Source: a virus. Taken from it: a stretch of DNA of 30,276 nucleotides. Under the pieces are notes generated by a model. That model searched no databases. It saw only the letters and a list, made by a program, of their open reading frames with translations, and had not been told where the DNA came from. Every line of letters begins with the position of its first letter. Position 1 is the stretch's first letter. The DNA is taken from positions 1 to 30,276 of the IMG/VR virus record IMGVR_UViG_3300042090_002588; one strand, given 5' to 3'. Of this stretch, positions 1-30,276 are shown in pieces. Made by a program: the position numbers and the translations under genes.

Positions 1-480
1 GCCGAGTCACTCCCGGACCCCGTAGACCCCGGTGACGTAGAACGCACGCCGAAGCTAGTTGAACCTCCAAAACCGGCTCTAAAAACGCCTCCTAGCTCCA
101 TAGTGCGCATGGGCGCGGAATCACCTACCGATTCGACCCCTCGAAAAACCCCTAAAGTTTTATCGCAGTCCGCCGATAGAGCCGATAGCGGGAATCCGAG
201 CACCCCATTAGCGAATCATAGTGAGACTAAGCCTCGACCGTGGCGCGATACTACGCCGCGCGCTCAATCCGAAACGCCGTCACCTAATGTGGTTCAAAAT
301 GAATCAAAGCCTATAGAGACCCCGGTTATAGAAAAACCGATGGTAGGGCTATCGCCTGCGCTACGGGCTTCTTTAGGTATGGGCGCGCCGTCACGTATGA
401 GTGCAATGCGCGATAAATACGCAAAGCCTAAGGACGGGACCGCTACGAATGAGCATGATGAAAATGATGATGATGTATAG
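1..480 (+). CDS. C-terminal part of a Pro/Ser/Thr-rich protein (5' end outside window)
   Basis: The frame is open from the first base of the window to a TAG at 478-480, so this is the last 159 codons of a longer gene. An ATG at 103 lies inside the open frame and has no Shine-Dalgarno sequence, so it is probably not the start. The visible part is low-complexity and disordered: many Pro, Ser, Thr and charged residues with repeated TP, SP and KP pairs, ending in a very acidic tail (EHDENDDDV). There are no membrane segments or catalytic motifs. I do not recognise a family. Such tails occur in phage structural or host-interaction proteins, but that is inference only. It is followed by a long gene-free stretch, so it ends a transcription unit. 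Confidence 0.6.
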   Translation, partial: AESLPDPVDPGDVERTPKLVEPPKPALKTPPSSIVRMGAESPTDSTPRKTPKVLSQSADRADSGNPSTPLANHSETKPRPWRDTTPRAQSETPSPNVVQNESKPIETPVIEKPMVGLSPALRASLGMGAPSRMSAMRDKYAKPKDGTATNEHDENDDDV

Positions 481-792
481 ACGATTGAATTCATTAGGCT
501 ATTAGCGTGAGAATCGGCAGATGGACCGGGCATACCCCGCCAAGGTACCGTAATCTTTGGGAATTTACCCTCCCACTTTGAGACACTGGTGAGATTACCC
601 GAATATAAATTTTTTGGGAGTGACCCGAATTTATTATTGTAATTCTTTCAAGCGGGGTAAGTCCGAGACCGCTCTGGTTTATTCAATATTCCAAATTCCA
701 ATATGGAATAATTCCCATTCTGAGACCTCCTCCAACATCCGCCAAAAGATCCGCCATTTGCCTTTCTCTCGGGCTTTTGATATTCTCATTTT
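481..792. other. gene-free stretch with inverted repeats
   Basis: No frame here has a convincing start, a ribosome binding site or protein-like composition. The stretch contains several short inverted repeats: CTCCCA near 570 against TGGGAG near 614; AGCGG near 650 against CCGCT near 670; and ATTCC-AATAT-GGAAT at 695-709. There is also a near-direct repeat of ACCCGAAT around 597 and 625. These could be operators or the upstream part of the tRNA-like transcript that follows. I see no classical terminator with a T-run after the stop codon at 480. Confidence 0.4.
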
Positions 793-897
793 GCGGCGGT
801 GGAGAAACTTTTAGACTCATCCGGAGCCCGGAACCATGGGAATAGAGTGCGCAGCAATACCATGGACTTGTAGGTGTAAATCCTACCCGTCGCACCA
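793..897 (+). ncRNA. tRNA-like element with long variable arm and collapsed anticodon loop
   Basis: A 7-bp acceptor stem forms between GCGGCGG (793-799) and CCGTCGC (887-893, one G-U pair), followed by discriminator A and an encoded CCA (895-897). A D-arm of the Leu/Ser type follows TG (GAG 802-804, CTC 816-818). A perfect 5-bp T-stem (GTAGG 870-874, CCTAC 882-886) closes a 7-nt loop TGTAAAT. The expected anticodon arm is TCCGG/CCGGA (820-832) with only three loop bases (AGC), so no normal 7-nt anticodon loop or U33 exists. The remaining 37 nt form an oversized variable region closed by CCATGG (834-839) and CCATGG (859-864). The D-loop lacks GG and the T-loop lacks TTC, so elbow contacts are altered. 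The 3' end abuts the ribosome binding site of the next gene. It could be a decayed tRNA, or a tRNA mimic used for RNA processing or binding. Ordinary decoding looks unlikely. Confidence 0.6.
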
Positions 898-910
898 AAA
901 GGAGAAATTT

Positions 911-1264
911 ATGAACGAAGGCGTTTTGCGAGTTCCCACGATTATCACCACGAAAGACCAGACCGTCTTACGCATGGCTCGTGTAAAGTTTTCATTTGGG
1001 CTCTGGTTAAAAAATTTCGGGCGTCGTGACTGGGACCCGGATGGTCCGCGGCGGTTCGGTTTCGGACTGGGTCGCTACGAGGTTTTCGAGCCCTTTTCGA
1101 TTCCCAAGGGATCGTCTTTTCGCTTATTCGAACTCGCTATAGTCGATATGAATGTCGATCGGCTTTTGGCCGCTCCCGGCAATCTGGGTCCGAATTTGAA
1201 GTGGACGAAAATCCGCACGTCCGCGCTTGGTCCCAAATTCGAATACGTCGAGGTCGCGGGATAA
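911..1264 (+). CDS. hypothetical protein, 117 aa
   Basis: The start at ATG 911 is set by AAAGGAG seven bases upstream; an ATG further upstream at 836 would run the gene through the tRNA-like element and is rejected. The protein is soluble, rich in Phe, Arg and Gly in its first half (RVKFSFGLWLKNFGRRDWDPDGPRRFGFGLGRYEVF), with a mixed beta-like second half. There are no signal peptide, Cys pairs or catalytic motifs, and I do not recognise a family. It is followed immediately by another small gene at 1265 (TAA, then ATG one base later), so the two are probably one transcript, possibly co-transcribed with the tRNA-like RNA. Confidence 0.6.
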   Translation: MNEGVLRVPTIITTKDQTVLRMARVKFSFGLWLKNFGRRDWDPDGPRRFGFGLGRYEVFEPFSIPKGSSFRLFELAIVDMNVDRLLAAPGNLGPNLKWTKIRTSALGPKFEYVEVAG

Positions 1265-1513
1265 ATGAACAGCTTCATAAAACACGAAGATATCGAACTT
1301 AATCTGGACATGCATTTGCCCCCGTTTGAACTCAAGGGGAAAGGTTGGGCTCACCCGGCTACCCTGATGAAAAGCTGCGCTACGGATGATCTGAGTAAAC
1401 TTTTGACTTTGACGCTTTGGGGTGAAAAAGTCATCGCGGTGGAGCGATTTGCCACGATGCATCAAAACCAGGGTTGGGCGATCAGCCTTCTCCTACCAAA
1501 AAAATTTTGGTAG
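1265..1513 (+). CDS. hypothetical protein, 82 aa
   Basis: The ATG at 1265 directly follows the TAA of the preceding gene, which points to translational coupling; there is no strong Shine-Dalgarno sequence of its own. The product is small, soluble and slightly acidic, with no recognised motif. Its last codons lie inside a long inverted repeat (1493-1513) that also provides the TAG stop, so the gene end and the probable terminator overlap. It converges with the minus-strand gene ending at 1583. Confidence 0.5.
   Translation: MNSFIKHEDIELNLDMHLPPFELKGKGWAHPATLMKSCATDDLSKLLTLTLWGEKVIAVERFATMHQNQGWAISLLLPKKFW
1493..1513. terminator. bidirectional terminator-like hairpin between convergent genes
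   Basis: CTACCAAAA (1493-1501) and TTTTGGTAG (1505-1513) form a perfect 9-bp stem with a loop of three A. It sits exactly where a + strand unit and a - strand unit converge. The run of T inside the 3' arm rather than after it makes it an imperfect intrinsic terminator, so this is a positional inference. Confidence 0.45.
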
Positions 1514-1582
1514 AAAAACCAGCCAATTTGTAATGTAATTATTTCACACGCTCTTGGTTGTCCGGTGAGAGTTCTTCGAGTT

Positions 1583-2209
1583 TCACTTGAAAACCTTTTT
1601 CTGCGTGTCCTCAAAATTTTCGGCAACAGGACTGTCGATCTTTTTGACAGTGTATGGATTTTGGTCAGTTGAAGGATCGATTTTGATATCAATTGTAATA
1701 AATTCAAGAGTTTGTATAGGCTTTACGGTCCACTTTAATTCCGCGCCATCGTAGGAAGCATCTCCGCCGTACATGGCGATTAGTTTGCCGCCCGGTCCCG
1801 AGATCTCGTTATTGTCGTGGAGATAGAGACCTCGCCAAGCCAGAACCTTTTTTACCATATCTCGCGCGGTAACAGTGAACTCCGAAATGAACACTCGATC
1901 CATAGCTTTTTGGAATATGCGATTCATCCAAAGTGCGACCCGTTCCGCCTCGATCGCGCGGATGCGCTTTCGATTTTCTTGGATCTTACGTTCGGTCTTG
2001 GCTAAGGTCAAAACGGCATGTGTGAGGTCGTAGGCGGCTCGGCGCGGCACCAGATCTCGACCGTCGACTACCGATCCATTCCGGTCAAATCGACCGCGGC
2101 AGAAGCCGATGGATTTTCCGGCGAGGAACCGGCGATGTTTCAGGGATTTTTGCAGGGCGACGGCTTTCGCCAGTCTTTGCTTCACTTCTGTAAGTTTTTC
2201 ATTTGGCAT
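1583..2209 (-). CDS. hypothetical protein with N-terminal coiled coil, 208 aa
   Basis: This is a minus-strand gene read from ATG at 2209, with GAGGG just upstream. Residues 1-30 and about 60-95 are rich in Lys, Arg, Glu and Ala in a heptad-like pattern (TLAKTERKIQENRKRIRAIEAERVALW), suggesting a coiled coil. The C-terminal half is mixed alpha/beta with a YGGDASYDGAELKWTVKP segment. No enzyme motif is visible and I do not recognise the family. It is divergent from the genes starting at 2425; the space between holds palindromic operator-like sites. Plus-strand frames opposite are short and unconvincing. Confidence 0.6.
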   Translation of the reverse strand: MPNEKLTEVKQRLAKAVALQKSLKHRRFLAGKSIGFCRGRFDRNGSVVDGRDLVPRRAAYDLTHAVLTLAKTERKIQENRKRIRAIEAERVALWMNRIFQKAMDRVFISEFTVTARDMVKKVLAWRGLYLHDNNEISGPGGKLIAMYGGDASYDGAELKWTVKPIQTLEFITIDIKIDPSTDQNPYTVKKIDSPVAENFEDTQKKVFK

Positions 2210-2255
2210 ACCCTCATGGTCTCAAAAATTTTCCAAAAAATCAATCCAATTTGAA

Positions 2256-2270
2256 TTGTAATACTTACAA
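2256..2270. promoter_or_regulatory. palindromic operator TTGTAATACTTACAA
   Basis: This is a perfect inverted repeat, TTGTAA-TAC-TTACAA, in the divergent intergenic region. The 13-mer TGTAATAYTTACA occurs again at 5979-5991 in another gene-free control region, with one base different in the centre. It overlaps a TACAAT -10-like box on the minus strand (complement of 2255-2260), so a DNA-binding repressor or activator site is likely. Confidence 0.45.
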
Positions 2271-2295
2271 CTACTAATTGTTACTGGAATTGGTA

Positions 2296-2366
2296 TATCG
2301 AAAAATCCCGGAAATTTCGATACATCGAGAGGGACGCATTAAATAAGGGTCTTATTTGTATCGATA
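2296..2366. promoter_or_regulatory. TATCGA-type operator cluster
   Basis: TATCGAAA (2296-2303) and TTTCGATA (2315-2322) form a perfect 8-bp inverted repeat. A third site, the palindrome TATCGATA, lies at 2359-2366. Between them is a 7-bp hairpin AAATAAG-GGT-CTTATTT (2341-2357). The repeated half-site TATCGA suggests a regulator controlling the divergent genes at 2209 (-) and 2425 (+). A TATAAC box at 2391-2396 could be the + strand -10 element. Confidence 0.4.
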
Positions 2367-2424
2367 ACACACAAACTAGAACCTAATTTCTATAACGTGC
2401 ATTATCAAATTGATACCATTGGGT

Positions 2425-2775
2425 ATGGGAAAAATCGGAAAACTCAGGACTCTCGAGGGCAACTGTCTGGCATTTTTCTGCCCCGGTTGTCGTCAAATGC
2501 ACCGGGTTTGGATCGACGCCAAAAACGGATGGACCTTCAACGGTGACTACGATCGACCCACATTCAGTCCGAGCGTCTTGGTCCAAGGCGTGCAACCGAT
2601 GACGGACGACGAATATTCCAGAATCATGAATGGAGAGAAAATAAAGCCTCGACCCATGCGATGCCACACTTTTGTCACCGCAGGGCGAATTCAGTTTCTA
2701 GGAGACTGCCTGCACGCGCTCGCTGGTCAGACCGTCGATTTGCCAAGTCTCCCGCCTGATACAATTGATGAATGA
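2425..2775 (+). CDS. DUF6527-like zinc protein
   Basis: The 116-aa protein resembles the small phage and prophage family DUF6527, whose members carry a CPGC...H motif, a W-x-F-N-G-D segment followed by RPTFSPS, and a C-terminal CHxFVxxGRIQFLxDCxHxLAGQTVDLP. All are visible here: CPGCRQMHRVW, WTFNGDYDRPTFSPSVLV, and CHTFVTAGRIQFLGDCLHALAGQTVDLP. The conserved Cys and His residues suggest zinc binding. The function is unknown. I chose ATG 2425 rather than TTG 2410 because family members start with a short MxKIGKLR-like segment. The stop codon overlaps the ATG of the next gene (ATGA), so translation is coupled to the PDZ protein. Confidence 0.75.
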   Translation: MGKIGKLRTLEGNCLAFFCPGCRQMHRVWIDAKNGWTFNGDYDRPTFSPSVLVQGVQPMTDDEYSRIMNGEKIKPRPMRCHTFVTAGRIQFLGDCLHALAGQTVDLPSLPPDTIDE

Positions 2776-3296
2776 GAAAACTACCTTTCATTCTCTCAGT
2801 CCTTTTGCACTTGTCCTTTTTTCTTTTCATCGCAACCTACCAGGGCGGCGGGGATTCAGGTCATCCAGGCAAAGTCCGTGAAAAGGGCAATCAAGCGCGC
2901 GAGATGCAAAAACCGGTCGACATTGTACCCAAGGTCGTCGATGTTGAAATAATTACAATGGAGAAGGGTCCAGGAAAAATTCCCGCGGTTTCCACTCCGC
3001 CGGAGAAAAAGAGCCCGGTCGGAATCAAGCAATGTGAGGGCGATAAATGGTTCGGCGGCATCGGAATCATGGATGACTGGATGCAAGGGGACGTGATTGA
3101 GCAAGTCTACGCGGGGTACCCCGCGGCGCGAGCCGGTCTCAAAGTCGGCGACAAGATCCTTTATGTGGACGGACTTCCGCCAGACATCGGTCAAATTCGT
3201 GGTGAACCTGGAACGGTAGTGATCCTCACAATCAGCCGGTTGGGCGCGACTTATCAGATCCCAATCGTGCGCGAGAAAATCTGCACCGATCGTTGA
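2772..3296 (+). CDS. membrane-anchored PDZ-domain protein
   Basis: Residues 1-22 are a short basic start plus one hydrophobic helix (KLPFILSVLLHLSFFLFIA), like the N-terminal anchor of TonB or TolA proteins. Residues 25-90 are a Pro/Lys-rich linker. Residues about 92-170 look like a PDZ domain: FGGIGIMDD, then an AARAGLKVGDKILYVDG core typical of HtrA or GspC PDZ domains, then the TVVILTISR strand. The domain would face the periplasm. It lacks a protease domain, but a membrane-anchored trypsin-like protease is encoded separately at 21078. The ATG overlaps the upstream TGA. It is convergent with the minus-strand gene that ends at 3297. Confidence 0.75.
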   Translation: MRKLPFILSVLLHLSFFLFIATYQGGGDSGHPGKVREKGNQAREMQKPVDIVPKVVDVEIITMEKGPGKIPAVSTPPEKKSPVGIKQCEGDKWFGGIGIMDDWMQGDVIEQVYAGYPAARAGLKVGDKILYVDGLPPDIGQIRGEPGTVVILTISRLGATYQIPIVREKICTDR

Positions 3297-3722
3297 TTAT
3301 AGATTTCGACCCAACAAATCCAACGCTTCTTTTTTGTGCGTCTTGTACCAAGCGTGATATTTCATTCCGCTTAAAAAACAGTTCATGAGACATTCTCCCC
3401 AGCGATCCGTGGCTAACTCAGCCTTGTAAGCATAATTGACGGTCATTCGACCGCCGCCGGGAGTGTAGTACCTACCGTAGATGTCATTTTCGAAACAATA
3501 GATATGAGCAAGTTCATGGAAAAATGTACCCAGTAGCTCTCTCAAATTTTTGTATTCCCCTTTGGGGTTCGGGTAAAGATTGATGTGTCTTTGATGTACG
3601 TCGACGTCTCCAAAAGAGTAATCTTCCCAATCTGGATCTTTGTTGAAAACTGTAGTCGCGCCATATTGAGTAGAGACTTCTAGGATAAAATCTTTGACTT
3701 CTTTGAAATTCAACTTCGCCAT
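3297..3722 (-). CDS. putative zinc metallopeptidase (HExxH)
   Basis: The 141-aa protein has the zinc metallopeptidase motif HELAH (H69, E70, H73) in the helix TFFHELAHIYCF. A downstream acidic helix, AELATDRWGE (residues 101-110), can supply the third zinc ligand, as in ImmA/IrrE-, SprT- or gluzincin-like small phage peptidases. There is no signal peptide, so it probably acts in the cytoplasm. The start codon overlaps the stop of the upstream gene (TAATG), which implies coupled translation within the minus-strand cassette. The substrate is unknown. Confidence 0.65.
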   Translation of the reverse strand: MAKLNFKEVKDFILEVSTQYGATTVFNKDPDWEDYSFGDVDVHQRHINLYPNPKGEYKNLRELLGTFFHELAHIYCFENDIYGRYYTPGGGRMTVNYAYKAELATDRWGECLMNCFLSGMKYHAWYKTHKKEALDLLGRNL

Positions 3723-3907
3723 TACATATGCCGATAGGTTTTGAAAACTTCTTTGGTGATTGCATCTTTGCGAGCCTGTTCTTTTTCACGACAATGATGG
3801 CAGATAACGTCTCCGTACCCTATGAGATCCGAACCACAATAACAGGGGTTTGGCTCGAAAAGTTCGACCAGAAATTCTAAGAACTTTGAGAGAATTCTAA
3901 GTTTCAC
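3722..3907 (-). CDS. small zinc-ribbon protein, 61 aa
   Basis: I place the start at GTG 3907 because AAAAGGAG lies five bases upstream on the minus strand; longer starts would overlap the preceding gene far more. The N-terminal 22 residues form an amphipathic or hydrophobic helix (LRILSKFLEFLVELF). This is followed by CYCGSDLIGYGDVICHHC, a C-x-C...C-x2-C zinc ribbon, and a basic helical tail. It overlaps the end of the Tat-signal gene by 11 bases, and its stop overlaps the start of the metallopeptidase, so the three form one coupled unit. The role is unknown. Confidence 0.6.
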   Translation of the reverse strand: MKLRILSKFLEFLVELFEPNPCYCGSDLIGYGDVICHHCREKEQARKDAITKEVFKTYRHM

Positions 3908-4118
3908 GATATCTCCTTTTGAGATAGGCTCTGAACGTGGCATCTTTAATTGGTCTACCATCACTTTTATCCGGGAGATAAACCCACGGTCGGCAATTTC
4001 CACATTCTGAAAGGTGTCGATACAATCTCGGTTTGATTGGCAATGTCCAAATCTTTTGAGGCAGGATAATGCAGGCAGAAGCTACAGAGAGTAACTGGAT
4101 GAAACTTCGACGAGTCAT
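3897..4118 (-). CDS. small protein with Tat-like signal peptide, 73 aa
   Basis: The N-terminus MTRRSFIQLLSVASACIIL matches a twin-arginine export signal: TRRSFI close to the consensus S/T-R-R-x-F-L-K, followed by a moderately hydrophobic stretch. The rest is short, basic and contains CGNC. Tat signals imply export of a folded or cofactor-bearing protein to the periplasm, but the mature part is only about 45 residues. The ATG follows the TAG of the membrane protein upstream with no gap (TAGATG). I know of no close family. Confidence 0.55.
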   Translation of the reverse strand: MTRRSFIQLLSVASACIILPQKIWTLPIKPRLYRHLSECGNCRPWVYLPDKSDGRPIKDATFRAYLKRRYRET

Positions 4119-4712
4119 CTATGCCTGCCTGTTAAATTGGATCGTGTTGAAAGTCCGCGGCACGCCATACGAACTTTGTGGAGCCTGGACATCTTTCGGT
4201 ACGAGTTTGGAGCCGATCCACAGAAGGTAGAGTCCTGGAGGAAACGGCTGCCATCCGAAAATGCTTGGCAATCCGTTCCAATTGAACTGTAGATAAAAAC
4301 AAGAGAAAAGTCCGCACCAGCAGCAAAACCATTGAGGGATTTTGGTGTCGTACAAACTCGAATTCGTTTGATTACCAGTAAAGCCTACTTCGCTGGGATT
4401 AACGTAGCAGTGAATCAAGGGGATTTTAGTTATGGAGGCAAGGGGGTTGCGCATCGCGCACCATCGCCAAATCACCGAATAAAAGTTGGTTATCGTCGGC
4501 CAGTAACTATTATTGTAAATTCCGTCGGTGCTGTTGTCATACAGAGCCATTATCGACCAAGTGAAATGGTAGAGCCCCGTCGCCGAATCTTGCTCATAGG
4601 CTCCGCAAGCTGCGGCTAAAGGCACAAGAATCCAGCCCACAATATAAAGCGGTATCCATAATAGTAGGAAGTAGACCGGTAGCCAAATTGAAAGCCAAAG
4701 TAATCGCCACAT
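4119..4712 (-). CDS. membrane protein, DUF7338-like
   Basis: The chosen start is the ATG at 4712, preceded by GGA at a suitable distance; this puts a strong double hydrophobic segment at the N-terminus (LLWLSIWLPVYFLLLWIPLYIVGWILVPLAAA). The middle contains WCAMRNPLASITKIP, reminiscent of small phage membrane proteins annotated DUF7338 that carry an R-N-P-A-S-N-like motif. It is Trp-, Tyr- and Asn-rich. The function is unknown. It is the first gene of the minus-strand cassette (4712 down to 3297) and is divergent from the gene starting at 4842, sharing a short control region with an inverted repeat. Confidence 0.6.
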   Translation of the reverse strand: MWRLLWLSIWLPVYFLLLWIPLYIVGWILVPLAAACGAYEQDSATGLYHFTWSIMALYDNSTDGIYNNSYWPTITNFYSVIWRWCAMRNPLASITKIPLIHCYVNPSEVGFTGNQTNSSLYDTKIPQWFCCWCGLFSCFYLQFNWNGLPSIFGWQPFPPGLYLLWIGSKLVPKDVQAPQSSYGVPRTFNTIQFNRQA

Positions 4713-4738
4713 GAATCCATTGTCGTCGGTCGCGGGTC

Positions 4739-4781
4739 TTGACGCAAGTAAGAAAGAAAGTGTATTGTTATGGTACACTTT
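4739..4781 (+). promoter_or_regulatory. sigma-70-type promoter overlapped by an operator palindrome
   Basis: TTGACG (4739-4744) and TATTGT (4763-4768) are separated by 18 bases and face the gene at 4842. A perfect inverted repeat, AAAGTGTA (4757-4764) and TACACTTT (4774-4781), covers the -10 box and the expected transcription start. A protein bound there would block the promoter, so repression is likely. The same site also lies upstream of the divergent minus-strand cassette. Confidence 0.5.
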
Positions 4782-4841
4782 AAGCAGAATTGGCGTGACG
4801 TCAGTTCCAAAATGGGTCGTGATGATCCAAAGGAGAAAATT

Positions 4842-5393
4842 ATGCGAACCGCAAAGGTCGCGCTTGGCCGCGCCAAAAAGCCTCTCAGTGAATCTGAGAA
4901 ACTCGTCAAAGCCCTGGACAAGGGCAATAAAGCTAAAAGTGAAAAAGATTTAGAACAGGGGACTTCTCTGAAGGTAGAAAATATTTACCTTCCGCTGAAT
5001 CATCTGTTTAATCAAGCAGCTAAACGCGCTTTTGAGCGACATGTTGATCAAGAATTTACCGAGCGCAAAGTCTCTTATGTAACTTCCCTAGAAAGGGAGG
5101 TTATTGATGAGGTCAGATATTTTGGTTCTGTGGCAGTAGGAGAGCGTAAAATTTTTGACGCCGCTCAAAAAGTCGCTAATCAGATAAACTTCTATTGCGA
5201 CAAGGGATTTGTCACCGGACAACTTTGCAAACTAATCATGGTTCAACTAGCAACAGAGCCCCATCAATTAGAGCGTTGGGCAATAGTTTCATATGTGGCT
5301 CTCTCCCCCGAAGGTATAGCCTTTTTGAAAAGCAATCCGACGAAGATAGAGTTCGAAGTCGGATCTGTACCTTTCACCTCAGACGATTCGTAA
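4842..5393 (+). CDS. hypothetical protein, 183 aa
   Basis: The ATG at 4842 has AAAGGAG eight bases upstream and is preferred over the frame-internal ATG at 4770, which lies within the promoter. The protein has a basic N-terminal tail (RTAKVALGRAKKPLSESEKLVKALDKGNKAKSEK), then a helical, charged body with no membrane segment. I recognise no enzyme motif. It is expressed from the promoter at 4739-4768, and the next gene starts 13 bases downstream with its own ribosome binding site, so the two probably form an operon. Confidence 0.6.
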   Translation: MRTAKVALGRAKKPLSESEKLVKALDKGNKAKSEKDLEQGTSLKVENIYLPLNHLFNQAAKRAFERHVDQEFTERKVSYVTSLEREVIDEVRYFGSVAVGERKIFDAAQKVANQINFYCDKGFVTGQLCKLIMVQLATEPHQLERWAIVSYVALSPEGIAFLKSNPTKIEFEVGSVPFTSDDS

Positions 5394-5406
5394 AGGAACA
5401 TGAATC

Positions 5407-5928
5407 ATGGAAAATAAAATTGAAGAAATATTTAACGCCGATTATGAATTACCAATAGTAAGTTGGGAACAATACTTTAACATCATAGTGCGCGAACGGG
5501 CTTTTCAATTGGTGGAGCAATACGTAGCCCAAACTGGATTCGATGCAGTCCCTCATTTTGATCCAGAGGGCAAAGCTACAGAATCAACAGATTCACTTTA
5601 TGAGAGATCTTTTCAATTGGTTCAAGAATTGAAGACTCCGGTAGAGGACGTGCGAAAACAGTTCCTCGATCAACTAAAGAAAGTTGAATCTCAAGTCTTC
5701 GCATCAGATTTTCAAGATTCTATAGAATTGGCAGCAATGGATGCACTTGAAAAATTCGTGGAACTTGAAAGAAGTGTAGTAGTCGATATGGGCAATGAAG
5801 AGTATATTTTGGCTCCAACTTCGAAAGATCATTTGGTCTTGAGGATGATCGATTTCGTGCAAGGAACTCTCATTGTTTATACCCCTTGCAAATTTATTAA
5901 GTTCCAACTTCCGAAAAAAAGTCCATAA
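5407..5928 (+). CDS. hypothetical protein, 173 aa
   Basis: ATG 5407 follows AAAGGAA ten bases upstream. The protein is acidic and helical (VEDVRKQFLDQLKKVESQVF; FQDSIELAAMDALEKFVELER) with a beta-rich C-terminus (EEYILAPTSKDHLVLRMIDFVQGTLIVYTP). There is no signal, zinc or catalytic motif, and no family is recognised. It is the second gene of the pair with the 4842 gene. Its last codons lie within a terminator-like hairpin. Confidence 0.6.
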   Translation: MENKIEEIFNADYELPIVSWEQYFNIIVRERAFQLVEQYVAQTGFDAVPHFDPEGKATESTDSLYERSFQLVQELKTPVEDVRKQFLDQLKKVESQVFASDFQDSIELAAMDALEKFVELERSVVVDMGNEEYILAPTSKDHLVLRMIDFVQGTLIVYTPCKFIKFQLPKKSP

Positions 5929-5945
5929 ACTTCGGAAGTTTTGGG
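5906..5945 (+). terminator. terminator-like hairpin over the stop codon
   Basis: AACTTCCGAA (5906-5915) and TTCGGAAGTT (5931-5940) form a perfect 10-bp stem with a 15-nt loop that contains the TAA stop of the preceding gene. A short T-run (GTTTT) follows. It probably ends the transcript from 4739 and separates it from the control region downstream. Confidence 0.5.
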
Positions 5946-5978
5946 CAAAAATTTCGGAAAAATAGGGCAATTATTTCC

Positions 5979-5991
5979 TGTAATATTTACA
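5979..5991. promoter_or_regulatory. palindromic operator TGTAATATTTACA
   Basis: TGTAA-TAT-TTACA is a perfect inverted repeat and the second copy of the motif found at 2256-2270. On the + strand it runs into TACAAT (5988-5993), a -10-like box. Two matching sites in two separate control regions suggest one trans-acting regulator. Confidence 0.45.
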
Positions 5992-5997
5992 ATCGTT

Positions 5998-6074
5998 AAA
6001 GTACGTTTTTCGTACTTTGTCGCAAAATGTAGCAAAATGCAACATTACGCTACAATATGTTGCTTCCCGCAACA
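5998..6074. repeat. stacked inverted repeats
   Basis: There are three perfect stems in a row: AAAGTACG-TTTTT-CGTACTTT (5998-6018), TGTAGC (6028-6033) against GCTACA (6049-6054), and TGTTGC-TTCCC-GCAACA (6058-6074). GCAACAT (6039-6045) can also pair with ATGTTGC (6057-6063), so two of the hairpins are mutually exclusive. No frame codes here. This may be a multi-operator control region or part of a replication origin. Confidence 0.5.
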
Positions 6075-6075
6075 C

Positions 6076-6118
6076 GGTACCAAAATTGGTACCAAAAAAC
6101 GGTACGAATTTTGGTACC
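6076..6118. repeat. array of four GGTAC(C/G) sites at 12-13 bp spacing
   Basis: GGTACC starts at 6076 and 6088, GGTACG at 6101, and GGTACC again at 6113. The outer parts, GGTACCAAAATT (6076-6087) and AATTTTGGTACC (6107-6118), form a perfect 12-bp inverted repeat. Spacing close to one helical turn would place bound proteins on nearly the same face of the DNA. This regularity suggests iteron-like or cooperative operator sites. Confidence 0.5.
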
Positions 6119-6120
6119 AT

Positions 6121-6259
6121 ATAAATAGGCTCCGACTGGGAGAATACCCAGCCTACTCCGCCACAGGGTACGCGCCGGACGAGATTAAGTTCTAGGACTC
6201 CGGAGGTAAATATGCCCAATGCCGCGGTGAAGCGATGTGACCAAGGAGCCTCTATTTAT
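6121..6259 (+). ncRNA. candidate structured RNA closed by a 13-bp stem
   Basis: ATAAATAGGCTCC (6121-6133) pairs with GGAGCC (6245-6250) plus TATTTAT (6253-6259), a 13-bp closing stem with one 2-nt bulge. Inside are the hairpin CTGGG-AGAATA-CCCAG (6136-6151) and CTCCG (6155-6159), which can pair with CGGAG (6201-6205). That last pairing would cover the Shine-Dalgarno sequence of a micro-ORF at 6212. No known riboswitch or ribozyme class is recognised. A translated leader or a stand-alone RNA are both possible. Confidence 0.4.
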
Positions 6260-6268
6260 ACCCTATAG
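6212..6268 (+). CDS. possible 18-residue leader peptide
   Basis: CCGGAGG lies five bases before the ATG at 6212 and is one of the better ribosome binding sites in the window. The frame reads MPNAAVKRCDQGASIYTL and ends in TAG. The sequence overlaps the 3' arm of the structured RNA candidate, so translation would disturb that fold. It may be a regulatory leader peptide, or the start may be a coincidence of a GC-rich stem. Confidence 0.25.
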   Translation: MPNAAVKRCDQGASIYTL

Positions 6269-6315
6269 GGTTCATTTTCTCATTTCAAAACGATTTCATC
6301 CCGATCGGGTATAAT
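6260..6315 (+). promoter_or_regulatory. promoter with two palindromic operators
   Basis: A consensus -10 box TATAAT (6310-6315) is directly preceded by the perfect palindrome CCCGATCGGG (6300-6309). A second palindrome, ACCCTATAGGGT, lies at 6260-6271. There is no TTGACA-like -35 box at 16-18 bp, so activation by a bound protein or an alternative sigma factor is possible. The transcript would lead into the gene at 6356 with a leader of roughly 33 nt. Confidence 0.5.
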
Positions 6316-6355
6316 TTTGAAAAGAGCAATCACGCTCGCTATTCAAGGAGAGGCT

Positions 6356-6703
6356 ATGAGCCAGACCGACGAAAAGCCCGCGCAAGCTAAATCTGCGCAA
6401 TTCCCCGTTCTCACCATCCGTAACAAACCCGGCACCGAAGGTCGAGTTACCACTGGAGCAAATGTCCAGGTCGAATTGGATGGGAAGAAAATTCCTATGC
6501 TCAGTTTTCTTAAATTTGAACTGAAGCCTGCGAAAGTCGCAAAAGTTGTGATGGAGATGTATGTGCAACTCGACGCCGAAGTGGTTTTGGAAAATTTGGA
6601 AGCCGTGGATACGAAAAAGACAGATTTTACGATTCAAAACAAGGTTGTAGAGGTTCGTACTCTTTCGAATCTCCAACCCGCTGCTATTGGCGTCAAACGC
6701 TAA
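6356..6703 (+). CDS. hypothetical protein, 115 aa
   Basis: ATG 6356 is preceded by AAGGAGAGG, a strong ribosome binding site; the upstream frame extension from 6317 lacks one. After a disordered Ala/Lys-rich N-terminus the protein is beta-rich with repeated Val-containing strands (AKVAKVVMEMYVQLDAEVVLENLEAVDTKKTDFTIQN), consistent with a small all-beta fold. There is no signal peptide or Cys. No family is recognised. It is the first gene after the palindrome-rich control region and is probably driven by the TATAAT box at 6310. Confidence 0.6.
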   Translation: MSQTDEKPAQAKSAQFPVLTIRNKPGTEGRVTTGANVQVELDGKKIPMLSFLKFELKPAKVAKVVMEMYVQLDAEVVLENLEAVDTKKTDFTIQNKVVEVRTLSNLQPAAIGVKR

Positions 6704-6714
6704 GATTCGTAAAA

Positions 6715-6733
6715 AGCGACATTTTTCGTCGCT
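6715..6733 (+). terminator. weak hairpin after the 6356 gene
   Basis: AGCGAC (6715-6720) and GTCGCT (6728-6733) form a 6-bp stem with loop ATTTTTC. No T-run follows, so it is a weak terminator or a transcript end stabiliser. It sits just upstream of a promoter-like sequence at 6736. Confidence 0.3.
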
Positions 6734-6735
6734 AT

Positions 6736-6764
6736 TTGCAAATTTCAAAATTGTTTGATATCCT
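6736..6764 (+). promoter_or_regulatory. sigma-70-type promoter with extended -10
   Basis: TTGCAA (6736-6741), 17 bases, then TGATATCCT (6756-6764), which is an extended -10 element. The expected transcription start falls at or next to the ATG at 6772, so the transcript could be leaderless. Confidence 0.45.
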
Positions 6765-6771
6765 AGGATTC

Positions 6772-6966
6772 ATGAAACAACCCAGAATCTTAAAAATCAA
6801 GCGTTCTCAATACGAAGCCATCCGCGAATTGAACCTCGCATGTGGCAAAGTGCAGACAAAAACAGGCAGATACCCTCAAGGTAAATTCGATGAGGGTATC
6901 AAGAAGATTTTCAACGGCGGAACTGTTGATTTCGAAAATACTCGTTTCGAAATCATTGAGGATTAG
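6772..6966 (+). CDS. hypothetical basic protein, 64 aa
   Basis: The start is ATG 6772, with AGGA four bases upstream; a TTG at 6736 in the same frame lies inside the promoter and is rejected. The protein is basic and short (KQPRILKIKRSQYEAIRELNLACGKVQTKTGRYPQGKFDEGIKKIFNGG), with a helix-rich start suggestive of nucleic-acid binding, though no fold is recognisable. The next ATG follows its TAG directly (TAGATG), so it is translationally coupled to the 6967 gene. Confidence 0.55.
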   Translation: MKQPRILKIKRSQYEAIRELNLACGKVQTKTGRYPQGKFDEGIKKIFNGGTVDFENTRFEIIED

Positions 6967-7473
6967 ATGATTTTCAAGGCTGGTGATTTCGTAAAATTCA
7001 AAGGTCTTCGTCGCATCGACACAAATCTCAAGGAAGATATAAAAATGTGCGAAGGGAAATTAATTCCCATGGACCACAATACGACGGTCAAAGGCGTGCT
7101 CGCGATCGAGGGTGATCAACAACGAATGATGTTCATGCCAAATGGCGAGGTTTATTGCCATCCGAAATTTGGCATTTGCCTATCCAAGTTGGTTCCTTTC
7201 ACAGTCGGAGAAGAAGTCAATTGTTTCGATCCGATCGAAGGATTTCTCACAATCAACAAAAATTACATTGTCACTGGACTTCGGGAAGAAGAAGGGCGTA
7301 TTGTAATAACTGATGATACCGGCAAAGAGGGCTGGTATAAAGCAAACCGATTCATTACGACCGCCGGGATTAAAAATGTCCAAAGTCAAAATACGCAAGA
7401 AACGCCGACCCAAAAAGATGAAGGTGGAAACTCTTCTGGAACTGGGACTCCGAGCGGCGAAGGAATCTCATAG
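6967..7473 (+). CDS. hypothetical protein with SH3-like beta repeats, 168 aa
   Basis: It starts directly after the previous stop. The sequence shows two similar beta-rich segments, FKAGDFVKFKGLRRID (residues 3-18) and FTVGEEVNCFDPIEGFLTINKNYIVTGLREEEGRIVITDDTGKEGWYKANRF (about 78-128). Both resemble small SH3-like barrels with GD/GE-V and W-Y strands. The last 35 residues are Gln/Thr/Gly/Ser-rich and disordered. This tail is encoded by the stretch shared with the sigma-like gene in another frame (7376-7473). The function is unknown. Confidence 0.55.
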   Translation: MIFKAGDFVKFKGLRRIDTNLKEDIKMCEGKLIPMDHNTTVKGVLAIEGDQQRMMFMPNGEVYCHPKFGICLSKLVPFTVGEEVNCFDPIEGFLTINKNYIVTGLREEEGRIVITDDTGKEGWYKANRFITTAGIKNVQSQNTQETPTQKDEGGNSSGTGTPSGEGIS

Positions 7474-7891
7474 GTACGGGCGAATCTTCGATTCTCCGGA
7501 AGATGCCAGCCAAGAATACATGCTCCGCCTCTTAGAAGGCAAACACAAACACTCCACTGTCCAGCAAGCCATGATTGATATGGCGCGCGACCGCACTGGC
7601 AGGAAGGCGCACGCGGCTTACGAGTCCCGCAAATCCCTAGCCCTGGCGATCCCGGTCGAATCACGCAAAATCCGCGGCGAGATCTACAGCCCATTTGATG
7701 TGGTGACTATCCGGCTGTTTATCGAAAAAATTTGTCGAGATCTAACACCTGTTCAAAAAGGGATCATGTTCTATTATTTAGCGGGATACAATATGAACGA
7801 TATCGCAAAAGAACTTGGCTTTTCACCCACTTGGGTCAGCATTCAATGGAGTCAGGCGATAGACTACCTGAAAGCCATTGCAAACAAGTAA
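7376..7891 (+). CDS. sigma-70-like RNA polymerase sigma factor
   Basis: The 171-aa product shows two sigma-like parts. Residues about 38-75 (FDSPEDASQEYMLRLLEG...MIDMARDRTGRK) resemble sigma region 2, where ECF factors have an acidic E-D-x-x-Q-E-x-x-L-R pattern. Residues about 124-168 (LTPVQKGIMFYYLAGYNMNDIAKELGFSPTWVSIQWSQAIDYLK) match region 4.2: a helix-turn-helix with the typical L-T-P/x-Q...G-x-x-x-x-x-I-A-x-x-L-G-x-S layout. It would redirect host RNA polymerase to phage promoters. The N-terminus is very basic (KVKIRKKRRPKKMK). The start at 7376 gives a 98-base overlap with the upstream gene; ATG 7418 is an alternative with little Shine-Dalgarno support. Confidence 0.65.
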   Translation: MSKVKIRKKRRPKKMKVETLLELGLRAAKESHRYGRIFDSPEDASQEYMLRLLEGKHKHSTVQQAMIDMARDRTGRKAHAAYESRKSLALAIPVESRKIRGEIYSPFDVVTIRLFIEKICRDLTPVQKGIMFYYLAGYNMNDIAKELGFSPTWVSIQWSQAIDYLKAIANK

Positions 7892-7924
7892 AACCTCTGT
7901 TATCTTCAAAAGAAAGGGGTCCGC

Positions 7925-8164
7925 ATGAGTTCTGAAGAATATGGTAAAAGTCCAAGTTTTGAAGAAGCGATAGATAATCTAGCAGTAGTATGTCAGATTC
8001 TTGGAATTCCAGTTCCAACCAAAATCGTATTTCCAAAAGGATCTTTGTTAAAAATTTCAGCATTGTTTTATCAAGAAAGAGTTCAGTTACAGCCCAAGAG
8101 TTTAGTCAATGCTGTAGTAACGCATAATTCTACCGGAGCCATTGGAATAGAGGAAGAAAAGTGA
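7925..8164 (+). CDS. hypothetical protein, 79 aa
   Basis: ATG 7925 has AAAGGGG upstream at good spacing. It is a small soluble protein with an acidic N-terminus and a beta-like centre (TKIVFPKGSLLKISALFYQE). No motif is recognised. Its TGA overlaps the GTG start of the next gene. It begins a chain of overlapping small genes (7925 to 9824) that looks like one operon. Confidence 0.5.
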   Translation: MSSEEYGKSPSFEEAIDNLAVVCQILGIPVPTKIVFPKGSLLKISALFYQERVQLQPKSLVNAVVTHNSTGAIGIEEEK

Positions 8165-8334
8165 GTCTGATCTTAATCTTTGGATTTTTACTTTCCACGT
8201 TTGATTTCGGCGTTGCCGTCCACGCCGCCGATCAAGGGGAATACGGGACTGCTCTGGCTTATGGATTCCTTTCTTTTGCGATTGCGATCTTGACGGTTAG
8301 GGTTGTCACTAAAAAGAAAGAGGAAAAATCATGA
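8161..8334 (+). CDS. small membrane protein, 57 aa
   Basis: GTG 8161 overlaps the TGA of the upstream gene, and the TGA here overlaps the ATG of the next one (ATGA), a compact arrangement that supports it as a real gene. The product has two hydrophobic helices: SLILIFGFLLSTFDFGVAVHAA and YGTALAYGFLSFAIAILTVRVV. The tail is basic (TKKKEEKS), so both ends probably lie in the cytoplasm. AAGAAAA gives a weak ribosome binding site. The function is unknown; the size and topology would fit a holin-like or accessory membrane protein, but nothing proves this. Confidence 0.5.
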   Translation: MSLILIFGFLLSTFDFGVAVHAADQGEYGTALAYGFLSFAIAILTVRVVTKKKEEKS

Positions 8335-8564
8335 ATACAGCAATTCGAGTTTTTGCAAATGCGAGAAAAGCCCTGGTGAAAGCCGGAATGGCGGAAAGCG
8401 ACGTCGGTCAATTCTTAAAAGAAGGGCACTCCAATGTAGCCGCTTCATCTCAGGATGAAGCTAAGACTCTAGTTCGCCGATTCAAAAGACTTGGACTGAA
8501 AGCTGCCGTAGAATGCGAAAGTTCTGACAATGGTTATGAATTTTACGCTAATGTGAGTTTTTAG
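8331..8564 (+). CDS. hypothetical protein, 77 aa
   Basis: It starts in an ATGA overlap, with GAGGAAAAA upstream. The protein is small and alpha/beta, with KALVKAGMAESDVGQFLKEG and a positively charged helix KTLVRRFKRLGLKA, then a short beta end. The pattern of helix, strand, helix, strand could be a small ferredoxin-like fold, but that is a guess. No catalytic motif. It overlaps the next gene by one base. Confidence 0.5.
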   Translation: MNTAIRVFANARKALVKAGMAESDVGQFLKEGHSNVAASSQDEAKTLVRRFKRLGLKAAVECESSDNGYEFYANVSF

Positions 8565-9199
8565 TGAGCGAAGACTACAAAACTCAACTTACCAATGCCC
8601 AAAAAGATCACTCCGAGCACCTAGCGCGGATGTACCATATCACCGGCAATGGTCGGGAAATGATCGAGAAAACCTATCGAGATGGTTATTTGACTGGGGC
8701 AATATACGAGCGGGAAAATCATAGTTCAATGACTCGCCGGGATTACAAAATTCGTCGATTTTTCGACTTCGTGAGCGCGGGAACCTTCGTTTTATTTTTG
8801 ATTTTTTGCTTTGGGCAACTCCCGATCGAAAAAGCTATTGAATCAGTCACCACAAAGTATCAAAAGGAAGCTGAATTCAAGGCAAAACAGGCGGTTTGCG
8901 GCAGAATTGCGATCCAAGCGGAGCCTTACGCTTCCCACTTCGAAGATGCTTTCGTCGCCGGATGCCTCTGGACTTCTAAAATGTGTCTCTTGGACCGATA
9001 TTCGAAAGATCCGCAGGCAAAGACGGTTATAGAAAATCTCTTTGCAGATCCAGATTCTTCTGATATGCTTGATTTCAAAAATCGCTGCTCTGCGGGAGCC
9101 GCCGACCAAATGGTCAAAGGCGTTTACCAGGAGCGAGTCGTTCAAGATTTGTGGACCTCAATGGAATGTGGGGGCGATGCCCCGAAGGATGGAGAATGA
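8564..9199 (+). CDS. single-pass membrane protein, 211 aa
   Basis: The start is GTG 8564, one base overlapping the preceding TAG. Residues 1-65 are charged and cytoplasm-like. One transmembrane helix follows (FFDFVSAGTFVLFLIFCFGQLPI, about 66-88). The C-terminal 120 residues contain six Cys and would lie in the periplasm, where disulfides could form (CGRIA, CLWTSKMCLL, CSAG, MECGG). This fits with the thioredoxin-fold protein encoded directly downstream with an ATGA overlap. No family is recognised. Confidence 0.55.
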   Translation: MSEDYKTQLTNAQKDHSEHLARMYHITGNGREMIEKTYRDGYLTGAIYERENHSSMTRRDYKIRRFFDFVSAGTFVLFLIFCFGQLPIEKAIESVTTKYQKEAEFKAKQAVCGRIAIQAEPYASHFEDAFVAGCLWTSKMCLLDRYSKDPQAKTVIENLFADPDSSDMLDFKNRCSAGAADQMVKGVYQERVVQDLWTSMECGGDAPKDGE

Positions 9200-9564
9200 G
9201 ACTAATAAGTTTTTTGCTGGCTCTGCTAATTTGCTTACCCAGCTATGCGAGTGTTGTAAAAATTACCTCGGCTGAACAATTCAAGAAAGAAATGGCTATT
9301 GCCGGACCTAGGGTGATTCTCTTCTCCGCGAAATGGTGTCCATACTGTCAAGAATTTCACCCGATTTACGAAAAACTAGCGGGTCAAATGTCAATTAGAT
9401 TCTATGAGATCGACGTGGATGAAGTCGGAGTTCAAGTTCCTTATTTGCCCTTCATCGTTGAAGTGAGCAATTGGGGTCAAAAACCATGTCTGGCGGATGC
9501 AAATCCCAGAACCGAAGAAAATGTGACCCTGTCGATTCTCCGCTGCATCAAGGAAAATCTATGA
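9196..9564 (+). CDS. exported thioredoxin-fold protein
   Basis: I choose ATG 9196 because it overlaps the upstream TGA, has GGAGA just before it, and gives a clean Sec signal peptide (MRLISFLLALLICLPSYAS). The mature part has the thioredoxin hallmark FSAKWCPYCQEF with redox Cys at C48 and C51, and a probable cis-Pro in VPYLPFIVEV. Thioredoxin folds with CPYC (glutaredoxin- or DsbA-like) catalyse disulfide exchange. In the periplasm it may act on the Cys-rich membrane protein encoded immediately upstream or on other exported phage proteins. Length 122 aa is normal for the fold. Confidence 0.75.
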   Translation: MRLISFLLALLICLPSYASVVKITSAEQFKKEMAIAGPRVILFSAKWCPYCQEFHPIYEKLAGQMSIRFYEIDVDEVGVQVPYLPFIVEVSNWGQKPCLADANPRTEENVTLSILRCIKENL

Positions 9565-9824
9565 GCGATGAAACAGAAATCGAAACCAAACTGGTAGCTC
9601 TCGACATCAAGGACAAGTTGCTCGTGATCACGAGCAACGAAGCTATGACCGCTGCCTCGCTCGCGCGAATCCGAAACAAAGTGGTAGAACTCGGTGGATT
9701 GGGCATGATGTATTTGCCAAATGCCATCGTAAAAGCTGATTCTCTAGACGCCTGCATCCGGCAACTTCAAACCATGAAAGAAGAACTGGAAGAAGACAAA
9801 GCCGAGGAACCTCCAAGTGTCTGA
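9561..9824 (+). CDS. hypothetical protein, 87 aa
   Basis: It starts in an ATGA overlap with the thioredoxin-fold gene. The sequence suggests a beta-alpha-beta unit (LVALDIKDKLLVITSNEAMTAASLARIRNKVVELGGLGMMYLPNAIVKA) followed by a coiled, acidic tail (LQTMKEELEEDKAEEPPSV). There is no signal peptide or Cys, so it is cytoplasmic. It may be an adaptor or a small regulator. The next gene overlaps its end. Confidence 0.5.
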   Translation: MSDETEIETKLVALDIKDKLLVITSNEAMTAASLARIRNKVVELGGLGMMYLPNAIVKADSLDACIRQLQTMKEELEEDKAEEPPSV

Positions 9825-10014
9825 CGTGCGTTGGAAACGAGAGGGCAGTTCTGTCGAGATCAAGTATAAGTTTCTCCCATGGTATAAACGATTTTGGTTT
9901 TGGCTGACCGGACGTCAGCCTTCGACGGCTGGAAAAGGTGATTATCTTTTTTATATTCCCAGCAATGAGCCGCCCAAAAAAGGCGAACGAGTTATATGGA
10001 AACCTACGAACTAG
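9817..10014 (+). CDS. hypothetical protein, 65 aa
   Basis: GTG 9817 has GAGGA upstream and overlaps the previous gene by eight bases. The product is basic and aromatic (KYKFLPWYKRFWFWLTGRQ), possibly a membrane-surface amphipathic segment, followed by a GKGDYLFYIPSNEPPKKGERVIW beta hairpin-like end. No family is recognised. Confidence 0.45.
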   Translation: MSDVRWKREGSSVEIKYKFLPWYKRFWFWLTGRQPSTAGKGDYLFYIPSNEPPKKGERVIWKPTN

Positions 10015-10035
10015 ACGAAATTTATGAGGGACCAG

Positions 10036-10461
10036 ATGAAGCAGAGGACTGTTAAATTTTTACCCGGCATACACCTAGATGAACTCGTTTATGAGAAAGT
10101 TTTGAATTGGAAGCGCATCGAACTAAATCCTCCGCGCCGAGGCATGAACTGGATGTGGGATCGCCAAGAAGGGAATCTTGAGCAGTTTAGTCAAAGAGTT
10201 CCTCCCATCTCCAAAGAATTGGATTTAGCTTGGAGACTCCTCGCCGATTTCCGATACGCGGACATCCGAAAAAGTGACTTTGACTGTGGTGATAAGAATA
10301 TCTGGTCCTGTTACCTGAAGACTCCCACAGTCAATGGAAAGACTGGCTGTGAAGCCCATGGTTTGACCCCTGCCCACGCCATTTGCTTGGCGGCTCTTCG
10401 TTCAGTTGGTGTTATAATTGAAGAAGAGGTACAAAATGAACCTAACGGACAAGTGGGCTAA
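10036..10461 (+). CDS. phage ABA-sandwich-domain-like protein
   Basis: The second ATG (10036) is favoured over 10024 because GAGGG lies six bases upstream. The 141-aa protein resembles small phage proteins with the alpha-beta-alpha sandwich domain (Phage_ABA_S): a central PPISKELDLAWRLLADFRY helix with the usual x-D-x-A-W-x-L/V pattern, and the signature ending TPAHAICLAALRSVGV, like the family's A-x-A-I-C-x-A-A-L-K. The function is unknown; such proteins are common in early or structural-proximal clusters. It overlaps the start of the next gene in another frame. Confidence 0.55.
   Translation: MKQRTVKFLPGIHLDELVYEKVLNWKRIELNPPRRGMNWMWDRQEGNLEQFSQRVPPISKELDLAWRLLADFRYADIRKSDFDCGDKNIWSCYLKTPTVNGKTGCEAHGLTPAHAICLAALRSVGVIIEEEVQNEPNGQVG
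10410..10418 (+). promoter_or_regulatory. extended -10 element TGTTATAAT
   Basis: A consensus TATAAT with an upstream TGn lies inside the end of the preceding gene and 17 bases before the ATG at 10436. There is no clear -35 box. It belongs to a set of similar elements at 12682, 23451 and 24714 that sit before head genes. Confidence 0.4.
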
Positions 10462-10789
10462 ATTCGTACAGAAAATGAATTCTCAGGGGATTCCACTCCC
10501 TACCGCGCGCGACCCTAAAACTGGTGCCGGATCGGTGACTTTTACCCTGGTCGCAGTATCGGGCGGCATGTGCATGGTTTCCATTTTGATCATGCTGGGA
10601 ACCTGTGTAGCCAAATTGAAATCAGACTTCACATTGAATGCCGAGACCGCTACGCAAATTCACGACGCATTCATGTCCAGTCTTGAATTTTTGGGCATGA
10701 GTCTTGGGGCATATCTCGGACGAAAAATGCAAAAAGATCCCAATGGTGGAGTTTCTTTAGACGGTCAATCTTCGACAGACTCGAAATAA
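10436..10789 (+). CDS. small membrane protein upstream of terminase
   Basis: ATG 10436 has GAAGAGG upstream. The N-terminus (LTDKWAKFVQKMNSQGIPLPTARDPKTGAGSVTFTLVAVSG) has the G-x-P-L-P...R-D-P-K-T-G-x-x-S-V-T pattern I associate with a widespread small phage membrane protein of unknown role. Residues about 38-63 form one strong transmembrane helix. A second weaker hydrophobic segment (SSLEFLGMSLGAYLGRKM, about 83-100) follows. The tail is polar. A holin-like role has been suggested for proteins of this shape, but the sequence alone does not show it. It lies six bases before the terminase gene. Confidence 0.55.
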   Translation: MNLTDKWAKFVQKMNSQGIPLPTARDPKTGAGSVTFTLVAVSGGMCMVSILIMLGTCVAKLKSDFTLNAETATQIHDAFMSSLEFLGMSLGAYLGRKMQKDPNGGVSLDGQSSTDSK

Positions 10790-10795
10790 GGTTTT

Positions 10796-12658
10796 ATGGA
10801 AGAGACCGAAATCTCAATAGCAGATCACGCGAAGATCATCAAGGATCTCTCTAACTCTGAGTTCGCGGAGGAGTTTGACTATTTTCTTCGAGAAATCGAA
10901 GCTGATCCGATTAAGAATTTCATAGAACACAAATTGTTCATGAATTTCTCACCCACGCCCGCGCAGCGCGTGGCTTTGAAAACCATTTTTTGCCAAGAAC
11001 TCGACGATGAAAAGAAATCCAACGTTTGGATGGAAACCAAGAATCGAGATGGAGATTTTGACCTGGAACTGGTAGAGATGACGGAAGTCGAACTCTACAA
11101 GTACATGACCAATCAAGATTACGATGTAACTCAAATCAAGGTCAAAAACAAAATCAATTTCATCGTCGGTCGCCGGGGAGGAAAAACTACCCTAGCCGCC
11201 ATGCTCGCAATTTATTGCTCTATCATCACGAACTGGAAGCCATTTTTACATAAAACTCCGTTCGCCACAGTTTTGATTTTGTCTCACTCTCGAGAATTTT
11301 CGGATGAGGTACTCGAAATCGTTCGAACGTTGATTGAGCAGAGTCCTGTTCTCAAACGCCTGGTAAATACGACTAAGAAGAACACGGCTTCGACCATGAA
11401 TCTCTCTGTGCCATTTATTGTGGCAGATAAGATCGTCTATTCCCGCGTGCAGATTAAAGTAGGCGCGGCATCTTCCAAGACGACTCGAGGTATCGCAGCT
11501 TGCGCGGTGATCTGCGATGAGATTGCATTCTGGAACTTAGATGAAAACATGAAAGAGACGGACGAGAAGATCCTCCGCGCCGTGCGCCCCGCGATGAAGC
11601 AGTTCGGAAAACGCGCTTATCTTTTCAAACTCTCGTCTCCAGGGATCAAGCAGGGCGTACTCTATAACGAACACCAGAAATGGCTCAAGGGTGTTTTGCC
11701 ACAAAGTTACGTCGTGCTCAAGGCTCCAAGCTGGGTTTGGAATACGATTTTGCCCAAAGCTGAGTTTATCGAAGAATGGGAACTCGATGAAGATGGCTTT
11801 AATACAGAGTACCGGGCGAATTTCGTCGATTCCATGAGTTTTTTCATGCAACCGGAGCATATCGATCTCGCCGTAATGAAAGGCGTAATCTTTCAACCGC
11901 CCGAGCCCAAGAAGTCTCAAGTAGTTTACCGCGCTGCGATCGACGCCGCTTTCAAAAAGGATCATTTCACTTTCTCAGTCGTAGGTCATTTCGAAAACCG
12001 GGTAAAGCAGTACGTCCTTAAAGGCTGGGAAGGTTCCAAGAAAAATCCAGTTCAGGCTAAAGAATGCGCCGAATACATTCGAACCATCTGCAAAGAATAT
12101 GGGATCGACGAGGTCGCCGCCGATCAATTCGCATATGAACCCCTCCGGGAGATCTTCCAACAATACGGCGTTACCCTTGTGGAAAAGACTTTCACGCTTA
12201 CATTCAAGAAGCAGATCTATTACAATTTGAAGCGGCTGATCCACTCTCAACAGATTGACCTTTTGGATCATGAACGAAATATCAAAGAACTCAAAGAACT
12301 CACAGTCGAGCAAACCGGTTCCGGCCAGATTCGGGTCGGGCACCCGCCGGGCGGCAGTGATGACTATGCGGATTCGACAGCCATAGCCGCGTACCTTGCT
12401 GTGGAATCAGCCGGTCAGGTCGGCTATTCCATGGAAACGACCCTGGATGAGGGAGTTACGCCCATAAAAGTGGACATGAATGGTAAGGCTTTCACCGCCC
12501 CGGCTCCCGCAATGTTGTCAGAAAATTTCGGATATTCTGTAAATGACAACTCTCACGAATTCATAAAAGACCCAAAAACCGGAAGGTTAAGACGTCCAGA
12601 CCCCGCGGAAGAGGGCGAAGATGACGATGACGCCGAAGGACCTCAGTTTATCGTTTAA
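10796..12658 (+). CDS. terL: terminase large subunit
   Basis: The DNA-packaging motor ATPase and nuclease, 620 aa, a typical length. Residues about 125-132 (GRRGGKTT) form the Walker A motif, and VICDEIAF (D241, E242) the Walker B with catalytic Glu. The C-terminal RNase-H-like nuclease shows its three acidic ligands in AAIDAAFKKDHF (D383), VAADQFAYEPL (D443) and DDYADSTAIAAYLA (D526). It cuts concatemeric DNA and pumps it into the prohead through the portal encoded just downstream. The end (DPAEEGEDDDDAEGP) is acidic. The start ATG 10796 is preceded by AAGG. No small terminase subunit is recognisable nearby. Confidence 0.93.
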   Translation: MEETEISIADHAKIIKDLSNSEFAEEFDYFLREIEADPIKNFIEHKLFMNFSPTPAQRVALKTIFCQELDDEKKSNVWMETKNRDGDFDLELVEMTEVELYKYMTNQDYDVTQIKVKNKINFIVGRRGGKTTLAAMLAIYCSIITNWKPFLHKTPFATVLILSHSREFSDEVLEIVRTLIEQSPVLKRLVNTTKKNTASTMNLSVPFIVADKIVYSRVQIKVGAASSKTTRGIAACAVICDEIAFWNLDENMKETDEKILRAVRPAMKQFGKRAYLFKLSSPGIKQGVLYNEHQKWLKGVLPQSYVVLKAPSWVWNTILPKAEFIEEWELDEDGFNTEYRANFVDSMSFFMQPEHIDLAVMKGVIFQPPEPKKSQVVYRAAIDAAFKKDHFTFSVVGHFENRVKQYVLKGWEGSKKNPVQAKECAEYIRTICKEYGIDEVAADQFAYEPLREIFQQYGVTLVEKTFTLTFKKQIYYNLKRLIHSQQIDLLDHERNIKELKELTVEQTGSGQIRVGHPPGGSDDYADSTAIAAYLAVESAGQVGYSMETTLDEGVTPIKVDMNGKAFTAPAPAMLSENFGYSVNDNSHEFIKDPKTGRLRRPDPAEEGEDDDDAEGPQFIV

Positions 12659-12662
12659 GTCC

Positions 12663-12690
12663 TGGACAACCCGTCTCATTGTGATATAAT
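12663..12690 (+). promoter_or_regulatory. promoter TGGACA-16-TATAAT with extended -10
   Basis: TGGACA (12663-12668), 16 bases, then TATAAT (12685-12690) with TGA before it (12682). It lies in the short gap after the terminase gene and would give a leader of about 25 nt for the gene at 12722. It is the best promoter match in the head region. Confidence 0.55.
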
Positions 12691-12721
12691 TTTAAGAGAT
12701 TAGAATGACACAGGAGTCGCT

Positions 12722-13111
12722 ATGCCCGCGAGACCATTAAGAATATTGCTAGATTTTCTGACATATGACGGCATTCCCCCAACGAATAACCCAGTGGATG
12801 AGACTCGATCTCTGCGCCGGGTTGAAGAATCTACAGTCTCCGACGCAGTTCGATATCAAACGCAAATTGCGGCTCCTACGACTGCACAGGTTGTGCCATT
12901 AGCGGGCGCGGCATGTGAGTATCTAGCGATTTACTGCGACCAACCGGTTTCAATAAATTTGAACGGGGATTCGACTGCAATCGCATTGACGCCCCAAACA
13001 GCAGGGTGTATGTGCCCAGTGTTTTACCTACGCGGAAACATTACCAGTTTAACGATCACGAACTCAGGAAGCCTAGCGGCAAACGTAGATATTAGATCAG
13101 TACAAGTTTAA
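12722..13111 (+). CDS. putative virion protein, 129 aa
   Basis: ATG 12722 follows CAGGAGT, a good ribosome binding site. The protein is beta-rich with many Thr, Ala, Asn and Leu (EYLAIYCDQPVSINLNGDSTAIALTPQTAGCMCPVFYLRGNITSLTITNSGSLAANVDIRSV), a composition typical of a small beta-sandwich such as head decoration or head-tail joining proteins. No family is recognised. It sits between terminase and portal and has its own promoter, which fits a structural protein made in high amounts. Confidence 0.5.
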   Translation: MPARPLRILLDFLTYDGIPPTNNPVDETRSLRRVEESTVSDAVRYQTQIAAPTTAQVVPLAGAACEYLAIYCDQPVSINLNGDSTAIALTPQTAGCMCPVFYLRGNITSLTITNSGSLAANVDIRSVQV

Positions 13112-13123
13112 GGAACATAACAA

Positions 13124-15310
13124 ATGGCTGAACAACAAAAGCGACCTTCGATTTTCCAAAAAGTCATAGCGGCTACCGACGCTTGGCTCGACACGCAAAT
13201 TATGAAGGGCAAAATGGACGTCGAAAAAGAGATCGAGGACGAATCCGATTTCTTTTACCGTAAATCCGTTGCCAAAGATCAGAGTTTTTTCCTCGGCACT
13301 CAGGGCTATCAAGAAAAACCCTACCGTCTAACTTATGATCATTTGAAGCAAATGAGTCTCAAGGATAGTATCGTTTCTGCCATCATTGCGACTCGTCAGA
13401 ATCAAGTCTCGAATTTCTCGAAGCTGGTTCACACTCTTCATGACCGCGGATTCAAAATCAACATAAAAGATGAGCAACGAATCCTCGAAGAGATCAAAGA
13501 GGAACTGCGCCAAACTCCCGAATTTGCCACAAAAATAGAAGAAAATCCTGAAAGCAAAGAGACCGAAGATCAAGTCAACAACGTTTTAGATCAGGCTGAA
13601 CAAGGCAATGATGTCCGAATCGCGGGCACCGCTGGACCAGACGGCACCGGAGAATCGACTGCCGGAGCCACTGCCGACAATCTAGACGTCAAAAAAGCCT
13701 CAGTTTCCGACGATGATCCTGACAATGTCGCCATGGATGAAACCGAAGGCGAAATGACGCAGGATGTCAATCCGATGAAAGACGCCGCGGCTGGCACAGG
13801 CATTGAAGATGACCCAAGCAAAGATGTAGCTCCGCCGGACCCAGACGAAGCTGAAGCCGAAGAACAAGCCTTAAACTGGAGACTGGAACGTAGAGCCCGC
13901 CAAATCCTAGCAAAACGATTCAGCAAACGCCGCCGCGCGGTCGAGCAATTTATCATCAATTGTGGAAAAGTCAAAGATCGTCCATTTGAATCAAAACGAT
14001 GGAATTTCGATACACTTCTTCGCGCTATCATTCGTGATTCTTTCACCTACGATCAATTCGGTATAGAACGTGTACCTGACAATGCTAATCGTATTCACCA
14101 CGTTGTACCGGTTGATGGTTCTACCATTCGCTTTTCGAGTCCGGAACTGGGTAAGTACAAGACCTATCCCCTTCAATCGAACTACGATTTGATTTACCCT
14201 GAGAAAGAACTCGAAGCCCTCAAAGAAAAAGACGCTTTGGAACTCGATCCCAAACTTCTCGAAGCCAACATGTACAAGTGGGTTCAAGTAATCCGTGGAC
14301 GCATTGAGCGCGCATTTACTGAGGACGAACTTAAAGTGGGTATGAGAAACCCGACCTCGGATGTTTTCAATAACGGTTATGCCGTTTGCGAACTCGAACT
14401 TCTCGTGAATTTGATCACTTCGCATTTGAACACCGAATATTACAACATGGCGTATTTCTCGCAAGGTTTCTCGGCGAAAGGGATTTTGTACCTCAAAGCC
14501 CCGCTCAATCGTAGAAAAATTGAAACAATTCGTCAGCAATGGCAACACATGATCCGCGGCTCCCGCAATTCATTCCAAACTCCGATTTTCGCGGGCATGG
14601 ATGAAGTAAAATGGATTCCGCTCACGCAAAATCACTCAGATATCGAATTCCAGGGCTGGCTCCAATATCTAATCAAAATGATCTGCGCGATCTACCAAAT
14701 CGATCCTCAAGAAATTGGTATTGGCATGAAAGAGCAGGGCGGCAGCGGTGCGGGCGGTCTCTCGGGCGATAATACCCAAGAAAAAATCGATCTTTCGCGC
14801 GACAAAGGTTTATATCCACTTTTAAGATTCCTCGAGAACTTCATCAATGTGAACATCATCGATGATTTCGATTCTGATTTCTTCTTGGAATTTGTTGGTC
14901 TGAAAGAAGAGTCCACAAAAGAAGCCCTTGATCGTCAAAAGGCTGAAGCAGACTTTAAAAAGACCGTGAATGAGATCCGCGCCGAAGATGGTCTCCCGCC
15001 GCTCCCCGGCATGGACGATATTATCTTGAACGCGATCTACTTCCAGTGGTATCAGGCATATAGCAAAAAGGCTCAAAAGCAAGCAGAACAAGCCCAACAA
15101 TCGGCTCTAGCCGCGGGCGCGTTGACTGATGCGGGCGGACCCGGCGGCGGAGAACCGCCCGAAGGTGCCGCGGAACCTCATGTTGCGGATCAGCTTGAAA
15201 ACCAATCGGGAGACATGGTAAACTCCCAAGTGGAAGCCCAAGGGACTCCTCCGAAGCCTCCACCGCCCATGGCTAAATCTGTAAAAGTTGAATACTACAG
15301 GATAGGCTAA
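13124..15310 (+). CDS. portal protein
   Basis: The 728-aa protein forms the dodecameric ring at the head vertex through which DNA enters and leaves. It follows terminase and precedes the minor head protein. Visible portal features: an N-terminal SIVSAIIATRQNQVSNFSKL segment, the HHVVPVDGSTIRF strand, the long central helix region (LLVNLITSHLNTEYYNMAYFSQGFSAKGILYL) and IRQQWQHMIRGSRNSFQTPIF, and KMICAIYQIDPQEIGIGMK. These match the PF04860/HK97-like portal pattern of Y/N-x-x-F-x-x-G-x-x-x-x-G-I-L and I-P-P/D-x-x-I-G. Residues about 130-250 are an Asp/Glu-rich insertion. The C-terminal 80 residues are Gly/Pro/Gln-rich. Start ATG 13124 with AAGGAAC. Confidence 0.87.
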   Translation: MAEQQKRPSIFQKVIAATDAWLDTQIMKGKMDVEKEIEDESDFFYRKSVAKDQSFFLGTQGYQEKPYRLTYDHLKQMSLKDSIVSAIIATRQNQVSNFSKLVHTLHDRGFKINIKDEQRILEEIKEELRQTPEFATKIEENPESKETEDQVNNVLDQAEQGNDVRIAGTAGPDGTGESTAGATADNLDVKKASVSDDDPDNVAMDETEGEMTQDVNPMKDAAAGTGIEDDPSKDVAPPDPDEAEAEEQALNWRLERRARQILAKRFSKRRRAVEQFIINCGKVKDRPFESKRWNFDTLLRAIIRDSFTYDQFGIERVPDNANRIHHVVPVDGSTIRFSSPELGKYKTYPLQSNYDLIYPEKELEALKEKDALELDPKLLEANMYKWVQVIRGRIERAFTEDELKVGMRNPTSDVFNNGYAVCELELLVNLITSHLNTEYYNMAYFSQGFSAKGILYLKAPLNRRKIETIRQQWQHMIRGSRNSFQTPIFAGMDEVKWIPLTQNHSDIEFQGWLQYLIKMICAIYQIDPQEIGIGMKEQGGSGAGGLSGDNTQEKIDLSRDKGLYPLLRFLENFINVNIIDDFDSDFFLEFVGLKEESTKEALDRQKAEADFKKTVNEIRAEDGLPPLPGMDDIILNAIYFQWYQAYSKKAQKQAEQAQQSALAAGALTDAGGPGGGEPPEGAAEPHVADQLENQSGDMVNSQVEAQGTPPKPPPPMAKSVKVEYYRIG

Positions 15311-15774
15311 TGAAGATATGCACGAGTTGCAATTTAGAAAAATCATTCGAAGAGTTCCATAAAGATAAAAAGGGACGATTCGGCTTGAGAGCTATTTGCA
15401 AAAAGTGTGCGAAGGACAAAATTACATTTTGGCAAAAAACAAACAAAGAAAAAGTTTCCTTAAGAGATAAAAAGTGGAGAACTCAAAATCACCTCAAATA
15501 TCTTCAAATTCAAGGCAATTATGCCAAAACTCATAAGCCGCAGCGTAATGCGATAAATGCTAAACGAAGGGCTGTTCTCAAAAATGCTATACCTAAATGG
15601 GCTGACTTAGAAAAAATCAAAGAATTTTACGAAAAATGTCCACCAGGCTTTCATGTAGATCACATAATACCTTTACAAAATAAAGTAGTTTGCGGTTTGC
15701 ATACGATTGAAAATCTCCAATATTTACCGGCTTCGGTTAATATTTCAAAAGGTAATCGCCTATGGCAAACGTAA
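15310..15774 (+). CDS. HNH endonuclease
   Basis: The 154-aa protein has an N-terminal zinc-binding pair, CTSC (C4, C7) and CKKC (C30, C33), and a C-terminal HNH nuclease core: GFHVDHIIPLQ (H115, D117, H118), HTIENLQYLP (N135), SVNISKGN (N144, K147). This is the free-standing type often found inside phage structural gene clusters. Its ATG overlaps the portal stop (TAATG), and its end overlaps the start of the next gene by 13 bases. The coding sequence is visibly more A-rich than its neighbours, which suggests insertion as a mobile homing-type element. Some HNH proteins of this family also help terminase cutting, so a packaging role is the alternative. Confidence 0.85.
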   Translation: MKICTSCNLEKSFEEFHKDKKGRFGLRAICKKCAKDKITFWQKTNKEKVSLRDKKWRTQNHLKYLQIQGNYAKTHKPQRNAINAKRRAVLKNAIPKWADLEKIKEFYEKCPPGFHVDHIIPLQNKVVCGLHTIENLQYLPASVNISKGNRLWQT

Positions 15775-15995
15775 AAGTTCAACTTGATAAAGGCGAGACC
15801 CCAGATCAAGCCGAAGAGTTGATCTTCAAGGCGTTTGCGGCGCAGCGCGACGGTTCCATTCACAAAGAAGAGTATCACGACCCTGCCATGCGCGATCTCT
15901 TGCTTCGAATTCAGAAAGCCCACGAAGAACAATTTCAAGCACTCATAGCTGAGATTGGCGATATCTTAGACAAGGAATACAATGGTAACGAGTAA
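15762..15995 (+). CDS. hypothetical protein, 77 aa
   Basis: ATG 15762 has AAAGGT upstream and lies within the end of the HNH gene. The product is acidic and helical (EELIFKAFAAQRDGSIHKEEYHDPAMRDLLLRIQKAHEEQFQALIAEIGDILDKE), with a likely coiled coil. It lies between portal and minor head protein and overlaps the latter by 14 bases, so it was probably the gene after portal before the HNH gene arrived. A head-assembly adaptor role is possible. Confidence 0.55.
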   Translation: MANVKVQLDKGETPDQAEELIFKAFAAQRDGSIHKEEYHDPAMRDLLLRIQKAHEEQFQALIAEIGDILDKEYNGNE

Positions 15996-16881
15996 GACTA
16001 CCGTTGAACTCATCAAAGATGCGATCGAGCGACATTACCGCTCGCTCATGGTGTCCGTTTTGGGAAAACAGGCTTTGACTTTGGCTGAGATAAATGATCT
16101 TCGTCGACACGGACATGTTGTGCCCGAAAAACCGTCCTTAATCGAACTAGCATATTTTCACAATCTTTTGAATCCTCATGGCACCATGGGTCCGGGCTCG
16201 GTTGAGGATATGCAGAACCAGCAAGACGTGAAGAAACCCGCAGGCGACGAAATGAAGTATGCTTCCGAGCATGTAAACGAATCCATGAAAAATGCCATCG
16301 AGAAACTGAAACAGGACGTCACGACCCGCATCACTGGTTATATCCACGACAACAATCAAAACTTCAAATTCCGCCAAATGCAAAATGGCGGAAATCCGGC
16401 GGAAGCCAAGCAAATCATGAAGGAAGCCACAGTTGGAAAACTGAAGCAGACCCTCCGCGATATGTCCGGCGACACCAACCGGGATTGGCTCCGCGTGGCA
16501 ACTACTGAAATCAGTAATGCCATTGGGATCGGATCGGCGGATCGCATTGTGGCTCAAAATAAGACGAAACCAACGGATGAAATCTATGTTTATCGCATTG
16601 TGGTGAATGATCAAGCCCTGTGTAAATGGTGCCGTAAATTTTACTTGGACGCCGACGGGACTCCCGCTCTGTATAAACTTTCTACACTTTTAGCCAACGG
16701 TTCGAACTATGGCAAGAAAACTGATGCCTGGCAACCGGTCGTGGGCGCGACTCACCCGAATGAGCGATGTTCCCAAGTTATCGAAGTGAAACGCGGCTGG
16801 GCGGTCATGTCCGGCGGACAGCAGACTTATATCGGTCCCGAAGCCTGGAACGACTACATCTTCCATAAACTACGAAAATAA
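15982..16881 (+). CDS. minor head protein (phage Mu F-like / SPP1 gp7-like)
   Basis: The 299-aa protein has the C-terminal head morphogenesis domain: NRDWLRVATTEISNAIGIGSADRI (about 166-189), VYRIVVNDQALCKWCRKFY with C214 and C217, and GATHPNERCSQVIEVK with H258 and C263, the usual C-x2-C...H-P-x4-C zinc-like motif. These proteins enter the prohead in a few copies and assist portal or DNA-entry steps. It sits at its canonical place after portal. The N-terminal 160 residues are helical. Start ATG 15982 overlaps the upstream gene. Confidence 0.8.
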   Translation: MVTSKTTVELIKDAIERHYRSLMVSVLGKQALTLAEINDLRRHGHVVPEKPSLIELAYFHNLLNPHGTMGPGSVEDMQNQQDVKKPAGDEMKYASEHVNESMKNAIEKLKQDVTTRITGYIHDNNQNFKFRQMQNGGNPAEAKQIMKEATVGKLKQTLRDMSGDTNRDWLRVATTEISNAIGIGSADRIVAQNKTKPTDEIYVYRIVVNDQALCKWCRKFYLDADGTPALYKLSTLLANGSNYGKKTDAWQPVVGATHPNERCSQVIEVKRGWAVMSGGQQTYIGPEAWNDYIFHKLRK

Positions 16882-16916
16882 CTTGCTCCTTAAAAATTAG
16901 TTTGTTACTCTGGTAG

Positions 16917-17058
16917 AAGTCTATCCGTAGACTTTCGAAAGGCAAATTTCGCTATCAAGGGGTCCTGGGCCTACTTGGAAATTTGGAAGCCGAAATGAGG
17001 GGTAGACTCACTTTGGGTCTCGCGGTGAGAGTGGTGGAAGTCCATAGGGACAAATTTG
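16917..17058 (+). ncRNA. candidate structured leader RNA
   Basis: The 184-base gap after the minor head gene holds several perfect pairings: AAGTCTA-TCCG-TAGACTT (16917-16934); CAAATTTC (16943-16950) with GAAATTTG (16978-16985); CTCAC (17007-17011) with GTGAG (17025-17029); and GTCC-ATAG-GGAC (17040-17051). A further CAAATTTG (17051-17058) directly before the GAGGT ribosome binding site can compete for GAAATTTG. That layout would allow a switch controlling translation of the gene at 17066. No known riboswitch class is recognised. Confidence 0.35.
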
Positions 17059-17065
17059 AGGTGCT

Positions 17066-17260
17066 ATGCGAACGATTTATATGGTTCAGACTATGCCGAT
17101 GGGTTGGCAAATCGAAACAGAAGAAGGTCACGTTTTGCAATCTGGGATTGTCATCGGCAATCTAATTGAAGCTGAACAATTTATCCGACGCTACGTTTCA
17201 GGCATGAGAGGTTGCACTTGGGAAATGGTTTTGCTTCCCAAGAAGGAAGAAAAGAAGTGA
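17066..17260 (+). CDS. hypothetical protein, 64 aa
   Basis: ATG 17066 has GAGGT upstream. The product (TIYMVQTMPMGWQIETEEGHVLQSGIVIGNLIEAEQFIRRYVSG) looks like a small beta-beta-alpha unit and ends in a Lys/Glu tail. No family is recognised. Its TGA overlaps the GTG of the next gene. It may be translationally controlled by the folded leader upstream. Confidence 0.5.
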   Translation: MRTIYMVQTMPMGWQIETEEGHVLQSGIVIGNLIEAEQFIRRYVSGMRGCTWEMVLLPKKEEKK

Positions 17261-17469
17261 ATAAATTCAAACAGGGACTTCGATTTAGACACGACAATAC
17301 TCGGGACACCGACATCCTTGTAATCTCGCAAGACGATGAAACAACCGTTCAAATTTTAATCACCATAATTTATCTTTATCGAAATACTGGAAAGCCGATT
17401 CCCGGCACCAGGCAACAAATTCCAATCAGGCAGTCCGATGTCGATAGTTGGAAACAGGTATTGGGGTAA
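17257..17469 (+). CDS. hypothetical protein, 70 aa
   Basis: GTG 17257 overlaps the preceding TGA and has AAGGAAG upstream. It is basic at the start (NKFKQGLRFRHDNTRDTD), followed by ILVISQDDETTVQILITIIYLYRNTGKPIPGTRQQIPIRQSDVDSWKQVLG. That hydrophobic stretch is a plausible strand or helix rather than a membrane segment. No known motif. The next gene begins four bases later. Confidence 0.5.
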   Translation: MNKFKQGLRFRHDNTRDTDILVISQDDETTVQILITIIYLYRNTGKPIPGTRQQIPIRQSDVDSWKQVLG

Positions 17470-17472
17470 AAA

Positions 17473-18075
17473 ATGAGCCTTCTTGAACAACAGATGCAAG
17501 AATTGAAATTGAAGCAGCGCAAAGTCGCTCTTCTGAAAACTTTGATCGGGCTCATGGAGCCGACTCAAGATAAAAATCGCACTGCCGACGAACTTCAAGC
17601 GGATACGGAAGTTTTAACTGAATTGAAAAATTTCACCCAGGCTTTGATCGACAATATTGAAGAAGGCAAGCCGTTGCCGCAAGCTGGACCCGCGAATTCG
17701 ATTTTTAGTGAAGATGAAGTCGAGTTCCTTAAAGATCTGTACGCCCGCGCCGCGCAGAGAGGCGTTGCTGCACAACCGACTGCAGCAGGACAGGGCGCAT
17801 ACCGAGATGATGCAGAGGAAGAAGCCCCGGTTCCCCAACGCCGTCCCGGTCCACGTCCCCCGGCACCTCCGCAAAATAAAATCAGACCACAAAAAGATCT
17901 TGTGGCTTTCGCGCAAGAGCATCGACATATGAATGGCAAAAGAGTCATCATCAATACCAAACAAGGAAAAATCGGTGGAGTTGTGACGGGCGTAGCCGGT
18001 CCAGGAATGCTCCAAGTTTCGACTGATACTGGACACAATGTACCGGTCTCTCCGGAAAACATCACATTGGAGTAA
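17473..18075 (+). CDS. hypothetical protein with coiled coil and SH3-like end, 200 aa
   Basis: Three parts are visible. Residues 1-70 are a Gln/Leu/Lys coiled coil (LLEQQMQELKLKQRKVALLKTLIGL). Residues about 110-140 are a Pro/Arg linker (PQRRPGPRPPAPPQNKIRP). Residues about 150-200 are a beta-rich end (GKRVIINTKQGKIGGVVTGVAGPGMLQVSTDTGHNVPVSPENITL) resembling an SH3-like barrel. The location among head genes suggests a virion or assembly role. ATG 17473 starts three bases after the preceding stop, with GGGG further upstream. Confidence 0.5.
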   Translation: MSLLEQQMQELKLKQRKVALLKTLIGLMEPTQDKNRTADELQADTEVLTELKNFTQALIDNIEEGKPLPQAGPANSIFSEDEVEFLKDLYARAAQRGVAAQPTAAGQGAYRDDAEEEAPVPQRRPGPRPPAPPQNKIRPQKDLVAFAQEHRHMNGKRVIINTKQGKIGGVVTGVAGPGMLQVSTDTGHNVPVSPENITLE

Positions 18076-18077
18076 GA

Positions 18078-18788
18078 GTGAAAAAGAAAAAGCCTAAAAA
18101 GTCAACGAAACGAGCCAGTCCGAAAACTAAGACAGAACAAGTCTTGGAAGACAGAAATTTCGGAATCTCGCCCGAGTCAGACGAGTTGAAAATTGGAAAA
18201 TTGGAAAATTGGAAAATTGGAAAATTAGTCAGCGAAAATGAATTGGGTAAAGTCCGAATTGTGGGCAAAGTTACTCCCGAAAAATTAGCCTTAGCTCAAG
18301 ATTTTCATAATATATTTGAGCAGGCAACACAGGAAATAGAAAACCTAGCCGAATATGTCCCTAATCCTGTGGTTCTCGATTTAGTGAAATCTCAAAAATT
18401 CAGTCGGGAAGAAATAAAAGTTATGATAGAAGCCAAACCTTGGATGGCTTTCAAAGTCGGAGATGCGGTCGTTATAAAAACTCCTGATAATAAATTAGAA
18501 TACGTGGCAGATTACTGCTACCGACTGGAAAAAGCAGTTCTCACTCAAGTCAACTTACGAAAGCAATCCGAGGAGAAGAGCAACAATTCTGTGAAATTTT
18601 TACAGGAGCAATTAGCCAATTCTGAAAAGAAAATAGACGCCATCAAGAGGGCTTTCGATGAATTTAGAGCCGCGCCTAATGATGCTGGTCCCTCAACCTT
18701 GGGTGCAATTTTTTCAGGATTAGCCTTGAAATGTTCCGATTCTTTTGGTAATCTCAAATCGATCATACTCAAACACTTAGGAGAATAA
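18078..18788 (+). CDS. hypothetical protein with an 8-bp tandem repeat in its 5' part, 236 aa
   Basis: GTG 18078 follows the previous stop by two bases. The N-terminal 30 residues are Lys-rich and disordered. Codons 38-50 are made of an octanucleotide tandem repeat that gives the peptide KIGKLENW KIGKL. The rest is helical, with a probable coiled coil at about 165-205 (VNLRKQSEEKSNNSVKFLQEQLANSEKKIDAIKRAFDEFRAAP). Because eight is not a multiple of three, gain or loss of one unit would shift the frame and truncate the protein. No family is recognised. Confidence 0.5.
   Translation: MKKKKPKKSTKRASPKTKTEQVLEDRNFGISPESDELKIGKLENWKIGKLVSENELGKVRIVGKVTPEKLALAQDFHNIFEQATQEIENLAEYVPNPVVLDLVKSQKFSREEIKVMIEAKPWMAFKVGDAVVIKTPDNKLEYVADYCYRLEKAVLTQVNLRKQSEEKSNNSVKFLQEQLANSEKKIDAIKRAFDEFRAAPNDAGPSTLGAIFSGLALKCSDSFGNLKSIILKHLGE
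18189..18226 (+). repeat. octanucleotide tandem repeat (AAAATTGG, about 4.75 copies)
   Basis: Four perfect AAAATTGG units (18189-18220) plus a partial unit AAAATT lie about 110 bases inside a coding region. Slipped-strand mispairing would change the copy number and the reading frame, as in phase-variable contingency genes. The count is at the low end for such loci. Confidence 0.7.
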
Positions 18789-18789
18789 A

Positions 18790-19431
18790 GTGGGAAAAAA
18801 GAAAAATAAAGGGCAACCGCATCAAACTCAATCATTCGAGCAACTCGTTGGACAAGCTAACCGAAATGCCCTGAAGCCATACATCAACCAATTGTTCGGC
18901 AGTTTAGCGAATGATCTTTCTCAAAGATTGTTCACCCGCATGGCTATTTTTCAAAACCGAATCGAAGCCCTCGAATCAATCTTGAAGATGAAATTGAATG
19001 TCACTCAAGAAGAGATGGACACGGCATTATTTGATCTCGAAGACAAAGTGACTGGCTACCAGAAAGTGGATCGCCCGGCGCAGGAAGGCGATCTCCTTCG
19101 TTTGACCATGCGCGTGAAGAATACTGAAAAAGGTTATGGCAAACCGACGAAGAAAGAATTTTCGAACTTGGGTCGTGAACCTTTCGCTCTTGGAGTACCT
19201 TTCATTGAAAAGGCTTTGCTTGGCGTATCAGTAGGCGTCCCGACGGTAGTACCGTTTGACGAAGAACTCCGAAAACAAACCAAAACAGATGAAGTCGAAT
19301 TCACGATCGACCGCATTTCTGAACTGATTGAAAAACCTGTAGTAAAAAAAGAGGAGCCACAAAATGCAGAAGGTCAAAATGCTTCGCAACCTGCTGGGAG
19401 TGAAGTCCCTGAGCAAACCGGGCAAGCGTAA
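18790..19431 (+). CDS. possible PPIase-like (trigger factor/FKBP-type) protein
   Basis: GTG 18790, 213 aa. Residues about 35-90 are a helical, coiled-coil segment. Residues about 92-157 (VDRPAQEGDLLRLTMRVKNTEKG...FSNLGREPFALGVPFIEKALLGVSVGVPTVVPFDEE) resemble the FKBP-type PPIase domain of trigger factor, where a G-D-x-V strand is followed by an L-G...I-P-G-F-E-x-x-L-x-G-x-x-x-G segment. The key aromatic residues are not conserved enough to be sure of catalysis. The C-terminus is disordered. It overlaps by 68 bases the GroES-like gene, which supports a chaperone module. Confidence 0.35.
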   Translation: MGKKKNKGQPHQTQSFEQLVGQANRNALKPYINQLFGSLANDLSQRLFTRMAIFQNRIEALESILKMKLNVTQEEMDTALFDLEDKVTGYQKVDRPAQEGDLLRLTMRVKNTEKGYGKPTKKEFSNLGREPFALGVPFIEKALLGVSVGVPTVVPFDEELRKQTKTDEVEFTIDRISELIEKPVVKKEEPQNAEGQNASQPAGSEVPEQTGQA

Positions 19432-19651
19432 TTCCGGCGATATCTTCGTAGAAGCCGAAGTCGGTCATAATGTGGGGATTGTGCGTTTTGTCGGGGAAAA
19501 TCTCCAAGGCAAATTCGTCGAAGGTCAAAAAGTGGCTATCGGAAATCAGCGAGAACAGATCCGCATCGGCGGGGAAGATATCATGGTCATGGAAGAAACC
19601 AATGTCTATGCTCTGATAGAGGATCAAGATGTCAGTGGAGAAAATGTTTAA
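19364..19651 (+). CDS. GroES-like co-chaperonin
   Basis: The 95-aa product has the length and strand layout of the Cpn10 family: SGDIFVEAEVGHNVGIVRFVGEN (roof and core strands), FVEGQKVAIGNQREQIRIGGEDIMVMEETNVYALIED, matching the family's V-x-V-G-D-x-V...G-E-E-x-L-I-M-x-E-x-D-I-L-A-V-I-E ending. The mobile loop corresponds roughly to residues 13-24 and is short. Phage-encoded co-chaperonins such as T4 gp31 cap host GroEL so that large capsid proteins fit inside. A similar role for the 469-aa capsid protein encoded downstream is likely. ATG 19364 has GAGGAG upstream. It overlaps both neighbours. Confidence 0.7.
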   Translation: MQKVKMLRNLLGVKSLSKPGKRNSGDIFVEAEVGHNVGIVRFVGENLQGKFVEGQKVAIGNQREQIRIGGEDIMVMEETNVYALIEDQDVSGENV

Positions 19652-20066
19652 AGAGATCTCCGACGCCGTCGAGAGAATAATCACACATTATACCGCTGAT
19701 AAAGCCGTAGTGATGGCGATCGATATAAATTCAAGTGACGATAGTCCCGACAGATTTTTTGAAATTAAGGGAAAAATATTTCACCCAAAAATATGCCCTA
19801 TAATTCCTTCGGATTATTCCCTAGAGACGGCTCAAGGGGAAGCCCTGGATAAAATCGCCGAAGGATTTGGATTAAAAAGATTGAAGGCTCAAGAACCTAC
19901 TTCTGAATATTACCCGATAGAGACTGACGTCAAACTTCGGGATCGAGTGAAGGATGCCAAGGCTGGATCAAATTCATTTCAGCATTATGGGCATGAAATA
20001 ATAGAGAATCATGCAGATGGCAAGAAGTTCAAATATTGTCGCAATTGTAAGGTCGAGGTCGTGTGA
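19629..20066 (+). CDS. hypothetical protein, 145 aa
   Basis: ATG 19629 has GAGG upstream and overlaps the GroES-like gene by 23 bases. The protein has a helical start, an acidic middle (DINSSDDSPDRFFEIKGKIFHPKICPIIPSD) and a Lys/His-rich end closing with CRNCKVEVV. The two Cys could be half of a zinc site. No family recognised. Its end overlaps the nuclease gene by four bases (GTGA). Confidence 0.5.
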   Translation: MSVEKMFKEISDAVERIITHYTADKAVVMAIDINSSDDSPDRFFEIKGKIFHPKICPIIPSDYSLETAQGEALDKIAEGFGLKRLKAQEPTSEYYPIETDVKLRDRVKDAKAGSNSFQHYGHEIIENHADGKKFKYCRNCKVEVV

Positions 20067-20842
20067 AGAAAACTCTTTTACTCGATAGGATCGACGCATA
20101 TCTGGATAAAGCAGGAAACCCAGTTTACCCCGACACCTATAAACCCAAGCCCCGTATCAAACCCTCAGATCTCGGCAATCCCTCGCTCCGCAGAATTTTC
20201 TATTCCTACCTCAGAGTTGCGCCGGATAAGAAACTCAAAACCAAAGTCAAACGGATCTTCGATACTGGCGATGCAATGCACGAAATGATTCGCTCCTGGG
20301 TCAAAGGTACGGGGACTCTTATCGAGTATAAAGATAAAGACGGCAACGTCCCTCCTGATCGTTGGACGGGAAAGCCCAATCCAGAGTTTCCAGTATCAGT
20401 GCCCGAACTCGACATCAAAGAGGGCAAGATCGACGGCATTATCAAAATCGATGGCAAACTGTGGATCGGCGAATTCAAATCCGCCAAGGATAGTAAATTC
20501 CAACCTCTTGACGACGCTATGGATGACCACAAAATTCAGGCTAACACCTACGTTCACCTTTTCGAATTCTGTCTACAGCGCGGCGACTATGCACACATCA
20601 AAGAACTCGAAGGCTTTACCGGCGTCGAAGGTGTGGTCTATTTGTACATTGACAAAGATAATTCCGAGTTGAAAGAATTCGTGACACTGAAAAGCGACTC
20701 AGATCTGGAAGAAATCGTACAAAAAATCTCAGCCATCAAGAAAGCCGTTGCTGACAAAAAACTCCCCCCATGTGCGTGCGAGCCCAAGAAGTGGTGCCCG
20801 TACTATAAAAAATGCTGCAAGAACTTCAATCCCATCAAGTAG
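20063..20842 (+). CDS. PD-(D/E)XK nuclease, Cas4/RecB-like, with Cys cluster
   Basis: GTG 20063 with GAGG upstream, 259 aa. The nuclease core is clear: H73 in DAMHEMIRSW, D124 in GKIDGIIKID, E137 and K139 in LWIGEFKSAK, then QANTYVHLF (Q159, Y163), the QxxxY motif of the RecB/Cas4 group. The C-terminal CACEPKKWCPYYKKCC (C237, C239, C245, C251, C252) looks like an iron-sulfur or zinc site, as in Cas4 and AddB-type nucleases. It would degrade or resect DNA ends in replication, recombination or host DNA breakdown. It sits inside the head region but is unrelated to capsid assembly. No cas1 or CRISPR array is visible. Confidence 0.8.
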   Translation: MKKTLLLDRIDAYLDKAGNPVYPDTYKPKPRIKPSDLGNPSLRRIFYSYLRVAPDKKLKTKVKRIFDTGDAMHEMIRSWVKGTGTLIEYKDKDGNVPPDRWTGKPNPEFPVSVPELDIKEGKIDGIIKIDGKLWIGEFKSAKDSKFQPLDDAMDDHKIQANTYVHLFEFCLQRGDYAHIKELEGFTGVEGVVYLYIDKDNSELKEFVTLKSDSDLEEIVQKISAIKKAVADKKLPPCACEPKKWCPYYKKCCKNFNPIK

Positions 20843-20869
20843 TTCTAGAGTTTTCCAGCCCTTTTACGG

Positions 20870-20875
20870 TATAAT
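20870..20875 (+). promoter_or_regulatory. -10 box TATAAT just before a start codon
   Basis: A consensus TATAAT ends seven bases before the ATG at 20882. A transcript from it would begin at or next to the start codon, so this would be a leaderless mRNA. No good -35 box is present. The GGAGA between the two argues instead for a longer transcript from upstream. Confidence 0.3.
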
Positions 20876-20881
20876 TGGAGA

Positions 20882-21067
20882 ATGAGAACCCGAACCGAAA
20901 TACACCTTATGGACCTCCGCCAACGTCATCTTGACGAACTTATGGCTTTGCGCGCTACGAAAGTCGTGAATCTGACTGCCTTTAAAATTTCTTATGTAAT
21001 GTATAAGACCTGCGACTACATCTTGGAGATGTACCGCGCGGGCGAAAAGATGAAAGACGTAGCCTAA
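20882..21067 (+). CDS. hypothetical protein, 61 aa
   Basis: ATG 20882 has TTGGAGA directly upstream. The product is helical with alternating charged and hydrophobic residues (RTEIHLMDLRQRHLDELMALRATKVVNLTAFKISYVMYKTCDYILEMYRAGEKM), a likely small helical bundle. No motif known. It is ten bases upstream of the trypsin-like protease gene and probably co-transcribed with it. Confidence 0.5.
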   Translation: MRTRTEIHLMDLRQRHLDELMALRATKVVNLTAFKISYVMYKTCDYILEMYRAGEKMKDVA

Positions 21068-21077
21068 GGGGGACATT

Positions 21078-21818
21078 ATGTCGAAAATCACAGAAAAAAT
21101 ATTGAGCGGAATGGCTATAGCCTTAGGAATCATCGGAGTTTGGGTCACGGCGGTAAGCATCATGGCGATAATCGAGGGTCCAGAACCCGAGCAATATCAA
21201 GCCATCAAAGATTTGCCACAGTTCGTGGCGTCAGACATCGACCAAAATAACCCATCGAAAGAAGAAGCTGTCATCGCTCTTTTCCGTATGCATGGCAAGG
21301 GCAGTCACGCGAAATTGGAATTTCACTGTACAGCTTTCGTCATTAGTGACAAACTCGCCGTCACCGCGGCTCATTGCCTGGTCAACGAAGAAGATTACAA
21401 CATGACCAAAGACGACATCACCATAAAAAATGCCGATCTAAAAGATACCAAAGTGATCGCCCACGCCGCGGCTATAAATGTGCGCGCGGACATGGGGGTC
21501 ATTACCGGAGACTTTTCGAATTTCAATAAAATGAAAATGCGCGAAGACGGTCTGCTCGGCAGCGGCGGCCCGTTCTTGACTTGTGGTTTTCCTTGGGGAG
21601 CCAAGCCAATGTGCTCGGTTTTTCAGCCAGAATCGAATTTTTACACCGAAGTTCAAGGCAAGGGCAATATTTACCCCGGCATGTCCGGCGGCCCGGTCGT
21701 CGACCTTTCTTGCGGGATGGTTGTCGGCATCAATACTGAAGCGATCGACGGTCACGTCGTAGTCGCCCCAACCAACGGCATCTTTGGTGCCTTGGAAATT
21801 ACTACAAAAAGTCCTTGA
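21078..21818 (+). CDS. membrane-anchored trypsin-like serine protease
   Basis: ATG 21078 has AAGGGGG upstream. Residues 11-32 form a transmembrane anchor or uncleaved signal (MAIALGIIGVWVTAVSIMAIIE). The S1-family triad is visible: H99 in TAAHCL, D138 in RADMGVI, S203 in YPGMSGGPV. C84 and C100 can form the usual disulfide around the active-site His. The domain is short (246 aa in all) and lacks a propeptide. It would act in the periplasm or at the outer face of the inner membrane. HtrA proteases have this kind of fold plus PDZ domains, and here a PDZ protein with its own anchor is encoded separately at 2772. Confidence 0.8.
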   Translation: MSKITEKILSGMAIALGIIGVWVTAVSIMAIIEGPEPEQYQAIKDLPQFVASDIDQNNPSKEEAVIALFRMHGKGSHAKLEFHCTAFVISDKLAVTAAHCLVNEEDYNMTKDDITIKNADLKDTKVIAHAAAINVRADMGVITGDFSNFNKMKMREDGLLGSGGPFLTCGFPWGAKPMCSVFQPESNFYTEVQGKGNIYPGMSGGPVVDLSCGMVVGINTEAIDGHVVVAPTNGIFGALEITTKSP

Positions 21819-21839
21819 TTTCATTTTTTGGCAATGGTA

Positions 21840-21864
21840 GGCTCTGGATACAACTTCCGGAGCC
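21840..21864 (+). other. 8-bp leader hairpin
   Basis: GGCTCTGG (21840-21847) and CCGGAGCC (21857-21864) form an 8-bp stem with one G-U pair and a 9-nt loop. There is no T-run after it, so it may be a transcript end stabiliser or a leader element for the gene at 21895 rather than an intrinsic terminator. Confidence 0.35.
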
Positions 21865-21894
21865 ATAACAATACTCCATCAAGGACTATATGTT

Positions 21895-22362
21895 ATGCCC
21901 GTTGACCGAAAATTAACCGTAATTACCACTCCAGAAGACGTTCAACCACGAAATTATTGGAATACCTCCGGTAAAAGTAAGGAATTTTTCCCGACGGAGC
22001 CTCATCCAGACTCGATTCCGACCTTCAATAAGCACGGACGCGTCGTAGAAGAGCCCAAAAATGAGTGGTGGATCAATTCTAAGGACCATCATTTCTGTTT
22101 TTGGACCTATCTTCGTGAAAAAAGTCAGCCGGACGGCACCATGGAGCCTCTTTTGCAGTCGGAAATCGCGAAATTGATGGGTTGTTCGATCACAAAACTC
22201 CATTTTATGCTCAAAGAAGCTATGTCTCACCTCATGGTGGACGAAAATATGAAAATTTTACAGAGTTTGGACGATTTAACCGACCAGGAACCCCTGGATG
22301 AGCCCGTTTTCGCCAGTTCGATTGAGGAAATCGACGAGTCTAGCGACGACGAGGGCAAATAA
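21895..22362 (+). CDS. putative helix-turn-helix protein, 155 aa
   Basis: ATG 21895 follows AAGGAC. Residues about 80-120 (QPDGTMEPLLQSEIAKLMGCSITKLHFMLKEAMSHLM) fit a helix-turn-helix: a helix, the turn GCS, and a recognition helix. The N-terminal 70 residues are mixed with W-W and W-N patterns, and the C-terminus is a long acidic tail (DDLTDQEPLDEP...EIDESSDDEGK), which could mimic DNA or contact RNA polymerase. It lies directly before the prohead protease gene and may control late genes. The DNA-binding call is tentative. Confidence 0.4.
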   Translation: MPVDRKLTVITTPEDVQPRNYWNTSGKSKEFFPTEPHPDSIPTFNKHGRVVEEPKNEWWINSKDHHFCFWTYLREKSQPDGTMEPLLQSEIAKLMGCSITKLHFMLKEAMSHLMVDENMKILQSLDDLTDQEPLDEPVFASSIEEIDESSDDEGK

Positions 22363-22383
22363 AGACCAAACCCGCCTATATTG

Positions 22384-22389
22384 TATAAT
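22384..22389 (+). promoter_or_regulatory. -10 box TATAAT just before the prohead protease gene
   Basis: TATAAT ends six bases before the ATG at 22396, and no Shine-Dalgarno sequence lies between them. A transcript starting about seven bases downstream would begin at the start codon, making a leaderless mRNA. No good -35 box is seen. Confidence 0.35.
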
Positions 22390-22395
22390 TTATCC

Positions 22396-23439
22396 ATGGC
22401 GGCAGACAGAAAATTCAACATAATTTTACCAACTGAACTCGTAAAGGGCGCAGATGGCGAATGGAAGATTGTCGGTCTCGCTTCTACCGGTTCGCGCGAT
22501 CTACAGGGCGAAGTCATCGACCAACACGGTCTGGACCTGACTCCAATCGACATGAAGAAGGGCATTTTCAATTGGGACCACAAAAAGGGTCCGGAAAATA
22601 CCATAGGCGTCATCGACAGTTACAAAAAGTCCAAAGAAGGGCTATTTCTCTCCGGTCGCCTTTTCAAAGAACACAGCAAAGCCAAAGCCGTATATGAGAT
22701 CATGTCGTCCCTAAATAAGGCTGACACAGGTCGCATGGGCATGTCCGTCGAGGGCGTAATCAAGGAAAGAGCCGGGGAAAACGGCAAAACCATAAAAAAA
22801 GCTGTGATTCACTCATGCGCTTTGACCATGAATCCGGTGAACGTCGACACTTACGCTTCCTTGGTGAAGAGTTTTGCCGATCCTGATGCCGATCTAGAAT
22901 TCGCAAAAGATGAAGAAGTTTCAGTAGTTGACCAAGCCGCTGGCGAGGAAGATACTGCAAATCAGCCGATGTTTTCGGCGAACCAAGTCATGGCTATTCT
23001 CCAAAAAGCACTTGGAGTAGGCTCTGGCGAAGCCGCCGCCCCGAGCACTCTCATGGGCGGTCCCGCTCTTACTCAGGAAGATCTTGATCGCAGAAAGAAA
23101 AACATCGACAAGGGACTTCCCGACGAAAACAGCAAATTGCACGCTCCGCAAGCCCTCGCCGAGTCAAACGATGGCAAACTTGTGGTCGAAAACAAGCCTG
23201 CACAGCAAAAAGAGAAAAAAAGAGACGCTTCCAAACCCAATCCGGATAATGGAATCACCGAGAATGGCATCGCCAAACATTTGAAACCAATGTCTTTTTC
23301 TTTGTATAAATCCCACATGTTTACGATTTTGAAAAACCTCCAGACCCTTTATCCCGAATATACGCGAAGTGAAATATGGGAAGCCGTGAAAGATCGGCTC
23401 GAGAAGAAATTCCCGGAAGTCGTCGACCGGGAAAAATAA
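22396..23439 (+). CDS. prohead maturation protease with C-terminal extension
   Basis: The 347-aa protein begins with a caudovirus prohead protease domain (residues about 1-170): GEVIDQHGLDL, FNWDHKKGP with H62, GLFLSGRLF, and GRMGMSVEGVI with S117 in the M-S-V-E-G motif, then AVIHSCALTMNPVN. His and Ser are the catalytic residues of this herpesvirus-like fold. It cuts scaffold and capsid precursors during head maturation. Residues 170-290 are acidic and disordered, and 290-347 form a helical end (LYKSHMFTILKNLQTLYPEYTRSEIWEAVKDRLEKKF), which may be a self-cleaved scaffold part. I take ATG 22396 as the start; a TTG at 22381 is possible. Confidence 0.85.
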   Translation: MAADRKFNIILPTELVKGADGEWKIVGLASTGSRDLQGEVIDQHGLDLTPIDMKKGIFNWDHKKGPENTIGVIDSYKKSKEGLFLSGRLFKEHSKAKAVYEIMSSLNKADTGRMGMSVEGVIKERAGENGKTIKKAVIHSCALTMNPVNVDTYASLVKSFADPDADLEFAKDEEVSVVDQAAGEEDTANQPMFSANQVMAILQKALGVGSGEAAAPSTLMGGPALTQEDLDRRKKNIDKGLPDENSKLHAPQALAESNDGKLVVENKPAQQKEKKRDASKPNPDNGITENGIAKHLKPMSFSLYKSHMFTILKNLQTLYPEYTRSEIWEAVKDRLEKKFPEVVDREK

Positions 23440-23450
23440 ATCTGGACTGA

Positions 23451-23481
23451 TGATATAATGTAAATGAGGACGATCTCGTCC
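23451..23481 (+). promoter_or_regulatory. extended -10 promoter plus leader hairpin
   Basis: TGATATAAT (23451-23459) is a perfect extended -10 element. The hairpin GGACG-ATCT-CGTCC (23468-23481) lies in the leader, upstream of the ribosome binding site of the gene at 23503. The hairpin may protect the 5' end of an abundant structural mRNA. Confidence 0.45.
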
Positions 23482-23502
23482 CTTTAATAGGAGAAAACGA
23501 AA

Positions 23503-23817
23503 ATGTTATCAGCAAAAGCCGTATCCGCTCTGCAGATTGCTTGCCCTAATAACCAAGGTGTAACGCCTGGTGCCACTGGAACAGACGGTCAAGAGATTGC
23601 GAATGCAATCAACGCCGCTGCTTCTCTGAGTCCCGCTGCCGATGTCGCCGCGAACTCTCCCGCTTCTGCCGTTACAGTTACAACTGCCGGTGGGGATACT
23701 TATTCAGATGCTGCTATCAACACTGCACTCGCCAGTGTTATTACCGACCTCAATTCCACAAGAACTCAAATAAATGCGATTCTGACTGCGCTTAAAAACG
23801 CTAATCTGATGTCGTAA
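23503..23817 (+). CDS. putative virion protein, 104 aa
   Basis: ATG 23503 has AATAGGAGAA upstream. The protein is Ala, Asn, Thr and Ser-rich with a helical end (SVITDLNSTRTQINAILTALKNANLMS), a composition seen in small head decoration, fibre-base or trimeric structural proteins. The GATGTDGQEIANAINAA segment is typical of repeat-like phage structural proteins. It lies between protease and scaffold with its own promoter. The exact role is unknown. Confidence 0.5.
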   Translation: MLSAKAVSALQIACPNNQGVTPGATGTDGQEIANAINAAASLSPAADVAANSPASAVTVTTAGGDTYSDAAINTALASVITDLNSTRTQINAILTALKNANLMS

Positions 23818-23830
23818 TCCCGGAGGAACA

Positions 23831-24682
23831 ATGGGAAAAAAAGTAGATCTTACAAAATCTATCGATTCAATGATCGACGATTTATTTGCTGAGAAAGTCA
23901 AAAAATCTGATATGCCTGACAATTTGAATGTCGCTGGTGAATCTCAAACTACGGCTGATGCCGCTGTGAACCAAGCCCCCAAGGGTCAAAAAGATGAAGC
24001 CCGCGGCGCAGGTCGACCGGCTCAAATCTCGGAAGTTCCGCAAGTTGATACCGATGGCAAACGCGCCGGTACATACGACAATGACATCGTTGCAAAAACT
24101 CCGGAAGCTGGCGAAGAAAACGAAGAAGGCAAAAAACAAGCAGACGCCAAACGCAGTGATCAAACCATGGGCAAGCAAAATAAAGACGGCGAAGGCTTGA
24201 GCGTTTCTTTGGGCAAATCTATTTCTGAAGCCGAATATGCTGAATTTCAAGCATTCAAAAAAGCGCAAGCTGCAAAATCTCAAGAAGAAGTTCTCAAAAA
24301 AGCCAAGCAAGAACAACACGACCTCATCAAATCGGCTGTAAAAGAAGCGACTTCGGCGATCATGCAAGAAAATGCAACCCTCCGCAAATCGATCTCTGAA
24401 ACTCAGGAACTCGTAAAAGCAATGGCTGAACGTCCTCAAAGACGTAAATCTATCGACGGCTTGACTGCCCTCGAGAAATCTCAGTCGGATGCTCCGAAAG
24501 GTCCAGAAAGTTTCAGTAAATCCGAAATGTTAGATGTGGCTGAAGAACTTGTTATGAAGAGCCAAGCCAATAAAGACATGATTTTCCGCGACGAACATTT
24601 GATCGAACTGGAAAATACTGGCTTCATCTTTGAGAAGAAGGCTCGTGAACATTTCGAAAACGCTTTGAAGAACCGTAAATAA
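23831..24682 (+). CDS. putative head scaffolding protein
   Basis: ATG 23831 has GGAGG upstream. The 283-aa protein is highly charged and low in aromatic residues. It has disordered Gln/Asp/Glu/Lys segments (30-130) and then a long helical coiled coil (about 140-200: EAEYAEFQAFKKAQAAKSQEEVLKKAKQEQHDLIKSAVKEATSAIMQENATLRKSISE). Position between prohead protease and major capsid protein, together with this composition, is typical of scaffolding proteins, which guide capsid assembly and are then removed by the protease. There is no direct family match. Confidence 0.6.
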   Translation: MGKKVDLTKSIDSMIDDLFAEKVKKSDMPDNLNVAGESQTTADAAVNQAPKGQKDEARGAGRPAQISEVPQVDTDGKRAGTYDNDIVAKTPEAGEENEEGKKQADAKRSDQTMGKQNKDGEGLSVSLGKSISEAEYAEFQAFKKAQAAKSQEEVLKKAKQEQHDLIKSAVKEATSAIMQENATLRKSISETQELVKAMAERPQRRKSIDGLTALEKSQSDAPKGPESFSKSEMLDVAEELVMKSQANKDMIFRDEHLIELENTGFIFEKKAREHFENALKNRK

Positions 24683-24713
24683 GTCCCTAACAATAAAAAT
24701 AATTACAAAACTG

Positions 24714-24722
24714 TGTTACAAT
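24714..24722 (+). promoter_or_regulatory. extended -10 element TGTTACAAT before the capsid gene
   Basis: TG-T-TACAAT matches an extended -10. It would give a leader of about 50 nt before the major capsid gene. The TTGACA at 24722-24727 and TTGACT at 24744-24749 are additional -35-like boxes, but no good -10 follows at correct spacing. A strong promoter here is expected from the need for capsid protein. Confidence 0.4.
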
Positions 24723-24781
24723 TGACAATAGCAAAATAAACACTTGACTTTTTGATAAAGTCGTGCATAAGGAGACATAAA

Positions 24782-26191
24782 ATGTCTACAGTTTTGAATC
24801 AAGTCGCAAATGACCCCTCAATGACAGGCTTCGGCAGTCATTCAGCCCGCGAAGTGGAAGAGTTGCAAAAAGCACTCTCGATTTCGCAGAACTACGGTAC
24901 AACCGCACCAAATGCGTTGACCGGCGGTTCGGCACTCGCAATCGAAGATCTTGACCGCACCCTTAAATTGGTGACGCATGGTCTTGAACATCTTCGCCTC
25001 TGGAAAGACATTCTGAAAGAGAAAGTTACTCAGACCGTTCATGAATACAACGTTCAGAACAGTTACGGTCAAGAAGTTTCTCCGTTCTTCGCAATGGGTG
25101 GAACTCCTCAAGAAACTGACGCCAACTATGATCGCGAAGTGATCCAAGTGAAGTATCTTGGTACACAAGGTCAAGTACAACACAACTTGACGCTGATCCA
25201 AGCCGCTCACGGCCCGGTGGTCGCTCGAGAGGTAAAAAACAAAACGATCGAACTTTTGGCTCGCAACGAACGTGCAATGTTCGAAGCAGATTCGACCATC
25301 AATCCGTTAGAATATGACGGTATTTTTGCCCAAATCAATTACAAGCAGAACTTGGCTTCGTACCAATCAACTGCTTTCGCCGGTTACAACACGACTGCTG
25401 AAAACACAGTAATCATGGACCAACGCGGTGGAAATCTCGATGAGGACGTCGGTGAAGAAGCCGGTCTGAACGCGGTGAACAACTTCGGTATGCCGATGGA
25501 CATGTACCTTGGTACTGACATCCACTCGGAATTCAGCCGATCTTACTACCAAAAACAACGTGTGATGACTGGTGCAACATTGGTTGCTGGTCAAAAAGTG
25601 AAAGAATTCAGCGGAACGCTGGACTATCGCTTCAAGCCGAGCCTTTTCAACCGTCCTCGCATTTCGCCCTTGAGCGTAGCGGTTGCTACCGAATCGGCTC
25701 CGACCATTTCGAGCCCCACTACTCCGACTGATGCCAATTCGCAGTTCACTGCTGCAAACACCGGCACTTTCAGTTATGTGGTATCTGCAGTTTATGCAGA
25801 TGGTGAAACGCTTCCCTCTAGCGCGCAAGTTGCGACTCCCGCCGCTGGTGACAACGTTTCGATCGTGATCACGTACTCGGGCGCACCGTTGTACTTCAAT
25901 ATTTTCCGATCTGCCGCAGGCGCATCAAGTGGCTGGGAATACACTCAACGTATCGCCCCGACTACCTCTGGCGCGACTTACGTCATCGACGAGAACGCAT
26001 ACCTTCCGGGCAATGCAAAAGCATTCTTGCTCATGCACGATCCCGACGTTCTTTGCTGGAAACAGCTTGGTTCGATGATCAAGTATGACTTGGCTGTAAC
26101 GAACACGAGCTATATGTGGCTCCAACTCTTGTACGGTACTCCGTTGGTCATGGCTCCCCGTAAGAACGTCGTTCTTATCAACTTGACCTAA
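24782..26191 (+). CDS. major capsid protein with inserted Ig-like domain
   Basis: The 469-aa product starts at ATG 24782 with AAGGAG ten bases upstream. Location after protease and scaffold, a strong terminator behind it, and sequence features such as SPFFAMGGTPQETDANYDREVIQVKYLGTQGQV and VNNFGMPMDMYLGTDIHSEFS are consistent with HK97-fold capsid proteins of large phages. Residues about 303-405 (ESAPTISSPTTPTDANSQFTAAN...FSYVVSAVYADGETLPSSAQV...YFNIFRSAAG...YVIDENAY) form a Thr/Ser-rich all-beta insertion that resembles an Ig or fibronectin type III domain, a common capsid surface addition. The end (KNVVLINLT) returns to the core. The shell protein encloses the packaged DNA. Confidence 0.8.
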   Translation: MSTVLNQVANDPSMTGFGSHSAREVEELQKALSISQNYGTTAPNALTGGSALAIEDLDRTLKLVTHGLEHLRLWKDILKEKVTQTVHEYNVQNSYGQEVSPFFAMGGTPQETDANYDREVIQVKYLGTQGQVQHNLTLIQAAHGPVVAREVKNKTIELLARNERAMFEADSTINPLEYDGIFAQINYKQNLASYQSTAFAGYNTTAENTVIMDQRGGNLDEDVGEEAGLNAVNNFGMPMDMYLGTDIHSEFSRSYYQKQRVMTGATLVAGQKVKEFSGTLDYRFKPSLFNRPRISPLSVAVATESAPTISSPTTPTDANSQFTAANTGTFSYVVSAVYADGETLPSSAQVATPAAGDNVSIVITYSGAPLYFNIFRSAAGASSGWEYTQRIAPTTSGATYVIDENAYLPGNAKAFLLMHDPDVLCWKQLGSMIKYDLAVTNTSYMWLQLLYGTPLVMAPRKNVVLINLT

Positions 26192-26221
26192 TTTCTCCTT
26201 CTGATACTCAATACCCCCTTT

Positions 26222-26248
26222 AAGGGTCTCGTTCTGAGACCCTTTTTT
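26222..26248 (+). terminator. intrinsic terminator after the capsid gene
   Basis: AAGGGTCTC (26222-26230) and GAGACCCTT (26236-26244) form a perfect 9-bp stem with a GTTCT loop, followed by a run of T. This is the clearest intrinsic terminator in the window. It ends the head operon and isolates the RNA element downstream. Confidence 0.85.
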
Positions 26249-26310
26249 ATTGCCTTTGACTCATTTTTGGTCAATATCGCCCATTTTCTGGTAAATAGAA
26301 AATTCTCGTG

Positions 26311-26480
26311 TTAGTCTGATTTCGTGCAAAGGCGTGGAAAGTCGCATGGTGCAGGGAGTATGCTCTACCCCGAGGTAATATGGTCCGTAGCGGACACAAG
26401 CCATTAGAGACACGCAATGGGTTTGATTCCAAGTGCGAAAGCCGAAAGGCACTAGAAATAGGTTACGTCCGAATCAACGG
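26311..26480 (+). ncRNA. compact structured RNA, possibly RNase P RNA-like
   Basis: The gap between a strong terminator and the nucleotidase gene has no frame with support but shows a folded RNA. TGATTTCG (26317-26324) pairs with CGAATCA (26470-26476) with one bulge, as P1. GTGC (26324-26327) can pair with GCAC (26449-26452), as P2. Motifs resemble RNase P RNA in the right order: GGAAAGTC (26336-26343, like CR-I), CGAGGTAATATGG (26371-26383), TTAGAGACACGCAATGG (26404-26420, like CR-II), GCCGAAAGGC (26441-26450), and ACTAGAAATAGGTTA (26451-26465, like CR-V ACAGAANNNGGCTTA) just before the P1 3' strand. The classical P4 pairing is imperfect here and P3, P12 and P15-17 are missing, so the RNase P call is a hypothesis. 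The folded-RNA call is firmer. Confidence 0.4.
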
Positions 26481-26538
26481 GCGTTAGTAGCCAAATAGCC
26501 GCTGTCGCGCTCGGCTTGCACACTTTTTTGGGGGTTTT

Positions 26539-27039
26539 TTGAAAACGATTCTGATCGACATGGATGACTGTATTGCTGATTTTTGTCGACACCCGGCATT
26601 CGCGGGGCAAGTCGTGACGGATGCGAATTGTGCTGTAATGTACAAAAAAGGCTTCTTTCTGAGTCTAGAACCAGTTGAAGGCGCGTTGGTTGCCGTTCGA
26701 CAATTGATACGCATGGGATACGACGTGCAAATCGCCACACAACCGGTTGCCGAGAGTGCGTACAGCTACCGCGAGAAAGTCCAATGGTTAGGTTTGTGGT
26801 TCCCGGAGTTGATTAAAAAAGTCAACATGGTTCAAGACAAGGGTTTACTCAAAGCCGACTATTTGGTGGATGATCGTCCAGACAAATGGCAAAAGGGCTT
26901 CGAAGCCAATGGCGGAAAATTCGTGAATTTCGAATACGTCGCGCCTTGGATTCCAGGAGTCGGTCCCGGAGCGAATGTGATTTCATGGAATAAAATCATA
27001 ATGTTTTTTCTAAAGGAGTTGATTAATGAGCAAAATTAG
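26539..27039 (+). CDS. 5'(3')-deoxyribonucleotidase
   Basis: TTG 26539 is the start, with GGGGG just upstream, as in three other genes in this window. The 166-aa protein is a HAD-family nucleotidase of the NT5C type: ILIDMDDCIADF (D7, D9 as nucleophile and acid/base; the usual D-M-D-G is D-M-D-D here), VQIATQPVAES, and a KGLLKADYLVDDRP motif (D111, D112) that binds magnesium. It removes phosphate from deoxynucleoside monophosphates and would balance nucleotide pools during replication. It overlaps the exonuclease gene by 14 bases. Confidence 0.85.
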   Translation: MKTILIDMDDCIADFCRHPAFAGQVVTDANCAVMYKKGFFLSLEPVEGALVAVRQLIRMGYDVQIATQPVAESAYSYREKVQWLGLWFPELIKKVNMVQDKGLLKADYLVDDRPDKWQKGFEANGGKFVNFEYVAPWIPGVGPGANVISWNKIIMFFLKELINEQN

Positions 27040-27667
27040 ACCATACCTGTCGCTGGATCTTGAAACAACCGGACTTAACGTGGAGAAGGTTCAAATTCTC
27101 CAGGTTGGAATGGTTATTGATGATGGCATTTCGCCGATCGAACACCTTCAAAAAATCAGCTTTTTTGTGAAGAATGACGTGCTAACCTACGGAGAAGATT
27201 ACGCGATAGGTATGAACGCCTGGATCTTTCAAGAACTCATGAAAAAAGCAGATGAAAGAAAATACCCAGCTTTGGGACTAAATGACACTTTCGCCGAGAT
27301 CGCAAAGGCTATACAACTGACCTCTCAATTGGCGAAAGCGTTCGAAATCAATAACGGCAAAGAGCGTCCGAATCAAAGAGTGCAAATCGCCGGGAAAAAC
27401 GCGGGGGTATTCGACTGGCCCATCGTATTAAACAATCATCGCCGCTCGCCGACTACTTCGGGTTTTCTGGAAGACGTACTAAAACGAGTCGACCACAAAT
27501 TCATTGATGTGGGCGATTTGTACTACACGGATTTTGGCATGAATCCCGGTTTTGACAAGATTCAAGAATTGATCGGCCAACCTAAAATTACGCACGATGC
27601 GCTCGGGGATGCTCTGGCTGTTGTAATCGCGATTCGGCACAAAATGGGAGTCCCATGCTCACCTTAA
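27026..27667 (+). CDS. 3'-5' exonuclease, DEDDh family
   Basis: The 213-aa protein has the three exonuclease motifs: SLDLETTGL (D11, E13), GVFDWPIV (D130), and THDALGDALAVVIAI (H190, D195). These are the DEDDh residues of the DnaQ, RNase T and oligoribonuclease group. It removes nucleotides from 3' ends of DNA or RNA. The 120-aa spacing between the first two motifs is longer than in oligoribonuclease, and the insert (45-105) is unlike those families. ATG 27026 has AAAGGAG upstream. The gene overlaps its neighbours on both sides. Confidence 0.85.
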   Translation: MSKIRPYLSLDLETTGLNVEKVQILQVGMVIDDGISPIEHLQKISFFVKNDVLTYGEDYAIGMNAWIFQELMKKADERKYPALGLNDTFAEIAKAIQLTSQLAKAFEINNGKERPNQRVQIAGKNAGVFDWPIVLNNHRRSPTTSGFLEDVLKRVDHKFIDVGDLYYTDFGMNPGFDKIQELIGQPKITHDALGDALAVVIAIRHKMGVPCSP

Positions 27668-27915
27668 TTGGGCTCCTCGCCGGATGTTTATTGGCGGGAT
27701 GTGGAGTCCCGCAGGCGATCAAAACGATTCGAGATGGGCATTCTAAAGGGATCGCCCTGTACATGATGATCATGCTCATCGCGGGCATCTCACTTATGGG
27801 ATTGTACATTTATTTGGCGCACGGTTTCGATGTTCTGATCCACGGAGAATACGCAATCAGCGTTGCAGTGTGGAGTATCTCATTGTTTTACCACTTTTTT
27901 CCAAGAAAAACCTAA
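27655..27915 (+). CDS. SemiSWEET/PQ-loop-like membrane transporter
   Basis: The 86-aa protein has three hydrophobic helices, the size of bacterial SemiSWEET transporters: LTLIGLLAGCLLAGCGVPQAIKTIRDGHSKGIALYMMIMLIAGISLMGLYIYL and EYAISVAVWSISLFYHFF. The PQ in VPQAIKTIRDGHSKG and the S/x-x-G-I-A/S motif are the family's PQ-loop signature. Family members work as dimers and carry sugars or small metabolites across the inner membrane. In a phage the purpose is unknown. ATG 27655 overlaps the exonuclease gene by 13 bases. Confidence 0.7.
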   Translation: MLTLIGLLAGCLLAGCGVPQAIKTIRDGHSKGIALYMMIMLIAGISLMGLYIYLAHGFDVLIHGEYAISVAVWSISLFYHFFPRKT

Positions 27916-27924
27916 GGGGGTTTT

Positions 27925-28149
27925 ATGGCTACGGGCTTAACATACGCAAAAATTAAAGACAATTCTCGCCGCAAAGGCATTCCGGCGCAAAAGAAAGCTG
28001 CGCGCAGAGCCGAAGCAGAGATTCGAGCCGCGGAATACGCCAAGTTGACACCAAAGCAGAAACTTGCTAAACTGGATTCTGGCGGATTCCGGGCTGAAAA
28101 ACAGCGGTCCCGCCTTGTTTTGGAGATTGCAAACATTCAAGGAGACTAA
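27925..28149 (+). CDS. small basic protein, 74 aa
   Basis: ATG 27925 has CTAAGGGGG upstream. Very rich in Lys, Arg, Ala (KIKDNSRRKGIPAQKKAARRAEAEIRAAEYAKLTPKQKLAKLDSGGFRAEKQRSR), so a single long helix that may bind nucleic acid or ribosome. No family recognised. The next ATG follows one base after its stop. Confidence 0.55.
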   Translation: MATGLTYAKIKDNSRRKGIPAQKKAARRAEAEIRAAEYAKLTPKQKLAKLDSGGFRAEKQRSRLVLEIANIQGD

Positions 28150-28150
28150 A

Positions 28151-28510
28151 ATGAGCCGCGAACTTACATTTGCCACGGAAAAAACTAAACTCGAAACTAA
28201 GTTCGAGAAAAAAATGGGGCACGAAGCCTATGCAAAAATGGTCACTGAACATGAGGCTATGAGTAAGGAGCAATTAGAAGCCCGAATGCTGGAACTTGCG
28301 AAGACTCACCAAGGCATCATCAATACACGCAATTCGGATGTAGAACTTGAAGACGCCAAGCAAGAAGTTCAACGTCATGCGCAACCTTATAAGGATCAGA
28401 TTAAAGCTAATCAGGATCTAGTCCGATACGTATCGCTCGTTATGTCGGAAAAATTTGGCGACAAATTAATGGATCTCCAGAAGGCTGAAGAGAATGAAGC
28501 CGACGAATAA
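28151..28510 (+). CDS. hypothetical coiled-coil protein, 119 aa
   Basis: ATG 28151 (AAGGAGAC upstream) is preferred over an in-frame ATG at 28064. It is a highly charged helical protein (MSRELTFATEKTKLETKFEKKMGHEAYAKMVTEHEAMSKEQLEARMLELAKTHQG). It resembles small phage helical proteins of unknown role. The end overlaps the next gene by 17 bases. Confidence 0.55.
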   Translation: MSRELTFATEKTKLETKFEKKMGHEAYAKMVTEHEAMSKEQLEARMLELAKTHQGIINTRNSDVELEDAKQEVQRHAQPYKDQIKANQDLVRYVSLVMSEKFGDKLMDLQKAEENEADE

Positions 28511-28757
28511 CTTAGCTATCCTGCCCGCCGAAGGTCAGGATACGTCTCACAAAGACGGCGAGGATAGTGATCCCGCACCTTTTCAACTAACAATTGATGT
28601 AGTTGACAACGGCTACATTCTCACTCGTAATGATGCTGAAGATCCTTCGCAAAAAGTTTTCCTCTTCAACGGCATGGGTGACTCCGGACCCAAAGCCATG
28701 ATTCAAGAAGTTATCGAACTTCTTGGTCTGGTAGACAAGGTAAAGCTGGTCAAATGA
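28494..28757 (+). CDS. hypothetical protein, 87 aa
   Basis: ATG 28494 is read inside the end of the upstream gene, with GAAGAG ahead. The N-terminal 30 residues are disordered and acidic; the rest (FQLTIDVVDNGYILTRNDAEDPSQKVFLFNGMGDSGPKAMIQEVIELLGLVDKVKLVK) is a beta hairpin followed by a helix. No motif known. Its TGA overlaps the ATG of the deformylase gene. Confidence 0.5.
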   Translation: MKPTNNLAILPAEGQDTSHKDGEDSDPAPFQLTIDVVDNGYILTRNDAEDPSQKVFLFNGMGDSGPKAMIQEVIELLGLVDKVKLVK

Positions 28758-29212
28758 TCCTTCAAATCGTGAAATCTCCGAACCCTAGGTTGAAGAGAGT
28801 CTGCATTCCAGCGGACTTTCGCAAAGGGGATCAACGCATTTTAGCTCGCAGATTGATCGAGACGATGAAAGCCCATAAAGCCTACGGAATCGCCGCCAAT
28901 CAAGTCACGCCCGGTCCCTTGGTGCGAATCATAGCTGTCACCACGAAAGAATACGTCGGTGCCATGTTCAATCCGGAGATTCTCAAGAAATTGGGCGGCA
29001 TCATCTCGGAGAAAGAAACTTGCCTCAGTCTAAAAGGTGAATACCCAGTTCCAAGAATTCAGCAAATAGAAGTCTCATTTCGAAACATCGCCGGAGAAGC
29101 CAGAACGATTGTATTCGAAGGTCTAGGTGCAATTGTGGTTCAACATGAGATTGACCATCTCAATGGGGTACTCGCAAGTGATTACTTTGACAGTGCTCCG
29201 GAGATCTCCTAG
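28754..29212 (+). CDS. def: peptide deformylase
   Basis: The 152-aa protein carries all three deformylase motifs: I, AYGIAANQ (residues 43-50, normally G-x-G-x-A-A-x-Q); II, EKETCLSL with metal-binding C90 (usual E-G-C-L-S, here T for G); III, QHEIDHLNG with H131, E132, H135. It removes the formyl group from new proteins on the ribosome. Phage deformylases are known in marine phages and are often shorter at the C-terminus, as here. The enzyme may help produce phage proteins fast. Starts in an ATGA overlap. Confidence 0.9.
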   Translation: MILQIVKSPNPRLKRVCIPADFRKGDQRILARRLIETMKAHKAYGIAANQVTPGPLVRIIAVTTKEYVGAMFNPEILKKLGGIISEKETCLSLKGEYPVPRIQQIEVSFRNIAGEARTIVFEGLGAIVVQHEIDHLNGVLASDYFDSAPEIS

Positions 29213-29233
29213 AATAATAGTAGGAGGTGTTTT

Positions 29234-29464
29234 ATGATGAATTTTGGATATGGACCCGTTATCAGACTGGGTGTTCCGATGGTGCCGAGAACTCAGAATT
29301 CCTTTCTTCAAAGAATCCACCAACTCGAAGATCGCAAGATGGAGATGATCGTTAAAGATGACATTTTCGATCCATCCTTATTTGATAAATTTGAAGAGAT
29401 TGATCGTAAACTGGCAAAATACTACCGTTGGTACGCGAGTGCCTATGTAGCCGGAAAGATATGA
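29234..29464 (+). CDS. hypothetical protein, 76 aa
   Basis: Preceded by TAGGAGGTG, a near-perfect Shine-Dalgarno sequence; ATG 29234 or 29237 may be used. A TAGAAT box (29210-29215) next to the palindrome GGAGATCTCC (29200-29209) may be its promoter. Helical, with DIFDPSLFDKFEEIDRKLAKYYRWYASAYVAG. No family recognised. ATGA overlap with the next gene. Confidence 0.5.
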   Translation: MMNFGYGPVIRLGVPMVPRTQNSFLQRIHQLEDRKMEMIVKDDIFDPSLFDKFEEIDRKLAKYYRWYASAYVAGKI

Positions 29465-29814
29465 GTAGGAGTAGAAACTACGACCGCGAATTTACATTGA
29501 ATGACCGTCTGAAGAAGGAAAATGCCGAACTCAAACGAGAAGTGGCTAAACTTCGGAAGACTCTCAATCGGCGTAATTTCGACAGCGAACAGATTCAGAA
29601 TCCCCGGCACTTAGAGGAACGAAAGAAGAGCGAAGCTAAAAATCCCTCTAAGTCCAAGAAAGATTGGACCTGTTTCGATTGTGCCCGCGGAGTCATGCAG
29701 CTTAAGAGAATCACGCGACGTGACGGGGAATTTTATCTTCGCAGATGCTCCAACGAAGAGTGTAAACATCAGACGAAGTTGAAAAAGTATAACGATAAAG
29801 TTGAACAATCCTAA
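29461..29814 (+). CDS. coiled-coil and zinc-ribbon protein, 117 aa
   Basis: ATG 29461 overlaps the preceding TGA. Residues 11-35 are a coiled coil (TLNDRLKKENAELKREVAKLRKTLNRR). Residues about 71-105 form a zinc ribbon: CFDC...RRCSNEECKHQTKLKKY. Strongly basic. A DNA- or RNA-binding role is probable but unproven; similar small proteins are frequent in large phages. Confidence 0.55.
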   Translation: MSRSRNYDREFTLNDRLKKENAELKREVAKLRKTLNRRNFDSEQIQNPRHLEERKKSEAKNPSKSKKDWTCFDCARGVMQLKRITRRDGEFYLRRCSNEECKHQTKLKKYNDKVEQS

Positions 29815-29823
29815 GGGGGATTT

Positions 29824-30276
29824 ATGTTAGTGAAAATTTTGTTAGCTTTCTTGGTCTCATTTCCAGCCTTTGCCATGATTCCTCGAGGGGATGATCGCAT
29901 TCGAATAGCCGTAATCGACACTGGAGTTGACATCATGCGCAAGGATCTCCGGGCTTATCTCTGCGCTGACGGTCACAAATCCTTTGTGGATGATAAAGTT
30001 TTCGATGATTCTACAAGTAGAATGCACGGTACGAATGTCGTTGGGCTGATAGCTCAAAGTATTGATCCCGGAAAATATTGCATTGTGATGATCAAATGGT
30101 TCGGGGATCAAGATGATGGTCAGCGTAATAACTTAGAAAAAGAGACTGAAGCAATCGATTATGCGGTCAGTCGGGGAGTTTCTTACATCAATTTGAGTTT
30201 AAGTGGACTTGATTTCAATCAAGCAGAGCATGACGCCCTTCAACGTGCCATCGCCGCTGGAATCAAAATTTCAGTA
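29824..30276 (+). CDS. exported subtilisin-like (S8) serine protease, 3' end outside window
   Basis: The gene runs off the window after 151 codons. It begins at ATG 29824 with TAAGGGGG upstream. Residues 1-17 form a Sec signal peptide (MLVKILLAFLVSFPAFA). The S8 motifs follow at once: RIAVIDTGVD with catalytic D32, and MHGTNVVGLIA with catalytic H68, then YAVSRGVSYINLSLSG with the substrate-binding S/G strand. The Ser motif (G-T-S-M-A) must lie beyond the window. No propeptide separates the signal and the catalytic domain, which is unusual since the S8 inhibitor domain normally assists folding. It would act outside the cytoplasm. Confidence 0.88.
   Translation, partial: MLVKILLAFLVSFPAFAMIPRGDDRIRIAVIDTGVDIMRKDLRAYLCADGHKSFVDDKVFDDSTSRMHGTNVVGLIAQSIDPGKYCIVMIKWFGDQDDGQRNNLEKETEAIDYAVSRGVSYINLSLSGLDFNQAEHDALQRAIAAGIKISV

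What the first reader, a model, noticed from the sequence alone, without database searches (positions are those of the whole stretch)
793..897. tRNA-like RNA with CCA but no decoding anticodon loop
The acceptor stem, D-arm, T-stem and encoded CCA are well preserved, yet the anticodon arm is a 5-bp stem with a 3-nt loop and the variable region is about 37 nt, closed by two CCATGG sequences. D-loop GG and T-loop TTC, which normally touch, are both changed. A simple dead tRNA should first lose stem pairing; here stems are kept and only loops changed. It could be a tRNA mimic that recruits a processing enzyme, a CCA-adding enzyme or a synthetase, or that marks the 5' end of the mRNA that follows 14 bases later.
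Basis: partly seen in the sequence, partly recalled or inferred. Interest (0 to 1): 0.65.

Follow-up and report, generated by a model that had tools for sequence, protein, structure and literature searches.

The report
Phage leucine-tRNA gene that cannot decode
A virus of bacteria carries a gene shaped like a leucine transfer RNA, complete with all its stems and CCA tail, whose codon-reading loop is gone and whose two corner loops have been rewritten, so it is either a freshly broken tRNA or, as a look-alike pair in two other phages suggests, an RNA kept for some job outside protein synthesis.

Summary
Window 793-897 folds as a full cloverleaf: 20 canonical stem pairs (19 Watson-Crick, one G-U), a 6-bp variable-arm stem and encoded A73-CCA. 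It is unique in the window and absent from 60 randomised windows. ARAGORN and Rfam tRNA (E<=10) both miss it. No normal anticodon arm exists in the core, even after removing any contiguous stretch.
It is tRNA-Leu-derived: every Leu tRNA compared matches its acceptor/D/T arms better than any non-Leu tRNA. It keeps U8, A14, A15-U48, U54, A58, C2-G71 and A73. It has lost G18G19, U55 and C56, and its anticodon loop is 3 nt.
Changed corner loops alone are not evidence of death or of a mimic. In tRNA-rich phage contigs, 17 of 22 assignable altered elbows are re-paired (A18-G55 with C19-G56 or U19-A56). In the window they are not re-paired.
Scanning 2.9 million viral contigs found two similar 106-nt RNAs (L071, L077) in phage tRNA arrays, with a long variable arm and no U33. 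Between them, all five varying stem pairs stay paired, three by double change.
So non-decoding tRNA-Leu-like RNAs appear to be maintained in some phages. Whether the window copy is such an RNA or a recent relic is undecided; it is a singleton.

The parts
793..897 (+). whole tRNA-Leu-derived, non-decoding RNA gene (105 nt, CCA encoded)
   Evidence: fold; descriptor unique in window; Leu affinity; no ARAGORN/RF00005 match
793..799 (+). acceptor stem 5' strand GCGGCGG (pairs with 887-893 CCGTCGC; C2-G71 kept, G4-U69 wobble)
802..818 (+). D-arm GAG-AAACTTTTAGA-CTC; Leu-type loop with G18G19 replaced by TT at 810-811; A14 and A15 kept
   Evidence: alignment to Leu tRNAs; stem predicted in the isolated fold but not with flanks
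820..832 (+). hairpin at the anticodon-arm position, TCCGG-AGC-CCGGA: 5 bp, 3-nt loop, no anticodon, no U33
   Evidence: no contiguous deletion restores a normal arm
833..869 (+). enlarged variable region; CCATGG 834-839 pairs with CCATGG 860-865, loop of 20 nt
870..886 (+). T-arm GTAGG-TGTAAAT-CCTAC; U54 and A58 kept, U55 to G and C56 to U (876-877); A51-U63 pair
887..897 (+). acceptor 3' strand, discriminator A (894) and encoded CCA (895-897)
899..904 (+). Shine-Dalgarno-like AAGGAG of the next gene, starting two bases after CCA
   Evidence: inspection
911..1264 (+). downstream gene, 117 aa, no relative found
613..629 (+). terminator-like hairpin between the upstream gene (ends 480) and the element
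   Evidence: 3 sites found, 1.6 expected in shuffles: weak

Best explanation
The element is a phage-borne tRNA-Leu gene that has left translation and persists as a structured non-decoding RNA. Shown: its class-II tRNA-Leu origin, complete stems and CCA, missing anticodon loop, uncoupled elbow (U18 against G55, U19 against U56), and the existence of a similar non-decoding 106-nt tRNA-Leu-like RNA in two other phages whose stem changes preserve pairing while its anticodon-position loop varies freely. Inferred: it is co-transcribed with the 117-aa gene, cut by RNase P at 793 and trimmed at the CCA (897), yielding a stable 105-nt RNA. Because it lacks the elbow contacts that LeuRS, the ribosome and other tRNA binders use, it would be poorly charged and kept off the ribosome. 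Its likeliest use is to occupy or feed an enzyme that reads only the acceptor/T-stem and CCA end. Maintenance by selection in this particular phage is inferred, not shown.
For: Leu tRNAs all rank above every other isoacceptor on the acceptor+D and T+acceptor arms; D-arm alignment to Leu. All 20 stem pairs intact plus a 6-bp variable stem. No normal anticodon arm, with or without excising a stretch. Viral-contig pattern scan for Leu-like RNAs with both elbow sides changed: 12 loci where about 0.5 are expected by my own estimate. Two of these (L071 10901-11006, L077 10302-10407) match the window's architecture: 106 nt, long variable arm, A73-CCA, no U33, missed by ARAGORN and RF00005. Between them 5 stem pairs vary and all stay paired, 3 by changes on both sides, while the 7-nt loop changes from CGGCAAA to CAGTGAG. 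In L077's phage three separate Leu tRNAs with canonical D/T loops exist, so the RNA is not its decoding tRNA-Leu.
Against: The window copy is a singleton: no match by pattern in viral contigs or genome contigs (the one genome hit is not tRNA-like), none by DNA similarity in plasmids, and only a generic T-arm match in phages; relatives of the phage lack the whole region. A covariance model from L071+L077 scores the window no better (39.7 bits) than an ordinary tRNA-Leu (39.2), so homology with that pair beyond shared Leu ancestry is not shown. Only two sequences carry the covariation, and 63 of 500 shuffles do as well. Their T-stem has two U-U mismatches and the minimum-energy fold of L071's RNA is not the cloverleaf. 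No expression data.
Confidence: 0.5

Rival explanations
1. A recently dead phage tRNA-Leu. A tRNA-Leu with an already altered elbow lost about 4 nt of its anticodon loop and gained length in the variable arm; the stems are intact only because too little time has passed. No function.
For: Singleton, absent from relatives. Phage tRNAs with altered elbows and normal anticodons exist, so elbow change need not be part of the decay. A single small deletion explains the 5-bp stem with a 3-nt loop. ACCATGG occurs twice, flanking a 20-nt stretch in the variable arm, compatible with an insertion or duplication.
Against: All 20 pairs plus the variable stem intact: chance 0.035 at 10% and 0.001 at 20% neutral substitution. 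The elbow of other altered phage tRNAs is usually re-paired (17 of 22) but here it is not, which implies further change after leaving translation with no stem damage. L071/L077 show that such RNAs can be maintained.
Confidence: 0.38
2. A cis-acting processing signal: the cloverleaf recruits RNase P and 3' tRNA nucleases so that the mRNA of the 117-aa gene starts at 898, just before its Shine-Dalgarno sequence (tRNA punctuation).
For: The CCA ends two bases before AAGGAG and 13 bases before ATG 911.
Against: tRNA genes in compact phage genomes often abut genes. L071 and L077 lie inside tRNA arrays, not directly before a gene start. RNase P and RNase Z both contact the elbow (PMC4810234), which is damaged here. 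In the longer context the D-stem is lost from the minimum-energy fold.
Confidence: 0.08
3. A tRNA gene interrupted by a short intron; splicing would restore a decoding anticodon loop.
For: A related phage (G001/L031) and L071's phage appear to have tRNAs with inserts of a few tens of nt in the anticodon arm (by inspection).
Against: No contiguous deletion of 0-32 nt from the core leaves a 5-bp stem with a 7-nt loop bearing U33 and R37; 10% of shuffled cores would allow one. No group I intron was called.
Confidence: 0.03
4. An integration site (attP) copied from the 3' end of a host tRNA gene.
For: Phages often integrate at tRNA 3' ends (general knowledge).
Against: An attP core should match a working host tRNA, but the T-loop TGTAAAT is non-canonical, a 5' half is also present, and none of the proteins searched in the window is an integrase. 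The capsid is SPO1-like, a group that is mostly virulent (general knowledge).
Confidence: 0.01

Closest known systems
Bacterial and phage tRNA-Leu (class II)
   Same: 7-bp acceptor with C2-G71, A73, 3-bp D-stem, U8, A14, A15-U48, loop ending AGAC, U54, A58, CCA; best-scoring isoacceptor
   Different: No anticodon loop, no G18G19 or U55/C56, variable region 37 nt with a 20-nt loop
Staphylococcal non-proteinogenic tRNA-Gly (cell-wall donors)
   Same: G18G19 replaced by UU (there UU or CU) and an A51-U63 pair that weakens EF-Tu binding (PMC4052509)
   Different: Those keep a Gly anticodon and are class I; the window element has no anticodon and no partner enzyme was seen among the proteins searched; works-like analogy only
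Truncated E. coli tRNA-Leu without anticodon and variable arms (laboratory molecules, reviewed in PMC9976931)
   Same: Leu scaffold without an anticodon can still be charged by LeuRS
   Different: Charging there needs intact D/T-loop contacts, which the window element lacks
Phage T4 stable RNAs rnaC and rnaD
   Same: Stable non-tRNA RNAs next to phage tRNA genes
   Different: Not a full cloverleaf with CCA; rnaC has a normal TTCGAAT T-loop
L071/L077 tRNA-Leu-like RNAs (unnamed, found here)
   Same: 105-106 nt, Leu-type D-arm, G55, long variable arm, A73-CCA, no decodable loop
   Different: 7-nt loop without U33; 19-56 complementary (U-A); T-stem weaker; homology beyond Leu ancestry not shown
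Allo-tRNA and irregular tRNAs of soil metatranscriptomes, tRNA-Pyl (PMC7609411)
   Same: Natural tRNAs departing from canonical loops; some irregular ones could not be used or charged in E. coli; tRNA-Pyl lacks G18G19 and TPsiC
   Different: Allo-tRNAs have 8/4 or 9/3 acceptor/T geometry and anticodons; tRNA-Pyl has a small D-loop and a 6-bp anticodon stem; the window element is 7/5 with no anticodon loop

Membership tests
tRNA-Leu (decoding) | 7-bp acceptor, A73 and CCA | tested here: met
tRNA-Leu (decoding) | Leu-type D-arm and closest similarity to Leu isoacceptors | tested here: met
tRNA-Leu (decoding) | 7-nt anticodon loop with U33 and a Leu anticodon | tested here: not met
   3-nt loop; no alternative arm
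tRNA-Leu (decoding) | G18-U55 and G19-C56 elbow pairs, or a re-paired equivalent | tested here: not met
   U18/G55 and U19/U56; compare
tRNA-Leu (decoding) | recognised by tRNA models | tested here: not met
   ARAGORN; RF00005
tRNA-Leu (decoding) | leucylation by LeuRS | not testable with these tools
   needs a charging assay
Staphylococcal non-proteinogenic tRNA-Gly | G18G19 replaced by UU or CU | tested here: met
   PMC4052509
Staphylococcal non-proteinogenic tRNA-Gly | Gly identity and anticodon | tested here: not met
   Leu-type, no anticodon
Staphylococcal non-proteinogenic tRNA-Gly | weak EF-Tu binding pairs A49-U65 and A51-U63 | tested here: inconclusive
   A51-U63 present, 49-65 is G-C
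L071/L077-type RNA | about 105 nt, long variable arm, elbow changed, G55, A73-CCA, no decodable loop | tested here: met
L071/L077-type RNA | specific homology beyond Leu ancestry | tested here: inconclusive
   model R1: window 39.7 bits, ordinary Leu 39.2 bits
tmRNA | tRNA-like domain with tag frame, Rfam/ARAGORN match | tested here: not met
tRNA-Sec or allo-tRNA | 8/4, 8/5 or 9/3 acceptor/T geometry | tested here: not met
   7/5 geometry
Intron-containing tRNA | excision restores a normal anticodon arm | tested here: not met

The most novel reading that the evidence does not exclude
Phages maintain a class of non-decoding tRNA-Leu-like RNAs (105-106 nt, long variable arm, rewritten elbow, A73-CCA) that act outside translation, for example by occupying an enzyme that reads only the acceptor end; the window element is a member, and the class arose against a background of natural, covarying rewiring of the G18-Psi55/G19-C56 elbow in phage tRNAs.
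Probability: 0.35. Interest if true: 0.72.

Novelty: new variant of a known kind. Interest (0 to 1): 0.5.

Why it matters
The function of phage tRNAs is a long-standing question, and current answers (codon supply, escape from anticodon nucleases, PMC10264068) assume that they decode. A tRNA-Leu scaffold kept structurally intact without an anticodon would need another explanation, and the Leu scaffold is one whose synthetase ignores the anticodon. The survey also suggests that the near-universal elbow pairs can be swapped naturally (G19-C56 to C19-G56, U-A or A-U; 18-55 to A-G) in phage tRNAs with normal anticodon loops. That bears on tRNA detection and on host factors that read the elbow.

Tried and rejected
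(1) Exact and degenerate pattern scans for close copies: 27-mer T-arm (none); D-loop TTTTAGAC...TGTAAATC (none); TTTAGAC...GTGNNANTC (9 hits, none with a tRNA Leu D-arm on inspection); TT/TG form in genomes and viruses (one non-tRNA hit, none). A first version of one pattern had a spacing error and missed the window itself. (2) Relatives of the phage by terminase and capsid: the 1-10.4 kb part is not shared (its first version failed on a file-name error). (3) Intron hypothesis. (4) T4 rnaC/rnaD as homologues. (5) The 28/32 match to a Klebsiella phage 'tRNA-Leu' is a degenerate tRNA-Gln(CUG) sharing a generic T-arm. (6) Model R1 as proof of kinship with L071/L077: rejected because ordinary tRNA-Leu scores the same. 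(7) Other Rfam families at E<=5-10 were chance. (8) A second acceptor/T-like match at 9863-9961 is AT-rich without D or anticodon arms.

Full report
WHAT IS THERE. The 105 nt at 793-897 form a complete cloverleaf with encoded A73-CCA. Twenty canonical stem pairs are all intact, 19 Watson-Crick and one G-U. At the anticodon-arm position there is a 5-bp hairpin with loop AGC, and at the variable-arm position CCATGG pairs with CCATGG around a 20-nt loop. Energy alone is only mildly unusual (z = -1.76), but the stem arrangement plus CCA occurs once in the window and never in 60 randomised windows. In a fold of 770-960 the acceptor, anticodon-position, variable and T stems remain and the D-stem does not. 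ARAGORN finds nothing and Rfam's tRNA model does not match even at E = 10.

WHAT IT COMES FROM. Aligned with real tRNAs, the acceptor/D half and the T/acceptor half together match Leu tRNAs from a bacterium and from phages better than any other isoacceptor tested. The D-arm TGGAGAAACTTTTAGACTC is the Leu D-arm TGGNGRAANTGGTAGACNC with GG (18,19) changed to TT; the T-loop TGTAAAT is TTCAAAT with T55 to G and C56 to T. U8, A14, A15-U48, U54, A58, C2-G71 and A73 are kept. The contig is a fragment of a tailed phage with an SPO1-like capsid protein at about 29% identity to cultured phages. Closer environmental relatives exist but none shares the first 10.4 kb, where the element lies.

IS THE CHANGED ELBOW STRANGE? 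Less than it seems. A pattern for Leu-like tRNAs in which both elbow sides are changed found 12 viral loci where I expected about 0.5 by chance (expectation is my own estimate). Ten of them are ARAGORN-recognised tRNAs with normal anticodon loops and, in most, positions 18-19 = AC with T-loop TGGRA[AG]T, i.e. A18-G55 and C19-G56. Among 147 distinct tRNAs from these contigs plus Tunturiibacter phage Tunturi_5 and a few other phages, 24 had non-TTC T-loops by my rule. Of 22 with an assignable rule, 17 have in the D-loop the dinucleotide predicted by re-pairing (GT with TTA, GA with TTT, GC with TTG, AG with TGC, AC with TGG), against 11.4 expected when D-loops are permuted (P = 0.006). The sample is biased, because the contigs were chosen by an elbow pattern, and the D-loop assignment is heuristic. 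The direction is still clear: phage tRNAs rewire the elbow and usually keep 19-56 complementary. The window element does not: U18 faces G55 and U19 faces U56. Its elbow appears uncoupled.

A SIMILAR RNA ELSEWHERE. Two of the 12 loci, L071 10901-11006 (+) and L077 10302-10407 (-), are not recognised by ARAGORN or Rfam. They are 106 nt, Leu-like, with T-loop TGAAAAT, A73-CCA, a 7-bp variable stem with a 17-nt loop, and a 7-nt loop without U33 at the anticodon position (CGGCAAA, CAGTGAG). Both lie in phage tRNA arrays. The two arrays are otherwise rearranged, and the element is one of about a dozen conserved islands, most of them at tRNAs. Between the two copies five stem pairs vary and all remain paired, three by changes on both sides; every 1-3 base slip of the structure gives 0 double changes. 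With two sequences the column-shuffle control is weak (63/500). L077's phage also carries three Leu tRNAs with canonical T-loops and normal anticodons (TAA, TAG, CAA), so the odd RNA is not its decoding tRNA-Leu. The window element aligns to this pair almost without gaps. But a covariance model of the pair scores the window at 39.7 bits, no better than an ordinary tRNA-Leu at 39.2. Common architecture is shown; common descent apart from Leu ancestry is not. The T-stem of L071/L077 has two U-U mismatches and their minimum-energy folds are not clean cloverleaves, which is a caution.

HOW IT MOST LIKELY WORKS. Steps shown: Leu ancestry; loss of decoding; retention of all stems and CCA; elbow uncoupled. 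Steps inferred: transcription with the 117-aa gene, whose Shine-Dalgarno sequence begins two bases after the CCA; RNase P cleavage at 793 and 3' maturation at 897; a stable product. From published LeuRS work, the anticodon and variable arms are dispensable for charging, but A73 and the G18:U55/G19-C56 contacts are not (PMC9976931), so I expect poor leucylation. Elbow loss should also weaken RNase P, RNase Z and ribosome contacts (PMC4810234). UU at 18-19 and A51-U63 are shared with staphylococcal tRNA-Gly species that avoid EF-Tu and serve cell-wall synthesis (PMC4052509): a works-like parallel, not membership. A free RNA that still presents an acceptor/T-stem and CCA could occupy or feed an enzyme reading only that end. 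No candidate enzyme was found among the window proteins searched.

RELIC OR RNA? For function: intact stems (neutral survival chance 0.035 at 10% and 0.001 at 20% substitution), the extra variable stem, and the L071/L077 precedent. For relic: it is a singleton, and one small anticodon-loop deletion in an elbow-altered phage tRNA would suffice. I put 0.5 on a maintained non-decoding RNA and 0.38 on a recent relic. An intron is contradicted: no contiguous excision restores a normal anticodon arm.

NOVELTY. Non-canonical and non-translational tRNAs are known, so this is a new variant of a known kind. I found no paper in the held library describing anticodon-less tRNA-Leu-like RNAs in phages or natural 19-56 swaps in phage tRNAs. 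The library is incomplete and that is not proof of absence.

Noticed in passing
L068, L070, L072, L075, L067, L084-L094 (tRNA arrays of viral contigs and phage Tunturi_5): Phage tRNAs with normal anticodons but swapped elbow pairs: A18-G55, C19-G56, U19-A56, A19-U56; 17 of 22 altered T-loops have the matching D-loop dinucleotide (permutation P = 0.006).
   Followed up: partly
L071:10901-11006 (+) and L077:10302-10407 (-): 106-nt tRNA-Leu-like RNA without U33, long variable arm, stem changes that keep pairing between two phages; missed by ARAGORN and Rfam.
   Followed up: partly
L071:10063-10157 and 12609-12773 against L077:12264-12358 and 8165-8329: Two further conserved stretches in the rearranged tRNA arrays (92% and 81% identity) not called as tRNAs by ARAGORN in L071; possible unknown RNAs.
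   Followed up: no
L043:1954-2032 and 112 Slopekvirus-type phage records: tRNA-Gln(CUG) with T-loop TGCAAAT and degenerate D-arm, annotated as tRNA-Gln, tRNA-Leu pseudogene or nothing; near-identical in 112 Klebsiella and related phage records.
   Followed up: partly
L031:1501-1620 (G001, a relative of the window phage) and L071:9874-9980: tRNAs that appear to carry an insert of a few tens of nt in the anticodon arm, near the classical intron position in L031; intron, insertion or relic unknown.
   Followed up: no
L067, L069, L073, L074: 89-nt class-II tRNA with CTA (amber) anticodon and A18-G55/C19-G56 elbow in four related viral contigs; ARAGORN calls it tRNA-Pyl only because of the anticodon.
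   Followed up: no
L010:15820-16228: A relative of the window phage (114 kb contig) encodes a tmRNA with tag ANDNVVSLNAFRARKNVVSLQHAA, suggesting a bacterial host.
   Followed up: no
window 481-792: Non-coding leader folds more stably than all 100 shuffles (z = -2.87); terminator-like hairpin at 613-629.
   Followed up: no
window 9863-9961: Second acceptor/T-arm-like pairing with CCCA end, AT-rich, next to another CCATGG and an inverted repeat; probably chance.
   Followed up: no
window 2772-3296, 9151-9564, 15310-15774: PDZ-domain, thioredoxin-like and HNH-like proteins encoded by the phage.
   Followed up: no
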